A stretch of 64,000 nt of DNA from a virus, in the IMG/VR virus record IMGVR_UViG_3300009514_000001, positions 158,006 to 222,005 of that record, one strand, 5' to 3'. The notes under the pieces were generated by a model. That model saw nothing but the letters and a program-made list of their open reading frames with translations. It was not told where the DNA came from and did not search any database. Positions 1 to 64,000 of this stretch are shown here, one piece after another (the first letter of the stretch is position 1; each line of letters begins with the position of its first letter). A program made the position numbers and the translations under genes.

Positions 1-1197
1 GGTGCTACGCCCCAACTGGTCGACTCCGCCGGGGGATGAGCGGGGTAGTCTGTCCGCGTCGAAGCCGTCGGTCTGCTCTGAGACAGGGAGGCGACCGTCG
101 TGGGTGTGGGAGACCTCGACGCGGTGTTCCGTAAACGACCGAGCCTGGTCACCGAATCCAATGAGGGCGTTGAGGGGGGTTCCCCCGTTGTCCGAGACCA
201 CCGACGCGCGAAACATCGGCTTGCCGCCGTAGACCGCGTCGCTCTGGACTCGTTTGTCAAAGGAAGTCCCCTGGGACGTCACGAACAGACCCTGCTGAAG
301 GAAGTCGTAGGGGTCGATGTTCGGTTCCAGGAACAGGCCGGAGACGGTTGTGTTGTTCAGGGTGCCGTCCGCCTGGAGGCGGTCGAACACCGGGTTCGAA
401 GTGAGGAACCCCTGGGGATGGGAGGAGGCGAACTCCCTCAACTCCTCGTCGGTGAACGGCCGGTTCTCGGAGACGTTGATTTGGCGTGGACCCGCCCAGT
501 CAACCCCGTCAGAGAACATCTGAGTCGGCAGGTAGGTCGCATCGCGTTGGACCTGTCCGCTATACATGCGGACGCCGCCGAGAGCCTCAAAGTGCTGAAG
601 GGCGCGGATTACGAGAGCCTGGTCGGCGTCTCGAAGTCGAATCTCATTACAGCGGCGATTGAGGAGGGCCACCCCCTCGTCGAGGACGATGTCAGAGCCC
701 TGAGAACTGGAGAGGACGATGTTGCCGGGATTGAGGTGGCGGAGCTTGTGACGCTTGCGCTTATACCTCCCCGAGACGAAGTGGCTGTCCTTCGGGTCGA
801 AGGACCACTCGTCGGGGGCAAAGGGCTGAGACACCATCCAGTCATGTCCCATCCAAGTGCCTGGCAGAATCCACCCCAAGACAACAGGGGTGGTCGTCCG
901 CCCGTCTGTCTCCTGGGCAAGGTGTCCGATAATGCAGTAGTCCCCCTCCTCAGGTAGGGCGAGGATGCCATGTCGAGCCCCCGCCGCCGGGTAGGTGATA
1001 GGCACGGGAACCCGTTGAAACTCCTGGTCCGAGCCGATGACCTGGCGCAAGGTGAGGTTGTGTTCCTCGTAGTTGACAGTCACCACCAGGGCGACGCCAA
1101 GGGTCATCGCGGAAGCGCCATCTGACGTGCGTTGCTTCTTAGCCTGAATCCGTGGAGCTAGGTCACTAACGATGTCCCCGCGGGTCATGTCAACCAT
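1..1197 (-). CDS. Baseplate spike / gpV-like OB-fold protein, 3' end cut by window edge
   Basis: An open frame starts at ATG 1197 and runs without a stop to base 1, giving at least 399 residues; the C-terminus lies outside the window. A GGAGG site precedes the start, which lies 2 nt after the stop of the upstream gene. Residues about 30-110 resemble the OB-fold of phage tail spikes: segments such as VPVPITYPAAGARHG, then EEGDYCIIGH and TTPVVLGWILPG, follow the usual plug-to-strand pattern of gpV/gp5 proteins. After that comes a stretch with the short residues IVLSSSQGSDIVLDEG, common in the following helix region. Known spikes sit at the tip of the baseplate and pierce the envelope. Position just after the large baseplate protein and tape measure supports this role. 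The assignment rests on pattern recognition, not a search. Confidence 0.72.
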   Translation of the reverse strand, partial: MVDMTRGDIVSDLAPRIQAKKQRTSDGASAMTLGVALVVTVNYEEHNLTLRQVIGSDQEFQRVPVPITYPAAGARHGILALPEEGDYCIIGHLAQETDGRTTTPVVLGWILPGTWMGHDWMVSQPFAPDEWSFDPKDSHFVSGRYKRKRHKLRHLNPGNIVLSSSQGSDIVLDEGVALLNRRCNEIRLRDADQALVIRALQHFEALGGVRMYSGQVQRDATYLPTQMFSDGVDWAGPRQINVSENRPFTDEELREFASSHPQGFLTSNPVFDRLQADGTLNNTTVSGLFLEPNIDPYDFLQQGLFVTSQGTSFDKRVQSDAVYGGKPMFRASVVSDNGGTPLNALIGFGDQARSFTEHRVEVSHTHDGRLPVSEQTDGFDADRLPRSSPGGVDQLGRST

Positions 1198-1199
1198 CG

Positions 1200-4100
1200 T
1201 CAGCCTCCCGTGCCAATATCGATGTCACCGATGCTTTCCCCGGCCGCCCCCACCGCCTCGACAGACTCGCCAAGAGCCCTTGCCTGGTTGTCAAGCTGTT
1301 CCAGAGACTGGCGACCGAAGTCCGGCAGCTTGTCCCAGGTCTCCACACCTCTCTTGAATGCCTGAGAGAGCTGGTTGGCGCTGCGGTCGAGCTGCTTGCC
1401 TCTAAGGGCATTCTGGACGTGTCCGTGGCCGACGGCGTTCTGGAGCATGACGTCCTGGGCAAACTGAGTGACCCGGTCCGCCGTAGGTTCTACGACCGAC
1501 ACGAATCTTTCCGTCGAGAATGCCTCGATGAGGACGTCTGCCTGAGCCGCCCGACAGTCGCAGGTCCTGAGATCGGCGAAGATGTCGAGATCGGCCACCG
1601 TGAAGGCCGTGTTGGCCACCGAGAGTTTGAGGACACCCTCGTTGTGTCGGGCCATCCAGTTGTTGAGAGCGACGCTGTTCTGGGTCTCCGGGTTGAGCAG
1701 AAGTTCCCGCAGCTCGTCGGGGGCTCCCGGATTAGCCAGAATGGAGTCGACCAGACGCCTCTCAGCGGCTGTCCTCACGGGGTCGAACGTATCCTCACTC
1801 CCCGTTCGGTTGCCGTCCTCGTCAACGAAGCTCAGAGAGTTGGGCTGTTGCCCTCGGAGGACGTCGACAAAGTCCTCGACTGCCTGGGGGTCCGCAAACT
1901 GAAGGGGGTCAGTGAAGGCAAGCTGCTCCATCGACTCCGAGCCCTGAATTTGAAGTCCTCGCCCATACCGGTAGTTCCCGATTACCTCGTACCCACCTTC
2001 GTCGGAGACGGGGAACACGGGACTGTGTATGGGCTCTTCTTTGTTCTTTCCGGCCTTCCTCTTTCGAGCTAGCTTGAACTTAGCCTTCTTCCAGGCTGCC
2101 CGGAGGTTTGTCCGGAAGACCTTCTCCGCCGCCTTCTGAGCGCCCTTCGTCTGCCCCCCGACAACCTTGGACCAGAGGACCCTCAACTCTACGCTGGCGT
2201 CCTCGAAAAGGCGTTGCGTGAACACAGGTTGCAGAACAGCCACCAACCCTTCGAGAGAAAGCCCCATCAAGTCAGCAAGCACACCAAACTCGTCCAGAGA
2301 GGTAGATGTGGGTACAGAAAGGGACCCATAGGAGATCGTGACCGGGAAGGGAGGGGCCCTCTGAGGGTCCGCCTTAACCCATCGAGAGGTGGCCTCGGTC
2401 CAAGAGGGAGAAAACAACTCCTCAAGGGTCTCCGTACCGGCCTTGGCGACCACTCCAAACTTGGAGAAGAGAAAAGATCTATAGCTCTCGTCCAGCCCGT
2501 CGAAATGGTGTTTGTACTCATAAGTCGTGAGTTTGCGTCTAGTGAGGTCCTTAGACTCTTGGAAGCTAATGGTCTGGATTTGTTCGGTCGACATAACCTC
2601 CTCCCCGAAGGGACGAAGAATACGGAGACCATTGGACACAGGACCTAGACCCAGCTCGGCGTCGGGGAGGGTACCGTCGGGGAAAAGTTTGCTGGGAAAC
2701 ACAAACTGAGAGACCTCCCGAGGGACCTCCAAGGGGTCTAGGCCTTGTTGCTTTGGGTTCGGGTGGGCAGAGCTGAAATAACGATAGAACCCAGGCTGAG
2801 TGCCGTTGGAGAAAATTGCCTTCTTGTCGCTGAGAACCTCAAGGAGGGCGGCACTGCTGTTGGGGTCTGGGAAATCAACATTGGCTGACAGAAAGCTATC
2901 CCCGATAGACCTCACAAGCGTGATGAGGACCTGGATGTCGTCGTCGCTCTGAAGAGACCTCTGGATGATGTTCTGCTCAGTTCGGGTGAAGTCCTGGGTC
3001 AGGTCAGATATCGTCTTCTGAAGCTCGGAGACCTCACGGGTGAGGTTGGCAATCTCAGCCTCCACCGCCTCCGGGACCGTCCCATCATTGTCGAGGACCT
3101 CTTGTCGTTGTTCCTCAAGCTCCCCTATACGGAACTGCTTATCCTTGATGAGTTGGCTCTTTTGTCCCACCAGCTCCTCGACCTCCTCCAACCTTCCGCC
3201 GGTTTGACTGGTGATGGCGGCGTAGCTCGCGGAGGCTGCGAAGAGGGACTCGAAGGTGAACGTACGACGCACACGCCCGTCGCTATCAGGAAGGCGAGTT
3301 GCAGTGTTCCCGTCGAACTCGGAGGAGTCTTCACTGACCCTGACTGAGGCCGACTGAGCGTTGTCGATGAAGAAGACGAAGTTGCCGCTGCCCGAGGGCT
3401 CCTCGCTGATGATACCATAGCTCTTGGCGAGGCTGATGATGTTCTTGACCACTTGGGGATTAGAAATGTCTTCGAGGTCGGTACCCGCCAGGAAGAACAA
3501 GGGGTTGGTGTTCTCTGGGTCCAGAGCCATGACGACGTTGGGCATCCCCGACAAGGTCGGATGGCCACCAGGACTGAGGACCTCCAGGGGAGTTTGAGGA
3601 AGTGCCGTATTGGCCAGGTCAACATTGTCGACCCCAAAACTGCCAATTTTTCCAGGGATTCCAGGAGGGTAGAACTTAGCCCTCTTACCAACCAGAGAGA
3701 GGCTGGACGTACATTGACCTCCCCAGACCATGCTGTGGTTCATGCTCTGGACGTAGTAGAAGACGTCCAGAGACTCGATATAGATAGGGTATCCAGGTCT
3801 CATCTCGGGGCGCTGGGGGATGGTCAGAGAGGCCGCATGGACCCCTACGTTCATCACAGCAAGACGGTTGACAGCGGCGAAGAACATTGACCTCTCGTCA
3901 GAGAAGTAAGAGGTCTCGAAAGACCCCGGCCGCCAACCAAACTGAGCAACCAACTTGTAGTCGATGAATTGACCACGAACACCCCACTCGTTCTCCACCC
4001 CCGTACCCTTGAGGTTCTTGAACTGGGAGCCAGTCATCGTGACGTAAGTGGCCTCGGGCTCCTTCTCCGTGTGATTCAGGGAGATGATGTCGATGTCCTT

Positions 4101-5369
4101 GATGACGTAAACGCGGTTAGAGCGTGTGTCGAGGTTGTACATCGGAGGCTTGAACACGAAGTCGCCGTCGACGTCTTGGTAGAACTCCCAGCCCGTGATC
4201 TCGCGAACTTTGTTCACCATGTCCAGCTTGGATTCGTAAGTCGACTCCCATAGATTGACCGGACCCATCTGATTGATGTCTTGAACAAACGCTTGCATCG
4301 CCGCGATGTTGATCTCCGTACCTCTCACATTCCCACTCTTGGGGGAGGCGGACGGCCTGCTCAGCTCTGCCGCGGTGACATCTAGGCCGGTTACTCGCTC
4401 TTCGCCGGTGACGGGGTCTTTGACCACACGGACTAGATTGAGGGTCTGCGCCGCGGACAGGATATCGAACTTCTTCGTCTTGCCACCCTTGACCTTCCAC
4501 TGGTCCCTGAGGATGGTATTCACCTCATCCCCACTGAGGCGTCCCAGGAACGCTGCCTGGGCTGTCGAAAACACCTGCCCGGACATCCCGTGCATGCGAA
4601 GGTTGATCATTCGAGTAGAGAAGCGCTGTTCCCAGTAGCGGATGTTGGAGGAGAACAGAGACTCGCCGAGGAGTGTCGACTTGGCATTGACGTTCGACTT
4701 GTTACTCAAGGCGAAGGCAACGCCTCCAGCCGCTCCCGCAGTATCATGGAACAGCGTATAGATGATGGAGAACGGAGTGAACCCGTTGAACACATGACCG
4801 ACGAAAGTCGTCCTAAGACCTGAGTTGGTCGGCCTGGCTCCGAAGATAGAGGCGTTGGTGCTCATGTTGTGGTACTGCCAGAAGTGCAACATGCTCGCGC
4901 AGTTGAGGGAGATCTCCTGGAAACCCCCGCTGTAGCTGTGGTCGACCTGAGTCACGACTCCGTGAAACACGTGGAAGTACGGATAGGCCGGAAGTCGACT
5001 CACGTCAGTGCCACCCATCTCCTCGGGAGTGATGTTCTTGTACAGGCCGCGGACCGCAAAGTAGCCGCGGAAGTAGACGTGAACCTCCAGACCCGGCCGG
5101 AGCAGGAACTGGGCGTCCCTGTGGAACTGGTCCTTACTGTGAAGAGGAACCGCGAGGGACACCTGAGCAGAGGCGCTTGCGGGGTCTACTCCAGCATCCA
5201 CTGACACCTGGGTGATGAACCTCTGGATGTCGATGCGCCCACCACACTTGGCGCACCCGGGGAGCGCGGTGTCTCCGTTGATGAACACCAGAGCATCCGG
5301 AGTGTGTTGCACCAGCTTCCGGTTGTTGAGCTGCCAGGTTCCGACATATGGTCTGTGTTCGATACCCAT
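1200..5369 (-). CDS. Large baseplate/tail hub-like protein (1389 aa)
   Basis: The frame starts at ATG 5369, 5 nt after the stop of the preceding gene, and encodes 1389 residues. The first 220 residues look like a tail hub: a short CAKCGG motif (C38, C41) precedes beta-rich segments including a PLHSKDQFHRDAQFLLRPGL stretch like the gpD/gp27 family that forms the ring around the spike. Residues about 735-800 are strongly heptad-like (many E, L, K, Q), which suggests a coiled coil. The C-terminal third is rich in R/K and ends with a glycine-rich tail. The following gene is the spike-like protein, the expected partner of a hub. The size is well above a usual hub (300-500 aa), so it may be a fusion of hub and other baseplate parts. 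Function is inferred from position and general features. Confidence 0.6.
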   Translation of the reverse strand: MGIEHRPYVGTWQLNNRKLVQHTPDALVFINGDTALPGCAKCGGRIDIQRFITQVSVDAGVDPASASAQVSLAVPLHSKDQFHRDAQFLLRPGLEVHVYFRGYFAVRGLYKNITPEEMGGTDVSRLPAYPYFHVFHGVVTQVDHSYSGGFQEISLNCASMLHFWQYHNMSTNASIFGARPTNSGLRTTFVGHVFNGFTPFSIIYTLFHDTAGAAGGVAFALSNKSNVNAKSTLLGESLFSSNIRYWEQRFSTRMINLRMHGMSGQVFSTAQAAFLGRLSGDEVNTILRDQWKVKGGKTKKFDILSAAQTLNLVRVVKDPVTGEERVTGLDVTAAELSRPSASPKSGNVRGTEINIAAMQAFVQDINQMGPVNLWESTYESKLDMVNKVREITGWEFYQDVDGDFVFKPPMYNLDTRSNRVYVIKDIDIISLNHTEKEPEATYVTMTGSQFKNLKGTGVENEWGVRGQFIDYKLVAQFGWRPGSFETSYFSDERSMFFAAVNRLAVMNVGVHAASLTIPQRPEMRPGYPIYIESLDVFYYVQSMNHSMVWGGQCTSSLSLVGKRAKFYPPGIPGKIGSFGVDNVDLANTALPQTPLEVLSPGGHPTLSGMPNVVMALDPENTNPLFFLAGTDLEDISNPQVVKNIISLAKSYGIISEEPSGSGNFVFFIDNAQSASVRVSEDSSEFDGNTATRLPDSDGRVRRTFTFESLFAASASYAAITSQTGGRLEEVEELVGQKSQLIKDKQFRIGELEEQRQEVLDNDGTVPEAVEAEIANLTREVSELQKTISDLTQDFTRTEQNIIQRSLQSDDDIQVLITLVRSIGDSFLSANVDFPDPNSSAALLEVLSDKKAIFSNGTQPGFYRYFSSAHPNPKQQGLDPLEVPREVSQFVFPSKLFPDGTLPDAELGLGPVSNGLRILRPFGEEVMSTEQIQTISFQESKDLTRRKLTTYEYKHHFDGLDESYRSFLFSKFGVVAKAGTETLEELFSPSWTEATSRWVKADPQRAPPFPVTISYGSLSVPTSTSLDEFGVLADLMGLSLEGLVAVLQPVFTQRLFEDASVELRVLWSKVVGGQTKGAQKAAEKVFRTNLRAAWKKAKFKLARKRKAGKNKEEPIHSPVFPVSDEGGYEVIGNYRYGRGLQIQGSESMEQLAFTDPLQFADPQAVEDFVDVLRGQQPNSLSFVDEDGNRTGSEDTFDPVRTAAERRLVDSILANPGAPDELRELLLNPETQNSVALNNWMARHNEGVLKLSVANTAFTVADLDIFADLRTCDCRAAQADVLIEAFSTERFVSVVEPTADRVTQFAQDVMLQNAVGHGHVQNALRGKQLDRSANQLSQAFKRGVETWDKLPDFGRQSLEQLDNQARALGESVEAVGAAGESIGDIDIGTGG

Positions 5370-5374
5370 CTGAA

Positions 5375-7444
5375 CTAATTACCTAGCGCCACGACTTCGC
5401 CATCCGGTCCTATGACAGTACCGTCGGGGAAGAATTCCAGTCCCTCATCGAACACGATTCCGTCGTCAAACTCGATATCGTCTTCCTCGGCCAGTTCGAT
5501 TTCAAACCCTTGGTCGTTTGTCGACAGGGAGTCCATGCTCGACGTCTCGGAGGCCGCCGCGATAGCCGCCGCCTCGGGTGAGACCGCCTGTGCCCGGTCT
5601 TCCTCGTCGACGAGGCCAAGGCCCTGAAACAGGTCTGTCGTAGGCTCCAGGGTCTGTCCAACCCAACGAGGGTCGGAAGGACTCATCGTAGGAGAGTTCA
5701 GCGGCAGGACATTCTCGACCGGCTGGTGGTTGTCGTACATCTGGCTGATTGCGAACTCCAACTCGAATGTGATCTTGCCATTCTGGTTCTCGTTCTCGTC
5801 ATAGCCAAAGCTGAACGAATTGAACTGCCCAACGTGAGTCCACTGGTCGTAGTCAATGGCCAGAGCCCCTACGAAGAGATTGGCGTTCGTGTTTCCGACG
5901 GTGTCGTAGATGTACCCGGCGTTCTTGTAGAACGTCAGCAGGCTCATCAGGTTCTGGAAGCTAGCGGAGTCTCGCTTCGACGCAAACTGAACCCCAGAGA
6001 CCGAAGGAAGCCCCCCTTCAGGAGGGACGACGCCCGCGTCGGGTGAGACCCCTGCGACGAAGGCTCCGATAGTCCCAGAGACGGACATGACAGGCTGCTC
6101 CTCCCCCCAACGCTGGAAGACGTACCCCTTGCGCGTCCTCTGGGAGAACTGCTGGATGCTCGTGTACTGGATGCTCATTGACGTAGGGTTGATGAGCAGA
6201 GTCAGAGGCGGTACTTCCAACATGGTCTGGAGCTGGGCTGCGATGTCCCCCGCCGTCAGACGGTCGGCAAACCCGGGCTCCTGGAAAGAGTTACGGTCGT
6301 TCTGTCGCTCAACCCCTAGGGAGACATAGGTCTCGGCCGAGATAGAGCTGCGACCCGCCCCACCCACATCGATGCCGATGAGCTGGCTGACGGCGGCCTC
6401 TCTGGCAGCCTTTGCCTCTGCAAAGGAGCTATGACGGGCACCTGTCGACTCCAGGATGCCGATGGTGGGGGTCTCCTCTCCGGTGGCGTTCCGGGACTGT
6501 GTCGGCCCGTCGAGGCCCATCTCCGCGTTGACCCGGTCTTCCTCCCCGTTCACCTCAGAGGCGAGGCCGAAGAACTCCGCTTCACTAGGGACTGTCCGGA
6601 GAGCGGCAAGGGTACCTCTGGCGGCTGCTCTAGCCTCGTCAACAGACGCAAAGAACCCAGCTCCTGTAAAGGTCTCCTCAGACAGCTCTCGGATACCAAA
6701 ACCAACCGTTGACTCATAGACCCCCAGAAACTGACTCCCCTCGTTTGCCTCAAAGGCTTGGAAGTTTGCTTCAGAGAAGTTGTCGAAAAAACCCGAAGCA
6801 GCCAGTTCGGTAATTTCAACAACCGAAGCCTGGCCTTCCTCGACGACAACACCCGTAGTAGAGAGGCCGAAGAACTCCGCCTCGTCGGGGAACTGTCGAA
6901 GAGCAGAAAGAGTACCCCTAACAGCTGCCCTGGCCTCGTCAACAGACGAGAGGAACCCGGCCCCCGTAAAGGTATTCCCAGACAATTCTCGGATGCCAAA
7001 CCCAATCGTGGACTCATAGACCCCTAGAAACTGACGCCCCTCGTTTGCCTCGAAGGCCTGGAAGTTTTCCTCAGAGAAGTTGTCGAAAAACCCAGAAGCA
7101 GCCAGTTCGGCAATCTCAGTAACCGAAAGCTGGCCTTCCTCGGCGGCCACTATGCCCGCCGAGGGGGTCGCCTCTGAAGACTCGTCCAGGGTGGAGTTGT
7201 TGCTCGCCTGGTCCAGGGCCGATTCGAACACCAGAGGAGGGACCAGGGAGATGGTGAAGGGGGACAGCAGCCGCAGGAAGGTCTTGGAGCCGTCGATGGG
7301 GAGGCCGGGCTGAATCTCGAACGAGCGCCCAAACTGAGGCCCGGAACGCAACGCCTCGTATACGTTGGCCGCCGGAACGGTTCCGATGCCGCGGAGCTTT
7401 TTCTGGACGTCGCCAGACCGGTCGAATTTCTTGGTCTGAGACAT
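5375..7444 (-). CDS. Baseplate/tail protein with tandem internal repeat (689 aa)
   Basis: I place the start at ATG 7444, which overlaps the TAA of the upstream gene as TAATG, rather than six codons earlier. Residues about 98-200 and 198-300 are two copies of one unit (FFDNFSE, FQAFEANEG, FLGVYEST, GFGIRELS, TGAGF, SVDEARAA), reflecting a DNA duplication of about 300 bp. Residues about 415-560 hold a conserved region (PPLTLLINPTSMSIQYTS, then RKGYVFQRWGEEQP and VSGTIGAF) that is also present in shorter form in the neighbouring 244-aa protein, so the two are paralogous there. The last 60 residues are very acidic. The location between tape measure and hub points to a tail-tip or baseplate role. 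No enzymatic motif is seen. Confidence 0.6.
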   Translation of the reverse strand: MSQTKKFDRSGDVQKKLRGIGTVPAANVYEALRSGPQFGRSFEIQPGLPIDGSKTFLRLLSPFTISLVPPLVFESALDQASNNSTLDESSEATPSAGIVAAEEGQLSVTEIAELAASGFFDNFSEENFQAFEANEGRQFLGVYESTIGFGIRELSGNTFTGAGFLSSVDEARAAVRGTLSALRQFPDEAEFFGLSTTGVVVEEGQASVVEITELAASGFFDNFSEANFQAFEANEGSQFLGVYESTVGFGIRELSEETFTGAGFFASVDEARAAARGTLAALRTVPSEAEFFGLASEVNGEEDRVNAEMGLDGPTQSRNATGEETPTIGILESTGARHSSFAEAKAAREAAVSQLIGIDVGGAGRSSISAETYVSLGVERQNDRNSFQEPGFADRLTAGDIAAQLQTMLEVPPLTLLINPTSMSIQYTSIQQFSQRTRKGYVFQRWGEEQPVMSVSGTIGAFVAGVSPDAGVVPPEGGLPSVSGVQFASKRDSASFQNLMSLLTFYKNAGYIYDTVGNTNANLFVGALAIDYDQWTHVGQFNSFSFGYDENENQNGKITFELEFAISQMYDNHQPVENVLPLNSPTMSPSDPRWVGQTLEPTTDLFQGLGLVDEEDRAQAVSPEAAAIAAASETSSMDSLSTNDQGFEIELAEEDDIEFDDGIVFDEGLEFFPDGTVIGPDGEVVALGN
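6555..7155 (-). repeat. Two tandem copies of a ~300-bp coding repeat
   Basis: Bases near 6781 and 7081 (each beginning with the complement of a GACAACTTCTC run) match closely over about 300 bp with a 300-bp offset. Both copies stay in frame and encode the repeated FFDNFSE...EAEFFGL unit. Differences are mostly at third codon positions, so the duplication is old enough to have drifted but is kept as protein. Confidence 0.8.
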
Positions 7445-8178
7445 TAGGGGGCAATCTCCCACCCAGAGGTCGTCTCTGTCTGGGCCTGTTCGCCCTCAAG
7501 GGCAACAGCAGCCTCCCTCTCACGGAGTGTCTCGACCAGCTCCCGCTCTCCAAGGTCGATGAGACCCTCGTCACTGAACGGACGGGACGACACGCTGCGC
7601 AGATTCAGGAACTCGTGTGCGATGGTGAAGTCGGTGCTCAGGGTGAACTGGTAGGGCTTCTCGGCATCCTCCGTGACGTTGAACCCATTGAACCACCCGA
7701 GCCACTCGCCGCCGTCGAAGGTGCACTTGATGATGCCCTGGAACACGACCGTCCCTCGGGAGTCGAAGACGGACCCGTTGCAGTGGAACAGGGCCAGCAT
7801 GTCGAGGTACTTGTCGTAGGCGATGGTGTCTCGCCGGGTACCCCCGACTTCGTAACCGCCCCCGGTAATACTCGTGAGACCCGTGTAGAGCCGCATGAAA
7901 CCACCAGTGGACATGTCAAAGGAGATGGACTCGACGCCCTCCCCGAAGTGTTGTTCGACGAAGCCACCGAGCGTCTGGATGCGCTCGATGAGTTTGGTGT
8001 AACTGAACTTCATCGAAGCCGGGTTGACATGAAGGACCAGCCTGAGGTCCTCGGGGAGTAGGCTCGTCTCAAAGTCCGGGGCCAGGACGTCGAACACGAC
8101 AGGGCGTTTGCCCTGTCCAGAGAACTCGTCCTGGGGAGAAACAAAGGCGCTCTGGAAGATGGGGAGAGAACGAGCCAA
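7444..8178 (-). CDS. Baseplate/tail-tip protein (244 aa), paralogous to next gene
   Basis: The frame starts at TTG 8178, six bases after an AGAGG site and 3 nt after the tape measure stop; no better ATG exists upstream. Its central part (LHVNPASMKFSYTKLI, GGFVEQHFGEG, FDMSTGGFMRLYTG) matches the conserved region of the following 689-aa protein (NPTSM, SIQYTS, FQRWGEE, GTIGAF). The gene lies directly behind the tape measure gene and overlaps the next start, so the products are probably made in a set ratio for the tail tip or baseplate. No catalytic motif is visible. Confidence 0.6.
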   Translation of the reverse strand: MARSLPIFQSAFVSPQDEFSGQGKRPVVFDVLAPDFETSLLPEDLRLVLHVNPASMKFSYTKLIERIQTLGGFVEQHFGEGVESISFDMSTGGFMRLYTGLTSITGGGYEVGGTRRDTIAYDKYLDMLALFHCNGSVFDSRGTVVFQGIIKCTFDGGEWLGWFNGFNVTEDAEKPYQFTLSTDFTIAHEFLNLRSVSSRPFSDEGLIDLGERELVETLREREAAVALEGEQAQTETTSGWEIAP

Positions 8179-8181
8179 AGG

Positions 8182-11100
8182 TTACCTCTGAATGAGCCCG
8201 GCCTCCTTGAAGACCTGCTTGACGGTTCGGTAGACCGTCGCCGTGTCGCCGGTGATGTTGATGTTGATGGTCGTGTTTTTGCCAGCAGTTTGAGCTGCTT
8301 GGGGTCGAGCACCACCAACGCCCTCTTGGAGAAGTCGGTCGAGAGGACCTCCTGACTTAGCGCCAAGAATGGTATCTCGACCACTAAAGGGAACGACCTG
8401 CCCACCAGGACGGAGGATGAAGTCCTGTTGTTCTTTTTGGCTCTTATTGAACTCCGCCACAGACATACCCGAGTCTTGGAGGGCCTTACTCCTCCTCTTC
8501 AAATCCCCTATGTCTAGCCTCTCCTCCCTTTCAGTTATCCTTTTCAGGCCTTCTGTCGTCCCGTAGAAGTCCATGATAGCCTGCTGGAACGCTTCTTCGG
8601 AACTGTAGTCTTCTCTTTTTGGAGGACCTTTGGGCTTCTTGGGCTTCTTGGGCTTCCCATCTGAGACATCATCCGGCCCATCTGAGACATCATCCGGCCC
8701 TATCGGCTGAGGGGGTGGAGGCTGGTCGGGAGGAGGGCCTCCGCCTCCGGGTCTCCCCGAGCCGACACCACCACCCATGCCGCCGCCTGGAGCAATCCCC
8801 ATACGAGAGAGAGTGATCAGAGCCCTGATGTCCCCAGTGCTGGCCAGCTCAATGAGTTCCATCATCTCCTTAGAGGGACCGCCTGGACCAGACACCCTCA
8901 AGGCTGCCTGCATCAGTTGGCTCTTCAGCTGACTCTTGGTGAACTCATCTGCAATCTGCTTTGCCTGCTTGGCATTCATCTTCACGGTCTCACTAAGAGA
9001 CTCCTCGTGCAGACTCTTACGCTGTTTTGCCGCATCCTCTTGGAGGTTGATTTGCCTCCCCATATCCTTCCGCAGAGCCAGGTCAGCAGCCTCCTCCGCC
9101 TCAACGATGTTCCCCACCCCCTCCTGGTAAACCTCGTCGAATGCCTTCTGTCCCGCTACCTCCAGGGCTGGGTCAAGAAACTCCATCCCGACACCCAAGC
9201 CCCTCTGAGTCCGAAACTCCTGGAGAGTCCCTTCGGACACGGCCCCGGCCGCCTGCTGAACCTGGTAGAACTTACCTCCCGCCTCGGCAAACTTGGCAGG
9301 CAATTCCGCCAACCCCTTCAGCTCCGCCTGGAGGCCGGACAGTTTCTCCTCTTTGCGTCCCGCCTCGATGTCAACGCCCGCACCACCCCAGAGGCCCTTC
9401 GTAGTGGCGTAGGCCGCCCCCTCAAACAGCCCCCCGGGCCTACTTACACCCACCTGTTCGGTCGTGAGATCAGCAGCTAGTTTTCCGGCAGTCTCTGCGA
9501 TGCCTTTGGTTGACAACTGTTGCCCAACCAACTCCTCAATGGACCGACCCTGAGCCAGGCCCCCGCCCGTAACACCGACAACATCTTGCATGACCGCGTC
9601 TCGAAGCAGAGAGGCCGCGTCTTCGGTTAGGCCGGACGTCATAGAGTCCAGAGTTCCCTCGACGGATTTGCGAATACTTTCTGCGGCGTCCACTCCCTTG
9701 GTATTCTCCACGGCGGCCATCATCTGCTCGAACTTTCCAGCCTTGGCTTCCTCAAAACTCTTGCGGTCCATGGCGGAAGAGATATCCCGCTGTGACTCCT
9801 TTTCCGTGAGAGCCCCTATCAGGAGGTTTGCGGAGTGCTCCTGGAGAGCCTTTAGCTCTTCTTCCAGTTTGACTTTCTCGTCGCCAGAAGCCTTGTCCAT
9901 CTCGATTTGCTTGTCGGCGACCTCCTTCTCCTTTGCCGCCCGAGCATTCAGGAACCTCTTCTCAGCCTCCTGGGACTCCGCCAGCGCCTTCCGACGTTCT
10001 TCGGCACTAATGCCCTCCTCCCCGCTCATGTAAGACCAGATGTCGAGCATCACACTGTAGATTTTCTCCAAGACCCCCTGAACCCCTATCTCCATCATGG
10101 TTGCGAGGTCCGTGGTGTTTGACGCAATCGCTTTCGCGAAGGCCGTGTTCTCCTCAAGACCTACCTCAGATGCCCGAGCAATCATGTCACCTTGGGACTG
10201 GATGTACTCCCCGAGGCTCTCAATAGCCCTTTCTGTGCCGGGAACTATCCCCCCCTGCTCATCGAGCTGGGCCTGGACTATTCTGCCGTTCTGGTCAACG
10301 AAAGCCCCGAAAGCGTCCATGTCCTTCTGCTGAAGCGCTCGTATCTCCTCTTGGGTTTTGTTGGCGTACGCTGCCGCGGGGTCAGCAGCAATCTCTTTCA
10401 GGGTGGAAAAGTTGCCACGAATACCCTTATCGACCTCCTTCAAGATCTCCAGTTGCTCGCCGCTAACTCCAGTACCAGCCTCGAACGCAGCAAGTTGCTC
10501 AGCGTCCATCTCGGCCAGAGGAGTACTAATCACGTCAGCAAACTCCCCCAACTTGGCTGCGAGGACACCGCCCATGTCGAGAGCCCCCATGTTCCTAGAC
10601 ATATTGTCCATACCACCAGCAGCACCTTCTGACACCTTGATTAGCTTGCTCAACTCGCGAGACATACCCTCATCCTCGCGACGAATCTTGGCCAACAAAA
10701 CTGCCTGTTTTTTGGGGTCCATCTTGCCCAGTTGAGAGACGAGTTGCTTTCTTGTCTCATCTCCCTTCTTCGGGTCAGTGAGCATGCCAAAATCGATAGA
10801 CACCCCAGCCCCCTCCAAGGCCTTCTGCATGGCTGGCGTGGTCTCCTCAAACTTCTGACCAAACGCGAAAGCAATGTCGTCAGCCGAGTTCTCGAAGATT
10901 TTTTCCATTTTTCCCGAGCCCGTCGTCATGACACGCTTGAACCGGTCAGTCATGGATTCGTCGACAAACCCCTTCTTCAACTCCTGGAGGAAGTCCCCAG
11001 CGACCCTGCTGCCGAGGATTTTGCCGAGGCGGACGAGGAGGCCGGCCGCCTCGTCCAGACGGGAGTTGTACATCGACATCCCAGAGGTAGCCTGCTGGAC

Positions 11101-12138
11101 CATGCCGTAGAATCTTTTGACCCCGAAACCAGAGAGTTGGGCGACCTTGTACACCGCGTTAAACTGACTCTCGACAAAGCTGAGACTACTTCCGAGACTC
11201 TCCATGTACTCCGCCTGCTGGGTGGCAATCTCACGGGCTGACACTCCCAGCAGCTTGCTATAGGTCAGGGCCACTCGGGTGACATCCTGGTAGTCCTGCA
11301 TGGCGCTCTTGGCGTTCGTGACGTCACTGGTCATCTCTTTCAGGACGTACCCAGCTTCGTTGAATGCGCCGAGAATTTCCATTTGGTCCTTCGCAACCGT
11401 CCCCCACTCAAAGTTGTTGCGGAGGTCTGTGGCGGCTTTGCGGGCAGCCCCCAAAGCATCCCCCAACTCCCAAATGTTGCCTCCAATATCGCCACCAGCG
11501 ACACCCCCTTCGAGCAGCGCCTTATTAAGGCCCTTGGCCTGGGCTTCGGCGTCGATGAGCATACCGATGATGCCGGAGAACAGACTGCCTACGGAGCCGA
11601 GAAGGGTGACGAGAGGGCCCATCATACGGAGGACCCTTCCCAGATTCTTCACGACGGCCCCGCCCATAAAGCCGCCCTTTTTGCCCCCCTTTACCTGTAT
11701 TGACTTGCCTACCTTGGCAAACTTTTTCCCAAGCTGTTCGGCTACGTCAGCCATGCCCTTGCCGAAACCTCCCACAATCCCCTCCACAAACCCGCGGGGA
11801 GACTTGAGGCCGGACAGGGCCGCCTGGAACGCTTGGTGAATCCGTTTCTGGACCTTCTCGACACCCTTTACAACTCCCCTAGTAACTCCCTCAAGGACAT
11901 TGTCTGCAAAGGCCTTGACAATAGCCTTCTTGGACAGGTTGACAGCCCCCTCCACACCCTCCCGAGTCGCCGATTCGAACACTCCCTTCAGAGTCCTCTC
12001 CAAGGCCGTCAGCCTCTTCGCATCCGAGGCCCCACCCGCACTGGAACGAGCGATCTCCTTGACCACATGGCCCAACCCCTGAGCAATAGCATCGAGCTTC
12101 CCTGTGACTGCATTAAGGGCGTCAATGATGGCGGCCAT
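8182..12138 (-). CDS. Tail tape measure protein
   Basis: The 1318-residue product starts at ATG 12138, overlapping the upstream stop as TAATG. Tape measure proteins span the tail tube and set its length; this one has their hallmarks. It lies after the tube and assembly genes. It has hydrophobic glycine-rich segments near residues 150-200 (GPLVTLLGSVGSLFSGIIGM), long alanine/glutamate/lysine-rich helical stretches, and a C-terminal NITGDTATVYRTVKQVFKEA segment of the kind often seen at tape measure ends. A proline/glycine-rich linker with a duplicated GPDDVSD sits near residue 1150. No lysozyme or peptidase motif was noticed. Confidence 0.88.
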   Translation of the reverse strand: MAAIIDALNAVTGKLDAIAQGLGHVVKEIARSSAGGASDAKRLTALERTLKGVFESATREGVEGAVNLSKKAIVKAFADNVLEGVTRGVVKGVEKVQKRIHQAFQAALSGLKSPRGFVEGIVGGFGKGMADVAEQLGKKFAKVGKSIQVKGGKKGGFMGGAVVKNLGRVLRMMGPLVTLLGSVGSLFSGIIGMLIDAEAQAKGLNKALLEGGVAGGDIGGNIWELGDALGAARKAATDLRNNFEWGTVAKDQMEILGAFNEAGYVLKEMTSDVTNAKSAMQDYQDVTRVALTYSKLLGVSAREIATQQAEYMESLGSSLSFVESQFNAVYKVAQLSGFGVKRFYGMVQQATSGMSMYNSRLDEAAGLLVRLGKILGSRVAGDFLQELKKGFVDESMTDRFKRVMTTGSGKMEKIFENSADDIAFAFGQKFEETTPAMQKALEGAGVSIDFGMLTDPKKGDETRKQLVSQLGKMDPKKQAVLLAKIRREDEGMSRELSKLIKVSEGAAGGMDNMSRNMGALDMGGVLAAKLGEFADVISTPLAEMDAEQLAAFEAGTGVSGEQLEILKEVDKGIRGNFSTLKEIAADPAAAYANKTQEEIRALQQKDMDAFGAFVDQNGRIVQAQLDEQGGIVPGTERAIESLGEYIQSQGDMIARASEVGLEENTAFAKAIASNTTDLATMMEIGVQGVLEKIYSVMLDIWSYMSGEEGISAEERRKALAESQEAEKRFLNARAAKEKEVADKQIEMDKASGDEKVKLEEELKALQEHSANLLIGALTEKESQRDISSAMDRKSFEEAKAGKFEQMMAAVENTKGVDAAESIRKSVEGTLDSMTSGLTEDAASLLRDAVMQDVVGVTGGGLAQGRSIEELVGQQLSTKGIAETAGKLAADLTTEQVGVSRPGGLFEGAAYATTKGLWGGAGVDIEAGRKEEKLSGLQAELKGLAELPAKFAEAGGKFYQVQQAAGAVSEGTLQEFRTQRGLGVGMEFLDPALEVAGQKAFDEVYQEGVGNIVEAEEAADLALRKDMGRQINLQEDAAKQRKSLHEESLSETVKMNAKQAKQIADEFTKSQLKSQLMQAALRVSGPGGPSKEMMELIELASTGDIRALITLSRMGIAPGGGMGGGVGSGRPGGGGPPPDQPPPPQPIGPDDVSDGPDDVSDGKPKKPKKPKGPPKREDYSSEEAFQQAIMDFYGTTEGLKRITEREERLDIGDLKRRSKALQDSGMSVAEFNKSQKEQQDFILRPGGQVVPFSGRDTILGAKSGGPLDRLLQEGVGGARPQAAQTAGKNTTININITGDTATVYRTVKQVFKEAGLIQR

Positions 12139-13412
12139 TACTGGTCACCTCCGGGACGACGACCCAACCTGGGAAGGCGGTTTTGAATCGCCTCTTGGAG
12201 GGGGGTTGGAGTCGCCTTCTCGTTGCCGGGGAGGGCCGGTCGGCCGTCCTTGGTCATGCTCAGACCCCCTTCAGGAGGGGCTACCTGATGGCGCATGAGG
12301 CGGGCGTACCCCTTGGCTCGGTCGGCGCCTTGATCTGAGTAGAATCTCTTGAGGCCCGGGCGAGACTCTCCCGGCTCTCTGCCCTTGAGTATGGCTGACA
12401 GGGAGTCCAGGTCGTAGGCGACCACAGGTTGTTTGGGAAAGTCCCCTACACCTGGTACTACCTGTTCTGTCGGTGTCGTCGGTGTCGCATGGAGCATAGC
12501 GAGCTGTTCCTCCCGAAGGGACTGCTCTGTCTCGTAAGCGTCCATGACGCGAGACTTATAGGATTCGACGATACGGTCGTGGTCGTCGTACTCCCCCCGA
12601 ACCCAACGCCAGTACTCATCGGACATCTCGTCCGGACTCTGAGCCTGACTGAAGATCCTCCGCCCGTCGGCCAAATTGTCATTCTTGTCCAGGAGCCCGG
12701 TCCGACGGTAGTAGTTCTTGTCCATCGCCTCCTGGCGAGTCACCATCTCGCGCTTGAACCTAACGCGGTCTTGCATATCCAGCCGCTTGACCCCTTTGGG
12801 GGCGTGGGCCGAAGCAATGAACTTGGCGTTCTGCCACTCGACCAGGCCCTGAAGGCGACGATCCTCCACGAGGTTGAACGCCGACCACATTCTCTGGACT
12901 CCGTTCAAACCGAGGCTGCCGGTGCCTGGAATCCCGGATACACACGGACTGCTTAGTTCTCGGGCCCCGATCTGATGCCAAAGGGAACGAGAGCGGTCCT
13001 CGTAACAAAAGGCCTCGATAGAACTAAGGGCCTTGCCTACTCTCTGAAACAAGTCGACCTGACATGTAAACACCCCCGACAGAAGAGAATTCGGAAGCTT
13101 GCGCAGACGTTTGAATAGAGACGCCGAGACATTAACGTCCTCCAGGACCAGGACTCCATTGACCATCCACACGAGAGTAGACAGCATCCAAGCCATCCAC
13201 TCGCGTCCACTCCCACCATGCACTCGGGCCTGGACCAGGAACAGATCACGAGGGCTGGGGGACCGCAAGGCAAGAGTGGCCCCTCCCAGCTTGACCGTAT
13301 GGGTCAGAAATCCGGGGACAAGGAGACTCTCGATGTCCTCGTAGTGCTCCCCCCGCTGCTCATACGTTGTCGACGGGAGTTGCACTCTCTGGTCAAGGCC
13401 CGGGGAAGCCAC
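12138..13412 (-). CDS. Probable tail assembly protein between tube and tape measure (424 aa)
   Basis: The start is GTG 13412, with GGAGG about nine bases upstream inside the end of the preceding gene. The stop overlaps the tape measure start by one base. Genes at this place usually encode tail assembly chaperones that coat the tape measure. The first 250 residues are a globular-looking domain with an SPSPRDLFLVQARV segment and hydrophobic helices; the rest is charged and low in complexity. I could not find a slippery site joining it to the upstream gene in the lambda G/GT manner; the two appear to be translated separately. The chaperone role is inferred from position. Confidence 0.5.
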   Translation of the reverse strand: MASPGLDQRVQLPSTTYEQRGEHYEDIESLLVPGFLTHTVKLGGATLALRSPSPRDLFLVQARVHGGSGREWMAWMLSTLVWMVNGVLVLEDVNVSASLFKRLRKLPNSLLSGVFTCQVDLFQRVGKALSSIEAFCYEDRSRSLWHQIGARELSSPCVSGIPGTGSLGLNGVQRMWSAFNLVEDRRLQGLVEWQNAKFIASAHAPKGVKRLDMQDRVRFKREMVTRQEAMDKNYYRRTGLLDKNDNLADGRRIFSQAQSPDEMSDEYWRWVRGEYDDHDRIVESYKSRVMDAYETEQSLREEQLAMLHATPTTPTEQVVPGVGDFPKQPVVAYDLDSLSAILKGREPGESRPGLKRFYSDQGADRAKGYARLMRHQVAPPEGGLSMTKDGRPALPGNEKATPTPLQEAIQNRLPRLGRRPGGDQ

Positions 13413-13415
13413 TGG

Positions 13416-14852
13416 TCATCGCCTCCGCTTGCGAGGGGTGAACTGGGGGTTCTTGTTGCCTGTGCCAGGAATCGGGTCACTGACACCTTTCGACTGAGTC
13501 GAAGAACCCTCCGCCGAGGGCACGTTCCGACCCGTAATCTCCTGTCCCGGTGACTTGAACACCGGAATGTCCCGGCCCCCTTGCTGGAGAGTTCCAACAT
13601 GATGGAACTGCTGCTCCTGGTGAATCGCCCGAGGGTCGACACCACGAGGAGCACGTGCGGGCTGTTGGTGGGCCTGGGCCTGAACCGCCTGGGCCGCGTC
13701 CGCATGGGGAGCACGACGACGTTTCACGGGAATGGGCCGGACCTGGTCCCTCCGCGTCTGGTACTGCCCCTGGGAGACGCCCTCCGTCGCCTGGAGTGCC
13801 GCCTGATGTTGTTGGCGAGCTTGGGCAGCATGTTGCTGTCGGACCTGGTCCGCGGCGTGGGGGTCGAAGGCCTGGTTCTGGGAGTACTGCTGGGCGATGT
13901 TCTGGGCCGTCTGCGCCCTCGCAGCATTCGCCCGAGCCAGCTTCTCCTGCAAAACGTCCTCGGGAGTCTGGACCATCATCGCCTCCATCTCCGCCACCCT
14001 GCCGGGCTCCATGGTGGGGGCGTGGGCGTTCGGAACTCGCTGTGAGACCGTCTGAGGCGCTCGCTGTGGTGCCGGAGGGGGGGGCTGCGGAACCTGGTGT
14101 TGACTGTAGACCGCCTGACGACGCGCCAGCTCCTCCTGGAGACGGGCAATCTCGGCTGCCTCGCCGTCCTGATAGGAGGGCTGGGGCTGCTCCTCTTCTT
14201 CGGGTCGTTGACGACGTCGAGGAAGAGGGACATCCTCCCCTCGGGCCAGGGACTCCTGTTGGACCATGTTGACGAGGTTGTGGTCGAGAGCTGTCTTGAT
14301 AGCCTGGTTCTTCGAATCGACGGAAGCCGCCTCGTGGCGTTTCTGTTCCATCCTCAACTCTTCGACACGCCCCTCCAGACGGGATATTTCCAGCTCGAAA
14401 TCGACAGGATCGAGGACGATGGCCTTCTCAGCTCGAAGCTGAGTCCGGGTGGTCAGCTCGCCGTACTTTTGAAAAGCTCTGGTGACGTACGGACCAGACC
14501 ACCGAGCGATAAGGCGACGGGCGACCTCGACCTTCTCCCGCCTGATGGGGGTTCCGTCGTTCTTGGCCTCCCCCGTTGCGACATAGGCCCCGCTGAGGTC
14601 GACGCCACTGACAGCGACGATTGCGTAGGCAAGGGTCGAAATCTTCAGGCGGTGGATGTAGTCGAGAGTGGTGGCGCCATCTTCTCCTCCGACCTCCCAG
14701 GCTACATTCGCGTATTTGACGACCTCTACTTCCTCTTCGTCTCCCAGAACGCGTATGGTAACGGGCACTCCGCCAATATCGAAGCTGATCTCGTCGTGAC
14801 TCAGCTCATCAATCTGGCCAAATGCCTCCTCCAAAATCCGTTGGTCGAGCAT
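13416..14852 (-). CDS. Probable tail assembly / structural protein with Gln/Pro-rich C-terminus (478 aa)
   Basis: The start at ATG 14852 follows a strong GAGGAGG site. Residues 1-200 form a compact domain (EISFDIGGVPVTIRVLG, then TTLDYIHRLKISTLAYAIVAV) ending in a coiled coil near 155-185. Residues 210-420 are extremely rich in Gln, Ala, Pro and Arg, and probably disordered. It is the first gene after the tail tube and is followed closely by a second putative assembly gene and then the tape measure, the usual place of tail chaperones. The domain could equally be a tube-associated protein. Confidence 0.5.
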   Translation of the reverse strand: MLDQRILEEAFGQIDELSHDEISFDIGGVPVTIRVLGDEEEVEVVKYANVAWEVGGEDGATTLDYIHRLKISTLAYAIVAVSGVDLSGAYVATGEAKNDGTPIRREKVEVARRLIARWSGPYVTRAFQKYGELTTRTQLRAEKAIVLDPVDFELEISRLEGRVEELRMEQKRHEAASVDSKNQAIKTALDHNLVNMVQQESLARGEDVPLPRRRQRPEEEEQPQPSYQDGEAAEIARLQEELARRQAVYSQHQVPQPPPPAPQRAPQTVSQRVPNAHAPTMEPGRVAEMEAMMVQTPEDVLQEKLARANAARAQTAQNIAQQYSQNQAFDPHAADQVRQQHAAQARQQHQAALQATEGVSQGQYQTRRDQVRPIPVKRRRAPHADAAQAVQAQAHQQPARAPRGVDPRAIHQEQQFHHVGTLQQGGRDIPVFKSPGQEITGRNVPSAEGSSTQSKGVSDPIPGTGNKNPQFTPRKRRR

Positions 14853-15096
14853 GCTTCCTCCTCAAAGGGAGGGACAAGCTGGGGACGAAGAGAAGCCGAG
14901 GAGAATGTCTTTCATCTGCTCTATCTATCTGAATCTATCAACCCAGGGGTGGGTCGGGTGAGCAAAGCGCGAAGACGGTTCTATCTGATCTATCTATCTC
15001 GACTCATCTGTCGGCCGCCAAGCCGCCCCCCGAAAGGGATGGGGTGATCTACGCCACCCCTTCAGACTTGAGTGCCCGGGGCGCCCCTATGGCGCT
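14853..15096. other. Structured spacer after tail tube with GATA-type direct repeats
   Basis: No gene is seen in this 244-bp gap. On the minus strand, just after the tail tube stop, it can form short GC-rich stems (GCGCC..GGCGC and GGGGTG..CACCCC), but no T-run follows, so a terminator is not certain. Further on, two copies of an AGATAGATAGA-like element (complement of CTATCTATCT near 14922 and 14990) occur about 70 bp apart. Similar short GATA runs sit just upstream of the starts at 48785 and 54906. Confidence 0.4.
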
Positions 15097-17398
15097 TTAG
15101 GGCGTCTGGTAACGTACCGAGCCAAGCTGGCCGATGGTCGGGTCGTTACCCGTGGCGATGAACTCGCCATAGGTGCTGCTGAAGTCGTAGACGTCGCTGA
15201 TGGTGACGTCGCCCGACTCCATGATCATACCGGAGTCCTGGCTGAACGTGGCCGACCAGGAGTTAAACCAACAGGCCTCGTAGATGGTCACGACTGCCTG
15301 GTGGGTCGGGTTGGCCGGGTTGCCATTGGCGTCCGGAATGACACCCTGGGCAGTGAAGTCCACGGACTGAACACCGCCGTTGAATGTTCCGGTGCCTGGA
15401 GCCGGAGGCCCACCACCCTGGGTTCCGCCGAGATCACGATCCACGAGACTGCTGAACACCAATTGCTGCTCGATGTCGACATTCTGTTAGCACCCAAAAG
15501 GGCCCCCGAGACGTTTCCGCTCGGGTCTGCATGTCACCATGCAGATCGGACCATATCACCACCCCCTAGTAGGGGTGTCCCGCGCTGCGCTCTAGCAATC
15601 TCTCGCTAGAGGCCTACTCGAAACCCTAGACGACAAGTCCGTAGGTCCTTTCGTGGTCTCTACACCTTCCCAGGAGTTTCCCCCTGGGCTTGGCTCGGGA
15701 TTGTCTGACAATAGTCAGAGTTCCCCCGAATTCACGGAATTTTCACCACCAGGTTACCCTAGTGGGCCGCTCAAATTAACGGCCATCGATGATGTCTCAG
15801 TGAACGAACAGGTCCGTCTACCCCACCAGCATATCCTGTGCACGTCTGTTACCTTCGGAGCTTCACAGCTCCGATGGAGTGGTCGTTTCGGTTCCGCCAC
15901 TCTCCCATGCTTTCACATGGGGTCCGACCATATCTTCACCCCGCAAAGGTCTCGGGGGCCCGACGTATGGCCTGTGAGGGTTCACCTTGTACCGCATGGA
16001 GGTAATCATGTACGGACGGACGATGTCGAAGAACTTGGAGGTGTCGTATGGGCGTATCTGGAGAAACACCCGACCCCACCCTCGTTTGTCGTTCGAGACC
16101 GGCTTGATCAAAGCCTGGAACCCGAAAGACGACTCAAGCACCTGAGCGACAGGCTTTGCTTGAGACTCGAACATTTGAGTGGTCAAGACTGGTTCTTTGC
16201 CCCAGCCACCCAGAGAACCATCATCCATGTACCAGATTGCGAGACCAAACGGCGTCAGCTTTTCGGCCATCTCCGGGGTGTAGACCTTAGTCCACTTCCC
16301 TTCAAGGTCCGGTGTACAGAACGGGTGCCAAGACGGGTCCATCCGACGATAGAACCTGTCCTTCCACTCCAGAAACAAAGGGTGGGCGCCTGTGACGAAA
16401 TGAGCCCCATCTGGGTTCTCGACACAGGAGTCCTTGTACGCCGGAGACAAGAAGTCCGCCATGAGGCGACGCTTCCACTCGACATACTCCCGTTGATTTG
16501 GTCCGTGGTTGACATAGAACTGAGCGCTCCGAGATGACCCCGGAGGAATCTGGACATGGCCGTCTCCAAACAATGTCCCCACCAGGAACTCCTCCTGTTT
16601 GGGGGACAGTGCGTCCGGGTATCGCCACTCATTCCACTTCGGGAGCTTGACGCCCCATTTGCGGGCCCAGTTCATGACCGTAGCTACGCTGACTCCAAAA
16701 TGATCTGCAATCTCCCCTCGGCTCCTGCGTTGGACTTCCGCCATCTCTCTCAGGACAGACTCCTCTACTCGATTGTGTCGGTACGCGCTCTTGCGGAGCC
16801 CGAACTTCTTCAACCAGTAGTTGGTCTTCCCATGGGACACACCTGTCTCTTCGGCAATTTCCGAGACGGTCTTCCCAGCCCCCCAAAGGGCTTCGAGTTG
16901 GTTTCTGTCCATACTTGGTGTCTTCCCTGCTGATTACCCAATCTTCTGGATTGTCACTCACTGCCTGAGTACCAGAAGCTCTAAGGGCGTTCCAGCATAT
17001 AGTCGGGTTGCAACCTAGAGTCTCCTCTAGGCGAGGTCGAAAAACCGCAAATCCTATTAATTTACGGGGTGATCCGCCTGCCACAAGTTGTTGAGGTATA
17101 GGAGTGCTCGCTCAAAGCTAGCAGTCTCTGGATCGGTCACTCCAGGTACCAGCTCGGCGATTTGGTCGCCGAAGCCAATTCCTCGGACGGCATCGATGGT
17201 CCGACTCATCGTCGGCGAGAAACTGCTCACCACACCGATCTGGAACAGGTCGCCTGTTGCGGCGCCATAGACCGGAGTGAGCAGCCTCACCTTCTGCGAC
17301 ACGGCGACGCGCGTATTAGGCGACGTTCCGAAGTCGTAGAGATAAGACGTACCCTGCACGCCAGAGGAGGCCTGGGGATTGCGATCCTGGTTGGGCAT
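15097..17398 (-). CDS. Tail tube protein, split by a group I intron (join 15097-15483, 17060-17398)
   Basis: Exon 1 begins at ATG 17398 after a GGGAGG site and reads in frame to codon AAT at 17062-17060. Without splicing it stops at the next codon. Exon 2 reads in frame from about 15483 to the stop at 15097. Joining them removes 1576 nt and gives 241 residues. Exon 1 carries GTSYLYDFGTSPNTRVAV and a PTMSRTIDAVRGIGFGDQIA segment; exon 2 has a beta-rich tail with VVTIYEACWFNSWSATF, a pattern typical of myovirus tube proteins. The gene lies between sheath and assembly/tape measure genes, as expected. The tube is the inner channel of the contractile tail. The exact splice junction is inferred from reading frame and the rule that the intron ends in G. 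Confidence 0.8.
15484..17059 (-). ncRNA. Group I self-splicing intron in the tail tube gene
   Basis: The conserved core is readable on the minus strand near the 3' end. P element AATTCGGGGGAACTC lies at 15718-15732. Q element AATCCCGAGCCAAGC is at 15688-15702. R element GTGTAGAGACCACGAAAGG is at 15647-15665, and S element GTGATATGGTCCGATC at 15544-15559. GACCA in R pairs with TGGTC in S to form P7. A perfect 7-bp P9 stem (CTGCATG/CATGCAG, 15527-15544) and a P9.1-like CCCGAG/CTCGGG stem follow. The exon reading frames are closed on both sides by stops within the intron. The 5' site after T at 17060 fits the U of a P1 U-G pair. The endonuclease gene sits 5' of the core, in a peripheral loop. 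Splice sites are inferred to within a few bases. Confidence 0.92.
15863..16912 (-). CDS. LAGLIDADG homing endonuclease encoded in the tail tube intron
   Basis: The 349-residue frame begins at ATG 16912 inside the intron. Residues 1-90 contain two helix-turn-helix-like segments (KTVSEIAEETGVSHGKTNYW and GEIADHFGVSVATVMNWARK), probable DNA-reading parts. Two LAGLIDADG-type helices follow: LSPKQEEFLVGTLFGDGHV near residue 105 and LTPFGLAIWYMDDGSLGG near residue 225, each ending in the acidic residue (GDG, DDG) that binds metal. Such enzymes cut intron-less copies of the host gene and drive spread of the intron. The frame looks intact, so activity is plausible. The Shine-Dalgarno site is weak, as often seen for intron genes kept at low expression. 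Confidence 0.9.
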   Translation of the reverse strand: MDRNQLEALWGAGKTVSEIAEETGVSHGKTNYWLKKFGLRKSAYRHNRVEESVLREMAEVQRRSRGEIADHFGVSVATVMNWARKWGVKLPKWNEWRYPDALSPKQEEFLVGTLFGDGHVQIPPGSSRSAQFYVNHGPNQREYVEWKRRLMADFLSPAYKDSCVENPDGAHFVTGAHPLFLEWKDRFYRRMDPSWHPFCTPDLEGKWTKVYTPEMAEKLTPFGLAIWYMDDGSLGGWGKEPVLTTQMFESQAKPVAQVLESSFGFQALIKPVSNDKRGWGRVFLQIRPYDTSKFFDIVRPYMITSMRYKVNPHRPYVGPPRPLRGEDMVGPHVKAWESGGTETTTPSEL

Positions 17399-17477
17399 AG
17401 TAGCCTCCCTGAGTTTGTGTTTGGGTGCGGGCAAGGACCTTCCAAGCCCTACTGACTATGCCTCAGGTATAGGGAGA

Positions 17478-17813
17478 TTAGGAACGCCGCTGTTCGTCCA
17501 CCCACCCCCGGTAGCCCAAACTCTCCAGCCTCCTGACTTCCCGGAACTCGTCCAGATCCTCAGCCCACTCAATAGCTTCCTGGTAGTCCTGGTACCCGAG
17601 ACCCTCCCTGCGAGTCTGGACGTACTCTCTCAGGGACCGGATGGTCTGGGGGCGGGGGTAGCTCTTCGTAACCTTCACAGCCGTTGCGTCAGCCCAAAAC
17701 TGCTTCGTCCCATCCTTGAACGACAGCTTGTAAGCCGGCCCCCTCCGCGTAGTACCTTCCCAGACCACATAGTACTCACGCCCCTTGTAGAGAGCCCAAC
17801 GGACAAGGCCCAC
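17478..17813 (-). CDS. Small protein of unknown function (111 aa)
   Basis: A GTG start at 17813 gives 111 residues; a weak GAGG lies upstream. The first half is beta-rich with many aromatic residues (YYVVWEG, FWADA) and could be a small SH3-like barrel; the second half is helical and charged. It lies just before the tail tube gene on the same strand. I do not recognise the family. Confidence 0.55.
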   Translation of the reverse strand: MGLVRWALYKGREYYVVWEGTTRRGPAYKLSFKDGTKQFWADATAVKVTKSYPRPQTIRSLREYVQTRREGLGYQDYQEAIEWAEDLDEFREVRRLESLGYRGWVDEQRRS

Positions 17814-17883
17814 CAGAAGCGAACCTCAGGCGGGCCTTGAGCCAAAAGCCAAACATGTTGGGGCCCCCAAGACGTTCGGCGGA

Positions 17884-18315
17884 TTAGACGAGAAGTCTTG
17901 TGTCGAGAATCTGACGACGAAGCAACCCCGCCTCCCTCAGGTAGGACATCGAAGAGTCGTCCCGACAAAGAGTGATGCTGGCCGACAAGTCCAGGTCGAA
18001 CCGCCTTCTCAGAGCGTACAGAGCCGGGATGGGGTCGCTAGGGTCGAGGAACACCAGCGACATCCGATCTACCCACCGGTGGCCCAGACGTCTACTGAAC
18101 CACTCTCCTAGGAGATCATGGGTGTCCGACACGTCGTGTAGGGAGGGGTTCTCTCCCGGCACCCAGGACATGTCGAACATCCCCACGACCCGTCTCTTGG
18201 TCGACATCAGATCACGAATGAAGTCGACCAGGTAACCCGTCGACGCGAGGGAGTCGTCCGCCAAGGTCATCATGGCGGACATCTCCAGGAACACGGCACT
18301 CTGGAAGAACCCCAT
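17884..18315 (-). CDS. Unrecognised protein (143 aa)
   Basis: ATG 18315 follows GGGGGAGG at short spacing. The product has an aspartate-rich middle (SWVPGENPSLHDVSDTHDLL, then LVFLDPSDP) and a helical C-terminal end. The alternation of hydrophobic strands ending in D/P suggests a Rossmann-like or VWA-like fold, but no defining motif is complete. It stands between the class II synthetase-like gene and the tail tube, in an accessory cluster. Confidence 0.5.
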   Translation of the reverse strand: MGFFQSAVFLEMSAMMTLADDSLASTGYLVDFIRDLMSTKRRVVGMFDMSWVPGENPSLHDVSDTHDLLGEWFSRRLGHRWVDRMSLVFLDPSDPIPALYALRRRFDLDLSASITLCRDDSSMSYLREAGLLRRQILDTRLLV

Positions 18316-18361
18316 GAGCCTCCCCCACAGCTACGCACTGTGCCTCGACCAAGGTGTCGAA

Positions 18362-19279
18362 CTACTGTGCGGCGTGAAGCTCCAGAGCACGAATCAGTCT
18401 TGTGAGCCCGATACCGCCTCCGAACCTGGGTGTCTGTTCCAGTGGGAGGTCGAAGTAGGCCTCCAGCTCTTCACGGACACGACGCTCTCCAAAGGCGTTG
18501 AAGAGCATCTGTGCGTACTGCCCATCGGACACCGCCTCGAACTGATCTCGCATCTCGGCGATGTTGGTAGAGCGTTCCGCACTCCCTATAGTTTCCTGGC
18601 CATAGAGAAGAACGTCGACTTTCGCGTAGAGGGAACCGCCCTCGCGGCGCTTCATGTTCCAGAAGGGATGTGACCTCTGGGGGAAGTCGGTGAGGAACAC
18701 CGCGTGATAGTCTTCTCCCAGAATCTCCTCCTCCGGCGTATCGATGAGGTTGACTCCGTAGTTCTCGCAGAGGTCCTCGTAGGCCACCCGGATGGGGGCG
18801 TTGTCGACGAGAGAGCCCTTTGCCGCGATGAAGTCCCGGGTCCTCAGGGCATGGACGAACTGGTCGACTGTATACTGGGGGTCGTGGTCGTCAATCAGAC
18901 CCAGGTGACCAAGGAGGCGAGCCTCAACCTCGATGAGGTCCTCCATGTCCCCCCGCCCCTCGAACTCGAACATAGGGAACACCCGCTCGTGACGTCCCGG
19001 GATGGGGTTGGGCTCGTCCCGGTAGCTGGTGGTGACGCAGTAGCACCCCACCATGTTCGGGTCTGAGAGAAGCTCCCGTTCCAACTCCATCTGCCCCGTT
19101 TGGACCAAGGGCCAGACTGTCCCTCCGCTGGTGAACAGGGACATGGTCTTCGGGTCCTCACAGGCCGCCAGGATGGATGTCCTGCACTGGGAAGGAACCT
19201 CGATGTACCCCAGACTCCGAAAGAACTCTCGGAGGCGGCTGACCGCGTCGTCGTACACTCGGCTATTGATGTGAGCCAT
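18362..19279 (-). CDS. Class II aminoacyl-tRNA-synthetase-like catalytic domain, probable AsnA-type asparagine synthetase
   Basis: I choose ATG 19279 (GGGGAG site seven bases upstream), giving 305 residues; a start ten codons earlier lacks a good site. Class II signatures are present. A motif-2-like TSYRDEPNPIPGRHERVFPM segment lies near residue 95, with the Arg and acidic residues that hold ATP and the aminoacyl adenylate. Motif 3, RFGGGIGLTRLIRAL, sits near the C-terminus with the conserved Gly and Arg. There is no N-terminal OB-fold for anticodon binding, so the protein is closer in layout to the free-standing aspartate/asparagine synthetase-related proteins that make asparagine from aspartate than to a true AspRS/AsnRS. 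Its role in phage growth, whether asparagine supply or tRNA or protein modification, is not shown. It has its own upstream terminator and is thus somewhat separate from its neighbours. Confidence 0.75.
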   Translation of the reverse strand: MAHINSRVYDDAVSRLREFFRSLGYIEVPSQCRTSILAACEDPKTMSLFTSGGTVWPLVQTGQMELERELLSDPNMVGCYCVTTSYRDEPNPIPGRHERVFPMFEFEGRGDMEDLIEVEARLLGHLGLIDDHDPQYTVDQFVHALRTRDFIAAKGSLVDNAPIRVAYEDLCENYGVNLIDTPEEEILGEDYHAVFLTDFPQRSHPFWNMKRREGGSLYAKVDVLLYGQETIGSAERSTNIAEMRDQFEAVSDGQYAQMLFNAFGERRVREELEAYFDLPLEQTPRFGGGIGLTRLIRALELHAAQ

Positions 19280-19291
19280 TGTTCTCCCCAC

Positions 19292-19325
19292 AAAGAAAAG
19301 CCCTTCCACGAGTTCGTGGAAGGGC
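19292..19325 (-). terminator. Rho-independent terminator upstream of the synthetase-like gene
   Basis: The perfect stem CCCTTCCACGA/TCGTGGAAGGG with a tiny loop at 19300-19325 is followed on the minus strand by TTTTCTTT. It should stop transcripts coming from the small genes at 19.4-22.9 kb before the class II gene starts at 19279. That gene then needs its own promoter or readthrough. Confidence 0.85.
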
Positions 19326-19412
19326 CTCAGTAACGGTATTGGATGGTCCTCTCAACCGGCTGTCTCCAGTCAGGTTCCTCTCATGCTCTCGTATCGAGAG
19401 ACCAACGACGAC

Positions 19413-19586
19413 TCAGTAGCTCAAAGACCACGTGCGGGTACAAGTGGTACACCGGTCTCGGTTCATCCGATGTTGAGCAAAGGGGCCATTGCGAGTGATG
19501 GTCGTAACCTCAGCCTCACGCCCTTTGCAACCCTTGGTCGCGCGGCAGGGCATCGTCACGACACGTTTCGTGTTCGGTTTGCTCAT
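19413..19586 (-). CDS. Small zinc-binding protein (57 aa)
   Basis: Starting at ATG 19586 (GGTGGAAAG site) the 57-residue frame contains CRATKGCKG near the middle and CTTC close to the end. The four cysteines are spaced as in small phage zinc-ribbon proteins with an added AEV strand and RCTTC hairpin. It overlaps the end of the preceding frame by about 70 bp, which lowers confidence in one or the other gene's end. Confidence 0.55.
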   Translation of the reverse strand: MSKPNTKRVVTMPCRATKGCKGREAEVTTITRNGPFAQHRMNRDRCTTCTRTWSLSY

Positions 19587-19956
19587 CCGTTCTTTCCACC
19601 CCGATGTTGGCGAGGACATCTTCGATGTGGTCGTAGGCCGGCCAAAGATATGGGGACGCATGCGGATGCGTCAGTATCGCGGCGAGAGAACTTCGGATGT
19701 CCTTCAGGCGCTCACAATACCCCCGTTGGACTTTCTGTTCCAGCTTCTTTGCCAGGGACATCCATTTGTCCCTGGCCCAGGCCGTCGGGTCATCGGGGTT
19801 GGGTCCCCGGATACTCACCCCGCAGGCTACCAGGACAACCTCCTTGTCCTCCCCGGAGGCATACGTAGCCCCCTGAGTCACCGAAGCACCGATGACGGCG
19901 GACATGTCCTCAAGAGCCTGGGCGAAGGTGTTGGGCTTCAGATGCACAACAGACAC
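19516..19956 (-). CDS. Unrecognised protein (146 aa)
   Basis: I prefer GTG 19956, which has GAGGAG about seven bases upstream, over ATG 19974; ATG 19905 is also possible. The first part shows alternating strands and a KEVVLVACG segment. The second is helical with many charged residues and a GYCERLKDIRSSLAAILTHP stretch. It overlaps the end of the upstream GIY-YIG-like gene by about 47 bp. Family unknown. Confidence 0.5.
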   Translation of the reverse strand: MSVVHLKPNTFAQALEDMSAVIGASVTQGATYASGEDKEVVLVACGVSIRGPNPDDPTAWARDKWMSLAKKLEQKVQRGYCERLKDIRSSLAAILTHPHASPYLWPAYDHIEDVLANIGVERTDEQTEHETCRDDALPRDQGLQRA

Positions 19957-20440
19957 GGGCAATCTCCTCGACATCTTGGGAAGTCAGGGCGAACCACTCA
20001 CCCAGGACTCTCCGGTCCTTATAGCGCTCGTGGAGTTGGGCTTCGAGGTCGAAGCCACCTGTCATGTCATATAGGAGAGTGAGAGGCAAGGAGGACCCCG
20101 TTTGTAGGGCCTCCATGCGGCTCTGCGGGTCAATACTCACCCCGACCTTGATATGGAGACCGTTCGAGATGAGATACACCCGTCGCAGCTCCGCCGGGTC
20201 ATAGAGGTCCCAATCATCCTCTGGCTTGAGTAGAAGCCCGTGGAGGGCCATCGGATTTCGACTCAAGGAGAAGTAGTCCTCCAGACGGTCGACCATGACA
20301 CGGCGCTTCAGATAGCGGATACCGGTCTGCTTACACCACTCCTGGTGGGCCTCCCACAGGTCTGTGACCCTCGTGGTCAGACCCTCGCACACGAAGCAAC
20401 AGGAGTCGACAAACGTCAGGACGAGGTTCCCGCTATCCAA
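19910..20440 (-). CDS. Chimeric protein: primase/helicase C-terminal-like segment plus T5orf172 (GIY-YIG-like) domain
   Basis: The frame opens at TTG 20440; no ATG gives a full domain. Residues 10-75 (VDSCCFVCEG, TDLWEAHQEWCKQTG, RRVMVDRLEDYF) resemble the winged-helix domain at the end of P4/D5-type phage primases, here without the helicase. Residues 88-165 (RRVYLISNGLHIKVGVSIDP, RMEALQTGSSLPL, EAQLHERYKDRRVLGEWFAL) match the T5orf172 fold, related to GIY-YIG nucleases: VYLI strand, KVG strand, LQTG, the Glu-x3-His pair and a final GEWF. Such domains occur in mobile phage genes and may bind or nick DNA. The canonical GIY-YIG catalytic set is changed, so nuclease activity is uncertain. Confidence 0.7.
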   Translation of the reverse strand: MDSGNLVLTFVDSCCFVCEGLTTRVTDLWEAHQEWCKQTGIRYLKRRVMVDRLEDYFSLSRNPMALHGLLLKPEDDWDLYDPAELRRVYLISNGLHIKVGVSIDPQSRMEALQTGSSLPLTLLYDMTGGFDLEAQLHERYKDRRVLGEWFALTSQDVEEIARVCCASEAQHLRPGS

Positions 20441-20446
20441 CGAACA

Positions 20447-20490
20447 AACCCCTCTTTGGCAAGGTAGAGGGATACCTTACCAAAGAGGGG
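20447..20490 (-). terminator. Strong hairpin, probable terminator
   Basis: CCCCTCTTTGG[T]AAGGTA pairs with TACCTTGCCAAAGAGGGG around a GAGGGA-type loop, giving an 18-bp stem with one mismatch. On the minus strand it is followed by TTTGTTCG, a weak T-run. It separates the 340-aa gene from the GIY-YIG-like gene, whose TTG start lies just behind it. Confidence 0.65.
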
Positions 20491-20516
20491 TGGTGACGCT
20501 ACAAGAAGGGGGTGGG

Positions 20517-21539
20517 CTACTTCCTGAGCGTGTGCAGGTACTCGCGGATGCTCTGAACCACCGGGCGGCGGGAGCTTCGCGAGGAGGCTGTTCGGATCTG
20601 TTGAGTGTCGTCGAACTCCTTGATCCCAAGGAAGTCTGACATGACGCCCCCGTATCCATCTTCCTCCACGGAAACAGAGAGGTAGTCGACGCCAAATGCG
20701 GCGGCCAGAACCTCTGGTCTGATGTGAGGGCGCCTCCAGATTTGGGAGAGGGAGGCCAGACTCATCGCCGGACTCCGACGGACCTGGGGGACGGTGATGT
20801 AGAGGTCGAGAAGCTCGACCAACCGCCGACAACGAGCCTCGCTGTCGTGGATGCTGGCCGCACGCTCCAACTCCATCGCGAAGCGGGCAGCCAGAGCCTC
20901 CTGGTCCTCCTCTGAGGTCGAGCCAAGGATAGCTGGGCGGACCTCGTCCTGAGCCTGCTGAGCGGCGCTACGGTCCCAGGAGGGGGTCGGGTCGGCCGTG
21001 TTCATCGGGTCCGGGCCGTAGGGGGTGTCGCGTGTCGAGGGGTCCACCCTGTTCGGGTCCCAGGGGTCGTTCGGAGGATGAGCCTCGACGACATACTGAG
21101 GGGCCGCGGAGGCTGCGTGCTGAGCCACCTCGCGAGGAACGGTCTCGGATGTTGCGGACGACGCAACATGACGAGCCGCCTCCGCAGGGTCGACGTGGAG
21201 AGTATTGCATAGGGTGTCGAAGTCGACGCTGCCCTGCTCGTACGCATTCAGGATCTGGTCCTGCCTGCCCTGGAGGTACTCAGCCTTAGCCTCCTTGACG
21301 CGAGCACCATGACCTCCCTGACCGAAGCCTGCTGTTCGCTGGCTGGGGCGGGCGGACCTGTACCAATCTGGAACCAGATCACGGAGGCTGGAGACCCTGG
21401 TTGTCGTAGTCGTGGTCGTGGTCTCTTCGATGAGACCTGCATCCGGCAGGGAACTAACACGTTCGGTCCGGGTGCTGGCGACACGAGCCTTGTGGTCGTC
21501 GACAACAACGTCGTCTTGACCGGGAAGTCCGCTGGACAT
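20517..21539 (-). CDS. Unrecognised protein with poly-threonine tract (340 aa)
   Basis: ATG 21539 follows GGAGTGAGAG. The N-terminal 60 residues are low in complexity with an eight-threonine run (residues 40-47). Residues 75-130 are helical; the middle is rich in D, P and R (NDPWDPNRVDP). Residues 215-340 form a second helical domain with RRLVELLDLYI. No enzyme motif was seen. It follows a small probable ribbon-helix-helix gene within 4 nt, so they are likely co-expressed. Confidence 0.6.
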   Translation of the reverse strand: MSSGLPGQDDVVVDDHKARVASTRTERVSSLPDAGLIEETTTTTTTTRVSSLRDLVPDWYRSARPSQRTAGFGQGGHGARVKEAKAEYLQGRQDQILNAYEQGSVDFDTLCNTLHVDPAEAARHVASSATSETVPREVAQHAASAAPQYVVEAHPPNDPWDPNRVDPSTRDTPYGPDPMNTADPTPSWDRSAAQQAQDEVRPAILGSTSEEDQEALAARFAMELERAASIHDSEARCRRLVELLDLYITVPQVRRSPAMSLASLSQIWRRPHIRPEVLAAAFGVDYLSVSVEEDGYGGVMSDFLGIKEFDDTQQIRTASSRSSRRPVVQSIREYLHTLRK

Positions 21540-21542
21540 CTC

Positions 21543-21809
21543 TCACTCCTCGTCGCCGGGCAACATCGAGTGCCCGGCTGTTTTCTGAGTCGCGGGTGTC
21601 CCACCTCCCCACGTGGCCTGACTGGCCTTGCGAGACAGAGTATCGAGGTCGAGGCCTGTCTGCGCTTCCAAATTGTCGAGACATTGGACGAGAGCGCCCT
21701 CGACAAGAGACCCCTGGTCCTCACCCAGGACCACGGAGGCAGCCTTGAGACGGCGTTTGGTACGTTCTGTCATGCTCATCGAGGTTTTCGTTTTCTTCGG
21801 CTTGGGCAT
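21543..21809 (-). CDS. Small ribbon-helix-helix-like protein (88 aa)
   Basis: ATG 21809 is preceded by GGAGGTGAGAG; an upstream GTG in frame overlaps that site and is unlikely. After a basic start (PKPKKTKTS) the segment SMSMTERTKRRLKAASVVLG, followed by SLVEGALVQCLDNLE, has the strand-helix-helix rhythm of CopG/Arc regulators. It is probably a DNA-binding protein. A sigma-70-like promoter lies just upstream. Confidence 0.55.
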   Translation of the reverse strand: MPKPKKTKTSMSMTERTKRRLKAASVVLGEDQGSLVEGALVQCLDNLEAQTGLDLDTLSRKASQATWGGGTPATQKTAGHSMLPGDEE

Positions 21810-21830
21810 CTCTCTCACCTCCGAGGTAGA

Positions 21831-21858
21831 AGTGTATCCACCGACTCCGGTGTGTCAA
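21831..21858 (-). promoter_or_regulatory. Sigma-70-like promoter
   Basis: On the minus strand TTGACA (21858-21853) is followed after 16 bases by TACACT (21836-21831), about 20 bases before the GTG/ATG region of the 88-aa gene. The match to host-type -35/-10 boxes is good, and a 32-codon frame across the same stretch (21815-21913) is likely non-coding. This would start the 21.8-19.3 kb transcript that ends at the terminator at 19292. Confidence 0.55.
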
Positions 21859-21972
21859 CCCCTCGGTACGATTTTGTGTTCCAGGAGTCGATTCCGAATA
21901 TGCTCGACATCATGACCCTACCAACCTCCACCTTGCCATTCTTCAGCGCGAACCCTTGGAGGAATCTTCGAC

Positions 21973-22278
21973 TCAGTCGGACGTACTGAGCCTCCGGGCC
22001 TCCACATACTTGTTGGAGGTCTCCAGGGAGAGCCCCTGCATATAGCTGTAGAGAGTCACCCAGGATAGTCCCGTACCTTCCACCACAGCCCTTCGATCAA
22101 CCCTCCCCTCGCTATCCAGGAAGGGATCAAAATCCTGGAGAGTGAGGTTGGCCTTGAGGCCGTTGTCGGCCCAATGACCGTTCTCGGCAATGTAGCGACG
22201 TAGCTTCTCGGCCGCAGCAGCCACCCTCGCATCCGTCTCTTTGGTGAGACCTTTACGCCAGGACGGCCTGCCCTTCAT
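21973..22278 (-). CDS. Small protein with a probable DNA-binding helix-turn-helix (101 aa)
   Basis: ATG 22278 lies within the end of the upstream zinc-finger gene. The charged product has a helix-rich N-terminus and a C-terminal RRAVVEGTGLSWVTLYSYMQ segment that resembles a helix-turn-helix. Together with the upstream protein it may form a regulatory pair. Family not recognised. Confidence 0.5.
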   Translation of the reverse strand: MKGRPSWRKGLTKETDARVAAAAEKLRRYIAENGHWADNGLKANLTLQDFDPFLDSEGRVDRRAVVEGTGLSWVTLYSYMQGLSLETSNKYVEARRLSTSD

Positions 22279-22948
22279 CTTCTCGGCGCCCGCGGGTGGT
22301 CTTGATTCGGCGCCCGCGGGCGGTCTTGATTCGGACGGCAGACCCCAGAGCTACCGCCAAGGAACCTGGGTACTCCTCGGCATACCTACCCACCAGGTCA
22401 GGATGTTCAGACTTGATGTGAGAAGTGAGGTTCTCCGCCCGATGACCACAGACGCGACAACGAACGTAATCGAGGCCCTCCTCCTTGGTGGACCAGAACA
22501 GCTCCTCGTCTCGCTGTCGACACCCCTTACAGCGACAATCATGAGTAGTTGGGGAGAAGTACTTGGACTCCTGACGGGAAGCGCCGCAGGAAGGGCAGGC
22601 GACCTCTTTGGTCCCTTCTCTTGCGTCCTCAGACCACCCCTGTTGTATCGCCTTACTGCGCTTGGCTTTCAACGCAGGGGTACGGATGAGAGCCTCTGGG
22701 TGCCGCTCTCGATAGTCCTTGGCTGTGATGCCATGGGCCGCCTTCAGATGTCGAGCAAGAGTAACCGCTCGATGCGAGCAGTCCTCTTCCAGACATCGAA
22801 CATAGTCGACCCCTTCTACTTTCCCCTCCCACCTCTGGTCCTCCGACCACCTTTTGTAGGGAGGATGAGTCTCCGACTGATGGCGGAAATGAGATGCCAG
22901 ACCACGGCGGTCCGTACAGACGAAAGAACAGACAGGACAGGAAACCAA
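22253..22948 (-). CDS. Multi-zinc-finger protein with MucR/Ros-like fingers (231 aa)
   Basis: I place the start at TTG 22948, five bases after GAGGAGG; an upstream in-frame TTG at 22972 lacks a site. Four zinc-binding units are visible. They are CPVC..RRGLASHFRHQSETH, then YVRCLEEDC..LARHLKAAHGITAKDYRERHP (very like Ros/MucR fingers), CPSC..CRCKGC, and YVRCRVCGH..LTSHIKSEHPDLVGRY. The C-terminus holds a duplicated RIKTxRGRR encoded by a 24-bp tandem repeat. A similar finger is fused to a nuclease in the gene at 45427-46383, so this may be the DNA-recognition part of a mobile element or a regulator. Its ribosome site lies in a hairpin (see 22949-22997), suggesting restrained translation. Confidence 0.6.
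   Translation of the reverse strand: MVSCPVCSFVCTDRRGLASHFRHQSETHPPYKRWSEDQRWEGKVEGVDYVRCLEEDCSHRAVTLARHLKAAHGITAKDYRERHPEALIRTPALKAKRSKAIQQGWSEDAREGTKEVACPSCGASRQESKYFSPTTHDCRCKGCRQRDEELFWSTKEEGLDYVRCRVCGHRAENLTSHIKSEHPDLVGRYAEEYPGSLAVALGSAVRIKTARGRRIKTTRGRREDEGQAVLA
22284..22331 (-). repeat. 24-bp tandem repeat, two copies
   Basis: Two copies of a 24-bp unit (CGGCGCCCGCGGGTGGTCTT plus GATT) differ by one base. They lie in the end of the zinc-finger gene and keep its frame, giving a doubled basic RIKTARGR motif. Confidence 0.85.
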
Positions 22949-22997
22949 GACAACCTCCTCTAGAGCACCCAAGGTAGGTGATCCGGAGGAGGTTGTC
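22949..22997 (-). promoter_or_regulatory. RNA hairpin masking the ribosome-binding site of the zinc-finger gene
   Basis: On the minus strand GACAACCTCCTC (22997-22986) is the exact complement of GAGGAGGTTGTC (22960-22949), with a 25-nt loop. The 3' arm contains the GAGGAGG site and ends right before the TTG start at 22948. In an mRNA reading through from the tail sheath gene or beyond, the site would be hidden; an RNA starting inside the loop would leave it free. Early/late control of phage endonuclease genes by such hairpins is known; its use here is inference. Confidence 0.6.
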
Positions 22998-23058
22998 GAG
23001 GATTAGTTTGCGATCAACCTACTAAAGTGGTCATAAACCCCCGTTTTTTTATAGGGAT

Positions 23059-26000
23059 TTACAAACTACTGCGCAGGTTAAATGTCACGAGTATGAATAG
23101 AAGGGGGAACACCGGGCTGTAGAATGCCTCGACATTCGCCGTGGTCGGGTCTTCGACATCGACCTCGGCGGTGATTCGACCGTAGGCCGAGACGATTTGA
23201 GCGGCCACGAGGTCGCTGAACGTCTTGGCCAAGCGGCCTTCGACCTGGGTCAGGATGCCCGGGATGAACTTGACTCCGATGAAGTTCTCCAGCGTGGCTC
23301 GGGAGCGCTGCTGGACCTCGTCGGCGATAAGGATGATGGTCGGGAGCTTGGTCAGGATGTTGGAGACATCCGTCGTCAGGCCCTGGAGCACCACCAGGTT
23401 CGGGTTCTTCTCGGCGAGGACGGTGACACCGGATACCGCCGCCTGCTGCTGCTCCACCGGGTCGAGCTTGCGACCGAGCTGGTCGAAGCCGACGATGAAA
23501 CGGTTGGTCCACGGGGTGGCGACGTCGAGGTTGGGGTCGACGACGGAACCCGCGAGGGCCGCGGCGAGGTAGAAGCCCTCGACCAGCTCAGTGGTGCGCT
23601 GGTTGAGTGCGTCAACAATGGTCAGCTCCACGCTGTCCGGGTAGACGAGGCGCAGACGCTGGTTGCTGAGCTGCTGAGCGATGCCACCCACCTGCTGAGG
23701 AGTGACGCTAGGAGTCAGACCAATGATGGCCGTCCTCTCCTGACGAAACCGCAGACTCGACTGGACGTCGACATGCTGTCCCAGGAGCTGGAAGAAACTG
23801 AGGCTGTCTCCCTTGAGCGGCACCAGGACATCCGGCAGAAGCCCACCAGGCAGAGGCTTGGTGAGGTCGTTGAGAGCCTCCAGGTAGGCAGTCTCGGACG
23901 CGAACGCCGAACCCTCGTCCTTGGGGACCTGCTTGATGGCGATGCCGACCGCGCCGTTGATGAGCATCAGGAACGCCGCCAGGCTGACCGGGTTGTCCGA
24001 GCTGCGGGTACCGAAGGTCTGCTCGATGACGTTGAGCTTGGTGAAAATCTGCGTCGAGAAGTCGTCCTTCACGAAGCTGTAGGTGACGTAGTAGAGGTCA
24101 CCGACGGCGGGCTCGTTGCCGCTCTTCTTGAAGGTCTCGATGATGGCCGTGTCCGTCGGGTTGGTGCCCGCCGTGTTGGTCACGAGAAGCTCGACGCCGC
24201 CGATGGCGTTTCTCGGGATGTTGGAGTCCGCGACGAAGGTCTTGCTGACCACGATGGTGAAGGTCTCACCGTCGGGATAGCCGAACCCGCCCTCGCGCTC
24301 TAGAACGGAGAGCGTCAGGCCCGTGACCAGGTCGCGGTAGGTCTGTCCCACCACACCGTCCTGACCGGTGCCGGTGTTGAACACCGAGGTGTCCGCCGAA
24401 CCGGAGCCGTCCGCGGGGTCGGAGCTGGTGACGTAGAAGCCACTGATACCATCCTCACCCACCGCACCGTCGCCGGCCGTGTCAAGGAGGTTGGTACCGA
24501 TGGCCAGGATGTCATCGGTCGTGGGCGTGCTCCAGGCGATGCTGGAACCGGAGCCCGTGGACTGACTCTGGAGAGCCAGGTACTCCAGGCCGACATTGTC
24601 CGTCGCCACAAAGGCCAGAGCCTCGGCAGCGAAGTAGGTGGCCGCCGGGGTAGCGAAATCCAACATATAGACACTGGCGAACGTACCCGACGAGGAGTGG
24701 TGGCTCATGAGAGCCGAAGCCAGGACTCGGACGTCCACCGGGTCCCGCAGGTCGCTAGTGTCGTCCGCCAGGCTGAACTCGCCGTTGGCGTTTCCAGAAC
24801 CGATGACGACGCTGCTGAACTGGTCGTCGCGTGCACTGACGAGACGGAACCCGGCACCTTCCTGGCGAACCAGGCCGGCAGCGAGGACCGCGGCCGCAGA
24901 GGCGCCGAAGCCCTGGGCGGACATCTCGGCCGCAATCTGCTCGATGACCGTGCCCGCGATGCTGCCCGGCCCGAGAGCCGTTGCAGTACCCGCGGCCGAG
25001 GCCGTGAACACCACCGTGACGGACGTGCCGTCCATGGTGAACTTGAACACGTTGTTCACCGGCTGAGTGCCCGTACCATCGTAGAAGATGACGAGGGGCT
25101 GGCTATCCTGGGCATCCGCGAAGCCCGTACCCTGTCCGTTGACGAAGCCAACCTCTGCGAGGATGGTCGCCGGCTGGACTGTAGCCGAGAACCCGCCGAG
25201 GCCAGTCTCCTGCTGAGCAAGGCCCGTCTCGGCGCTAGCCGAAGTGCCTTGGACAGTGAGGGAGGCCTGAGCCGCCGGCTGGTAAGGAGCGAGGGAACCG
25301 CTACCCGGCACCAGACGGTTGCGCAGGATGAGGCGGTCATGGTTGAGAGCACCAGCACCGACCGTGAAACGGCGGGCAATGGGGCCATTGTAGAGCTTGG
25401 TCTGGGTTCCGCCGGTTGCGGCGGCGGTGTCGATACCCGCCAGGGTGGAGAAGTCCTCCGCTGGGGTGGCGTCAGTGATGAACTCGATGAATCCAGCGGC
25501 GTCGCCGGCACCCAGACTGGTCATCTCGAACACGATGCGAGCATCCGCGTCGGCGAAGGCCGTAACCGTCGCCTCCAGGAGGGCCGCACCGTTGATGGCC
25601 GAAAGGGCCGTGTTGATGGCCGAAACAAGAGCCGTGACGCTGTTGTAGGTACCCGGGGCGATGGTGGCTTCGTGGTTACCCGAGACGCCAGTGACGTCAC
25701 CCGTATAGTGGAGGGTGATGTCATCGTACTCACCGGCCACGACGGTCACCGGACCGGTGAACCTGGTCGCCGAGACGTAGCGAGGCTCGGCGCCCACAGC
25801 GACAGCAGCCGTGTTGATGGCGGTCACGAAGTCCGCCAGCGTGAGGCCAGCAGACGGAGTGACTGTCGCCGACACGAGGCGGTCGTCGACCGTCAGGCTG
25901 ACGGTGTTGTTGGCCGCGGTGATGTCGTAGGTCGTCGCGCCGCTGGCAGCGTCGTAGACGATCTCGTCACCGATGAGGGAGGCGAAGAATCCGGTGCCGA

Positions 26001-27999
26001 CACCGGTCGGGTTGGCAACATCGACACCCGCAGCCCCCGAGGCCAGGTCAGCCGCATCCACGAGGATGCGAGCATGGTCCGAGGACCCCACAATGGGGAA
26101 GTAGGGGTCGTTGCCGAGAATCGTGTGCAGGGCCGGAGTTGCCTCAGAGGTGTCGAAGGTGATGGTGACCACCTCCTCCACCGGACCCGTCTGAAGAGGA
26201 TTCGGGTTGCCCTCGATGCGGGAGTCGGGCAGAAGCTCAGAGCCGCTGGGAAACTGCACGGCGATACCCGCGAGGCCGGCACTCTTGGTGCCAAAATAGG
26301 CGTCGAACAGGTCCGTCCCGTCGTCGTTGCGCATCGTGTAGGTGCCGACCGTAGCGCTGCCCGGAACGGCGACCTGGAGAGTGTACTCGTCGTCGACGAT
26401 GGTGTTGTAGTAGAAGGTCGCGAAGACCGTCGCACCGACCGCGATGGGCTCGGCGAGAGTGACCTGGGAGGACGTCGAGTCGACACTCAGGACCGTCACC
26501 GGACCGCGGTCGATGGCGTCCTGGAGGGAGAACCCCCAGTAGGCCGTGACGAGGTCGGGGCGTTCCGTCGGGAGGTCGATGCGACCGTTGGTAATGTCGC
26601 CGAAGAGACTGGCTCCCAAGGGGGTCGAACGACCGTTACCCGTGGTGGGCTGGAACGGAAGCTGGAACACCCGGCGGCTGTCCACGGGGGGAGTGACGCT
26701 CGTGTCCGTCACCGGAGAGCAGACCTCCAGGTAGGCCTTGTTGTCGACGAGAGTCGCCGAGACCTGTTGGGTCCCGAAGGGGGTGAATCCCTCGGTGGAT
26801 TGCCCTTCGCTGATGAGGGAGGCCGTACCCCAGACGATGAGGTCATCCTTGAGGACGAAGTCGACCTCGTTGATGAAGTCGCTTCGGTCAGGGGTGATAC
26901 CGGCCTGGAGAATCTGGATGATGCCCCGGTGGGCCAGGTAGTCGAAGGTGTCCTGCCACGAGTTGAAGAAGTACGTGACGGAGACCAACTGACCGGCGGC
27001 GGGAGCGAAGTCGAGGGTGACGGTTCCGGCTCCGCCGTCGACGGCGGAGGGGGTCACCTGGACGTTGTCCACCAGAACCGTCACCCGAGCGGGGTCGGTC
27101 GTGGTGATGCCACCGTTGGAACCATCGACGATGGGACGCTGGAACGTCTTGAACACGCGGTTACGTGCCGTGAAGGCGTCCTGAGGGAGTCCGAAGATGC
27201 CGTTGGCGGAGCCGTCGCCGACACGGATGTCGTTGTCCGCCGTCAGGATGATGGCCGTGTCGCCCTCATTATTCAGGAACGTCCCGACACTCAGAGAACC
27301 AACAGCCTGGCCCTGGATGAGGGCGGCTGCCTGGGTTGCCGTGAAGCTGCCTGCTGGGAGGGTGATGGTCACCTCGGCGAGCTGGTCGATGGTGATCTTC
27401 AGCTCGTCCGTGACCCCCGCTGTGATGACATAGAACTCACCCGCACCGAGACCGATCTCGCCTCGGATGGCAGCCGCCTCCGCCGTGACCTGGTCAGACA
27501 GGTCGTCGGTCGTGAGGGTGTCCGTCCGGTTGAACTGGTAGGTGACCTGAACCTGGTCGCCAGATGCTGGCTCCTGAGCGAGAGTCACAACACCTCGGGC
27601 ACCGTCGACAGCCAGAACGACGATCTGGTCGCCGTTGATGAACGCCTGGACGTCCTGACGGTTGTTACTTGTGGTGCCCGTCCCGTCGCCGGTGACGATG
27701 GGGAAGTTGCGAACCTGGACACGGTTCCGAACGCCATCGGAGTCGCCCAGGACGACCTGGCCGGTCGCGGTGATTTCCACCACAGACCTTCCGGCCATAT
27801 CCTCCTTGACGACCAATTGGTCGACAGTGGACGAGGAACCCCGAACGACTTCGAGGCTACCCTGGAACAGGACCTCGTTACCCGTGCCGATGAGGACGGG
27901 AACCTTCACCGCCGACAGGGTGCCCGCAATCGGGTTCTCGAACTGCGTCCGGACGTAAACGCCAGGGAACGCGAAGTTGTTGCCGGGGAAATCAGCCAT
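23059..27999 (-). CDS. Tail sheath protein, unusually large (1646 aa)
   Basis: ATG 27999 follows an AGGTAGGA site. The N-terminus (NFAFPGVYVRTQFEN) has the PGVYV motif of contractile sheath proteins. The last 300 residues (IVDALNQRTTELVEGFYLAA, VGFDQLGRKLDP, IPGILTQVEGRLAKTFSDLV, PVFPLLFILVTFNLRSSL) match the conserved sheath C-terminal domain that binds tube and neighbouring subunits. Usual sheaths are 400-700 residues. Here about 900-1100 residues of Ala/Thr/Val-rich beta-type sequence, with repeated VTVTYFFNSWQDT/VQVTYQFNR-like strands, are inserted between the ends. They probably form extra domains on the outside of the tail. Late structural gene expected to be strongly expressed. Many long frames on the other strand are mirror artefacts. 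Confidence 0.92.
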   Translation of the reverse strand: MADFPGNNFAFPGVYVRTQFENPIAGTLSAVKVPVLIGTGNEVLFQGSLEVVRGSSSTVDQLVVKEDMAGRSVVEITATGQVVLGDSDGVRNRVQVRNFPIVTGDGTGTTSNNRQDVQAFINGDQIVVLAVDGARGVVTLAQEPASGDQVQVTYQFNRTDTLTTDDLSDQVTAEAAAIRGEIGLGAGEFYVITAGVTDELKITIDQLAEVTITLPAGSFTATQAAALIQGQAVGSLSVGTFLNNEGDTAIILTADNDIRVGDGSANGIFGLPQDAFTARNRVFKTFQRPIVDGSNGGITTTDPARVTVLVDNVQVTPSAVDGGAGTVTLDFAPAAGQLVSVTYFFNSWQDTFDYLAHRGIIQILQAGITPDRSDFINEVDFVLKDDLIVWGTASLISEGQSTEGFTPFGTQQVSATLVDNKAYLEVCSPVTDTSVTPPVDSRRVFQLPFQPTTGNGRSTPLGASLFGDITNGRIDLPTERPDLVTAYWGFSLQDAIDRGPVTVLSVDSTSSQVTLAEPIAVGATVFATFYYNTIVDDEYTLQVAVPGSATVGTYTMRNDDGTDLFDAYFGTKSAGLAGIAVQFPSGSELLPDSRIEGNPNPLQTGPVEEVVTITFDTSEATPALHTILGNDPYFPIVGSSDHARILVDAADLASGAAGVDVANPTGVGTGFFASLIGDEIVYDAASGATTYDITAANNTVSLTVDDRLVSATVTPSAGLTLADFVTAINTAAVAVGAEPRYVSATRFTGPVTVVAGEYDDITLHYTGDVTGVSGNHEATIAPGTYNSVTALVSAINTALSAINGAALLEATVTAFADADARIVFEMTSLGAGDAAGFIEFITDATPAEDFSTLAGIDTAAATGGTQTKLYNGPIARRFTVGAGALNHDRLILRNRLVPGSGSLAPYQPAAQASLTVQGTSASAETGLAQQETGLGGFSATVQPATILAEVGFVNGQGTGFADAQDSQPLVIFYDGTGTQPVNNVFKFTMDGTSVTVVFTASAAGTATALGPGSIAGTVIEQIAAEMSAQGFGASAAAVLAAGLVRQEGAGFRLVSARDDQFSSVVIGSGNANGEFSLADDTSDLRDPVDVRVLASALMSHHSSSGTFASVYMLDFATPAATYFAAEALAFVATDNVGLEYLALQSQSTGSGSSIAWSTPTTDDILAIGTNLLDTAGDGAVGEDGISGFYVTSSDPADGSGSADTSVFNTGTGQDGVVGQTYRDLVTGLTLSVLEREGGFGYPDGETFTIVVSKTFVADSNIPRNAIGGVELLVTNTAGTNPTDTAIIETFKKSGNEPAVGDLYYVTYSFVKDDFSTQIFTKLNVIEQTFGTRSSDNPVSLAAFLMLINGAVGIAIKQVPKDEGSAFASETAYLEALNDLTKPLPGGLLPDVLVPLKGDSLSFFQLLGQHVDVQSSLRFRQERTAIIGLTPSVTPQQVGGIAQQLSNQRLRLVYPDSVELTIVDALNQRTTELVEGFYLAAALAGSVVDPNLDVATPWTNRFIVGFDQLGRKLDPVEQQQAAVSGVTVLAEKNPNLVVLQGLTTDVSNILTKLPTIILIADEVQQRSRATLENFIGVKFIPGILTQVEGRLAKTFSDLVAAQIVSAYGRITAEVDVEDPTTANVEAFYSPVFPLLFILVTFNLRSSL

Positions 28000-28141
28000 G
28001 GTGTTGTCCTACCTCTCGTCTCTCGATGCCCATCCCAGGGAGGTGTCTCATCTGATCCCGCTCCGGCGGGTTCGGAAGCACAAGTAGATGTTCATCTCTC
28101 CTCATCTGAACCGACATATCGAGAAAGCCGTAGGCGAGGTG

Positions 28142-28666
28142 TCAGACCCGCCTTCGTTGTCTCCTAAACTCTCGAAGGCGGGACGAGCCCGCGTCGAACT
28201 TACGATTTTCGGACGTCACGAACCGGTCGTCCTTCCTAAGGACGCTCATAGCCGCATTATGGAAGGCTCGATGGTTTCGTTTCGACTGAAGAGAATCCCG
28301 ATCGGCAACCGTGTAGGTGCCGTTGGGAAGACGGCCAAGAGCCTCGGAACCTCTCACTCCTGAGGGGAGGCCCCGAAGAAGCTCTCTCTTGTGGGCCTCT
28401 CTCTGCTCAATAACCAAACGACTCCTCTCAGCGCTCGCCCCGATGACCCGGTCGACATTCGCGTCGATGGCATCGACCCCAGTGTTCTGGGGGACTGGAC
28501 CGGCATTGGTGTGGTCATGATTGAAGGTGTAGCTGAGGCCAGAGGGAGGAAGTCTCTTGGCCGAGGCGCTGCACGATGGGCACGCTCTCGACTCGGAAGC
28601 CTTCGTCGCCTTGCCTGACCTCCCAAACCGGAGGCCGCACTCGCATTGATACTCATACAGAGGAAT
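28142..28666 (-). CDS. FmdB-like zinc-ribbon protein with apparent ATT start (174 aa)
   Basis: An open frame runs from a stop at about 28700 to the stop at 28142. The first residues that match the family, (M)PLYEYQCECGLRFG with CPSC about 25 residues later, begin at ATT 28666-28664, six bases after GGGAGGGC. FmdB-type proteins nearly always start MPxYEYxC, so ATT seems to be the real start codon; no ATG, GTG or TTG lies nearby (the first TTG is 84 codons in). Residues 90-174 are basic and helical and lack a known motif. It lies between the sheath and a structural gene, so it is probably co-expressed with virion genes. A second FmdB-like protein is encoded at 59151-59546. Confidence 0.7.
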   Translation of the reverse strand: MPLYEYQCECGLRFGRSGKATKASESRACPSCSASAKRLPPSGLSYTFNHDHTNAGPVPQNTGVDAIDANVDRVIGASAERSRLVIEQREAHKRELLRGLPSGVRGSEALGRLPNGTYTVADRDSLQSKRNHRAFHNAAMSVLRKDDRFVTSENRKFDAGSSRLREFRRQRRRV

Positions 28667-28717
28667 CGGTCTGCCCTCCCTTCCGTCCGTCTTCTACTTG
28701 TGGCCACTATAGACGGG

Positions 28718-29998
28718 TCAACGGATGGTCTCGAAATTCCTGTTGGCATTGATGAAGAACGGGTCCTCGAAGGCGGATAGGCCGAGCTTGGCCAGAAGGT
28801 GTAAGTTGTTCTTCGCCAGGGCGATGGTATCCGGGTCCAGGGACCGCAGAGCCACCGCAGTGAGCTGGTCAGAAGAGCCCAGGGAGAACCGGCGGAACAC
28901 ACCCACCAGGGGCTCGTGAATCTTCCAGTCCGTCTGCACTCGAAGGTTGACTGTGGCGCCGTAGAAGAAGTCCTCGGCGTTCTGGTCGTAGATTTCCTCG
29001 GTCTCGCCGCCCCAGGAGACCTCTTCGATTTCAATTCCCTCGGTCGAGAGGCGGCCTCGAAGAACGCCCTCATACCAGATGAACATCAGGTCCAACATCT
29101 CCCTCTGGTCGTCGATGTCCCGAGCCCACAGATCGACATCCACATTAATGTCGACCCGGCCACCGTACTCCATCACGCCGAACTCACGGATGTCCGTGAC
29201 GACGACGGCCAGCTGGTCGCCTGGAGTGATACGACGCCCGAAGGCAAGGACGGCCCCGGGAATGGCCTGGAAGTGGGCCAGGTCAGTGGCGATGTCGAAG
29301 GGCCCGGTCTTGACCCCTTCATAACGGTAGTCAGCCGAGAGGGTCAGGCCTTGGGGCAGCGGCTCCGTGAGTGTGATCTCCCCCGTCTCCGAGTCGGCGG
29401 TGAAGTTGACTCCCTCAATGAGCTTCCAGTTCGAGGGCAGCTCGTACAGAGTCAGGGTGTCCGGGATGTACCCGCCCTGCTCCAGGAACCCCACCGTGGG
29501 GCTCACCATCTCCACACCCTCGTTGATGACAGATAGCTTGGGGCTGACAACAAACCGGTGGAACCCTGTCAACACCTGGTCTGCGGTGGGGAATTGGCCC
29601 GCTGGAAGGAACTCTCGGAACCCACCAACGGATTCAACCTCACTCTCGGTTATGTCGATGATGTAGATGCCAGGAGGACTAGGGAAGATGCCGTCATTGA
29701 GTTGGATAGCGAGGGAGTTCTCCCGAACAAACTCGATGGACAGACCAGGCTTGGTCGCGTCCGTCTTGGCCCGGACGACGTAGCTCGTCTTGTGTCCCTG
29801 GAAGTTGTCCCAGGTCAGGCGACGATGCGAGCCACTGCTTGTGCGGATGACAATACCCCTCTGCGGACGCTGCTCGAACGAGTACTTACCCTGGATGTTT
29901 TCCACCAGGTCGTCTCTGAACCGAGGGTGGTAGCTCCACAGGAGCCTCGTCTCCTCGATGAGCCTGTCGTTGAGGGCCCCGCTGCCGTAGAAGAACAT
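28718..29998 (-). CDS. Virion structural protein, neck or tail completion type (426 aa)
   Basis: ATG 29998 has GGAGG seven bases upstream. The product is rich in beta strands (VVSPKLSVINEGVEMVSPTV, TLTEPLPQGLTLSADYRYEG) with a domain near residues 270-390 (DINVDVDLWARDIDDQREML, DLMFIWYEG) typical of proteins at the tail-to-neck boundary. It sits directly before the sheath gene, where tail completion proteins usually lie. No enzymatic residues are evident. Confidence 0.55.
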   Translation of the reverse strand: MFFYGSGALNDRLIEETRLLWSYHPRFRDDLVENIQGKYSFEQRPQRGIVIRTSSGSHRRLTWDNFQGHKTSYVVRAKTDATKPGLSIEFVRENSLAIQLNDGIFPSPPGIYIIDITESEVESVGGFREFLPAGQFPTADQVLTGFHRFVVSPKLSVINEGVEMVSPTVGFLEQGGYIPDTLTLYELPSNWKLIEGVNFTADSETGEITLTEPLPQGLTLSADYRYEGVKTGPFDIATDLAHFQAIPGAVLAFGRRITPGDQLAVVVTDIREFGVMEYGGRVDINVDVDLWARDIDDQREMLDLMFIWYEGVLRGRLSTEGIEIEEVSWGGETEEIYDQNAEDFFYGATVNLRVQTDWKIHEPLVGVFRRFSLGSSDQLTAVALRSLDPDTIALAKNNLHLLAKLGLSAFEDPFFINANRNFETIR

Positions 29999-30036
29999 GA
30001 GCCAACCTCCATCACCAAGGGTTGGCTATAGCCCAG

Positions 30037-30435
30037 CTAAAGCACCTCCAATACCTCAAGAAGACCTTCGTTCCCCGTCTCTCGTCGGAGATCAACGAGC
30101 AACAGACCGTCAGTGGCCTCGTTCCAAGCACGCAACTGCTGGTGAGCCTTCGCAAGAAGGTCGAGGTCGACCTCTCGGGTGTACTCCAAAAAACAGGTCC
30201 CACGAGCCCACTGGTAGGGAACCCAACCAACGTGGACGTACGGAGGAAAAGGTGCCTCCCTGGAGCCAAGGACCTCCAGATTCAAAGCTTCCTCCCCGTC
30301 GACCGTTCGGTAATCCTCGACGGACAGGAAAAGGTCGGCCGAACTAGCCTGTCGACACTTCGCAATCAGGCCCACGACCGACTTCCGGCCCGACTTCCGG
30401 CCGAGAAGGGACAACACCTTTTGTTTCAGAGACAC
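30037..30435 (-). CDS. Unrecognised small protein (132 aa)
   Basis: GTG 30435 is ten bases after GAGGAGG that lies in the end of the ATPase gene, 2 nt after its stop. The product has a basic N-terminus (KVLSLLGRKSGRKS) and a globular part with YVHVGWVPYQWARGTCF. Close linkage to the actin-like ATPase suggests a partner role, for example a DNA-binding adaptor, but nothing in the sequence proves this. Confidence 0.5.
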   Translation of the reverse strand: MSLKQKVLSLLGRKSGRKSVVGLIAKCRQASSADLFLSVEDYRTVDGEEALNLEVLGSREAPFPPYVHVGWVPYQWARGTCFLEYTREVDLDLLAKAHQQLRAWNEATDGLLLVDLRRETGNEGLLEVLEVL

Positions 30436-30437
30436 GC

Positions 30438-32555
30438 TTAGTCGACCTCCTCGTACTCCTCCATGGCCTGGATGAGGAGGCCGCGGGCAACCGCGTTGAG
30501 GGGGTTCTCCGCCTGACGGATTTCGCTGATCTTGATGGGGAACCGGCGGCGGTGCTTCTTGAAGACCTTCTGGAAGAGATCCATGAACCCACCAGCCTTC
30601 GAGGTCCCTCCGCTGACGATGATGGGGATGGGGTTCGTCAGCTCAATCTGACAGTTCGCCACGAACTGCTCCGCCACCTTCTTGAGGGCGTAGGAGATAA
30701 GTTCCTCGTAGTAGAAGGACAGCGCCTCCCGGTCCCGGAACTTGGACTCCTCGCCTTCACTCGGGTCGAGGAGGTTGATCCCGGCCTCCTTGATGCGACA
30801 GATGCGAGAACGCGTCGAGTTACGGCTCTTGGCCGCCCCCGCGTCAATCCAGTCGCCACAGTTGTGGACAACCATACCCGGAGAGGAGAAGGAGTGATGT
30901 TTAGAGGCTACTCGGACATCGTAGACCCTGCCGTCGTAGGGAACTTGGTCAACCCTCTTAACGACGAAACAGGCGAAGTCCGGCTTCTGTGGGTGGAGGT
31001 TGACACCTTCGTGTGCAAGGAGAGTGTCCAGAAGGGTCTTGGATAGGTGACCGACAATACGAACGTCGTAACAAGGCTTACGACCCTCGATTCGCACCCC
31101 CTTTGAGTTGATTCCGCCCTGTCTGGGCGGTCTCTTGAGGACACTATGGCGAATTCCGAACCTGTTGAGTAGGTGATGCACCAACAACACCACATGTAGA
31201 GAGGTGTTGTGGATGGTGTGGCGCTTCTCCTCTTCCGTCGAGTCGCTATCCAGAAGACCCTCCAAAACCCCAAGTGCCATGCTGTCGGGGATATTACGCA
31301 CACTCAGAGGAAACGTCTTCTCCCCCTTCTCGTCGTAAAACCGGGCCTTCAGGTGCCGGGCGACAGGTGTGAGGTGGAGCTTTACCCTCGTAAGGTTCTC
31401 CTTCGGGTCATCAACGACCTCTACCTCACGATGAAACAGGACGGAGCACACCTGGGCATACTTGCGAACCAGGTGTTGGTCCCTGCGGTTGATTGCAAAC
31501 TGGACGAACCGCGAGTCCTCTGTCCGGGGTCCGCAAGAGCCGTCCCCCAGAAACATACCCAGGAATTTGCCTAGGTTCCTGGCAGTGGCAACGGTAATAT
31601 TCCGGCCCCCAAGGCGACCGAAGTAGTAAGGCCCAGAACACTTCTTCTCAGTCTGGATAGTCGGAACCCCGACAACGTCCCCCTCCCGAAGAGAGCCTGC
31701 GGCTACCCATTGCCAGCCGAACCGATCCCTCACGAAAACCCGGTGATCTCGGGTCATCTTGTGAGAGAACGCGGGAAGGTGCTCCAGGAACACCTCCACC
31801 AAAGAGTCCCGAGAACCGTTGTCCATCCTCTCTAGGACTTCGACAAACCTCCCCTGGGCGTCGAGAACGTAATCCCCCTCGCGTACCTCGGCCATCGGCA
31901 CAACGCCGCGACGGGTAATAACAGGAAAATCCCCCGCCAAACATCTGGAAATCGAAAATTCCAGGACCGGTCGGGTCTTGAAGCTCAGAGCGACATTCGT
32001 CATCCCCGATCCGAACGACATCGAGATACCAGTGTAGTCGTCCTTGAGGCCCTCGGAGAAGACGATGGCCATGGCCTCGTTCGAGTCCCAGGCCTCGTAG
32101 CCGCACTCGGTGATGATGCGCTCGAAGGCCTTCTTGTGGTAGATCACGTCCCTATCTGCGTCGATGGGGGCGGCGGGGACGCTGTAGTAGCAAATCTCCC
32201 CTTCCTCCTGAGGCTCGCCCAGGACGCTCCTCACCAGGATGCCGAGGATTTCGAGAGAGTCCACCTCGCTGGCCGACACAAGACCCTGGGCGAGAGGACG
32301 CCGGGCCTCCTCCCTCATGATGCCGGCAAGCTCCATGGCGTCATCGCCGACGACGATGAGGTCCTGGTCGCGCTCGACGAACGTGATCTTGCTCCGGCGG
32401 AGCATCTTCCGGTCGTCCTTGTCCAACGTGATGAACGCGTCGCGGACACGACGGTAGCTCACCTTGTCCGCCGTCTGCCTGGCCGCGACAAGATTCATGG
32501 TTCCGATGTCGAGGCCTATGCCTTTAACCACTTGAACTTGTTTATCTTTTCCCAT
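30438..32555 (-). CDS. Actin-like ATPase (ParM/Alp type) interrupted by an intein
   Basis: ATG 32555 starts a 705-residue precursor. Residues 1-204 and 566-705 form an actin-like protein of 344 residues after splicing. They show phosphate-1 motif GIGLDIGTMNLVA, phosphate-2 region GISMSFGSGMTNVALSF, then after the intein CGDWIDAGAAKSRN (the GGDWID-like segment) and the adenosine motif IPIIVSGGTSKAGGF. ParM-type filaments move plasmid or phage DNA, and phages use them to position DNA or replication sites. The intein sits between conserved strands of the ATPase core, so it must be removed for activity. The gene is followed closely by a small gene that could encode an adaptor. Confidence 0.85.
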   Translation of the reverse strand: MGKDKQVQVVKGIGLDIGTMNLVAARQTADKVSYRRVRDAFITLDKDDRKMLRRSKITFVERDQDLIVVGDDAMELAGIMREEARRPLAQGLVSASEVDSLEILGILVRSVLGEPQEEGEICYYSVPAAPIDADRDVIYHKKAFERIITECGYEAWDSNEAMAIVFSEGLKDDYTGISMSFGSGMTNVALSFKTRPVLEFSISRCLAGDFPVITRRGVVPMAEVREGDYVLDAQGRFVEVLERMDNGSRDSLVEVFLEHLPAFSHKMTRDHRVFVRDRFGWQWVAAGSLREGDVVGVPTIQTEKKCSGPYYFGRLGGRNITVATARNLGKFLGMFLGDGSCGPRTEDSRFVQFAINRRDQHLVRKYAQVCSVLFHREVEVVDDPKENLTRVKLHLTPVARHLKARFYDEKGEKTFPLSVRNIPDSMALGVLEGLLDSDSTEEEKRHTIHNTSLHVVLLVHHLLNRFGIRHSVLKRPPRQGGINSKGVRIEGRKPCYDVRIVGHLSKTLLDTLLAHEGVNLHPQKPDFACFVVKRVDQVPYDGRVYDVRVASKHHSFSSPGMVVHNCGDWIDAGAAKSRNSTRSRICRIKEAGINLLDPSEGEESKFRDREALSFYYEELISYALKKVAEQFVANCQIELTNPIPIIVSGGTSKAGGFMDLFQKVFKKHRRRFPIKISEIRQAENPLNAVARGLLIQAMEEYEEVD
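30861..31943 (-). mobile_element. Intein with LAGLIDADG endonuclease in the actin-like ATPase
   Basis: The intein spans residues 205-565 of the precursor. It begins with Cys (CLAGDFPVITRRGVVPMAEV, block A), has a block-B-type TRDHRVFV, two LAGLIDADG helices (LGKFLGMFLGDGSC and ALGVLEGLLDSDSTEE), a block-F-like YDVRVASKHHSF and ends HN followed by Cys (HN|CGDW). All residues required for canonical splicing (Cys1, block B His, His-Asn, Cys+1) are seen. Both acidic endonuclease residues are present, so it may still be mobile. Confidence 0.93.
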
Positions 32556-33316
32556 GACTCAACTCCTCAACCGAAGTAATAACGAGGTCCCGGCAGAAGT
32601 CTCGGCGGTCTCTCAAGTCACTCTCCCACAGCCTCAAAACGCCGTAACCTCGATTCCTCAGAAAAGAGTCACATGAGGCATCCAGGCGTCGTCGAATGCG
32701 TTGTCTCTCAGACAATTTGTCTGGGCTATACAAAGATGGATTGGCATGCCAAAAGTCGCCGTCCACTGTGTAATACCCGAGAGGGTGTTGCGCCTCGAGC
32801 TTCTGGTTCAATTCCTCCGAAAAAAAAAACTTGGCCATTCTTGCAGGCGAAGCCTCTCTCAACTTCTGCCGGTACTCCCTGGCCTTGTCAGGGCCGTACA
32901 CCTCTTCGTATGTTTTCCCTTTCTTCTCCTGGGTGTGCTTACGGATACCCCGAGTGATCCTACTCACATAGGAGGGGTCTTCATAGAGATGCCGCACCCG
33001 AGGGACAGGGTTTGCTTCCCCTCGTTGGGATTCTCCAAAGCCGGGATTGTCCTGGTGCCTTCGTCGGAGAGGGTTCTGATCCCCTTCGAGCCAGGGCCTC
33101 TCCTTGACGCCGAAATTGGGGTTGAGAATACCTTTTGGCCTTGGCCTTCTCAGAGTGTCCACGCTCAACCCAGGTCTTCGTCCTCAACCCATGCCTACGC
33201 AACTCCCTAGACAGAACCCCGTCACCACATCGTAGTCTTTTCCTTAGCCCCTTCATAGTGATGTCAGGATTCTCGGAGAAAATCTCCTCCAATTCCTCTT
33301 TGGGTATTTGTCTCAC
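32542..33316 (-). pseudogene. Frameshifted Vsr-like homing endonuclease gene
   Basis: A GTG start at 33316 (AGAGG site upstream) opens a frame with a helix-turn-helix (KGLRKRLRCGDGVLSRELRR). At an A-run on the minus strand (33133-33136) homology leaves this frame and continues in another: GILNPNFGVKERPWLEGDQN, a NUMOD3-like repeat, then a Vsr/EDxHD-like nuclease core (GYYTVDGDFWHANPSL, RRLDASCDSFLRNRGYGVLR, LWESDL). With AAA in place of AAAA the two halves join perfectly (KAKGILNPN). The gene is thus broken by one base, unless +1 slippage or a sequencing error is involved. It ends 14 bp inside the start of the intein-bearing ATPase gene. Confidence 0.75.
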
Positions 33317-33328
33317 CGCAACCTCTCT

Positions 33329-34042
33329 CTAGGAATTGCGTCTGAACTTCCGTAGGCCAGCAGCAGCGCTGCTCGCATCCTCGTCCTTGGCCTCCGTTGA
33401 CTGCACCGAGACCTCCTTGTCCTTGTCCACAAGGCCCGAAGGAATGAACATCGGCTCGGACTCCTCCTCTATCGGAATCGACACCCTACCACCCGAGGAG
33501 GATGTCTCCGGAGTCTGTTGTACAGACACGACCTGTACATGACCTCCGCCCATCTGGCGCATCGTAGCAGCCACCGCAGCTCCTACCGTGGCTGCCAGTG
33601 TCTCTGCATCTGGGCGAGACATGAGGGCAGTCTGGATGGTTTGGAGGGTGAGTTCCATGGTCTCGCACAATTGTCGAAGACCTAGGACCTCCTCTTTCAG
33701 GGCCTTCACCTCTCGCTGGACGTCAGCAGACGGAGGTGGCGGAGTTGGAGCCGGCGTGGGTCTCTGCTGGCGTGGGCGAGCAGGCCTCTGGGGTTGTCTC
33801 GGAGGTCTTGACGGCGTCGGTATTGGGTATCTGGACATGGGTGTTCTCTCGATGTAGGTCACCTCGACAGCTCTGAGAAGACGGTACCTCTTGAGGTCAC
33901 GAGACCCCCGGGCCAGCTTCTCAGGTACCTGGGCGACCTCTCCCTTCCGTAGCTCCACACCCAGGTCTGCTAGGTTGAGGTGACCACACAGGCAGAGGAT
34001 ACGGGCGTATCTAGGAACTGGGGAAGGAATCGAGGGCACCAT
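33329..34042 (-). CDS. Structural protein with Pro/Arg-rich linker and coiled coil (238 aa)
   Basis: I choose ATG 34042, six bases after GAGG inside the end of the upstream gene; an earlier in-frame start would be only a shadow of that gene. Residues 1-65 form a small domain (LCLCGHLNLADLGVELRKGE, ARGSRDLKRY) of the type seen in phage neck/tail adaptors. A stretch of about 45 Pro/Arg/Gln residues and a heptad-rich segment (DVQREVKALKEEVLGLRQLC) follow, then a low-complexity tail. Its place among head-tail genes suggests a minor virion component. Confidence 0.5.
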   Translation of the reverse strand: MVPSIPSPVPRYARILCLCGHLNLADLGVELRKGEVAQVPEKLARGSRDLKRYRLLRAVEVTYIERTPMSRYPIPTPSRPPRQPQRPARPRQQRPTPAPTPPPPSADVQREVKALKEEVLGLRQLCETMELTLQTIQTALMSRPDAETLAATVGAAVAATMRQMGGGHVQVVSVQQTPETSSSGGRVSIPIEEESEPMFIPSGLVDKDKEVSVQSTEAKDEDASSAAAGLRKFRRNS

Positions 34043-34844
34043 CGTCGTCCTCGTCGGGCTCCTGACACTCAGAGCACAGCATGACCACCACGCCGTCCCC
34101 AAAAGGAACCACCACGTGCTGTAGCTCTAACGACTCCTTTCCGCAGCTATCACACAGAGGGTCTCCAGCCTCCCACACCCCACGAGCGGCCTTGTCCTTG
34201 GCCCCCAACTCGCGACTGACATGGACTTCTCGGGTCGTGCCCCCCTCTACGTCATCATAGACCAGATAGGGGTCTCCCCCATCCTCGGGCTCGACGAGAC
34301 GAGCCGTCCTGGTCTTCAGCTTCGGTTGGTTGGTCGAGGTCACCTTGCGGGTGTCGGGGAGTCCGCCGGTGATGTAGATCATCTCCCCGGAGTAGTGCGA
34401 GAACTTGCCCTGCTCCAGCAGGTCATCCACAGCGAGGACAGCGTCCAGGTGGATGTCGTCCTCCTCCTTGCCGAGGACCCCGGCGAGGGCAGGGAGCATC
34501 TCCTCGACGGTCATCGGACCTCGGGAGCCGAAGAAGCTGTAGACGATGCTGTCCCAACGCTCCGTCTCCTTCGCCTCCTCGAAGAGGACGTCGGCCACCT
34601 CGTGGTTGACCTTGAAAGGGTTCTTGGCTTGCTCTGCAAGGACCTCTGGCGACTTCTCCGACGCGACCAGGGCCGGCGAGAGATAGGCCTTGGCCAGATC
34701 CCGGAACCCAGGCTTGCGGCAGTAGGAGACGATAAGCTCGATGAGTTCCTTGTTGTCGTCCCGGAACGCTTGTCCCACGAGTTGCAGAGAGAACTCGGGG
34801 TCGTCCTTGCACTGTTCGACCAGTGTTTCTAGGCTGTCACTCAC
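34011..34844 (-). CDS. Unrecognised protein with C-terminal zinc ribbon (277 aa)
   Basis: GTG 34844 has GGAGGACGA upstream and overlaps the TGA of the preceding small gene as GTGA. Residues 1-180 are helical, acidic and rich in Leu (ETLVEQCKDDPEFSLQLVGQ). Residues 230-262 hold CDSCGKESLELQH...CSEC, a zinc ribbon. The C-terminus is acidic. Location within the structural block suggests an assembly or scaffold-like role; no enzyme motif seen. Confidence 0.55.
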   Translation of the reverse strand: MSDSLETLVEQCKDDPEFSLQLVGQAFRDDNKELIELIVSYCRKPGFRDLAKAYLSPALVASEKSPEVLAEQAKNPFKVNHEVADVLFEEAKETERWDSIVYSFFGSRGPMTVEEMLPALAGVLGKEEDDIHLDAVLAVDDLLEQGKFSHYSGEMIYITGGLPDTRKVTSTNQPKLKTRTARLVEPEDGGDPYLVYDDVEGGTTREVHVSRELGAKDKAARGVWEAGDPLCDSCGKESLELQHVVVPFGDGVVVMLCSECQEPDEDDDGALDSFPSS

Positions 34845-34972
34845 GTTTCGTCCTCCGCCGGGACACCCCTCTCGTCCACGACATGAATGTATACCTCCGC
34901 CTCCGCGGGTACATCGAACGGGGCGTACCCCAGACAATGCCGAACAGCAGAGGCCCACCCCCTGCCCGACAA
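34841..34972 (-). CDS. Very small protein, start uncertain (about 43 aa)
   Basis: A frame ending at 34841 shares GTGA with the next gene, a sign of translational coupling. The most likely start is TTG 34972; ATT and ATA codons a few bases upstream are alternatives, and the frame is open further back into the preceding gene. The product (SGRGWASAVRHCLGYAPFDV, then EAEVYIHVVDERG) has mixed strand and helix character. Called from the tight overlap and codon pattern only. Confidence 0.4.
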   Translation of the reverse strand: MSGRGWASAVRHCLGYAPFDVPAEAEVYIHVVDERGVPAEDET

Positions 34973-34976
34973 GTGT

Positions 34977-36476
34977 TTAATAATTATGGTTTTCCCAAGT
35001 TTGCGACCGCCCTCTATGTTCCCGGCTGTCCCCGATATTGCCCTTCTGAGTACCTGTCGGCATCGCCTGAGGGTCTGGGCTGTCTGGGTACACCTGGGGT
35101 CCGTGCTCGCAAGGCTCCAGAGAGTGCATGGGGCCGTACTCCGCAAGCGGGTAGACCGTGAGGCGCTCCTCTGGATCGATGGTGAGGCGGGTCTCTGGCC
35201 AGGGAAGGCCGTTGAGCCCGTTGAGGGGCACCTGGTAGCGCACATCTGGTTCATCTAGGCGTCGAATCGAGAAGTGCTGCTGGAGGAGCATCCCCCGGGC
35301 AGTCGGCTTGCGTACTGGCCCGATACTGTACCGCTCGTTGGTCTGCTTGACCACAAAATCCCGCTGGGTCATGAGCGGAGTAGGTCCGAACCAGACCTCG
35401 TACTCGTGTTCGACCGCCCGTCCCCTCTCAGTCTGGGAGACTTTGCGCTCGGCGTCGTCGGGTACCAGGATTGCCTCGTAGGGTCCTTCGTAGCCCCCGA
35501 TGAACCCGGTCCCAATACAGATCAGGCAGTTGTTCTTCGGCTGTTGGTTGTAGGCCCGTCGCCTGCGGTCCAAACGGCAGTCGCAGACCTGCCCAGAGGT
35601 CTTGCGAATGAAGAGGTTCACCCTCTCGCCGCCCTGCTCCAGAATCCAGTTGTTGCGGCGCACGGACTCCCGCCAAATCCAATCGAGGGACTCGACCTTG
35701 TAGGGGGTCAGAGGCTGGCAGTAGCGCAGTGGCGTCTCGATGAGGTTACCGGGGGCGTCTGCGTGAACAGCCACGGTGGTGATGCGGTAGAAGATTTTGC
35801 GATCCAGCTCGAAGCTGACCACATTGCGCACCGTGTTGTAGGTGATCTCGACCACGGACTCCGGTCCTATCGGCAGGACAGCCGGGTCGAACTTCTCGGT
35901 GACGTGGTTGTACGTCCCCCGAGGGACCAGCTCTACCTCTCCGGCCTGACCGAACACGAAGTGCACCGCAGCGGGAACTCCGTCGACAGTCACTGTCACG
36001 TCCGTGGGCGAGTTCGCCGGGATACAGGACCGGGCCGAACGCTTGTACGCCCCAAACCGAGTCCGGAACATCCAGCGACGGTTGTTCGGTGCGTCTCCCT
36101 TGAAGATCCAGGCGGTGTCCCAATCCACCAACTCCCTCGTCACCGGGATGATGTCGGTGAAGTCTCGGTAGAAGGTCCCGCCCAGGGGAAGGGGGTTCAG
36201 TCGGTGGTAGGGCCCTCGCTCGCCAACGTCGGAGCGATAGATGTTGACCCCCAGGACTTGCCAGGGGGTGTTCGCTGAGAGCAGAGCGGGACAGTCCCAG
36301 CGCACATCGAGGACTCCACTGACTCCGGCCCCCAGGACCTCTCCGTTGAACGGAGGGACCGGGAAGTCGCGGGCGGGGAAGTTCTCAAGAGACCAGCCTG
36401 TGTTGACCGCTCCGACAGGAACACCACCAGCACCGTACGGCCCTGCGCCGTATTGGTTGTTGCCAAACTGGCTCAT
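34977..36476 (-). CDS. Virion structural protein with zinc-binding cysteine cluster (499 aa)
   Basis: ATG 36476 follows GAGGACACC. The N-terminus is glycine-rich (NNQYGAGPYGAGGVPVGA). Residues 60-285 are beta-rich (PWQVLGVNIYRSDVGERGPY, GTFYRDFTDIIPVTRELVDW). Near 300-340 lie CDCRLDRRRRAYNQ and CLICIGTGFIGGYEGPYEAI; such a CxC...CxxC cluster is common in phage neck or baseplate-like proteins. The protein is probably a minor virion part at the head-tail junction. The C-terminus is proline-rich and unstructured. Confidence 0.6.
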   Translation of the reverse strand: MSQFGNNQYGAGPYGAGGVPVGAVNTGWSLENFPARDFPVPPFNGEVLGAGVSGVLDVRWDCPALLSANTPWQVLGVNIYRSDVGERGPYHRLNPLPLGGTFYRDFTDIIPVTRELVDWDTAWIFKGDAPNNRRWMFRTRFGAYKRSARSCIPANSPTDVTVTVDGVPAAVHFVFGQAGEVELVPRGTYNHVTEKFDPAVLPIGPESVVEITYNTVRNVVSFELDRKIFYRITTVAVHADAPGNLIETPLRYCQPLTPYKVESLDWIWRESVRRNNWILEQGGERVNLFIRKTSGQVCDCRLDRRRRAYNQQPKNNCLICIGTGFIGGYEGPYEAILVPDDAERKVSQTERGRAVEHEYEVWFGPTPLMTQRDFVVKQTNERYSIGPVRKPTARGMLLQQHFSIRRLDEPDVRYQVPLNGLNGLPWPETRLTIDPEERLTVYPLAEYGPMHSLEPCEHGPQVYPDSPDPQAMPTGTQKGNIGDSREHRGRSQTWENHNY

Positions 36477-36494
36477 GGTGGTGTCCTCATCTCA

Positions 36495-36815
36495 TCACTT
36501 CTGGTCCGAATGGACCACGAAGACCTTGTTGTCGACGATGCGCCAGGGCTGGCTGTCGCCAATGTTGTGACGGCTCTTGATCTCCGCCAAAACCTCTTCC
36601 ATACGCTCCTCGATGGTCTCGTGATGCGTCACGGTCCGGAGGAGGTGAATGAGCTGTTGACCGGCCCGGAAGACCACCTGCTGCTGTTGCTTCTGGAGGT
36701 TCTGAAGCGCTGCGCCTTCCCCCGGTTCGAGATCAGCGATGAACTCACCGGCAAACTGGGGTGCGCCTGGCATCTGGGTCGGCTGCTGGTCTTGGGTGAT
36801 GTGCTCGTCTGCCAT
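36495..36815 (-). CDS. Small protein (106 aa), unknown
   Basis: ATG 36815 follows AGAGGAAAGC. It has a Gln-rich middle (LQNLQKQQQQVVFRAGQQLI) that suggests a short coiled coil, and a small C-terminal strand pair (WRIVDNKVFVVHSD). Adjacent to structural genes on both sides. No family recognised. Confidence 0.5.
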   Translation of the reverse strand: MADEHITQDQQPTQMPGAPQFAGEFIADLEPGEGAALQNLQKQQQQVVFRAGQQLIHLLRTVTHHETIEERMEEVLAEIKSRHNIGDSQPWRIVDNKVFVVHSDQK

Positions 36816-36886
36816 GCTTTCCTCTCAGGTCAAGGGGGGCTGCACTCTACCAGCAGACCTCTACCACACAAACACCAGAAGACGAA

Positions 36887-37105
36887 TCAGTCTTCCTCAG
36901 CCGGAGGCGACCCGTTGACAGACTTCAGACTGTGGTCCGAGTCCGAGTGAGCACGACGGAAGTACTGGGCGGCTGACTCCAAGGTCTTCTTGGGGTCACA
37001 CTCGACCAAGCCCAAGGCCTTGAGACGCTCACTGGCTGCCTCCCTGGCTTGCTCTTTTTCTTTGTCCGTCATCGGACGAACGGACACGGCGGGAGCTGCT
37101 GACAT
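36887..37105 (-). CDS. Small charged protein (72 aa)
   Basis: ATG 37105 follows AAGGAGACGAC. The protein is helical, with many E, K and R residues and an acidic C-terminus. Nothing further can be assigned. Confidence 0.5.
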   Translation of the reverse strand: MSAAPAVSVRPMTDKEKEQAREAASERLKALGLVECDPKKTLESAAQYFRRAHSDSDHSLKSVNGSPPAEED

Positions 37106-37114
37106 GTCGTCTCC

Positions 37115-37555
37115 TTACGACCAGAGAACTACGCCCAGGGCTGTGAGCGAAGCGATGATGCTAGCAACCATCACCGCAGTCGTCTTCCAGTTCTGGGAAC
37201 GGCTGGCGATTTCTGCCACCCGGACCGAAGCATCTATTTGGGCTTGCTTTTCCAACTTCGTTTTCACGTCCCGGAATGCCTCTTTCACCTCGGACAGGTC
37301 CGTGCGAAGGGCCTCAACCACCGACTTCATCGAAGGGTTATTGGCATCCCCTCGGACCAGCAGATTGTCCAGGTACCCAACCAGAAGGTGTACCTGGTCG
37401 ACCCGAGCTGCCAGCTCGGCAGCGCCCTGAATCTTCTTCACCTCTCCGGACGCGTACTGATCTAGCCGTCCGCTGATACGTTCCAGTTCCCTTTCAAACC
37501 CGTCGAGGCGGGCCTCTACTCGGGCTAGGGCTGTTGCTGTGCTATCCGCCGGCAT
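37115..37555 (-). CDS. Coiled-coil protein with C-terminal membrane helix, possible holin/XhlA-like (146 aa)
   Basis: ATG 37555 starts a product with heptads from about residue 8 to 40 (ARVEARLDGFERELERISGR) and again near 80-110. It ends in one hydrophobic helix (TTAVMVASIIASLTALGVVL). This layout resembles XhlA-type proteins that act with holins in lysis, but also phage membrane anchors. No lysin gene was recognised next to it. Confidence 0.5.
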   Translation of the reverse strand: MPADSTATALARVEARLDGFERELERISGRLDQYASGEVKKIQGAAELAARVDQVHLLVGYLDNLLVRGDANNPSMKSVVEALRTDLSEVKEAFRDVKTKLEKQAQIDASVRVAEIASRSQNWKTTAVMVASIIASLTALGVVLWS

Positions 37556-37651
37556 GCAATGTGTCCTTGTGTCTAGATCCTGTCCAGCCCGAGCATCCGT
37601 ATGGTATGAAAGAGCCTCGGCTCTCTTCTAACCTCGACCCATCGAACAAAT

Positions 37652-39115
37652 ATGAAGCAGTACCTCAACCTCCTTCGTGACATCCTGGACCATGGCCAAC
37701 AGAGAGGGGACCGCACAAACACCGGTACTATCAGTCTCTTCGGCCCACAGATGGAGTTCGACCTTCAAGAGGGATTCCCAGCGACCACGACCAAGAAACT
37801 CTTGTTTCGCAAGGTGAAGACGGAGCTTCTCTGGTTTCTTCGAGGAGGAACCAACGTGGCCTGGCTTCACGAGCACAACAACCACATTTGGGACGAGTGG
37901 ATGTTGTCTGACTTGGAAGTTGGAGTCCCCAGCGAAGAAAGACCCCTGATCTGGGTGGACCAGAAAAACGCGACCTCTGCCCCATTCTCCGGAAATCTCA
38001 GCACTCTGGGACTCGATGCCTCAAGAGGGTCGACGGACGACCGACTCCGAAACCTGTGGGTGAAGATCATGCAGAGGTGCTATGACTCCGACCACCACAA
38101 CTTCAGGTTCTACGGCGGAAGGGGGGTGGGTGTCGTCAAAGAGTGGCACGACGTGAACACCTTTGTGCACGGCGTGAAAAACCTACCTAACTGGGGACAC
38201 AAAAACCGTTCGTGGAACGAATACGAACTCGACAAAGACTACTACGGAGCGACAGCCTACGGCCCCGACACCTGCGTATGGCTCCATACGAGCGAGAACA
38301 ACTACTACACCCTGGCAGTATGTCCTGTCCGTATCACACCCCCGACTGGACGTCCCCTGATATACCTAACCCAGGCACACGCGGCACGAGACCTAGACAT
38401 CTCTACCTCTGCCATGAGCAGGTATTTAGAACGTGGCTCCATTGGTCGCCCCTACGGCAGAAGCAAGCGCCTCGAAGGGTGGGGGTTTGAGTACCTCAAG
38501 AGACCGGGAAAATTCCTGAGGATGGCTTTCTCAAAAGGCGATCTGGGCCCGGTGTATGGGTCTATGTGGAGATCATGGCCCAGCACAAACGGAGACATAG
38601 ACCAACTGGCAGGAGTCATCCATGGCATTCGGAACCACCCGGAGTCCAGGCGTCTTCTAGTGAGCGCTTGGAACGTCTCCCTCATTGAGAAGATGGCTTT
38701 ACCTCCCTGCCATATCCAATTCCAATTTTACGTGCGCCACGCCGATGACGGACCGGACTTCCTCGACTGCAAGATGTACCAACGCAGCGCCGACATGTTC
38801 CTCGGGGTGCCTTTCAACATCGCGTCCTACGCCCTGCTGACCCACATGATGGCGCAGGTATGCGAGTTGCGGCCGGGGCGCTTCGTCCACACCTTCGGGG
38901 ACGTCCACATCTACGCAAACCATGTCGACCAGGTCGAAGAACAGCTCTCAAGAGAGCCCGGGGAGGTTCCCTCCCTGTGGCTCAACCCCGACATTGACGA
39001 CATCGACGGCTTTGGTCCGAAGGACATCAGGCTGGTCGACTACAAACACCAAGGCGTCATTCGAGCCCCCATCGCTGTTGGGGGAACCGGATTCATCCCG
39101 ACCATCAAGGAGTAA
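37652..39115 (+). CDS. thyA: Thymidylate synthase with in-frame HNH/NUMOD insertion
   Basis: ATG 37652 opens a 487-residue frame on the plus strand. Residues 1-83 and 292-487 make a complete ThyA: the RTNTGTISLFGPQMEFDL start, WDEW, GDLGPVYGSMWRSW, catalytic Cys353 in PPCHIQFQFY, QRSADMFLGVPFNIASYA for substrate binding and HIYANHVDQ. Between W83 and A292 are about 208 extra residues that are homing-endonuclease-like (see next entry). ThyA converts dUMP to dTMP with methylene-tetrahydrofolate for phage DNA synthesis. The insertion falls in a loop before the GDLGPVYG segment, so an enzyme with an extra domain could still fold. I see neither intein splicing residues nor a group I core in it. 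The gene is divergent from its minus-strand neighbours. Confidence 0.92.
   Translation: MKQYLNLLRDILDHGQQRGDRTNTGTISLFGPQMEFDLQEGFPATTTKKLLFRKVKTELLWFLRGGTNVAWLHEHNNHIWDEWMLSDLEVGVPSEERPLIWVDQKNATSAPFSGNLSTLGLDASRGSTDDRLRNLWVKIMQRCYDSDHHNFRFYGGRGVGVVKEWHDVNTFVHGVKNLPNWGHKNRSWNEYELDKDYYGATAYGPDTCVWLHTSENNYYTLAVCPVRITPPTGRPLIYLTQAHAARDLDISTSAMSRYLERGSIGRPYGRSKRLEGWGFEYLKRPGKFLRMAFSKGDLGPVYGSMWRSWPSTNGDIDQLAGVIHGIRNHPESRRLLVSAWNVSLIEKMALPPCHIQFQFYVRHADDGPDFLDCKMYQRSADMFLGVPFNIASYALLTHMMAQVCELRPGRFVHTFGDVHIYANHVDQVEEQLSREPGEVPSLWLNPDIDDIDGFGPKDIRLVDYKHQGVIRAPIAVGGTGFIPTIKE
37901..38524 (+). mobile_element. HNH-like plus NUMOD1-like insertion within thyA
   Basis: The insertion of 624 bp (208 codons) keeps the frame and is flanked by GGATG on both sides. 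Its first half (LRNLWVKIMQRCYDSDHHNF, YGGRGVGVVKEW, DKDYYGATAYGPDTCVW) matches HNH-type phage endonucleases with the YGGRGI-type motif. The second (PLIYLTQAHAARDLDISTSA, SRYLERGSIG) looks like a NUMOD1 helix-turn-helix. It begins with Met-Leu and ends Arg-Met, not Cys/Ser ... Asn, so it is not a standard intein. Confidence 0.75.
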
Positions 39116-39119
39116 TGCC

Positions 39120-39422
39120 ATGAAAGCCTTCACCCTCTTCTTTCTCCTCGCCTTCCTCTTCGTGGGCTGCGCCGCCGGACCCAACGACCTGGTCGGACAG
39201 GCCAACGACTCCGGAGACCTGGCGGGATTCTGGAAGGGCCTCTGGCATGGGTTCATCATGCCCATTTCCTGGTTCATCTCCCTGTTCGACTCGGACGTGA
39301 CCATCTACGAAGTCCATAACAGCGGAGGGTGGTACACCTTCGGCTTCTGGCTGGGGGTCAGCACGGTCTACGGAGGCGGCACGACGGCTGGTCGCAAGGT
39401 CCGAAATGGAGGAGAGGCGTAA
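39120..39422 (+). CDS. Small lipoprotein (100 aa)
   Basis: ATG 39120 starts four bases after the thyA stop. Residues 1-19 are a lipoprotein signal (MKAFTLFFLLAFLFVGC) with Cys18 as the expected lipidated residue. The mature part (GFWKGLWHGFIMPISWFISL, YEVHNSGGWYTFGFWLG) contains one or two hydrophobic helices and is of a type also found in bacterial genomes. It should sit in a membrane of the infected host and may act in host-surface change or superinfection exclusion; function unknown. Confidence 0.75.
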   Translation: MKAFTLFFLLAFLFVGCAAGPNDLVGQANDSGDLAGFWKGLWHGFIMPISWFISLFDSDVTIYEVHNSGGWYTFGFWLGVSTVYGGGTTAGRKVRNGGEA

Positions 39423-39424
39423 AC

Positions 39425-39760
39425 CTATTCCTTCATGAGGTCCTGAACGACCTCGTGGGCCATCCTGGACATCGGGTTGGCCCGATAGCGCCCAGTCCGG
39501 TAGACCGCGTTGGCGAGGGACTTCGATAGCCCTGAGAGAATCTTCCTCATCAGCGGATGGTTCGGGTCCCGGTGAACCTGGGTGAAGAACAAATCCAGGT
39601 ACTGACGGACGTTATGGATGTCCGCCCCCGCCTCGTCACGGATACGTTCGAGGTCATCTCCCCACACAAGCTCGTCACCAGACGCCGCGGCCTCACCCTC
39701 CCTCAGCGCATTGGCGAGGGCCCGGAGAAGCTCCTGGTGTACCTGGGCGCTCTTGTCCAT
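39425..39760 (-). CDS. Small helical protein (111 aa)
   Basis: ATG 39760 overlaps the TGA of the preceding gene (TGATG). The product is nearly all helix with many Leu, Arg and Asp residues (ELLRALANALREGEAAAS, RQYLDLFFTQVH). It is probably a partner of the upstream basic protein. Family unknown. Confidence 0.55.
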   Translation of the reverse strand: MDKSAQVHQELLRALANALREGEAAASGDELVWGDDLERIRDEAGADIHNVRQYLDLFFTQVHRDPNHPLMRKILSGLSKSLANAVYRTGRYRANPMSRMAHEVVQDLMKE

Positions 39761-40812
39761 CAGTCGAGGGTGTGTATGATTCCGGTGTAATACCAGAGAA
39801 GGTGAATATCCCCTAGCATATCTACCGTCAATTGATCTGCCCGGCCAAGATCCCCTACCGCCTCGGCTCGTCTCAGGAGGGTCTTTTTCACCTTCTCTCG
39901 ACTCTTTAGGGACTCTTTTAGAGCCCTCCCCGGATTCTTACTCAAGAATCCCTCTGCCGCTTCCCTAGAACCCTCCAGGTATGCCTCTCGGGGGCTTCCC
40001 CACCGTGAAGCTCTCTTGTGTTTAGCCCCTTCAAGGATATCCAAGAGAGCATCCTTGAGCTGGACGTTCTCAGTCGAGGCCGCCAGGCGAATCATCTCGT
40101 TCCGTAGATTTTGGTCCACTTCGTTACTCCTACTAAAAGTGGTCTCGTCGAACAACGAGCCCTTCTTCTTGCGTCCCTCCCACTTGGCCTTCCACCGCTT
40201 CTTCCACTGCTGGTACTTGCGGTTCCAGAGACGGAACTTGGCCTTGTTCTTGGGCTCCCAAGGGCCGACGAGGGGCTTCGGCTTGTGGAGGCTGCGAATC
40301 TGGACCTTCTTGCCCTTGTAGTTCGTCTGGCGTCGGCCACCGTCACGAGCCCGGTTGAACATCATCGGACTGGAGTCGAGGTCGACCTTGCCCGTCTGCG
40401 GGTTCTTCTGGATAGGGCGGCGGCGGCGACTTCGACGCTTGCGGCGGCGACGCATCTTCCGGAGACGCTTGCGCATCTTGCCGACGTCGCGAGCGAACAC
40501 CTCGCGGACCGCGGCCTCTTGCATCAAGGGGGACAGGAGCTGGAGAAGGTCGTTGGCGGTTCTGAGGGTGCCGGACTGGTCACCTCTATCCCAGAACACC
40601 CCCTCCGGGCTGAGATGCGGAAGTTCCGGACTCACCCCTGTGCTGGCAACGATAGAGAGGTCCCCAACCCGGTAGCTGTCCTCAGCCATTAGCACGCCGC
40701 GCATACAGGTCCCGAACCTCCAGTCGAGACCGGAGGCCGTCAGGACGTCTCTGATGACGGGGTCTGTCAGTGCAGGTTCTTTGTACTGTCCGTGAGGCAT
40801 CGTCTTCTCCAT
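39760..40812 (-). CDS. Highly basic structural protein (350 aa)
   Basis: ATG 40812 has GAGAGAGC upstream; ATG 40800 is an alternative. Residues 105-140 are an arginine-rich stretch (MRKRLRKMRRRRKRRSRRRR) that could bind DNA or RNA. Lys/Trp-rich repeats follow near 200-225. A segment IRLAASTENVQLKDALLDIL near 250 is like two segments of the next-upstream gene. Such proteins may be packed inside the head with DNA. Role inferred from composition. Confidence 0.5.
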   Translation of the reverse strand: MEKTMPHGQYKEPALTDPVIRDVLTASGLDWRFGTCMRGVLMAEDSYRVGDLSIVASTGVSPELPHLSPEGVFWDRGDQSGTLRTANDLLQLLSPLMQEAAVREVFARDVGKMRKRLRKMRRRRKRRSRRRRPIQKNPQTGKVDLDSSPMMFNRARDGGRRQTNYKGKKVQIRSLHKPKPLVGPWEPKNKAKFRLWNRKYQQWKKRWKAKWEGRKKKGSLFDETTFSRSNEVDQNLRNEMIRLAASTENVQLKDALLDILEGAKHKRASRWGSPREAYLEGSREAAEGFLSKNPGRALKESLKSREKVKKTLLRRAEAVGDLGRADQLTVDMLGDIHLLWYYTGIIHTLD

Positions 40813-40860
40813 GCTCTCTCAGGCACGGATGATAGGAGGGCTAACGCTTGTAGGCGTCCC

Positions 40861-41733
40861 TCAGTAGTACACGGTAATGCCGAGAGCCTTCAGATGAGGT
40901 TCGAGCATCTTCATGTACCGCGAAGAGCCACTCAGATGGTCCCTCAAATCTACGGAGCCCTCCTGCATGGCTTCCCACAGAGTTTCGACATTGATGTAGT
41001 CTCTTCGTCTGCCCTCGATATACCACCGGAGACCACTCTGGTCCCACTCCTTCCCAGAGATACCGACTGTATCCTCAATCCACTCCAGAAGTTCCCACTT
41101 ATCCCGAGGGGATGACGCCTGCTTGAGGAGGGTCAGGAGATCGTCCTGGACCTGGCCGGGATTGGCACTGGCCACCTTGACGAGGGCGCCACGGAGGTAG
41201 GCTTCAAGGGCGGCCTTCTTGCCGATACCACGGCCCTTCATGTTGAGGGCGTGCGAGAGCTGCTTCATCTGCCGGCTGATGTTGACGGGAGTCTTGCTCT
41301 TGTTGCCGACCGCCTCGATGGCCTTGAGCTGTTTCTGGAGCTTGCGAAGCTCCTTGAGATTGTACTTCTGCGCCAGGTCGAGGGAGTCCCCCTTAATGCT
41401 GTCCACAATCTTCTGACCGACCGCCGCGATATTCTCCGGCGTGGGCTTGAACTTCATGATGCCGCGGTCGAGAAGCTTCTGTTTGCCCTTGTCTCCGCCC
41501 TTGTCCTTCTCGCCCTTGTCTCCGCCCTTGCCCTTGACCTTCGACTCCCAGTCCTCTTTGGACATAGGCTTCTCGCCCTTGCGCTTCTTGTCCTTGATGT
41601 AGTCCTGATAGTTGCCGGGCTTCTTCTTGCGGAAGAACGCGTGACGCTCCAGGACCGGAAGGAGGTCGCCCTGAATCTGGGGGTCGTTGGCCGCGAGATG
41701 GACCAGGTCGTCGAACAGTTGATTGTCGTCCAT
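40861..41733 (-). CDS. Virion or scaffold-associated protein with Lys-rich linker (290 aa)
   Basis: ATG 41733 follows a GGAGAAG site. Residues 7-35 (FDDLVHLAANDPQIQGDLLP) and 180-205 (LVKVASANPGQVQDDLLTLL) are two copies of a short helical motif also found in the neighbouring protein. The middle is a Lys/Gly/Asp linker (GDKGEKDKGGDKGKQK). A helical region 140-170 (MKQLSHALNMKGRGIGKKAA) and a compact C-terminal domain follow. Probably part of the virion core; no enzymatic residues seen. Confidence 0.5.
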   Translation of the reverse strand: MDDNQLFDDLVHLAANDPQIQGDLLPVLERHAFFRKKKPGNYQDYIKDKKRKGEKPMSKEDWESKVKGKGGDKGEKDKGGDKGKQKLLDRGIMKFKPTPENIAAVGQKIVDSIKGDSLDLAQKYNLKELRKLQKQLKAIEAVGNKSKTPVNISRQMKQLSHALNMKGRGIGKKAALEAYLRGALVKVASANPGQVQDDLLTLLKQASSPRDKWELLEWIEDTVGISGKEWDQSGLRWYIEGRRRDYINVETLWEAMQEGSVDLRDHLSGSSRYMKMLEPHLKALGITVYY

Positions 41734-41886
41734 GGCCTTCTTCTCCCCGGTTATGATCTGGAGGGACGTCTTCGTGGTGTCTCACCTGAGGCGACTCTAT
41801 AGGAGCCTCACCACACCCTAGCGGTCCTATCACCATACATTGTCAGTAGCGCTATTGAGCTTGTTGCGGACCTAGGGGAGGACCTG

Positions 41887-42924
41887 ATGTCCCGCTTCGC
41901 TCTTCTCGCGCTTTGTCTACTTCTCTCCGGTTGTGCCGAGACCCCGGGATCTCAGTACGCCCGGACCGAAACGTCTGCCGACCACCTTCCCAGCAAAGAC
42001 TCTGAACCCCTCCTGTCAGACGCCGAGGACCTTCCTCAGTGCGGGTTCGAGGCAGACATCCTCGACACGTCCGACACGTCTCCAGAGTGCGAGGAGACAC
42101 TGGCCATCACTGGCAGTGGGTGCGTTGATCTCATCGCCAGACAACATCTGAGCGCGGGTTCTGTCTGCGTCTCCCTCGAAGACGATACGCTCCGGGTCAC
42201 CTTCGAGATGATTGGCGGGTGGACCCTGGACGAGGCACACCTGTGGGTCGGAACCGACATCGGCGACCTCCCCCTGAACCGTGCCGGCAACCCCGTCCCG
42301 GGGCAGTTCCCCTACGCCGCTGAAGGCCACGGCCAGACCTCACTCTCGTTCCTGGCACCCCTCCCCAGAGCAGAGGAATGCCCCTGGGAAGTCCTCATCG
42401 CCGCGCACGCAGCCGTGAACCACCCTGAGAGGCCCTCAGAGACCGCCTGGGGTAACGGAGACGATGTCGGGTCCGGTTGGGCCATGCTGTCCGCCGTAGA
42501 GGTGTCCTGCTCGTGTGAGGAGCCTGAGGAGGACTGCGAGACCGCCTTCGCTATCGGCCAGCAGACCTTCATCAACCTCGGCCTGACGGACAGCCGGTGG
42601 GGTTGGCAAATCGGCCCCCTGGAGGCACCCGCTTCTCACGAGGCCTCTATCTACGCCGGTGCCGGACAGAACGACCTCACTAAGGGAACCCGGGTCGGGA
42701 CCCTCCAGGTGGATTATGACGGAACCAACGTCACGGTCTCCTTTCACGCCCTACCCGACTACGAAATCACGGAGACACACGTCTATATCGGCATTGAGCC
42801 AGTTGAGGTCATCGCCCCCGGACAGTTCCTTTTCGGAGGCGAGGGACAGCCCATCTACACCGTAGGCGGACTGGACGGAGAACCCATCTACGTCGTAGGA
42901 CACGCCGTCGTGTGTTCACAATGA
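41887..42924 (+). CDS. Lipoprotein with two related beta domains (345 aa)
   Basis: ATG 41887 follows GGGGAGGACCTG. A lipoprotein signal (MSRFALLALCLLLSGC) is clear. Two homologous domains follow, about residues 68-205 and 216-344. Each has an IGGWTLDEAHLWVG / LPDYEITETHVYIG strand and a GQFPYAAEG / GQFLFGGEG turn. Each ends with a strand carrying IAAHAAV / VVGHAVV. The second also has WGWQIGPL and IYAGAGQNDL. Such domains occur in secreted bacterial proteins. As a phage gene it is probably a moron that alters the host envelope. It is the first of a two-gene plus-strand unit. Confidence 0.75.
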   Translation: MSRFALLALCLLLSGCAETPGSQYARTETSADHLPSKDSEPLLSDAEDLPQCGFEADILDTSDTSPECEETLAITGSGCVDLIARQHLSAGSVCVSLEDDTLRVTFEMIGGWTLDEAHLWVGTDIGDLPLNRAGNPVPGQFPYAAEGHGQTSLSFLAPLPRAEECPWEVLIAAHAAVNHPERPSETAWGNGDDVGSGWAMLSAVEVSCSCEEPEEDCETAFAIGQQTFINLGLTDSRWGWQIGPLEAPASHEASIYAGAGQNDLTKGTRVGTLQVDYDGTNVTVSFHALPDYEITETHVYIGIEPVEVIAPGQFLFGGEGQPIYTVGGLDGEPIYVVGHAVVCSQ

Positions 42925-43373
42925 AGTGGGTCCTCACATCCCTGTTGGCCCTGATGGTGGCGGCCTGCGCTCCGGCGGAGGTCGCCCCGCCCACGTATGT
43001 CCTCCAAGACCGTATCCCCGTGACCTACGTCTGGGACTCCACGATACCTGGAGAGGCCCAAGCCCGGTGGTCCATCAGGAAGCCGCCGACCATCGCTATC
43101 CACCCGACGAAGTTCCTCAGACAACCCCCCGCCGTCCAACACTTCATCATCCTCCACGAACTAGCCCACCTCGACTTCGTCCTTCGGGGTGTCGGCCAAA
43201 GCGAGTTGGCGGCCGACTGTCAGGCTGTGGTCTGGATGAGGGAGAAGAGCATGATGTCTTCCTCGGGACTGGCGGAAGTCATCTGGTTCCTTCAGAACCT
43301 GGGACCGTCGGACGTCCACCCGCCAGGGGTCGAGAGGGCGAACAACGCCCTCTCGTGCCTTCTGGAGAACTAG
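42921..43373 (+). CDS. Lipoprotein with HExxH metallopeptidase-like motif (150 aa)
   Basis: ATG 42921 overlaps the upstream TGA (ATGA), showing coupled translation. The N-terminus is a lipoprotein signal (MKWVLTSLLALMVAAC). The core contains FIILHELAHLDFVL, an HExxH zinc site, followed about 20 residues later by ELAADCQAVVWM, which could give the third ligand. It may be a small membrane-anchored zinc peptidase acting on the host envelope. Its stop shares CTAG with the convergent minus gene. Activity not proven. Confidence 0.7.
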   Translation: MKWVLTSLLALMVAACAPAEVAPPTYVLQDRIPVTYVWDSTIPGEAQARWSIRKPPTIAIHPTKFLRQPPAVQHFIILHELAHLDFVLRGVGQSELAADCQAVVWMREKSMMSSSGLAEVIWFLQNLGPSDVHPPGVERANNALSCLLEN

Positions 43374-44266
43374 ACCTTCACCCTCTTGGCCACGCCCGCC
43401 TTTCCGTACTTGAACACACGCAAATGGCACTTGGCCTTATAGTCCTTGGGCAAGTCATCCGCGAACCCCTTGAACTTCACCTTTCCCGGTACCAGGTAGA
43501 GGTTCAGGCTCAGATCTTCCAGGTTGAGGACCATGAGGGATGTCGTACTCATGTTGTCCGTGTCACGGACGATGTTGTAGGGGTCGTCGGGGTTCTTGAG
43601 AGAAGGCTTGCGTAGGGCGTCAGCAATAGTCTTAGGCTTCGAGAGGGAACTAAGACCCCTCACGGCCCTGTCATGGCGTTCCACAGAGGAGCGGTGGTCA
43701 TCCCCTTTGGTGTAGCCAGCATCAGGATAGGAGAACCCATGGTTGGTGCGCACCCAGGTTTTACCCTTCGGAACCCTCTTGATGACCGCCTCGTGCTTAC
43801 GAGTCATCTCGATGCTGACCGTGGAGGAGGAGTCACTTAGAAACGTATGACCCTTTATCCCTCCCTTGAATGTCAGAAGGGACTCCTGAGCCTGGGCTAG
43901 GGTCTTCTTCCCCAGAGCGCGGAAGATGCGAGGACCGTCCTTCGACTTCTTCTTCTTCTCGGACTTCGCAATTTCCTTCTCAGCCTCATCCCGACCGACC
44001 TGGAGAGCAGAGTTCACGATGCCAATACCGTATTCGTTCAGACCCTCGACCCAGCCGGTCAACACGTCCTCCAGGTAGAGAACCTCAACCCCGCCCACGA
44101 GGGTATGGACCACCCGCACCTCCGGAACATAGTTGCGATCTCTGGTCTTCACCAAACACCGCTCTCCGCCCCAGACCCCCGCGGCCACCACACATGAAGT
44201 GCGTATCCCGAACAGGCTCCGCACATATGCCGCCGCCACACGGCGGGCGATACTCCACCGATCCAC
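43370..44266 (-). CDS. Ntn-hydrolase-like protein (298 aa)
   Basis: GTG 44266 has GGGGGTGAA upstream. The region around residues 22-90 (RTSCVVAAGVWGGERCLVKT, RDRNY, DVLTGWVEGLNEYGIGI) resembles Ntn hydrolases of the C45/C59 type: a nucleophilic Cys (C25), an RDR/N motif and a WVEGLNEYGI segment. Those enzymes gain an N-terminal Cys by self-cleavage and hydrolyse amide bonds. A Lys/Glu-rich stretch (KSEKKKKSKDG) follows at about 105. Near structural genes it could be a maturation peptidase, but acyltransferase or amidase activity on small molecules is equally possible. Confidence 0.55.
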   Translation of the reverse strand: MDRWSIARRVAAAYVRSLFGIRTSCVVAAGVWGGERCLVKTRDRNYVPEVRVVHTLVGGVEVLYLEDVLTGWVEGLNEYGIGIVNSALQVGRDEAEKEIAKSEKKKKSKDGPRIFRALGKKTLAQAQESLLTFKGGIKGHTFLSDSSSTVSIEMTRKHEAVIKRVPKGKTWVRTNHGFSYPDAGYTKGDDHRSSVERHDRAVRGLSSLSKPKTIADALRKPSLKNPDDPYNIVRDTDNMSTTSLMVLNLEDLSLNLYLVPGKVKFKGFADDLPKDYKAKCHLRVFKYGKAGVAKRVKV

Positions 44267-44308
44267 TTCACCCCCAGGAAGGTCGACCGGACCTTCTACC
44301 TGGAGTGT

Positions 44309-44596
44309 TCATAGACAACTCACCGAGAGGCCAGCCTCCAGGAAGCCCCAGACATGCCATCCACATCCGGGCCGGGGACACAGGATTGAGGCGTTGATCT
44401 CCCCATTGTCCTCGATGGTGTAGTTGCGCAGGTCCTCGGCATGTTTGCCACACCCACCACAGATGAGGTGGACTCCCTCGTGGTGATTGGAGTCGTCGCT
44501 GTAGAACTAATGCATGAGGGCGACAGAGGGGCGCTCCGCCTCAACGGCCCTGTCGTAGTCGGTGAAGAACTCGGCGTGGAGAGCCTTCGAGACCAT
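44309..44596 (-). pseudogene. Zinc-ribbon gene with in-frame amber codon
   Basis: ATG 44596 opens a frame of 29 codons to TAG (44509-44507). The same frame then continues 65 codons to TGA at 44309 with no other start. The second part carries LICGGCGKHAEDLRNYTIED and CPRPGCGWHVWGFLEAGL, a clear zinc ribbon. Either the gene is inactivated, the TAG is read through or recoded, or the sequence has an error there. Confidence 0.5.
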
Positions 44597-44646
44597 CCGC
44601 TTATGGGTTTCGGAAGGCAGCACGCACACAGGAGGACCTGAGAGGC

Positions 44647-44700
44647 TCAGAGAATGTCGCCCTTGAACTCACGGCCGCAGTGGGGGCAGGTGATTGGCAT
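44647..44700 (-). CDS. 17-residue zinc-knuckle microprotein
   Basis: ATG 44700 is preceded by GGAGGACACC at good spacing and encodes MPITCPHCGREFKGDIL, then TGA. CPHC is half a zinc ribbon; a dimer could bind one zinc ion. It is short but has the best ribosome site in the region. Confidence 0.4.
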   Translation of the reverse strand: MPITCPHCGREFKGDIL

Positions 44701-44711
44701 GGTGTCCTCCG

Positions 44712-44797
44712 TCGTTGATGACGAGAGAACCATACCAGAAGGGACACGGACAGGCAAAAGATTGTGTAAGTATTTAGAATAGTTAAGAAAAACCGCC
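44712..44797 (-). promoter_or_regulatory. AT-rich spacer, possible promoter
   Basis: Directly after the C-terminal fragment gene the minus strand reads through a strongly AT-rich stretch (TTTTTCTTAACTATTCTAAA, TACTTACACAATCTTTTG) unlike the GC-rich surroundings. It precedes the microprotein start and may hold a promoter, but no box pair fits well. Confidence 0.3.
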
Positions 44798-45430
44798 CTA
44801 CAAAAACGACCTAGGACTCAACACGCCCCGACCGACAGCGGGGCCGAAACTCGACCGGATTCCGATGCCAAATCGAGGCTGTTGGAGTCCTCGGAGGAGC
44901 TTCGTGGTCTGAATCTTGACCTCGGTGGCGCCCTTCTCGAAGTGAGCCTCGGCCTGATTCTTCAGGCTCTGGTACTTGGAAGATTTCTCTATGTCGAGAC
45001 TGATACCGCCAATGGAATATGAGTTGTGGGCCACCACACCATTGGTCAGCACAAAGTTCTGGTCCCCCGGCACACACAGGTCATAGGTATGCTCCTGAGG
45101 CTCCAAACGCTCGACGGAGGCCACCTCCACCTCCCGAAGAGTCCCGTCAAACACCACAGCCAAAGGCATTCCAGGTTCGATGCTGGACCCCTCAACCGCA
45201 ACCAGGCAGTCCCCTTGACGCAAAAAGAGGCTGTGGTCCTCCGTGCAGACTACCGAGAGACCCCCTACCAGGGCCACACACACCATCTCTTTGTGGTCTG
45301 TTTGATGCTCCATCACATCTGACACCACAGACTCAGAGACCTCTCCCGTTTCCGGGGAAACGGACCTCACCTTCAGAGTTCCCGCCAGGAACTCCTCTCG
45401 AATAGCCCTTGCAAGGTCTTGGTCAATCAT
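44798..45430 (-). CDS. Fractured structural gene, piece 3: split-intein C-half 2 plus C-extein (210 aa)
   Basis: ATG 45430 overlaps the TGA of the endonuclease gene (ATGA) and has GGAGGAGAGG upstream. Residues 1-136 are an intein C-part: block B GGLSVVCTEDHSLFL, block F-like EPQEHTYDLCVPGDQNFVLT and the end NGVVAHN, followed by Ser137. Residues 137-210 (SYSIGGISLDIEKSSKYQSL, LLRGLQQPRFGIGIRSSFGP) are the C-terminal extein of a phage structural protein. It must be joined to the middle piece (46373-47146) whose extein ends NWVADEF. The joined sequence ADEF-SYSIGG reads as a continuous conserved motif. Confidence 0.88.
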   Translation of the reverse strand: MIDQDLARAIREEFLAGTLKVRSVSPETGEVSESVVSDVMEHQTDHKEMVCVALVGGLSVVCTEDHSLFLRQGDCLVAVEGSSIEPGMPLAVVFDGTLREVEVASVERLEPQEHTYDLCVPGDQNFVLTNGVVAHNSYSIGGISLDIEKSSKYQSLKNQAEAHFEKGATEVKIQTTKLLRGLQQPRFGIGIRSSFGPAVGRGVLSPRSFL

Positions 45431-46383
45431 CGCCTCTCCTCCACCGCTCGCCGCACCCGAGAGATACATCCCTGGAGATCATTTTTCACCGCATGTCCAG
45501 GGAGGCGGACAACCGCCCACCCTCGTCTTGTCAAGTAGGTCTTGCTTTTGTCCAAACGTTGTGTGTCTGGACGCCCATCAAAACCACACTCGACACACCC
45601 GTGCCAATAGCAACCATCGACTTCGACGGCGATCTTCAACTCCGGGTGTGCCTCATCTAGGTGGTAGTACCCCACCTCATATTCTGTTTGGAACCCGACC
45701 AGGCCGCTCTGCTCCAGCGCCCGGGTAACCTCTCGGTGGAGCCTCGTATGTTTCTTCGTGAGGTGTCTACGAGCATTCAGAGCGAGTGCGAGGGACTTCT
45801 CCCTGTTGTCCCTGTGCCACCTCTCCACCTGCCCTCGCAAAGGACCTTCTGCCCAACGCTTTCTCGTTTCCTCTCCTCTCTGAACCCTCTGTTCGGGGTC
45901 CTGATTGAGCTGGCGAAGATGAGCAGCGGCTTGTTCCTTGTACCCCGAGGCGTGTAGGAGAAGAGAGCTTTCCGAAATCCTCTCCCTCGTCTTTTCCCCC
46001 GCCGGAGTCTGGAACCTTTTCTTCAGGGTCTCTGACTGAGCTTCTCTCTGAGCAGGCGACTTTGCCTTGTTACTCTGACACAGCCCAGAAAGTACGCGAA
46101 CCTCCTGGTGGTTCTTTCGATAGTCCTCCAGAGACTTCCCGGAACATGCTCGCAAATGCCTAGTCGTCACCTGCGCTAGGAAAGCCCCACACTCCAAACA
46201 GACGACATAGTGTTCCCCCTCCACCAAGTTGCTCAGGGTAGAGGGGTCAATCTTACGTCGAAGAGGGGAGGAGGCATTCGGAAAGAAGGACAAAACACCC
46301 CGGCCCAAGAGGGTCGCCAGGGCTCTTTGATTGAACCCAAAACGCAACATTACCTGACGTTGGGAGAGACCCTTAGCGGACAT
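45427..46383 (-). CDS. Free-standing Vsr/EDxHD-type homing endonuclease between intein halves (318 aa)
   Basis: ATG 46383 lies inside the last codons of the intein N-half frame, with AGGGTGG upstream. Residues 1-40 carry a helix-turn-helix-like segment (RQVMLRFGFNQRALATLLG). Near 60-95 is a Ros-like zinc finger (YVVCLECGAFLAQVTTRHLR, ACSG, LEDYRKNH). The C-terminal 90 residues are a nuclease core (YEVGYYHLDEAHPELKIAVE, VDGCYWHGC, GWAVVRLPGHAVKND) of the Vsr-related family to which the phage enzyme I-Bth0305I belongs. It probably spreads the split intein insertion site. Confidence 0.82.
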   Translation of the reverse strand: MSAKGLSQRQVMLRFGFNQRALATLLGRGVLSFFPNASSPLRRKIDPSTLSNLVEGEHYVVCLECGAFLAQVTTRHLRACSGKSLEDYRKNHQEVRVLSGLCQSNKAKSPAQREAQSETLKKRFQTPAGEKTRERISESSLLLHASGYKEQAAAHLRQLNQDPEQRVQRGEETRKRWAEGPLRGQVERWHRDNREKSLALALNARRHLTKKHTRLHREVTRALEQSGLVGFQTEYEVGYYHLDEAHPELKIAVEVDGCYWHGCVECGFDGRPDTQRLDKSKTYLTRRGWAVVRLPGHAVKNDLQGCISRVRRAVEERR

Positions 46384-47146
46384 CGTGCACCACCCTATGC
46401 AAGACCGAAATGGGGAGATCAAACTCCCTGCCATCGGAAAGGATAACACGAACCAACGTATCCCCGGACACTGAAAACTCGTCAGCGACCCAGTTCGTCG
46501 CGAGGGCGAACATGGCGTAGACGATGGCGCCCCAGACGATGAAGGGCTTCCAGGTCGACTTCTGCTGGATGAGGATGTCGAGGTTGCACAGACCTTCCGT
46601 CTCTGGGGGGAAGGCGTTCCACCAGGCCAGGGCCATCTCCAAGTAGCAGAGCAGCTCCTCGTCGGTCCAAATCTGTCCGAAGACCCGATTGAAGGCGCCG
46701 ATTCGACCCTCATGCTCCGGGGGGCGGAAGTGGTAGTTCCGGTCGGGACTATTGCTGACGACCACGCCCGAGACTAGCAACTGGAAGTTGTGCCAACCGT
46801 CCACCGTCATATCGTACATGTATCGTCGCGAAGGGAGTTGGCGCTTATTGAGGACAGGAACTGTAGTGGAACAGCCAGCCTTCACGCCGAGCACCTCCTG
46901 TCCCACCTCCAAGCGCTCACACTCCACCTTCTCCGTGGGGGACACAAAGACCCTGTGACCTCCAGTAAGGACCATCACTCCGCCGTCAGTTTCCACTTCC
47001 CAGATAGATTCTTGAGGCACTTCGGCACGACTGACCTCTTGTACAGTACGCCACTCCGTCTCGCCCTCAGGGGAGACGGAGAGGGTGCGTAGGTGCCCTT
47101 TATGGAAAGCCTCACGAATCTTTTTCTTGGCTAGATCAGACAACAT
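46373..47146 (-). CDS. Fractured structural gene, piece 2: intein C-half 1, middle extein, intein N-half 2 (257 aa)
   Basis: ATG 47146 (GAGGAGGACC upstream) lies within the last codons of the upstream endonuclease gene. Residues 1-132 are intein C-half 1 (block B VMVLTGGHRVFV, block F MYDMTVDGWHNFQLL, end VVVSN then Ser133). Residues 133-224 are the middle extein (SPDRNYHFRPPEHEGRIGAF, GQIWTDEELLCYLEMALAWW, TNWVADEF). Residues 225-257 are intein N-half 2, starting with Ser (SVSGDTLVRVILSDGREFDL). The polypeptide thus needs splicing at both ends. The penultimate residue of C-half 1 is Ser instead of His, a known but less common variant. Confidence 0.88.
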   Translation of the reverse strand: MLSDLAKKKIREAFHKGHLRTLSVSPEGETEWRTVQEVSRAEVPQESIWEVETDGGVMVLTGGHRVFVSPTEKVECERLEVGQEVLGVKAGCSTTVPVLNKRQLPSRRYMYDMTVDGWHNFQLLVSGVVVSNSPDRNYHFRPPEHEGRIGAFNRVFGQIWTDEELLCYLEMALAWWNAFPPETEGLCNLDILIQQKSTWKPFIVWGAIVYAMFALATNWVADEFSVSGDTLVRVILSDGREFDLPISVLHRVVHDVR

Positions 47147-48035
47147 CGAACAGGTCCTCCTCTGTCCACACGAAGAACAACCACCCCCTCTTGGACGCCT
47201 CCCTATGGGCTCTATCCAACCTTCTTCGGACTTCGCTCTCGACGGGCATCTGGAGCGTCCAGGCGGCTTTTACTTCAACCAGAGCTGTCGCCCCGTCCAA
47301 ATAGGTGACAACAAAGTCCGGCAATATCCAACTACGGTCATCCAAGACGAGGCGTTTCTCGTACTCAAAGGAAACCACCTTGAAATCCGATTCCAGCTTC
47401 TCCACGGCGGCCTTCTCATAGGTGCTACGTACCCAGAACTCCTTCCTCTCACACTTCCCGGAAACTACCCTGGACCCTTTGCCCCGTATCCACTTTGCCG
47501 GGTCCTCTGCGATCCTCTTCGCCTGTTCCCGAGAACGTCGGACTCTCTCCTCCTGGCTTCTGTGGAATTCGAGGAGAGGGTCTCTATACGAGGGGTCCTT
47601 CCACAGACGACGAAATCTGTCTGAAATTCCCTGCCGTCTCTCGGGGGTAAAGGAGGCTCGGAGGCTGTCAATCTCTTCCGAGGACCTGATCCTCCCTCTC
47701 AGGCTATCAAAAACACCGTCTTGCCACATCTTTTCGAGTTGTCCGGGACGTTTCTTTCCCTTCCATTGCGCCCCAAGATGACGGCCGGCCTCGCGTCGTC
47801 GATCCATTGCTGCCTCGCACCTAACAGCCTTCGTCAACCGATGAATGCCTGCGATAGACAAGCCCGTAATTTGACTCATTTCCCCCCATGACTTACCCGA
47901 TTCATGGAGGAAGGTGACAATCCGAGACCTTTTCTCTCGAACCCCTTTGGGAGGTCTTCCCTTCTTAGAGAAAATCTCCCAAGAGAGACCCTCTTGTTCG
48001 AACAGAGAAGCCAATTCCGGATGGACACTACCCAC
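47136..48035 (-). CDS. Free-standing PD-(D/E)XK endonuclease between intein halves (299 aa)
   Basis: I choose GTG 48035, six bases after GGGAGG and overlapping the stop of the N-half gene (GTGGGTAG). The N-terminal part has a helix-turn-helix (SWGEMSQITGLSIAGIHRLT), followed by basic helices. The C-terminal part carries SILPDFVV-like and EVK residues: WILPDFVVTYLDGATALVEV then KAAW, a PD-(D/E)XK nuclease core, with an upstream YEKAAVEKL helix. It differs in family from the other free-standing endonuclease of the same gene, so the two breaks arose separately. Confidence 0.8.
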   Translation of the reverse strand: MGSVHPELASLFEQEGLSWEIFSKKGRPPKGVREKRSRIVTFLHESGKSWGEMSQITGLSIAGIHRLTKAVRCEAAMDRRREAGRHLGAQWKGKKRPGQLEKMWQDGVFDSLRGRIRSSEEIDSLRASFTPERRQGISDRFRRLWKDPSYRDPLLEFHRSQEERVRRSREQAKRIAEDPAKWIRGKGSRVVSGKCERKEFWVRSTYEKAAVEKLESDFKVVSFEYEKRLVLDDRSWILPDFVVTYLDGATALVEVKAAWTLQMPVESEVRRRLDRAHREASKRGWLFFVWTEEDLFDVV

Positions 48036-48519
48036 GAAGAACCTCCCACAGGTCTCCCATGCGAACATCCATGAGAGTCCCGTCTACATCTAGTCGTACC
48101 AACTCTTCCTCCCCGACACAGTGATCTCTGAGTAGGAGGCGGAGCTTGTTGACGCAGTCCTGTTGGGCTCCTGTCAAGGTGGCGACGCTGATTCCCTTGG
48201 AGATGACCTGGAAGTCCATGACCACTTCCTGAGACGCCTCTCCCGGGTTGAGCGTGAACGTCCACCGGATACGGTAGTCCCCCGCGACTGCGCTCGGGGG
48301 GACGAACAGGGCTGCGTAGTACTCCCCGATGACCGGGTTGACCGGCTTGCGGGGAACTCCCGGGGGGATTGGCACTTCCGTCTGTGGAGGGCCGGGGTCC
48401 AGGTAGAACAGCTCGTAGCTGATCTCGAACACATTGGTCGGACAGCCGTTGGCATCTTGGAAGAAGATACACAGGTCGCCCCGCTGGACTTCCTGACCTG
48501 GTGTGAACTGGATGGCCAT
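48028..48519 (-). CDS. Fractured structural gene, piece 1: N-extein plus intein N-half 1 (163 aa)
   Basis: ATG 48519 starts the N-terminal extein, residues 1-133: a beta-sandwich-like start (TPGQEVQRGDLCIFFQDANG, DYRIRWTFTL) and a linker DCVNKLRLLLRDH. Residues 134-163 (CVGEEELVRLDVDGTLMDVR) are a 30-residue intein N-half starting with Cys1. Splicing to piece 2 gives RDH-SPDRNYHFRPP. With piece 3 the mature protein has 299 residues. The three coding pieces and two endonuclease genes overlap end to end, so all five are translated from one message. Confidence 0.88.
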   Translation of the reverse strand: MAIQFTPGQEVQRGDLCIFFQDANGCPTNVFEISYELFYLDPGPPQTEVPIPPGVPRKPVNPVIGEYYAALFVPPSAVAGDYRIRWTFTLNPGEASQEVVMDFQVISKGISVATLTGAQQDCVNKLRLLLRDHCVGEEELVRLDVDGTLMDVRMGDLWEVLRG

Positions 48520-48530
48520 GGGCGGTTATC

Positions 48531-48785
48531 TCAGGAAGCCATCGCCATCGACTTGAGGTCTCGAACGGCGTGGGCGTAGGTTTTGGGCCTGAAGCTGACG
48601 GCCGTATCGGCGAAGTAGGTCCGCCTCAAATCCTCGACGATGGGGCTATTCTCGAACACGAAGAACTTCCGGTGGCGACTGTTGGGGTCCTTCTCGACGT
48701 CGACTAGCTTGACGCCAGAGGCCTGGAGGAAAGCCGCCAGGTAGAGGTCGCTGATTTTGGTCGTCATCTGCTGACTCTTGCGCAT
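48531..48785 (-). CDS. Small protein resembling DUF5659 phage proteins (84 aa)
   Basis: ATG 48785 follows AAGGAGACAGATAG; an ATG six codons later is an alternative. The sequence (SDLYLAAFLQASGVKLVDVE, FFVFEN, AHAVRDLKSM) matches the pattern of small phage proteins with an ISDLYLAA start and an RDLK end. Function unknown. It is 11 nt upstream of the fractured gene. Confidence 0.6.
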   Translation of the reverse strand: MRKSQQMTTKISDLYLAAFLQASGVKLVDVEKDPNSRHRKFFVFENSPIVEDLRRTYFADTAVSFRPKTYAHAVRDLKSMAMAS

Positions 48786-48924
48786 CTATCTGTCTCCTTT
48801 CATCTTGGAAGGCACCCCTAAAGGGGCTTACCAGGGCCCTGGTATAGCCACCATACTGCGAACCCCCGGCCAGGAGGGTTCCTGTCGGGGGTTCCGCGGA
48901 GCACTAGGCTTGTCGTGTCAGTCC

Positions 48925-49614
48925 TTAGAGGACTGCTCCGGTCTCGTCGTAGACGGCGACTGCGGACCCGGCGGTGCCGAGGTACTCGAAGGCCGCGTCC
49001 TTCAGCTTGGAGATGTGTCCCTCCGCCAGGGAGAGGTTGAAGAGTCCCGTCTGGTAGAGCTGGCGATGAGCGCCGGTTGTGAAGGCGCCACTGACGACGG
49101 GGTTGAACGTCGAACCGTCGGTATCGACGACAGACGCCGCCGGGAGGACGTACTCGTCCCCGTCCATGACGCGGAGGAGTTCGACGAGGTTCCCCGTCGA
49201 GTCGGAGCCTCCAGCGTCGGTCAGCTCAGTACTCGCTACAACGACAGAGAGCGCAGCATTGACCGTGGTGAGGGTCAGTGCGGTGCCCGCGTCGAGAATA
49301 GCAATCAGGCCTGCTGCGGCCGCATTGGCCTCAGCCGACGTGAGGGCATCCACACCAGCAGCGAGGCCGCCGGCCTCGATGTGGTCGATGAGGTATGCCG
49401 CGACGCCCTTGTACTCCGCCTGGGTCAGCAGGGCACCACCTCCACCCACGGAGGTGGCGACAGAGTCGTCCTGCGGACGACGAAGGTACTTGGTCTGCCC
49501 CGGAGGGCTGTACGTGAGCTGCTTCTGGCTCTCGTTCGGAATCAGGTCGAGAAGCTGGAGCTTGCCGGCAGGGATGTCAGCTCGCCTCAGCGCAACAAAT
49601 CGCTCGTTGGCCAT
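48925..49614 (-). CDS. Virion structural protein (229 aa)
   Basis: ATG 49614 follows CAGGAGTAGGAC. The protein is rich in Ala, Val, Thr and Gly, with a helical middle (SAEANAAAAGLIAILDAGTA) and strand-rich ends. Composition and neighbours point to a minor head or decoration protein. Gap to the next gene (48786-48924) shows no gene. Confidence 0.5.
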   Translation of the reverse strand: MANERFVALRRADIPAGKLQLLDLIPNESQKQLTYSPPGQTKYLRRPQDDSVATSVGGGGALLTQAEYKGVAAYLIDHIEAGGLAAGVDALTSAEANAAAAGLIAILDAGTALTLTTVNAALSVVVASTELTDAGGSDSTGNLVELLRVMDGDEYVLPAASVVDTDGSTFNPVVSGAFTTGAHRQLYQTGLFNLSLAEGHISKLKDAAFEYLGTAGSAVAVYDETGAVL

Positions 49615-49702
49615 GTCCTACTCCTGAGGTTGGGGGTGTGTTTGACTGCCGGCCCCCTTGTGGATGAGCCGTCCCCTACTATTGAGGGGCTATATAAAGC
49701 AA

Positions 49703-50419
49703 TCAACGAGACCGCAGGCCGCGGACGTCGACATCTGCGTCCACCGTTGCTGCGATGCTCATGTGGGAGAACCCGAGAGTGGCTACGGTCCAGGGGGCGC
49801 CTCCCACGAGGTGAATGGAGTCAATGGGGTCAGTCGTCGCGTCGACCGTTGCGTCCCCGAACTTGACGTACACATTGGAGAGTGTCGTCGAGATGTAGAC
49901 CTTGCCGAAGGCCTCCGTCTCAGCGTCCAGGGCAACGAGCCGTTGGACCTGAGACCCACTGGAAGGGAGAGAGACCGTGTCGGCGAAGTCGAGAAACTGG
50001 AGGAGAATGCCGTTGACCAGAATGGTCCCGCCACTGCCGCCACCGCCCCCGACGTCTCCGGGGATGTCATCGATGCTGGCCACGAAACGAATGAGATCGT
50101 GGTCGTCGCCGACGATACTCCCGCTGTCGACCCGGTACTCGGCCGAGAGAACGGTCCCCGCCGCGACGGTTGCAGCCGCCGCGTCGAAGATACGGACATA
50201 GTGTCCTCTCTCCACCTCTGCCATCGAGGCGTACTTGGTTCCCCAGGCAGCCGTCTTGAACGTGTCGTCGTCGAAGTCCAGGTAGCTGTCGGTCGTACTC
50301 GCGTCTCGAAGAGCTACCGTCGGGCTCTGGCCGGTGACTCCACCGACACCCTCCTGGTCGATGGTCAGCTCCAAAGGGACCAGAGTGTCAGTAGTCTCGG
50401 CGAGGAAGAACTCAGACAT
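49703..50419 (-). CDS. Virion structural protein with glycine hinge (238 aa)
   Basis: ATG 50419 follows CGGAGG. A beta-rich first domain (LVPLELTIDQEGVGGVTGQS) is joined by a run of glycines (residues 125-133, GGGGGSGG) to a second beta domain. This is typical of phage decoration or fibre proteins. Confidence 0.5.
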   Translation of the reverse strand: MSEFFLAETTDTLVPLELTIDQEGVGGVTGQSPTVALRDASTTDSYLDFDDDTFKTAAWGTKYASMAEVERGHYVRIFDAAAATVAAGTVLSAEYRVDSGSIVGDDHDLIRFVASIDDIPGDVGGGGGSGGTILVNGILLQFLDFADTVSLPSSGSQVQRLVALDAETEAFGKVYISTTLSNVYVKFGDATVDATTDPIDSIHLVGGAPWTVATLGFSHMSIAATVDADVDVRGLRSR

Positions 50420-50636
50420 TGTCTACCTCCGCAGGGGCTCCCCTGAACTCCTCGACGGGGATGATATCCAGGTTCGGTCGGTTGCCCCTGGAGGTTACCA
50501 GCACCGAGACGTCCAGGCGACATCCGAACCTCTTCAGGGCGCCCTGGATGGCCTCAGAACACCGACGCACTCTAATCTCCCCTTCGGAGAGGTCTCTCTC
50601 ATCTTCCCGTAGGGGGTGGAGATCGTAATCAACCAT
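50412..50636 (-). CDS. Small protein (74 aa)
   Basis: ATG 50636 overlaps the stop of the upstream gene (TGATG), and its own end overlaps the next start by 8 nt. The product (EGEIRVRRCSEAIQGALKRF, then RLDVSVLVTSRG) is a small alpha/beta protein. Unknown role. Confidence 0.55.
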   Translation of the reverse strand: MVDYDLHPLREDERDLSEGEIRVRRCSEAIQGALKRFGCRLDVSVLVTSRGNRPNLDIIPVEEFRGAPAEVDNV

Positions 50637-51847
50637 CAGAAGTTCGTTCCGAAGAAGATTGGGTCGTCATTCTGGCCGCCCGCAGCGGCAGCCCAAGGAC
50701 CATCCGTGAAGTCGTCGAACTCGCCCGCCTGGAGGGTGAAGGTCTGGGTTCCATGGCCGATGATCCTCACGGAGGCAATCAGAGTCTCGAAACGGTCGGT
50801 CGAGGTTCCCGCGGACCAGGCCGGGTCGGTAATTGAGGCCAGGTGGAGCCCAGCACCGAAGAAGGCTGCCTCGCTCTGTTGGAAACTCTGAAGATCCGTC
50901 GAGAGGTCGCCAGACACCCGGGCGAAGTGTCCGTCACCATTGCCTTGATCGAGACACCCAAGGGTGAGATCAACACCAATCTGGATAATGTCGAGCTGTC
51001 GACGGTACAGCCCGACGTTCGGCCAGGCATCCGAATCCGGCTCATTGACCGGACTCGAACAAGCGAAGACCGTCGCTCCTGGAGTCCCAATATTCCCACT
51101 ACCGACGTTCGAGGACCCCGCTGGGAGAATCTCCAGAGCGTGCTCATACTCTGCAATGTGAGCAGTCGTCGCTAAGTCAACATCATTGTGGTAGTAGGTC
51201 CTGGTGCCCTTCGGGAGCACCCAATTTCCCGCTGGTCTCTGGGGTCGGACCTTGCCATCGGAACCCACCTCGGAGGGGTCGAGACCATCCGTCCACTCCC
51301 TCCACCCACGGAGGGAGCGCTTGTCCTGCATGGCAGAGTAAAGAGCATCGGAGAGCCATTTCCCCTCTCGGGGAGCGACCCTGTTTGGGTCGAAGTCAGT
51401 CCAGCCCTTAACCAGGACTCTGGAGTTGCCCTGATAAGCTGCCTCCAGGATGGGCTTGATGGCGGCCTCAGCGTACAACACCTGAGTAAAATGAGTGTTG
51501 ATAGCACCGCCGAACTCAGGGCGGGGGTCGGACCCCAGAGGACGAATCAAGACCTCTCGGGCCCACCTGGAACCTACAGGCCAGTCTTTCGGGTCACTGT
51601 GCCAGACAATGACCCGAACCTGTCCGTTACCGAGGTCTTCGACTGAGTAGAAATCCGGACCCTCGAACACCAACCCCTGGATGTTGAGGGCGTTGACCTT
51701 GAATGAACCCAGACCTCCCCAGTCGACCGAGTCAAAAGAGACCCACTCGCTAGGGGAAGCCTGAGCTGGTTGGTAGTACGCACGCATCACGAGACCCTCT
51801 CCGCCATCCGCAATTACCTCTCCGTCGAGAGTTACGGAGGAGTCCAC
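50636..51847 (-). CDS. Virion structural protein (403 aa)
   Basis: GTG 51847 gives a 403-residue product overlapping the preceding gene. It is strand-rich with many Trp and Asp residues (PSEWVSFDSVDWGGLGSF, VRVIVWHSDPKDWPVGSRW, QNDDPIFFGTNF). The gene lies in the decoration/fibre-like block. No known enzyme motif. Confidence 0.5.
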   Translation of the reverse strand: MDSSVTLDGEVIADGGEGLVMRAYYQPAQASPSEWVSFDSVDWGGLGSFKVNALNIQGLVFEGPDFYSVEDLGNGQVRVIVWHSDPKDWPVGSRWAREVLIRPLGSDPRPEFGGAINTHFTQVLYAEAAIKPILEAAYQGNSRVLVKGWTDFDPNRVAPREGKWLSDALYSAMQDKRSLRGWREWTDGLDPSEVGSDGKVRPQRPAGNWVLPKGTRTYYHNDVDLATTAHIAEYEHALEILPAGSSNVGSGNIGTPGATVFACSSPVNEPDSDAWPNVGLYRRQLDIIQIGVDLTLGCLDQGNGDGHFARVSGDLSTDLQSFQQSEAAFFGAGLHLASITDPAWSAGTSTDRFETLIASVRIIGHGTQTFTLQAGEFDDFTDGPWAAAAGGQNDDPIFFGTNF

Positions 51848-52332
51848 CCGTTGGGGATGGTTCCGTCGTCGTTCAAACCGAAGTCCTGGCGGGCTTCGAC
51901 GAGACGTTGGTCATAGACAGAACCGCTGCCGTCATCCAGGACACGCCAATTGGCTCCCCCGGCCATCACTCCGTCCTCGAAGGCAGCTTCGATGCCCGTT
52001 GCCTGAAGGGGGGGAGAACCGTTACTGAAGTAGGTCCTCTCCGTGGTCCCCTTGTTGGGTCCTGTGAAGTCTCGGCGGGCGATGGTGAGTCCATCGGCAG
52101 TCCCCCCGACTTTGAGCTGTTCGATGACATCGAAGTTGTCCAGGAACGGACCCCCTGCATCACCTTCCAGGTCCCGGACATGGTAGACCACGACAGCCTT
52201 GAAGGCGGCTCCGGCCTTGAACATGTGCTCCAGGCCCGCGGTGTTCGCCACCGGACTGTGGTTCATTTCCCGACGAACCAACTGGTTGCCCGGAGTGAGT
52301 AGGTAGACGTAGATTTTGTTGTCGGTGGCCAC
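51832..52332 (-). CDS. Structural protein (166 aa)
   Basis: I choose GTG 52332, seven bases after AAGGAG; an ATG at 52350 sharing ATGA with the upstream stop is also possible. The sequence (NKIYVYLLTPGNQLVRREMN, VIEQLKVGGTADGLTIARRD) is beta-rich. It is linked to the decoration/fibre-like genes. Confidence 0.5.
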   Translation of the reverse strand: MATDNKIYVYLLTPGNQLVRREMNHSPVANTAGLEHMFKAGAAFKAVVVYHVRDLEGDAGGPFLDNFDVIEQLKVGGTADGLTIARRDFTGPNKGTTERTYFSNGSPPLQATGIEAAFEDGVMAGGANWRVLDDGSGSVYDQRLVEARQDFGLNDDGTIPNGWTPP

Positions 52333-52346
52333 GGCCTTTCTCCTTG

Positions 52347-53774
52347 TCATACGAAGTCGGTTGTCCCCACTCCGTAGTAATTTGTCCCGTCGAAGTAGAA
52401 CGAGACGATGTCGATACTGTCCCCCTGATTCGTGAGATTTGGTGGAGAACCACCCTTGGCCCACTTCACTGTCCCCGGCCACGTTGGTGTCCGGTTCCCA
52501 CTCACATCTTGAACGACCACAAGCATCAGATGACTTACACCGGGTGGCGCGGTGAACGAAATCACCGTGTTTCCCCCCAAAGTCACCCTTTGCTTCTGGC
52601 CAGTAGTCCAGTCAATTGTAACCGAAGTAGTCGGAGTGCCGTTGTCGATCTCCGCATTGAAGGACGCAATCCGTAGGTCCGTCAGGTCGTTGTCGGCCAT
52701 TCCCATAGAATGGGAAGCCGTGTTCGGAATATCGTTCGAACGGCCAGCCCCCAAAACGAGCACCTCGCCGAGGCTCGCATGAACGCGGGCTACCTGAGCA
52801 ATCCTCTGAATGAGAGAGGCCCCGGTCGGCCTGGTGGCCGTCATCCCACCGGTCACGGAGTCACTCACATACAGAGAGTCGTTCTGGGAAAACGAGCTGG
52901 TGTTCAAGCCGGACAAGTTACCGACAACCAGAAGTTCCCCTTGGGCAGCTTCCGTGATGTTCGTCGCGGCGATGCCAACGGCAGGCATGGTTGCGGCCGA
53001 GTTGGACTGAGCCAATTCGACCTCTACCACGCCAGAGCCCGTGTTGAACCCCGACATGTAAACGACTTGTCCAGGGGAGATGGTGCCGAGGGAGCCCTTG
53101 AGGGCTTTGATAGTCGACCCCTCAGGGATAGACACCGGAGCGTCGACCCCTACACAGACGATGCCTAGGGCGGCGTCCACGGTAAACACCACACCCATAT
53201 GGACCACGAAACTAGTCGGGAGGGTCGGCCGAACGTTCACCATGTCCCCAGAGGAGTCCGGGTCCAGCCAGAGTTCATCACCAGCACCCCAAGAGCTGGT
53301 ATTCAGACCCCCAATCTGACCCCGATGGACAAGAATCCCGTTGGAGGCATTTGCGATGTCCTCGGAGATGACTCCGATTGCCGCTGCCGTGGTAGCGGAG
53401 TCTGCTTGAGCGAGACCGACCAAGGGGAGGTTGTGTGTTCCAGAGTACCCGACGAAGTAGACCACCTTGCCCTTCGGGAGAGTAGCCCCACTTTCATTGC
53501 GAACCCGGACAAGGGTCTCCTCCCGGAGCATGGCCGACTGGAGGAGGAGGGCCTCGCTCTGTTCTTGTGTAAGAGTGATGCTGCCGTCATTCAGAAGGAC
53601 ATCCCCAGCCTGGACGTGGGCCAAGAGGTCCCTGTCGTTCTGGATTTCCAGCGGGGTGTTGAAGTCAGTCAAGGTCACCTGGCCAGAGGCAGGAATTTTG
53701 TTGCCAGAAACACTCAAGTTAGGGAGGGCGAGATCACCCGCTGTCTGGTTGACAGCTATAATTGTCACAGCCAT
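52347..53774 (-). CDS. Decoration or fibre-like protein with two internal repeats (475 aa)
   Basis: ATG 53774 follows GTGGAGGG. Two related regions (KGKVVYFVGYSGTHNLPLVG, IGVISEDIANASNGILVHRG; and PGQVVYMSGFNTGSGVVEVE, VGIAATNITEAAQGELLVVG) each end with GLNTSS, a repeat seen in phage head-fibre and decoration proteins. The C-terminus (VSHLMLVVVQDVSGNRTPTW) resembles a small beta domain of phage structural proteins. Likely on the outside of the virion. Confidence 0.65.
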   Translation of the reverse strand: MAVTIIAVNQTAGDLALPNLSVSGNKIPASGQVTLTDFNTPLEIQNDRDLLAHVQAGDVLLNDGSITLTQEQSEALLLQSAMLREETLVRVRNESGATLPKGKVVYFVGYSGTHNLPLVGLAQADSATTAAAIGVISEDIANASNGILVHRGQIGGLNTSSWGAGDELWLDPDSSGDMVNVRPTLPTSFVVHMGVVFTVDAALGIVCVGVDAPVSIPEGSTIKALKGSLGTISPGQVVYMSGFNTGSGVVEVELAQSNSAATMPAVGIAATNITEAAQGELLVVGNLSGLNTSSFSQNDSLYVSDSVTGGMTATRPTGASLIQRIAQVARVHASLGEVLVLGAGRSNDIPNTASHSMGMADNDLTDLRIASFNAEIDNGTPTTSVTIDWTTGQKQRVTLGGNTVISFTAPPGVSHLMLVVVQDVSGNRTPTWPGTVKWAKGGSPPNLTNQGDSIDIVSFYFDGTNYYGVGTTDFV

Positions 53775-53777
53775 TGA

Positions 53778-54602
53778 TCAGACCCTCCACCGAATACGGA
53801 CCCAACCCGCGGCGTTATTGACAACGCTTCCTCCGGCCTGGTTGCGAACCCCAAGAATGCCCCCAGAGGAGAAGTCTCCGTTGAGGGTGGTGTCGGTTCC
53901 GGAAATCGCCGTCGAGGCCAGAGTGGCCCTGGCAGTTCCGTCCTCTGTGACCTCAAAAGTGGCCGAGTCGGTATCTGTCCTGGTATAGGTTAAGGAAATG
54001 ATGGTCCCGTTGAACTCCGCCCGGCGACCGGTCGTGTCCGAATAACTAAACCCCTGTTGAAATAAAAAATAAGCCCCCACCCCAGTGGCGCCAATACCAG
54101 CGAAATGGAACGTAGATTCTGCGACAGACAACCACTTGGCCCTAGCAGCGTCGTAGGTCATCCTCATATCGATGGCGGTGTTGTAGTAAAGGTCGCCGTC
54201 GGCGGGAGAGGGAGACACCGGGTCGGTAGCACTGTCCGGGTAGACCTTGGTAGTGGACCAGGTAGGAGCCGCCCCAGACCCATTAGTCTGAAGAACCTGG
54301 TACTGAGTTGCCCCCGAAACGGGAACGACCTCCCAAGTTGAGACAGCCCGATACAGGAGGTCACCGTGTGCTCCTCCTCCCGTGGCCCCTACTGGGTTGG
54401 CCTGGAACTGCTGCCAGGCAGACCCATCCCAAACGTCGTACCTATAGAGGGGGGCGTCTTGGACGAAGTAAATGTCCCCCGCAGCGCCACCACTGGCAGG
54501 CCGCGCCGCCACCGTTCCCGTACCAAACAGGTTCGCGTCGACATCGAGCGTAACCATGTTCCCGTCGATGAGAACTTGGATTTGTTGGGAAATCGCCGAC
54601 AT
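53778..54602 (-). CDS. Fibre or decoration-like protein (274 aa)
   Basis: ATG 54602 starts a product with a phage-fibre-like DGDLYYNTAIDMRMTYDAAR segment (DGDxYYxT...xxYDxxRxKW, common in structural proteins) and a beta-rich C-terminus (SLTYTRTDTDSATFEVTEDG). It ends 3 nt before the next decoration/fibre-like gene. Host-binding or decoration role inferred. Confidence 0.6.
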   Translation of the reverse strand: MSAISQQIQVLIDGNMVTLDVDANLFGTGTVAARPASGGAAGDIYFVQDAPLYRYDVWDGSAWQQFQANPVGATGGGAHGDLLYRAVSTWEVVPVSGATQYQVLQTNGSGAAPTWSTTKVYPDSATDPVSPSPADGDLYYNTAIDMRMTYDAARAKWLSVAESTFHFAGIGATGVGAYFLFQQGFSYSDTTGRRAEFNGTIISLTYTRTDTDSATFEVTEDGTARATLASTAISGTDTTLNGDFSSGGILGVRNQAGGSVVNNAAGWVRIRWRV

Positions 54603-54618
54603 GCCGGACTATCGCTCC

Positions 54619-54906
54619 TCACTTTCGACGCTTCTTTCTCTTCCGAGAAACAGGCGCGGGGCTCTCGTCTTTGACCTCGTCGACCACCTCTTCGTCTTCC
54701 TCGAAGTCCTCGTCCTCGTCCTCGTCCTCGTCCTGGACGACATGGAGACCCTTCTCCGCCTTGAAGGTCTTCCACTCCTCCAGAATTCTCCGGAGGACAG
54801 GGATGCCCATCATGGCGATTTGGTGGTCTCGTCGGGTCCCCATCGCCACGAGCGCGAGCTTCTCAAGAACGTCGACGACTTCCTCGGGGGTGACTTGTTG
54901 GGTCAT
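54619..54906 (-). CDS. Small helical protein with acidic then basic tail (95 aa)
   Basis: ATG 54906 is seven bases after AGGAGA. Residues 1-55 are helical; residues 58-82 are almost only D, E and V, and the last ten are basic (RKRKKRRK). The DNA shows an imperfect GAC/GAG repeat here. Unknown role in the structural block. Confidence 0.5.
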   Translation of the reverse strand: MTQQVTPEEVVDVLEKLALVAMGTRRDHQIAMMGIPVLRRILEEWKTFKAEKGLHVVQDEDEDEDEDFEEDEEVVDEVKDESPAPVSRKRKKRRK

Positions 54907-54960
54907 GATGTATCTCCTGATCTATCTAGATTAGGCGTGCCCAGTTAGGGCACGACTACC

Positions 54961-57201
54961 TTACGGTACGGTGACCGACGGATGTTGGTTGATGAGCATC
55001 GGGTGGAAAATGACATCCGGTGTAGTGGACGCACCATTGGCACCCTGAAGCCATCCAATTTGGTAGGTGACGGTATTTGTCCCTGAAGGAGCCGTGAGTG
55101 TAGCCTGCCCTGCGGTGTTGCTTAGGAACACACGACTGCCGTTGTTGGCCGCCGCAGGAGCGGAAGTGAACCGGACCGGAATCAGAGAACCCGGGACGGT
55201 GAAGATTTGAGCGGTAGTCGCAGTACCGAAGGTTCCGCGAGACACCCCGACAACCACGCTGGCCCTCAGCGAGCCATTGTTGGCGTCAGAGAGGGTGAGG
55301 TCGCCGCCGGCGTCCAAGGAGACCAAGTCACCGGCCACGAGACTCGTGGAGGCCGAGGTGTCCAGCTCGATGCCGGCACCCTCGACGAGGTTGATGTGCT
55401 GGTCGAGGTCGAGGGCCTCGAACCCAGCCGTCGAGTCGACGACGACGTAGTTGCTCGTGCCGTCCGTGAGAGTGAACGCCGTCGCGCTCGGGTCCGGTAC
55501 CGTGTAGGTCGAGTCGCCGGCCGAGGTCAGCAGCAGGGAGCCACTGGTCACGGTGCTGACGGTCAGGTTGCCGCTCGTCGCAGTAACGTTGGAGACTCCT
55601 GTTCCGTCGATAGAGAACACGCCGCCGGCAAGGATATCGACACTGCCGTCAGCGTCGACGTCAAGATTGCCGACACCAGCACCAACATTCGAGGCCGCGA
55701 GGACCAGCGTGGCGGTGCCCGCGTCGTTTGCGGCCAGAGTCAGGTTGGCTGCTGTCCCAGTACCGTCGAGAGACAGCGGTCCTGTCGTGTCAACAGCGAC
55801 ACCCCCCGTCCCCGCATCGATGTCGATGCCACCGGCGGCGTTAGCAGCGTTGAGCTGGATGGCGGTTGCAATAGCCTCGTTGCCCGTGATGACGACCGAG
55901 TCGATTGACGTGACGTTAAGGTCGCCCGACGTGATGGTCGAGAGCGTCAGAGCCCCGCTTGTCGCCGAGACGTTGGAGGCCCCGGTACCATCGATAGAGA
56001 AGATGCCGCCGGCAAGGATATCGACACTGCCATCGGCGTCGACGTCGAGGTTGCCGACACCGGCGCCAGCGTTCGTCGAGGAGATGACCAGCGTGGAAGT
56101 GCCCGCGTCGTTTGCGGTCAGAGTCAGGTTGGCTGCTGTCCCCGTACTGTCGAGGGACAGAGGACCTGTCGTGTCAACAGCGACACCTCCGGTGCCCGCA
56201 TCGATGTCGACGCCACCGGCGGCGTTAGCAGCGTTGAGCTGGATGGCGGTTGCAATGGCCTCGTTACCCGTGACGACGACCGAGTCGATTGACGTGACGT
56301 TGAGGTCGCCCGACGTGATGGTGCTGACGGTCAGAGCGCCGGCCGTGACGGACACGTTCGAGGCCGCGGTGCCGTCGATGCTGAATCCGTTCGAGCCCGT
56401 CATCTGGACATCGAACGTGGTCACGTCGAAGTCAGCGAGGGTGTCGACGTTCAGGCCGTTGGTGGCCGTAATCTGAAACGACTCGGTGCCGGCGATGATG
56501 ACGTCGCCCTCGCCACCCGAGGTCGTGATCTGATTACCCTGGACGTAGGCCTGCTGAAGGCTGTTGCCGGAGCCCGTTCCGAGGTCAGTGAAGGAGATAC
56601 CAGTCGTGGCCCCGACACCTGTCTCCCAGACACCATCCGTTCCAGCTCGGAGGATGGAGACATTGACGCGGGTGATAGTTCCGGCAACCGTGGCGTCCGT
56701 GACGAACTGGTTCTGAGTGAAATCCTCGACCTCGGCAGTCGTTCCGACACCCCTGATGGTCAGGGTCGTGCCGGTGTGGGTGAGAACCTCGAACAGGCCG
56801 TTGTTCGAGGGGTCGTTCGCTCCAGAAATCTGGATGAACTGGCCGACCGCGAAGGTACCGGAACCCGTTGTGACGACCGTTGGGTTGCTCGTGGCCGCAA
56901 CACCTGCCGTGAAGGAACCATTGACCGTATCCGAAGTGGCGATGGGCAGATAGTTGACCACCAGACCACCCGTCTGCGCAGACACCGTCGTGTACCCATC
57001 ATTGAGGTACAGGTGGTTGTCCGCGTAGCGATTGATCTCGCTCTCGGAGGTCGTGGTCGTGCCGGAAACCGTGAGGTTCGCATCGATGACCACGTCGGAC
57101 TGAAACTCCCAGTTCGCAGTAGACTGGATGTTATCCGCACTCGACGGACTCCGAAGGAACCCGCTGTCCAGTAGCTGGAGAGTATCAAGTTGGTTTGCCA
57201 C
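54961..57201 (-). CDS. Long fibre/decoration protein with 128-residue tandem repeats (746 aa)
   Basis: GTG 57201 follows TGAGGGCG. Residues 1-80 match an anchor region of fibre-like proteins (DNHLYLNDGYTT). Two nearly identical units of 128 residues plus a partial one (FSIDGT, SNVSAT, TITSGDLNVTSIDSVV, TGNEAIATAIQLNAANAAGG) form a likely beta-helix shaft. The last 90 residues (IPVRFTSAPAAANNGSRVFL, IGWLQGANGASTTPDVIFHP) are paralogous to the end of the next protein (57211-57828). Confidence 0.7.
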   Translation of the reverse strand: MANQLDTLQLLDSGFLRSPSSADNIQSTANWEFQSDVVIDANLTVSGTTTTSESEINRYADNHLYLNDGYTTVSAQTGGLVVNYLPIATSDTVNGSFTAGVAATSNPTVVTTGSGTFAVGQFIQISGANDPSNNGLFEVLTHTGTTLTIRGVGTTAEVEDFTQNQFVTDATVAGTITRVNVSILRAGTDGVWETGVGATTGISFTDLGTGSGNSLQQAYVQGNQITTSGGEGDVIIAGTESFQITATNGLNVDTLADFDVTTFDVQMTGSNGFSIDGTAASNVSVTAGALTVSTITSGDLNVTSIDSVVVTGNEAIATAIQLNAANAAGGVDIDAGTGGVAVDTTGPLSLDSTGTAANLTLTANDAGTSTLVISSTNAGAGVGNLDVDADGSVDILAGGIFSIDGTGASNVSATSGALTLSTITSGDLNVTSIDSVVITGNEAIATAIQLNAANAAGGIDIDAGTGGVAVDTTGPLSLDGTGTAANLTLAANDAGTATLVLAASNVGAGVGNLDVDADGSVDILAGGVFSIDGTGVSNVTATSGNLTVSTVTSGSLLLTSAGDSTYTVPDPSATAFTLTDGTSNYVVVDSTAGFEALDLDQHINLVEGAGIELDTSASTSLVAGDLVSLDAGGDLTLSDANNGSLRASVVVGVSRGTFGTATTAQIFTVPGSLIPVRFTSAPAAANNGSRVFLSNTAGQATLTAPSGTNTVTYQIGWLQGANGASTTPDVIFHPMLINQHPSVTVP
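55553..56320 (-). repeat. 384-bp direct tandem repeat in the fibre gene
   Basis: The sequence around 55621 recurs at 56005 with an offset of 384 bp (128 codons), with only scattered third-base changes. A partial third copy starts near 56320. High similarity suggests recent duplication or gene conversion. Confidence 0.85.
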
Positions 57202-57210
57202 GGTTCGCCC

Positions 57211-57828
57211 TCAGGTAATGCGGGAGATGAACTGAGGCTGGAACGCCACGTCCGGTGTTGTGGTCACGCCATCAGCTCCCTGCATGACGCCCACGATAAA
57301 GACGATATTGCCCGAGGTACTCGGTGGCGTCAGCGTCGCCTCCCCAGGAGTGGCGCTGAGAAACACAGGGTCGCCGTTGGTCGCCCCCGCAGGTGCTGAC
57401 GAAAATCGGACCGGTACGAGGTCACCAGAGCTTGCAACATCGACACTTGCGGCGGACGCTGCTGCGGCGAGGGCGACGTAGACAAGCTCCCAAACGTTGG
57501 ACGAGAAAGTCGCGTCCGCCAGCACGACCTCCCCAGACGAGTCGACGGACAGTAGATCACCCAACGACAGGTTCTCCCCCGCCGTCAGCGTGATCCCCCC
57601 ACCACCGCCCGGGGCCGTGGCCCAACGGATACCCGTGGCTTGGGTCGAATCCGCCGTCAGAACCAGGCCGTTGGCACCAACGGCAAACTCTTCGTACTCG
57701 GTGCCGTCGGCGGCAAGAATAGACCCCTTGGTTGGAGACACCGCGTCGTCGACGTCATCCAGCTCTGAGAGGACCTGAGCAACGACATCAAAATCACCGG
57801 TGAAGGGGTTGAAAACGTACTTCGGCAT
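57211..57828 (-). CDS. Fibre/decoration-like protein (205 aa)
   Basis: ATG 57828 begins with an N-terminal YVFNPFTGDFDVV segment often found at the start of phage fibre or decoration proteins. The C-terminal 70 residues (LVPVRFSSAPAGATNGDPVF, IVGVMQGADGVTTTPDVAFQ) match the end of the larger protein downstream. The two may assemble together or be alternatives. Confidence 0.6.
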   Translation of the reverse strand: MPKYVFNPFTGDFDVVAQVLSELDDVDDAVSPTKGSILAADGTEYEEFAVGANGLVLTADSTQATGIRWATAPGGGGGITLTAGENLSLGDLLSVDSSGEVVLADATFSSNVWELVYVALAAAASAASVDVASSGDLVPVRFSSAPAGATNGDPVFLSATPGEATLTPPSTSGNIVFIVGVMQGADGVTTTPDVAFQPQFISRIT

Positions 57829-57845
57829 AGCGCGAGCGCCCCCCT

Positions 57846-58115
57846 TTACGTCCTGACGACTGAGTCAAGGCGGCTGCCGGTGTATGCCAGGGTGAGTGTT
57901 GCCACGAGTGTGCCCGCCAGGCCTCCCGAATAGTACTCGACTGTGGTCAGGTTGTTACCGGTGTACGTAAGGTCGACCGCATCGAAAGCCTCAGGGACAA
58001 GGGTGTTGACCCGACGTACTGGCCAGGCACCGGAATCGGCCGCAGCGGTCCCCTGAACGGCCGTGACCGAGTCCGTCCCTGAGCTGAGCACTCTGCCGAT
58101 GGTGATGCGTGCCAT
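57846..58115 (-). CDS. Small structural protein (89 aa)
   Basis: ATG 58115 follows GGAGAGGCG. Strand-rich, with a segment LTYTGNNLTTVEYYSGG and TLTLAYTGSRLDSVV, a doubled LxYTGxxL motif typical of small beta phage proteins. Role unknown. Confidence 0.55.
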   Translation of the reverse strand: MARITIGRVLSSGTDSVTAVQGTAAADSGAWPVRRVNTLVPEAFDAVDLTYTGNNLTTVEYYSGGLAGTLVATLTLAYTGSRLDSVVRT

Positions 58116-58124
58116 CGCCTCTCC

Positions 58125-58451
58125 TTACCAGGCTTCAATACGGAAACGAGCCGTCTTCGGAGGCGGCCCTGTGTCGCTCCGAACAGCAATCAAAGACTCC
58201 ACCCTGTTCTGATAGGGTCGTGTCTCCCCCGGCCTAACGATGTCATGAATGTTGACGCCATCGAAGCTCACAAACACGTCTGCCGTACCGTCGTTGGCCA
58301 CCCGAATCTCAGTGAAGGGGAAAGCAGTCTTCCTCTTCGTGCTCGTGAGGGAGTTCACGAACTCATAGGTGTTGTCCGCGAAATCGTCCGTCGTATCGTC
58401 TTCGACGAAGAAACGGATTGACTGGCGGCTTGTACCGGTTGAGGCAGGCAT
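58125..58451 (-). CDS. Small structural protein (108 aa)
   Basis: ATG 58451 follows AAGGAGC. Beta-rich (FPFTEIRVANDGTADVFVSF, DIVRPGETRPYQNRVESLIA), similar in character to phage decoration proteins. It lies in a row of close structural genes. Confidence 0.5.
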   Translation of the reverse strand: MPASTGTSRQSIRFFVEDDTTDDFADNTYEFVNSLTSTKRKTAFPFTEIRVANDGTADVFVSFDGVNIHDIVRPGETRPYQNRVESLIAVRSDTGPPPKTARFRIEAW

Positions 58452-58461
58452 CAGAAGCTCC

Positions 58462-59154
58462 TTAGACCTTCGTCAGCGAGAACGAAGCCGAGAACTCGAC
58501 TGGGTTGCCGCTTGCGGAAGCCAGGAACACCTCGATGACACTTCCGTCGTCGATGGGGAAACTATCCCCCGCCGGAATCGAAGCCATCAGTTGACCTTCG
58601 CCGAAAGAGACGAGCAGGGCATCGGCCCCATCGAGGTTCTTGATCTCGCCGCTGGACGAGTACAGAGGAAGCCCAAAAGACAGCGATCCGAGGGGTGGGT
58701 AATCGCCCGGTGTGGCAGTGAGTCCCGGAGCAGTCCCGTAAAGACTGATGGTCGAGTTCTGGACACCGAAGTAGTCCGCCGGAGGAATGATCAGAATTTG
58801 GCCCGGAGGAAGATACCCTCCCAGGGCCAGGTCGAAGTCCTCAACCCGCAGGAACAACATCTCCTTGTCCGTCGGCAGGCTGGCGCTCAGAGGTGTGAAC
58901 TCATCCGGGTCCAGGGCGATGCGGGTGTACCCTCGAATGGCCTCCCCCATCGTCCTGTTACGGCCACTGACGTGGAGACCCGGGGAACGAGTCTGGATGC
59001 CCGACTGGGCTTCCATCATGGCCACCGTGCCCACAAAAGCCCCGTCGAGGGTCTTGTGGCCACGGAGGCGGTACTTGGACACGCCAGCCTTGACCGGGAT
59101 GGACAGCTCCACCACGTTCACCTTGCGGTCCAGGATATTGGGGGTTGCGCTCAC
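58462..59154 (-). CDS. Virion structural protein (230 aa)
   Basis: GTG 59154 overlaps the TGA of the upstream zinc-ribbon gene (GTGA). The product is strand-rich (IGVQNSTISLYG-like turns, GQILIIPPADYFG). Likely a virion component; no motif that defines a function. Confidence 0.5.
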   Translation of the reverse strand: MSATPNILDRKVNVVELSIPVKAGVSKYRLRGHKTLDGAFVGTVAMMEAQSGIQTRSPGLHVSGRNRTMGEAIRGYTRIALDPDEFTPLSASLPTDKEMLFLRVEDFDLALGGYLPPGQILIIPPADYFGVQNSTISLYGTAPGLTATPGDYPPLGSLSFGLPLYSSSGEIKNLDGADALLVSFGEGQLMASIPAGDSFPIDDGSVIEVFLASASGNPVEFSASFSLTKV

Positions 59155-59546
59155 TTGGAAGCCTCCTCAGCCTGTACGAGAGGGGTGTAGCTCAAACTGT
59201 CCTTGCCCTGGTCTCTGGCGAGCTTCTGGGCATCCTTCCAGCTCTCTGTACGCTCCCCTCCGACGTTGGGCATCAAACCGGCGACAGGGGACTCTCGCTT
59301 GCGTTCTTTCTGACGCTTGGAGAGCCGATTCTGCCGAGCCTTCATCTGGGTGTTGATGCGATTGGCCTTACCAGGCCAGGAGTCCCCTTGCAGTACGAAG
59401 TTGCACGTCGTGATGACCCTTCGGGTGCCGGAACCACACTCAGGGCAGTCCTGGTCCTTGCTCTTCCTGTACTCGCTGATGGTCATCGAACACTCGAAGT
59501 AGGCCTCGCAGTCCTCATTGTTGCACTTGTATTCATAGGTCGGCAC
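59151..59546 (-). CDS. FmdB-like zinc-ribbon protein (131 aa)
   Basis: GTG 59546 follows GGAGGAAGGGAC. The start MPTYEYKCNNEDCEAYFEC and CPECGSGTRRVITTCNFVLQ, about 25 residues later, form the zinc ribbon of FmdB-type proteins; the rest is basic and helical. Its role in the virion block is unknown, perhaps as an assembly or regulatory factor. The gene overlaps both neighbours. Confidence 0.75.
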   Translation of the reverse strand: MPTYEYKCNNEDCEAYFECSMTISEYRKSKDQDCPECGSGTRRVITTCNFVLQGDSWPGKANRINTQMKARQNRLSKRQKERKRESPVAGLMPNVGGERTESWKDAQKLARDQGKDSLSYTPLVQAEEASK

Positions 59547-60387
59547 GTCCCTTCCTCCTCATGTATTGCTCTGCTACCGACGCGGCCACCTCGTGTTGAC
59601 CGACGTACGTCACAGTCAACCTACCGCGCTCGGCTGCTCGGAGGGCGACGTCTAGTAGGTTTGGACCGGGGCTGGCCCTCTTGGTTGTCCCGGGGACTCG
59701 GTAGTCCTTGAGCACCTGGAACACCGCATAGGCGTGCTTGCACACGGGCTTGACGTGGTCTGGGTCCCGGATGCCAGGGAACGTCGCGGTGCCCCTGGGA
59801 GACTTGTAGAGATAGTCCTCCTCCTGCCCCCAGTGCTCTGGGCCTTGCCATCGCCAGAAAGGACAGGAGCAGGTCAGATGGACGTCAGCCGAGGTCGCCT
59901 TCGTCACCCGTCGTGTCGAGACCACCTTCACCTTGACGTCCCACTTGCCGACCTTGAAGGTCCACATGCGGTTCCTCGGGTCGACCCTGACGAGCTTGGG
60001 CTTGTACCCCCTGGACCGCTGAACGACGGCCGGGTCAACGCCAGACTCGATGTCGGCAAGGGTCGCCCCAGAGCGGAGACTCCGGTTGCCGAGACCAGGG
60101 CTGCGGTCGGCCTTGTTCTGGTACTCGAACTCGCCCCCGACTTCGGGGATGACCTTCGCCGAACCCCCGGCGTTGTCGACCTGGCCGACATCGAGCTTGG
60201 TACTCGGATGGCTAGGGTTACTCGGCCCGTTGATGGCCGGGCGGCGTGCCGACGGGTTCACCGTGTTGGACGTGCCGTCATATTGGATGGTCGGGGTGTT
60301 CTGCCCCCGGGGAGTGCCCTTGGACGTGTCCTGCCCCCAGTTCTGGTGGTTGCGAGAGGCGGGCTCTTCCTTGCGGTAGAAACTCAT
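59533..60387 (-). CDS. SWIM zinc-finger protein of the virion block (284 aa)
   Basis: ATG 60387 overlaps the TGA of the upstream gene (ATGA). Residues 1-125 are polar and probably disordered. Near 170-220 stands a SWIM-type finger, CSCPFWRWQGPEHWGQEEDY then CKHAYAV, with the CxC...CxH pattern. Such fingers bind DNA or proteins. The CPFWRWQGPEHW signature is, to my knowledge, common in phage structural gene clusters. Confidence 0.7.
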   Translation of the reverse strand: MSFYRKEEPASRNHQNWGQDTSKGTPRGQNTPTIQYDGTSNTVNPSARRPAINGPSNPSHPSTKLDVGQVDNAGGSAKVIPEVGGEFEYQNKADRSPGLGNRSLRSGATLADIESGVDPAVVQRSRGYKPKLVRVDPRNRMWTFKVGKWDVKVKVVSTRRVTKATSADVHLTCSCPFWRWQGPEHWGQEEDYLYKSPRGTATFPGIRDPDHVKPVCKHAYAVFQVLKDYRVPGTTKRASPGPNLLDVALRAAERGRLTVTYVGQHEVAASVAEQYMRRKGRADL

Positions 60388-61010
60388 CCCAGAACCCTCC
60401 CGACGGCCTTCTGCACTGCGTCCCAGGCAGCTCTCTTGGCATCGTTGCCGGTGCTGTTAGAGGTCTCATCAGTCCGGCGGGTGAGGAGGGGCGTGTTCTT
60501 ATAGGGGACGCCGTACTGTTCCCCCGGGAGGGAAGGCATTCTCACCCTGGGGATGCCGCCGCCTCCGGGAGGGGTGTTGTAGTGCATATTGTTCGGACCG
60601 TGGGTCGCCTGGTCTGGGCCCTTCTCCGACTTCTGTGGGAGAGCCCTCTCAGGGGTTCTGTCGTCGTCATGCGTACGCTCATCCTTGCGGACCACCGTCC
60701 GGTACCCAGAGAGGTCCTCGACGGGCTTAGAGTAAGCCTTGCGGACAGCCTCGTTGACCGCTTCCCGAACTTCCCGGGCCAGGGACGCCTGGCGGGCCTC
60801 GGAGACGCTTTGAGTCAAAGACGCAATGGCGGGGGCGACTGCGGAGATGACGTCACCGGCCTCTTCGTAGAAGTGGCTGCTATAAGCAGACGTGTTGATG
60901 AGGTCCAGGCCACGTTTGGCCAGGCCCGCCACCCTCTGCGCGTCTCGTTCGACGGCGTCGAGAGCTTCAACGACACCCGAAGAGGGGTCTGCTTTTTCAG
61001 GATTCAACAC
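60384..61010 (-). CDS. Structural or assembly protein (208 aa)
   Basis: GTG 61010 has GGAG upstream. Residues 1-100 are helical (ALDAVERDAQRVAGLAKRGL), residues 110-170 polar and proline-rich, with a last helix (AKRAAWDAVQKAVGRVLG). It is the first gene after the TnpB element, whose insertion lies just before its start and may disturb its expression. Confidence 0.5.
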   Translation of the reverse strand: MLNPEKADPSSGVVEALDAVERDAQRVAGLAKRGLDLINTSAYSSHFYEEAGDVISAVAPAIASLTQSVSEARQASLAREVREAVNEAVRKAYSKPVEDLSGYRTVVRKDERTHDDDRTPERALPQKSEKGPDQATHGPNNMHYNTPPGGGGIPRVRMPSLPGEQYGVPYKNTPLLTRRTDETSNSTGNDAKRAAWDAVQKAVGRVLG

Positions 61011-61011
61011 A

Positions 61012-62373
61012 ACACCGTTCTCCGAAACTTATGAAAATCTAGGTACACCTTGACTCCTGTTCGGTTCCTGCTTCATCGAGGCCGCCACCAGGAGACTAAC
61101 ATCCCCCGCCGGTCTTACGTCCTCTCCACAGACTGACACCGGGGAACTCCCGGCCAACTGTTTCAAATTGATTGCGGCGTTCAGGTCTCGGCCAACACGG
61201 AGGCCACATTCGCCACACTGATACACGCGGTCCGACAAACTCAAGTCAGACTTTACTTTCCCGCATCCGGAACACGTCTTCGAACTAGGAAACCACCGGT
61301 CCGCCTCGATGACCTCAACTCCGGCCCACTCGGCCTTGTAGGCCAACTGTCGTAGGAACTCGGATAACGAGGCATCCGACAACGCTCTGGAGAGACGCCG
61401 GTTCTTCAGCATCCCAGAAACGTTGAGCGTCTCGACCACCAGGACATCAGCACTCTCTACGATCTCACTGGTCGCCTTGTGCAATGCATCCTTGCGGAGG
61501 CACGACACCCGATAGTAGAGACGAGCTACTCTGGCTCGGGCTTTCGCTCTGTTCCTGCTGCCTTTCTGTTTTCTGGCTAGTGCCTTCTGAGCCCGCCGCA
61601 AACGGCGCTGGCACCGGGCCAGGGCACGAGGGTTCTCGAATACCTGTCCGTCACTCGTTACCGCAAGAGACTTGATTCCGACATCCACCCCAACCACTTT
61701 GGTTCTCGGTCGCTGGGGCATTGTCAGAACGGTCTGCTTGACAGATAGAGAAACGAACCACCTACCGGCTCTACAAGAGACAGTGGCCGACAGGATTTTC
61801 ACGTCTTCCCTCTCGGGTCCCGGAAGATATCCAACCTCTTTCAGTCGAATCCATCCGAGCCTCGGGAGCTTGATGCTACGACCATCTTCGGAGGTCTTGA
61901 TGGACCCGGTCAGACGGAACTTGAGAGGGCTCCGATGACGGCTCTTGAATCTCGGGAACCCTTTCCTCTTCGCTCCCTTCTTACAGCGCCGGAAGAATCC
62001 TCTGAAGGCCCTATCAAGGTCTCTCAGAGCTTCCTGAGGAGCACACTTGGACACGCCATACATCCAAGGAACGCCACCTTCTTCGGGGTCGGTCCTCTTG
62101 AGCTTGTTCAGCTCCCGATGGAGTTCGATGTTGTTCGGGGACTTCCCGGTGCTCTTGTAGGTCTCTATCTTCTGTTGGAGCCCCCAGTTGTAGGCCCAAC
62201 GAGCCGCTCCCGCATGGCACCGAAGTGCCGTGCGCTGGCGGTTGTTCGGGTCCAACTCGACCCGATATGCTCGTTGGACGACGGACATGGCTACTCGTTC
62301 CTCTTTTGGATTGAGGGGACCGGTGGGCCCAGAACCCCCGGGTAGGTCCAGAGCACCTACCAGGGGGTGTTCA
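61012..62373 (-). mobile_element. Solitary TnpB element (IS200/IS605 group), ends approximate
   Basis: The element holds TnpB and no TnpA. On the minus strand TTGAT (62378-62374), the same as the insertion target used by ISDra2, is directly followed by TGAACACCCCC and a short palindrome GGTAGG...CCTACC (62341-62361), as expected at the left end. The right end must lie between the TnpB stop at 61029 and the next gene start at 61010. The omega RNA probably overlaps the last TnpB codons. The exact ends are inferred. Confidence 0.6.
61029..62288 (-). CDS. tnpB: TnpB RNA-guided nuclease
   Basis: I choose ATG 62288 (MSVVQRAYRVELDPNN), which matches the usual TnpB start; the longer frame opens at the TTG of the target site. 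The 419-residue protein has the N-terminal helical domain (HAGAARWAYNWGLQQKIETY), then the RuvC parts: D in VVGVDVGIKSLAV, E in DVLVVETLNVSGM and the final D in GRDLNAAINLKQL. The CSGCG...CGECG zinc finger lies between the last two. All catalytic residues are present, so it may cut DNA next to a TTGAT-type motif using an omega RNA made from the element's 3' end. Confidence 0.93.
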   Translation of the reverse strand: MSVVQRAYRVELDPNNRQRTALRCHAGAARWAYNWGLQQKIETYKSTGKSPNNIELHRELNKLKRTDPEEGGVPWMYGVSKCAPQEALRDLDRAFRGFFRRCKKGAKRKGFPRFKSRHRSPLKFRLTGSIKTSEDGRSIKLPRLGWIRLKEVGYLPGPEREDVKILSATVSCRAGRWFVSLSVKQTVLTMPQRPRTKVVGVDVGIKSLAVTSDGQVFENPRALARCQRRLRRAQKALARKQKGSRNRAKARARVARLYYRVSCLRKDALHKATSEIVESADVLVVETLNVSGMLKNRRLSRALSDASLSEFLRQLAYKAEWAGVEVIEADRWFPSSKTCSGCGKVKSDLSLSDRVYQCGECGLRVGRDLNAAINLKQLAGSSPVSVCGEDVRPAGDVSLLVAASMKQEPNRSQGVPRFS

Positions 62374-62398
62374 ATCAAACGAGTATCGTCTCGGGACC

Positions 62399-63763
62399 TT
62401 AGTTAGAGAGGCTCTCGGCATGAGACCGCAGACGCTTGGCCACCGCATCGATCTCGATGTCAGCGATGCCGAGGAGCGTCGCCTTGTCGGTGCCGTACAG
62501 CTCCTTGGCTCGTTTCACCCGTGCAGCCCACTTGCCAGACTTCCGGTCCCATTCGATGGTGGTCCCGCTGCCTGTCATGATGGTACTGAGGAAAGTCTCC
62601 TCATACTCCCCCGTGGTGTCGATGTCCTCCTGAGTGGGTTCGACATCGAGGTCGACATCGAGGTCGCTCCGCTCCTCTACGGAGGAACTGAGATGAGAGG
62701 TGATGACCTCCTTATGTTTCTGGTAGGTCACCTCCATCTTCTGTCGCTCCAGCTCCAGGCGAGCCTGGGTCAGGGCTTCGATCTGAGCCCGGTCGGCGTC
62801 GGTCAGCTCGGGGACCTTGTCCTTCTCGGCCTCCCACTTTTCGTGGGCCAGGTCACGCTTGGTCTGCCACAGGTCCGTGAGAGCCTTGGCCACCTCGGGG
62901 TGCATACCCCCGGTGTTGGGCTTCGGTTCGCCGAATACGAACCCTCCGCTCTGGGCAACGGCATCTGCGTGATCTTGCGTCGGCTTCGGAACTGGACGAC
63001 CTCCTGTGGGGTCCCCTCGGTAGCCGTACTTCTTGGCCACCTCCGCTCCTTCCATTCGCCTCTGCTCCGCCGCTGCCTCCGCCTGAGCGGCGGCGGCAGC
63101 TCGCTGAGACTGGACCTCAGCGATGACCTGACGGTCCTCGGGGGTCAGGTACCGGTCATCGGAACCCTGCCCCTTGAGATCCTCCCGAATCTGTGCGTCA
63201 ACAGGACGACGAAGGATGCGACTGACCTGGTTGGATGTCGCCTGGGCTGATCCCACAACGGGACGGGAATGGGTAGGGTTGCCAATCTTGGCGACCTCGA
63301 CCCCATGGTCCACTGTAACGATGGGAGTGCGGTCCTGTGGGCTGTTCGGGTCCAGGACCAGATTCGACTGGCCGGATGCGACACCCTGTCGAATGGTCTG
63401 GTAGGAGCCGACCACCCGTTGGGTGTCGGACATCGTGACCCGGCCCACCTGAGTCGGCTGGGTGTCCTTCGTGGTATCCGCTGGCGTCATCATGATGCCG
63501 GCAGGACGAGCCACATACCCGGACTCTGTATCTGCTGCGTCGACGAGCCACCCATTGTTGATGGCACCCCGGACGGAAGGGACGTTGAATTCCCCTCCAT
63601 CCGAGAGCCGAAGGGTGTATCCGTCGAATTCGATGATGTCGTCTTCCCAGATATCTCCCTTGGTGGGGCCCAGGTGGACTTTCCGCGTTGCGCGGTAGGG
63701 CTTGAAGGTCCCGCGCATATACGTGGGGCCTCCCCGTCCTGACGGTTGCCGTGGCATTGTCAT
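62399..63763 (-). CDS. Virion structural protein (454 aa)
   Basis: ATG 63763 follows AGGAGAGAGC. Residues 25-90 form a small beta domain (HLGPTKGDIWEDDIIEFDGY, GGEFNVPSVRGAINNGWLV). Residues 170-330 are polar, Ala/Gln/Glu-rich, helical and probably part of a core or scaffold (QSQRAAAAAQAEAAAEQRRM). The C-terminal part is helical with VKRAKELYGTDKATLLGI. Position suggests a head-related structural gene. No catalytic motif. Confidence 0.55.
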   Translation of the reverse strand: MTMPRQPSGRGGPTYMRGTFKPYRATRKVHLGPTKGDIWEDDIIEFDGYTLRLSDGGEFNVPSVRGAINNGWLVDAADTESGYVARPAGIMMTPADTTKDTQPTQVGRVTMSDTQRVVGSYQTIRQGVASGQSNLVLDPNSPQDRTPIVTVDHGVEVAKIGNPTHSRPVVGSAQATSNQVSRILRRPVDAQIREDLKGQGSDDRYLTPEDRQVIAEVQSQRAAAAAQAEAAAEQRRMEGAEVAKKYGYRGDPTGGRPVPKPTQDHADAVAQSGGFVFGEPKPNTGGMHPEVAKALTDLWQTKRDLAHEKWEAEKDKVPELTDADRAQIEALTQARLELERQKMEVTYQKHKEVITSHLSSSVEERSDLDVDLDVEPTQEDIDTTGEYEETFLSTIMTGSGTTIEWDRKSGKWAARVKRAKELYGTDKATLLGIADIEIDAVAKRLRSHAESLSN

Positions 63764-64000
63764 GTCTGCTCTCTCCTGTCTCGGGTCTTGCTAGAAACCC
63801 ACCCCGAGGGTCTCAAGGGAGACACACTACCACACCAAACCAAAACCCGAGCAACGGGAGATCAACCGTTCTTCAAAACCTAGGCAAAGCTAGGTATCGA
63901 ATTTGAAGCTGTGCCAGTCCGACCTGACGGAGGTACCCTGGTAGTAAGCTCCCGGCCCAACGGTGAGGGCGCGTAAGGCGGCGCAAGCCGCTGGACGACT
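63764..64000. other. Non-coding leader with RNA-like hairpins
   Basis: No gene is seen in these 237 bases. On the minus strand ACCTAG CTTTGC CTAGGT followed by TTTTGAAG (63878-63899) could be a weak terminator before the structural operon. On the plus strand GCGGC-GCAA-GCCGC near 63977-63990 is a stem closed by a GNRA loop, and other GC-rich stems occur between 63935 and 63975. It may be the edge of a structured RNA lying mainly outside the window. Confidence 0.3.

What the first reader, a model, noticed from the sequence alone, without database searches (positions are those of the whole stretch)
44798..48519. One phage structural gene fractured twice: two split inteins with two unrelated free-standing endonucleases
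Five overlapping genes on one strand encode, in order, N-extein plus 30-aa intein N-half; PD-(D/E)XK endonuclease; intein C-half plus 92-aa middle extein plus 33-aa intein N-half; Vsr-like endonuclease; intein C-half plus 74-aa C-extein. The three extein parts read as one continuous protein of 299 aa (LLLRDH|SPDRNYHFRPP and NWVADEF|SYSIGGISLDIE). Single fractured genes of this kind have been described from metagenomes. A tandem double arrangement, in which the middle piece must be trans-spliced at both ends and in the right order, is the most novel thing here. It has built-in orthogonality, because each N-half must choose its own C-half. One intein uses Ser1 and the other Cys1, and the first C-half ends Ser-Asn rather than His-Asn.
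Basis: partly seen in the sequence, partly recalled or inferred. Interest (0 to 1): 0.96.

Follow-up and report, generated by a model that had tools for sequence, protein, structure and literature searches.

The report
Phage gene in three split-intein pieces
A phage gene, probably for a virion connector protein, has been cut into three pieces by two different split inteins, each with its own DNA-cutting gene, so the phage must probably weld three separate proteins into one; five other phage contigs show the same double split, which I found described only as a laboratory construct.

Summary
On the minus strand (44798-48519), five overlapping genes encode N-extein+IntN1, a TnsA-like endonuclease, IntC1+middle extein+IntN2, a Vsr/DUF559-like endonuclease, and IntC2+C-extein. 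The joined exteins give a 299-aa protein whose homologues are mostly unbroken. Among 100 distinct homologous loci, 66 have both sites empty, 14 have only site 1 occupied, 13 only site 2, and 7 both. In six of the seven, this one included, both inteins are split; three carry both endonucleases in the same five-gene order.

Splicing chemistry is written in the junctions. All 40 inteins start Cys (site 1) or Ser (site 2) and end Asn. The +1 residue is Ser/Cys/Thr at every occupied site but Asn/Asp at nearly all empty ones. Both halves are under purifying selection. Site-1 and site-2 inteins form two separate clades.

No product has been measured. Verdict: a natural tandem three-piece trans-splicing gene, a recurrent new variant of the known 'fractured gene' arrangement.

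The parts
48121..48519 (-). N-extein (133 aa; Ig-like beta domain plus the start of the helical part)
   Evidence: ORF; contiguous with the middle extein in intact homologues
48031..48120 (-). IntN1, N-half of intein 1 (30 aa, Cys1: CVGEEELVRLDVDGTLMDVRMGDLWEVLRG)
   Evidence: homologous N-half at the same junction in 21 distinct loci
47136..48068 (-). free-standing TnsA-like PD-(D/E)XK endonuclease, 310 aa (site-1 homing endonuclease candidate)
   Evidence: Pfam PF08722 E=1.5e-4; homologue in L001 39 bits, over the cut-off; same family at site 1 in other loci; PDF...VEVK motif
46751..47146 (-). IntC1, C-half of intein 1 (132 aa, ends VVVSN)
   Evidence: PDB profile hits to KlbA and Pho RadA inteins; AF2/Foldseek matches NrdJ-1 and other inteins
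46475..46750 (-). middle extein (92 aa, SPDRNYHF...NWVADEF)
   Evidence: extein alignments; loci
46376..46474 (-). IntN2, N-half of intein 2 (33 aa, Ser1: SVSGDTLVRVILSDGREFDLPISVLHRVVHDVR)
   Evidence: homologous N-half at the same junction in 20 distinct loci
45427..46383 (-). free-standing Vsr/DUF559-like PD-(D/E)XK endonuclease, 318 aa (site-2 homing endonuclease candidate)
   Evidence: Pfam DUF559 22.1 bits, over cut-off 20.6; homologues; start codon context
45023..45430 (-). IntC2, C-half of intein 2 (136 aa, ends VVAHN)
   Evidence: Pfam Intein_splicing 38.9 bits, over cut-off 35.8; site-2 family
44801..45022 (-). C-extein (74 aa, SYSIGGISLDIE...)
   Evidence: contiguous with the middle extein in intact homologues and in the site-1-only relative LR745208

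Best explanation
One phage gene, most likely for a head-tail connector or other virion protein, has been invaded at two conserved sites by two split inteins of separate lineages, each with its own PD-(D/E)XK homing endonuclease gene lying between the intein halves. Three extein-bearing polypeptides are translated separately. IntN1 pairs with IntC1 (Cys1 thioester chemistry) and IntN2 with IntC2 (Ser1 oxyester chemistry), and two trans-splicing reactions weld N, middle and C exteins into one 299-aa protein. The endonucleases cut empty alleles, so that repair copies the intein, endonuclease and +1 nucleophile into the new host. Shown here: anatomy, extein continuity, intein identity, junction chemistry signature, purifying selection, recurrence, and the series of intermediates. 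Inferred: that splicing occurs, that pairing is selective, and that the endonucleases home.
For: Intact homologues cross both junctions. Of 100 distinct loci, 66 are empty at both sites, 14 have site 1 only, 13 site 2 only and 7 both; six are split at both (WIN, L111, L125, L128, L130, L144) and L139 is split at site 1 and cis at site 2. L125 and L130 reproduce the five-gene order with both endonuclease families. The +1 residue is Ser/Cys in 21 of 21 occupied site-1 loci against 0 of 79 empty ones (Fisher 5e-22); at site 2 it is Ser/Thr in 19 of 19 against 5 of 80 (4e-16). First residue Cys in 21/21 and Ser in 19/19; last residue Asn in 40/40. The NX-motif His that PMC10189870 reports for Ser1 inteins is present in all 19 site-2 inteins and in 1 of 21 Cys1 site-1 inteins (read). 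dN/dS is about 0.0-0.27 wherever it could be computed, for both halves. Single-ORF cis versions of the same inteins exist at both sites. IntC1 is an intein by sequence and fold. Site-1 and site-2 inteins are separate clades, 100/100.
Against: No protein product has been measured. Intein 1 lacks the usual penultimate His (Ser-Asn), though 15 of 21 site-1 inteins share this. The window's intein 2 has Glu where Ser1 inteins normally have Arg/Lys before the NX His. AF2 docks the non-cognate IntN2 on IntC1 within the middle piece, so mis-pairing is possible. Metagenomic assemblies, no cultured host.
Confidence: 0.88

Rival explanations
1. The pieces are three separately functioning proteins: the inteins are dead or only cleave, and the virion protein works as a non-covalent three-chain complex (a genes-in-pieces solution like phage nrdA split by mobE).
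For: Fragments can work without ligation in other phage genes (nrdA, in the reference list of PMC3322345). Intein 1 lacks the penultimate His; the NX motif of the window's intein 2 is EH.
Against: The +1 nucleophile, Cys1/Ser1 and terminal Asn are kept in every occupied locus. IntN and IntC evolve under strong purifying selection, also in L111, which has no endonuclease left. Several lineages carry cis versions.
Confidence: 0.06
2. Assembly or frameshift artefact: the locus really holds one or two ordinary cis inteins with in-frame endonuclease domains.
For: The sequence comes from a metagenomic virus record; cis versions exist in relatives (L093, L142, L120, L150, L187).
Against: Stops, starts and Shine-Dalgarno sequences are in place. 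The same split points recur in many independent contigs and in LR745208. L125 and L130 repeat the whole five-gene order.
Confidence: 0.02
3. Trans-splicing happens but pairing is not selective: IntC1 and IntN2 of the middle piece react with each other and make a circular middle extein, or IntN1 pairs with IntC2 and skips the middle, so several products form.
For: IntC-extein-IntN in one chain is the order used for intein-driven protein cyclisation (own knowledge). AF2 places IntN2 confidently on IntC1 (blocks of pLDDT 93). PMC7090010 found cross-reaction mainly among inteins split at atypical sites with a short half.
Against: The two inteins are separate clades with about 20-30% identity and opposite nucleophile classes. 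IntN1 (-5 to -8) and IntC2 (-4 to -16) are both acidic in the six doubly split loci, which should disfavour the skipping pair. AF2 tends to complete folds and is no test of affinity.
Confidence: 0.15

Closest known systems
'Fractured genes' with split inteins and free-standing endonucleases (Dassa et al. 2009, NAR, doi 10.1093/nar/gkp095; paper not held, cited in PMC6892783)
   Same: A conserved phage gene is broken by a split intein with an endonuclease gene between the halves; Vsr-related endonucleases are part of that description (own knowledge of the abstract).
   Different: There one fracture per gene, in DNA synthesis and repair enzymes (own knowledge). Here two fractures in one gene, two endonuclease families, and a probable virion gene; a middle piece must be spliced at both ends.
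Split PolB intein with HNH endonuclease in jumbo phage MIJ3 (PMC6892783)
   Same: Split intein plus free-standing endonuclease in a large phage.
   Different: One intein, DNA polymerase, HNH endonuclease.
[quoted passage not shown]
   Same: Short IntN (here 30 and 33 aa), long IntC; site-2 inteins share Ser1/Ser+1 and the NX His.
   Different: Different host gene; found here in pairs within one gene.
Engineered three-segment tandem protein trans-splicing (PMC12707363)
   Same: Three polypeptides joined by two orthogonal split inteins.
   Different: Man-made; here natural and apparently evolved several times. Orthogonality is shown there, not here.

Membership tests
Class 1 inteins (HINT splicing domain) | HINT fold and sequence similarity to known inteins | tested here: met
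   Pfam PF14890 over cut-off for IntC2; PDB profile hits 6e-9 and 1e-6 for IntC1; Foldseek NrdJ-1, RecA and other inteins
Class 1 inteins (HINT splicing domain) | Cys/Ser at position 1, terminal Asn, Cys/Ser/Thr at +1, block B TxxH | tested here: met
   Window: C...TGGH...N|S and S...TEDH...N|S; first and last residues invariant within each site in 40 inteins
Class 1 inteins (HINT splicing domain) | splicing activity | not testable with these tools
   needs expression
Ser1 (cysteine-less chemistry) inteins | NX motif His preceded by Arg/Lys (PMC10189870) | tested here: inconclusive
   His in 19 of 19 site-2 inteins, [RK]H in 17; the window has EH (read)
Dassa-type fractured genes | conserved gene broken by a split intein with a free-standing endonuclease between the halves | tested here: met
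   met at each of the two sites
Dassa-type fractured genes | single fracture in a DNA synthesis or repair enzyme | tested here: not met
   two fractures; the extein has no match to a replication or repair family
Homing endonuclease | nuclease family with catalytic motif kept | tested here: met
   PDF...(V/I)E(V/I)K in the TnsA-like family; conserved E...D...(V/I)E..GC..H in the Vsr-like family; Pfam
Homing endonuclease | cuts the empty allele and spreads the insert | not testable with these tools
   indirect only: patchy occupancy, 15 and 14 changes on the extein tree, insertion at conserved sites (joint P 0.004)
Head-tail connector protein | fold or profile match to connector proteins | tested here: inconclusive
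   depositor label for Tunturi_5; phrog_17327 in 5 of 33 members, best E 1.1e-4; no convincing PDB match

The most novel reading that the evidence does not exclude
The cross pairs are used: besides the full-length protein, the locus makes a circular middle extein (IntC1 with IntN2) and/or a middle-less N-C protein (IntN1 with IntC2), that is, natural alternative protein splicing of a virion protein.
Probability: 0.06. Interest if true: 0.95.

Novelty: new variant of a known kind. Interest (0 to 1): 0.8.

Why it matters
If the pieces splice, this is a natural version of tandem three-segment protein trans-splicing, which I found in the searched literature only as an engineered scheme. The loci around it show the steps side by side in living relatives: empty gene, one split intein with endonuclease, endonuclease decayed or lost, halves joined as a cis intein, and two split inteins at once. 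That makes the old question of how split inteins arise and persist directly testable. Six doubly split loci, together with all 21 site-1 and 20 site-2 occupied genes, are a ready set of short-N split inteins; the doubly split ones must work together in one cell, so they are good candidates for orthogonal pairs for protein ligation.

Tried and rejected
Single-sequence scan of viral contigs with the joined extein found nothing; an alignment was needed. Chance ORFs or an assembly artefact: rejected by recurrence. Dead inteins: disfavoured by dN/dS and the +1 statistics. Origin of one intein by recent duplication of the other within the gene: rejected, since each is nested in its own site-specific clade. 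One shared origin of the double state: not supported, at least 4 changes forced by well-supported branches. Association between the two occupancies: not significant (odds ratio 2.5, P=0.12), and sampling is biased. Extein function by fold: model modest (pLDDT 71, pTM 0.42) and only weak Ig-like matches. The Dassa 2009 paper is not held.

Full report
WHAT IS THERE. The window is the last 64 kb of a 222,005-base virus record. On the minus strand, five overlapping genes lie between 48519 and 44798: N-extein with a 30-aa intein N-half; a 310-aa endonuclease; a 132-aa intein C-half, 92-aa middle extein and 33-aa second N-half; a 318-aa endonuclease (start 46383); and a 136-aa C-half with a 74-aa C-extein (start 45430). 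The second endonuclease's stop overlaps the C-piece start as ATGA, and the middle and C pieces have strong Shine-Dalgarno sequences. So the pieces look separately translated.

THE EXTEINS ARE ONE PROTEIN. tblastn of the joined 299 aa found Tunturiibacter phage Tunturi_5 (intact, depositor's label 'head-tail connector protein'), Bacillus phage G gp165 (a shorter 179-aa protein matching the later part of the extein, intact there) and the 485-kb uncultured phage LR745208. LR745208 is a natural half-way state: split at site 1 with a homologous TnsA-like endonuclease, but unbroken at site 2 (HEEFDYSIGGISL). Scans of IMG/VR with alignments and a script that located N, middle and C exteins, both C-half families and both endonuclease families gave 100 distinct loci: 66 empty at both sites, 14 with site 1 only, 13 with site 2 only, 7 with both. 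The searches return best hits only (80 of 84 and 80 of 248), so these numbers are not frequencies in nature.

THE DOUBLE STATE RECURS. Both sites are split in the window, L111, L125, L128, L130 and L144; L139 is split at site 1 and has a single-ORF cis intein at site 2. L125 and L130 have the same five overlapping genes with both endonuclease families. L128 keeps a broken TnsA-like gene and a Vsr remnant, L144 only the Vsr-like gene, and L111 neither, yet L111 is still in three pieces. On the extein tree the double label needs six changes, at least four forced by well-supported branches; site 1 occupancy changes 15 times and site 2 14 times.

THE JUNCTIONS CARRY SPLICING CHEMISTRY. At site 1 the +1 residue is Ser or Cys in 21 of 21 occupied loci and in none of 79 empty ones (Asn 73, Asp 3, Ala 2, Arg 1). 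At site 2 it is Ser (18) or Thr (1) in 19 of 19, against Ser in 5 of 80 empty ones (Asp 73) (Fisher 5e-22 and 4e-16, not corrected for relatedness). The first intein residue is Cys in 21/21 and Ser in 19/19, and the last is Asn in 40/40. A published signature of Ser1 inteins, a His preceded by Arg/Lys (NX motif, PMC10189870), is found as a His in all 19 site-2 inteins (the window has EH, L150 QH) and at the aligned position in only 1 of 21 Cys1 site-1 inteins (sequences, read by eye). Intein halves, exteins and endonucleases show dN/dS well below 1 wherever it could be computed (several synonymous distances are saturated). The insertion sites are among the most conserved parts of the extein (joint permutation P 0.004). 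IntC1 matches solved inteins by profile (KlbA 6e-9, Pho RadA 1e-6), and the AF2 model of the middle piece matches NrdJ-1 and many other inteins.

ENDONUCLEASES AND THE LIFE CYCLE. The site-1 gene is TnsA-like PD-(D/E)XK and the site-2 gene is DUF559/Vsr-like. Both belong to the PD-(D/E)XK superfamily (general knowledge), so 'unrelated' is too strong; they are different families, and each keeps to its site in the loci seen. One site-1 locus has an HNH gene instead (L088), two keep TnsA remnants (L104, L091), and cis mini-inteins of the same families sit at site 1 (L093, L142) and at site 2 (L120, L139, L150, L187). In one metagenome-binned contig the end of a Vsr-like protein is fused in frame to IntC2 and the C-extein (L206). 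L106 carries a third, cis intein further along the C-extein. The direction of gain and loss is not rooted by these trees.

PAIRING. Site-1 and site-2 inteins are two clades with 100/100 support and no mixing; identity between them is about 20-30%. Two cross reactions are imaginable: IntN1 with IntC2 (skips the middle) and IntC1 with IntN2 in the same chain (circularises the middle). In the six doubly split loci IntN1 (-5 to -8) and IntC2 (-4 to -16) are both acidic, which should disfavour skipping. But AF2 puts IntN2 on IntC1 with high confidence (inferred from pLDDT 69-93 over residues 221-257 and its strands; coordinates were not inspected), and PMC7090010 reports that cross-reaction, when seen, mostly involved inteins split at atypical sites with a short half. 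Orthogonality is therefore a prediction, not a result.

WHAT IS KNOWN. Single fractures with split inteins and free-standing endonucleases are known (Dassa 2009, not held, abstract recalled; MIJ3, PMC6892783). Short-N split inteins are known (PMC10189870). Three-segment tandem trans-splicing is known as engineering (PMC12707363). My searches of the held library showed no natural gene broken by two split inteins; most subscription papers are not in it, so precedence is not excluded.

Noticed in passing
window 30441-32558, - strand: A Volactin-family actin-like gene (Pfam Volactin E 9e-68) interrupted by a cis intein with a LAGLIDADG domain.
   Followed up: partly
G000 C1:69126-76367, 84001-88026, 89682-92567, 93506-96550 (outside the window; loci L114, L115): The same 222-kb virus record carries at least six further large cis inteins, three of them in one UvrD-like helicase ORF and one each in PolA-like, DnaB-like and SNF2-like ORFs (names by eye): an unusually intein-rich phage.
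   Followed up: partly
L106 about 3260-3694: A third intein site in the same extein gene (FGPF|S...SHN|SGRGVL), cis, Ser1, of the site-2 lineage, in a locus also split at site 1.
   Followed up: partly
L206 4821-5831: C-terminal part of a Vsr-like endonuclease fused in frame to IntC2 and the C-extein, in a contig binned as Altiarchaeales.
   Followed up: partly
window 61029-62378, - strand: IS605 OrfB/TnpB-like transposase gene, near tail-fibre-like genes.
   Followed up: no
L071, L072, L074, L077-L079, L081, L087, L089, L101, L107, L108: Extra copies of the extein's N-terminal domain in neighbouring genes, or fused in tandem in L107/L108.
   Followed up: no

What the first reader, a model, noticed from the sequence alone, without database searches (positions are those of the whole stretch)
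46373..48120. Very short intein N-halves (30 and 33 residues) with large C-halves
Both split sites lie just after the first structural block, giving tiny N-halves and C-halves of 132 and 136 residues. This is the atypical split type known from a few phage-derived inteins such as AceL-TerL. Two such inteins with different first residues (Cys, Ser) from one gene are a natural pair for comparing specificity.
Basis: partly seen in the sequence, partly recalled or inferred. Interest (0 to 1): 0.75.

Follow-up and report, generated by a model that had tools for sequence, protein, structure and literature searches.

The report
Phage gene fractured by two split inteins
A structural gene of a large bacterial virus is broken into three pieces by two self-splicing protein elements cut at an unusual place, each with its own DNA-cutting gene in the break; dozens of related viruses show the same two sites empty, occupied, decaying or healed, so one can study how split inteins arise and whether the split can reverse.

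Summary
On the minus strand, a head-tail-connector-like phage gene is split at two sites by atypical split inteins of 30/132 aa (Cys1) and 33/136 aa (Ser1). The finding's coordinates omit the second C-half (45023-45430). Removing both inteins gives a 299-aa protein that aligns with unsplit homologues in phages. An endonuclease gene sits in each break: TnsA-like at site 1, Vsr/DUF559-like at site 2. The same two sites carry these inteins in 21 (site 1) and 23 (site 2) distinct virus contigs, against 65 loci with both sites empty. Every site-1 intein has Cys1, every site-2 intein Ser1 plus the Ser1-type 'NX' histidine; they form separate clades. Full-length relatives of each endonuclease occurred only at its own site. 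Some splits lack the endonuclease or keep a remnant; three loci carry an unsplit intein, one 89% identical to a split one that still holds its endonuclease. Models of unsplit forms are confident Hint folds, with the split in a loop between two helices, away from the usual endonuclease position. Splicing and homing were not tested. This is a new variant of the known 'fractured gene' arrangement.

The parts
48121..48519 (-). N-extein (residues 1-133 of the 299-aa head-tail-connector-like protein)
   Evidence: contiguous homologues without inteins
48031..48120 (-). IN1, 30-aa N-half of the site-1 intein (Cys1); stop at 48028-48030
   Evidence: same short N-half in 20 split site-1 loci
47136..48035 (-). 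HEN1, TnsA-like endonuclease gene in the site-1 break (probable GTG start at 48035 after GGGAGG; longest ORF starts at 48068)
   Evidence: Pfam PF08722 in 7 of 7 family members; family alignment; start context
46751..47146 (-). IC1, 132-aa C-half of the site-1 intein, ends ..SN, followed by Ser+1
   Evidence: PF14890; alignment
46475..46750 (-). middle extein (residues 134-225)
46376..46474 (-). IN2, 33-aa N-half of the site-2 intein (Ser1); stop at 46373-46375
45427..46383 (-). HEN2, Vsr/DUF559-like endonuclease gene in the site-2 break; start overlaps the IN2 stop, and its stop overlaps the IC2 start (ATGA)
   Evidence: PF04480 and PF18741 in 4 of 4 members; alignment
45023..45430 (-). IC2, 136-aa C-half of the site-2 intein, ends ..HN, followed by Ser+1
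   Evidence: PF14890 39.1 bits, above its cut-off; alignment
44798..45022 (-). C-extein (residues 226-299) and stop

Best explanation
A head-tail-connector-like structural gene of a large phage has been invaded at two conserved motifs (RD[NQH]|[SC]PDR and EF|SYSIGG) by two different mobile inteins, each broken about 30 residues in by its own free-standing endonuclease gene. Three extein-bearing polypeptides are made: X1-IN1, IC1-X2-IN2 and IC2-X3. IN1 pairs with IC1 by thioester chemistry (Cys1) and IN2 with IC2 by oxyester chemistry (Ser1/Ser+1). Two trans-splicing reactions then give the intact 299-aa protein. The TnsA-like (site 1) and Vsr-like (site 2) enzymes are homing endonucleases that cut the empty site in co-infecting phages, so that repair copies the whole cassette. 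Anatomy, site occupancy, conservation and site-locked endonucleases are shown. Splicing, strict pairing and homing are inferred.
For: Exact excision restores a protein that is unsplit in Tunturi_5 (annotated 'head-tail connector protein') and in the other loci with both sites empty, 65 in all. The Cys1 or Ser1 nucleophile is invariant per site and the block B TxxH motif is conserved. Both sites have Hint models, Z 20.9 and 21.5 to solved inteins. Site-2 inteins carry the NX histidine described for Ser1 inteins (PMC10189870). N-halves are under strong purifying selection, also in endonuclease-less splits. All full-length HEN2 relatives lie at site 2 and all full-length HEN1 relatives at site 1. 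Inteins are scattered over the extein tree (14 and 9 changes). Ribosome-binding motifs and overlapping starts and stops suggest coupled expression. No RNA family matches the region.
Against: No splicing or cleavage data exist. IC1 alone scores below Pfam's curated cut-off (23.3 of 35.8 bits), and HEN1 of this window below its own (22.7 of 26.5). The penultimate residue at site 1 is usually Ser instead of His (16 of 21). The N/C pairs of the window itself were not folded together. Extein and intein identities are moderately correlated (r 0.39 and 0.55), so part of the spread is vertical.
Confidence: 0.92

Rival explanations
1. The gene is a decayed or permanently split gene whose pieces act as separate subunits; the intein halves are fossils.
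For: Split genes without splicing exist in principle. In some loci the endonuclease is gone or reduced to a remnant.
Against: N-halves and C-halves evolve under purifying selection even where the endonuclease is lost, the nucleophile and terminal Asn are invariant, and the split falls inside the intein rather than at an extein domain border.
Confidence: 0.04
2. The endonuclease genes are ordinary phage genes unrelated to mobility (for example a gp4-like head-completion nuclease for HEN1), resident by chance between the halves.
For: HEN1 also matches PHROG 218 'head closure' (E 2e-5), a family that probably shares the nuclease fold.
Against: HEN1 and HEN2 are absent at empty sites, each stays at its own site, HEN1 is replaced by an HNH gene in L059, and both are lost or reduced to remnants elsewhere.
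Confidence: 0.05
3. The interruptions are removed at RNA level by self-splicing introns.
For: Phage structural genes do carry group I introns with endonucleases (general knowledge).
Against: No Rfam match up to E=1 in 44000-49500. Intein motifs end exactly at the extein borders, and unsplit in-frame intein versions exist at both sites.
Confidence: 0.01

Closest known systems
AceL-TerL, GOS-TerL, VidaL and PolB16 OarG atypically split inteins
   Same: Short N-half and long C-half, Hint fold; IN/IC 25/104 and 37/115 aa in the TerL pair (PMC11766414), 15/168 in PolB16 (PMC10189870); structural match to VidaL (Z 18-19) and PolB16 (Z 15)
   Different: Different host gene, two such inteins in one gene, an endonuclease gene in each break, many related loci including unsplit ones; only 13-20% identity to VidaL and PolB16 in the structural alignments
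Fractured genes of Dassa et al. 2009 (cited in the held papers; the article itself was not held) and AceL NrdHF (PMC7891396)
   Same: Host gene broken by a split intein with a free-standing homing endonuclease gene in the gap
   Different: AceL NrdHF breaks at the usual endonuclease site (98/48 aa) with a GIY-YIG enzyme; here the break is near residue 30 and the enzymes are TnsA-like, Vsr-like or HNH
Cysteine-independent Ser1 inteins (PolB type)
   Same: Ser1, Ser or Thr at +1, NX-motif histidine; profile matches the Aes123 PolB1 intein, PDB 9hth
   Different: Site 2 is a structural-gene allele; atypical split; not cysteine-free overall
TnsA and T4 gp4-like nucleases
   Same: Pfam PF08722 in all seven members; conserved YE...PDF...EVK signature
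   Different: Longer N-terminal region; tied to the intein break at site 1

Membership tests
Class 1 intein (Hint domain) | Cys or Ser at position 1, TxxH motif, C-terminal Asn, Cys/Ser/Thr at +1 | tested here: met
   penultimate His in all site-2 inteins, mostly Ser at site 1
Class 1 intein (Hint domain) | Hint fold | tested here: met
   natural unsplit relatives at both sites: pLDDT 97, Z 20.9 and 21.5 to inteins; window pairs themselves not folded together
Class 1 intein (Hint domain) | self-excision that joins the exteins | not testable with these tools
   indirect only: excised extein is contiguous in homologues
Atypically split intein (AceL-TerL type) | short N-half (about 15-37 aa), long C-half, split near the N end | tested here: met
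   30/132 and 33/136; family range IN 29-43 (57-62 in L158, L159), IC 124-139
Atypically split intein (AceL-TerL type) | trans-splicing activity | not testable with these tools
   needs purified halves
Fractured gene with free-standing homing endonuclease | endonuclease gene between the two halves of a split intein in a broken host gene | tested here: met
Fractured gene with free-standing homing endonuclease | endonuclease cuts the empty site and drives copying | not testable with these tools
   indirect: site-locked enzymes, patchy distribution
Ser1 cysteine-independent intein subgroup (site 2) | Ser1 with Ser/Thr+1 and an NX-motif histidine | tested here: met
   Ser1 in 21 of 21; H42 of IC2 invariant; the window has Glu instead of Arg/Lys before it
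TnsA-like endonuclease (HEN1) | PF08722 domain above curated cut-off | tested here: inconclusive
   window member 22.7 of 26.5 bits; all 7 members match, best E 1e-9
Vsr/EDxHD-type homing endonuclease (HEN2) | Vsr-like nuclease domain | tested here: inconclusive
   DUF559 above cut-off, Vsr weak; weak PDB match to a mobile intron protein 3r3p, E 0.19

The most novel reading that the evidence does not exclude
Endonuclease genes of unrelated families repeatedly settle at a second place in inteins, a loop near residue 30 that is not the usual endonuclease site, by splitting the intein into two genes. The split is reversible: when the endonuclease is deleted, the halves can fuse again into a normal single-chain intein, as in L111 next to its split sister L154.
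Probability: 0.55. Interest if true: 0.82.

Novelty: new variant of a known kind. Interest (0 to 1): 0.72.

Why it matters
Inteins that carry an endonuclease domain do so at one conserved site, and Beyer et al. 2019 (PMC6801210) call this puzzling and ask why other positions are not used. Here separate endonuclease genes occupy a different position in two intein lineages, which the split may make sterically harmless. The series empty, split with enzyme, split with enzyme remnant, split without enzyme, and unsplit, all at fixed sites of one gene, makes the origin and reversal of split inteins testable. For tool makers, the middle protein has C-half, extein and N-half in one chain, the layout used to cyclise peptides (SICLOPPS, own knowledge). 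The two natural pairs should therefore avoid cross-reaction, and seven viruses carry both.

Tried and rejected
A viral scan with the single spliced extein found nothing; the alignment query found 80 loci. No relative of the site-1 C-half appears in bacterial or archaeal genome contigs. L056 and L083 were first taken as a sign of recent transfer, but their exteins are about as similar as their inteins, so this was dropped. For the unsplit site-1 intein L064, the tree places it among split ones, but a position outside all of them is not rejected (AU p 0.13), so re-fusion is not claimed there. Group I introns were considered and not supported. The two papers that mention TnsA together with homing endonucleases and inteins are reviews on other topics, judged from title and abstract. 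Dassa et al. 2009 could not be read, so whether an atypical break with an endonuclease was already reported there is open.

Full report
What is there. The window is part of a 222-kb virus record. On the minus strand, five overlapping or nearly adjacent ORFs encode, in order: extein 1 plus a 30-aa intein N-half (48519-48028); an endonuclease (48035-47136, HEN1); a 132-aa intein C-half, a 92-aa middle extein and a 33-aa second N-half (47146-46373); a second endonuclease (46383-45427, HEN2); and a 136-aa C-half with extein 3 (45430-44798). Starts follow ribosome-binding motifs or overlap the preceding stop (GGGAGG before GTG at 48035; GGAGG before ATG at 47146; ATGA at 45430).

The extein. Taking out both inteins gives 299 aa with junctions after residues 133 and 225. 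This protein is contiguous in Tunturiibacter phage Tunturi_5 ('head-tail connector protein') and, in part, in Bacillus phage G gp165. It is also contiguous in most of the 80 virus loci found by profile. In 65 loci both sites are empty, mostly reading RD[NQ]|NPD[RK] and EF|DYSIGG. Both inteins sit in conserved motifs, as is usual for inteins.

The family. Site 1 holds an intein in 21 distinct contigs (20 split, 1 unsplit) and site 2 in 23 (21 split, 2 unsplit). N-halves are 29-37 aa at site 1 and 31-43 aa at site 2 (57-62 in two outliers); C-halves are 124-139 aa. Seven viruses have both sites occupied. In a joint tree the two sites form two clades at 100/100. All site-1 inteins in the trees start with Cys and all site-2 inteins with Ser. 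Site-2 inteins have an invariant histidine at the NX position that PMC10189870 describes as specific to Ser1 inteins; site-1 inteins lack it. The two lineages are about 32% identical in this window.

The endonucleases. Site 1 holds a TnsA-like gene in 14 loci (PF08722 in all seven members scanned), an HNH gene in L059, a remnant in L075 and L106, and none in L062, L082 and L118. Site 2 holds a Vsr/DUF559-like gene in 19 loci (four members scanned), a remnant in L106, and none in L082. Every full-length HEN2 relative found in the viral collection lies at site 2 of this gene, and every full-length HEN1 relative at site 1. The weak HEN1 matches that were looked at are only the shared nuclease domain in other phage proteins. 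Inteins are scattered over the extein tree, needing 14 changes at site 1 and 9 at site 2. This pattern fits homing with loss, although part of the spread is vertical.

Selection. Between close pairs, the N-halves have dN/dS of about 0.06-0.08 in three comparisons and are identical in the fourth, and the C-halves 0.12-0.29, including pairs in which one locus lacks the endonuclease. The halves are therefore kept as working proteins. These are simple counts on short stretches, so the exact ratios are rough.

Fold. The window's halves could not be folded as a pair, because only unchanged translations may be submitted. Natural unsplit relatives at each site were folded instead, with split halves as alignment rows. 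L064 (site 1) gives pLDDT 97.0 and L136 (site 2) 97.3. Best matches are solved inteins at Z 20.9 (Mtu RecA mini-intein) and 21.5 (2cw7, PI-PkoII); VidaL is at 18.1 and 19.0. The split point falls in the loop at about residues 31-36, between helices 21-30 and 37-45. That is well before the usual endonuclease position near residue 100-120, and it also lies about 20 residues before the N35 loop discussed in PMC6801210 (the residue mapping is approximate).

Reversal. L111 carries an unsplit site-2 intein that is 89% identical to that of L154, which is split and still holds an intact HEN2 gene; they are sisters at 99/95. Extein 3 is 100% and the downstream 1.5 kb 99.7% identical, while the middle extein is 80% identical, so a recombination border lies at or within the intein. 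The simplest reading is deletion of HEN2 with in-frame fusion of the halves. Insertion in L154 is possible, but would need the same gene family to arrive again at the same loop. The second unsplit site-2 intein, L136, does not group with L111 (AU p 8e-60). For L064 at site 1 the direction is unresolved (AU p 0.13).

Pairing. The middle protein carries a C-half in front and an N-half behind, so cross-reaction would make a ring of the middle extein, and IN1 with IC2 would skip it. Site-1 N-halves are strongly acidic (mean charge -6.8) with mildly positive C-halves (+1.6), whereas site-2 C-halves are acidic (-8.6). IN1 with IC2 would therefore be unfavourable. This is inference from composition only.

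Verdict. The atypical-split reading is right as a class. Splicing and homing are inferred from anatomy and evolution and were not tested.

Noticed in passing
window 30438-32555 (-): Actin-like (Volactin, PF25216, E 9e-68) phage gene carrying a contiguous intein with a LAGLIDADG domain.
   Followed up: partly
G000 C1:70653-75362, 84964-85884, 90579-91853, 94925-95263 (outside the window): Several more contiguous intein matches in the same virus record, several of them in one 2414-aa frame: an intein-rich phage.
   Followed up: no
window 61029-62378 (-): IS605 OrfB/TnpB-like protein with a Cas12f1-like TNB domain.
   Followed up: no
L111:4373-5341 against L154:2625-4534: Identity jumps from 80% before the intein to 100% after it, so a recombination border lies at or in the intein.
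   Followed up: partly
site-1 inteins, all loci: Penultimate residue is Ser in 16 of 21 site-1 inteins instead of the usual His.
   Followed up: no
L042, L043, L048, L050, L052 and others, upstream of the connector gene: A second, diverged copy of part of the N-terminal extein domain is encoded upstream in many related phages.
   Followed up: no
L158, L159 site 2: Divergent site-2 members with longer N-halves (62 and 57 aa).
   Followed up: no
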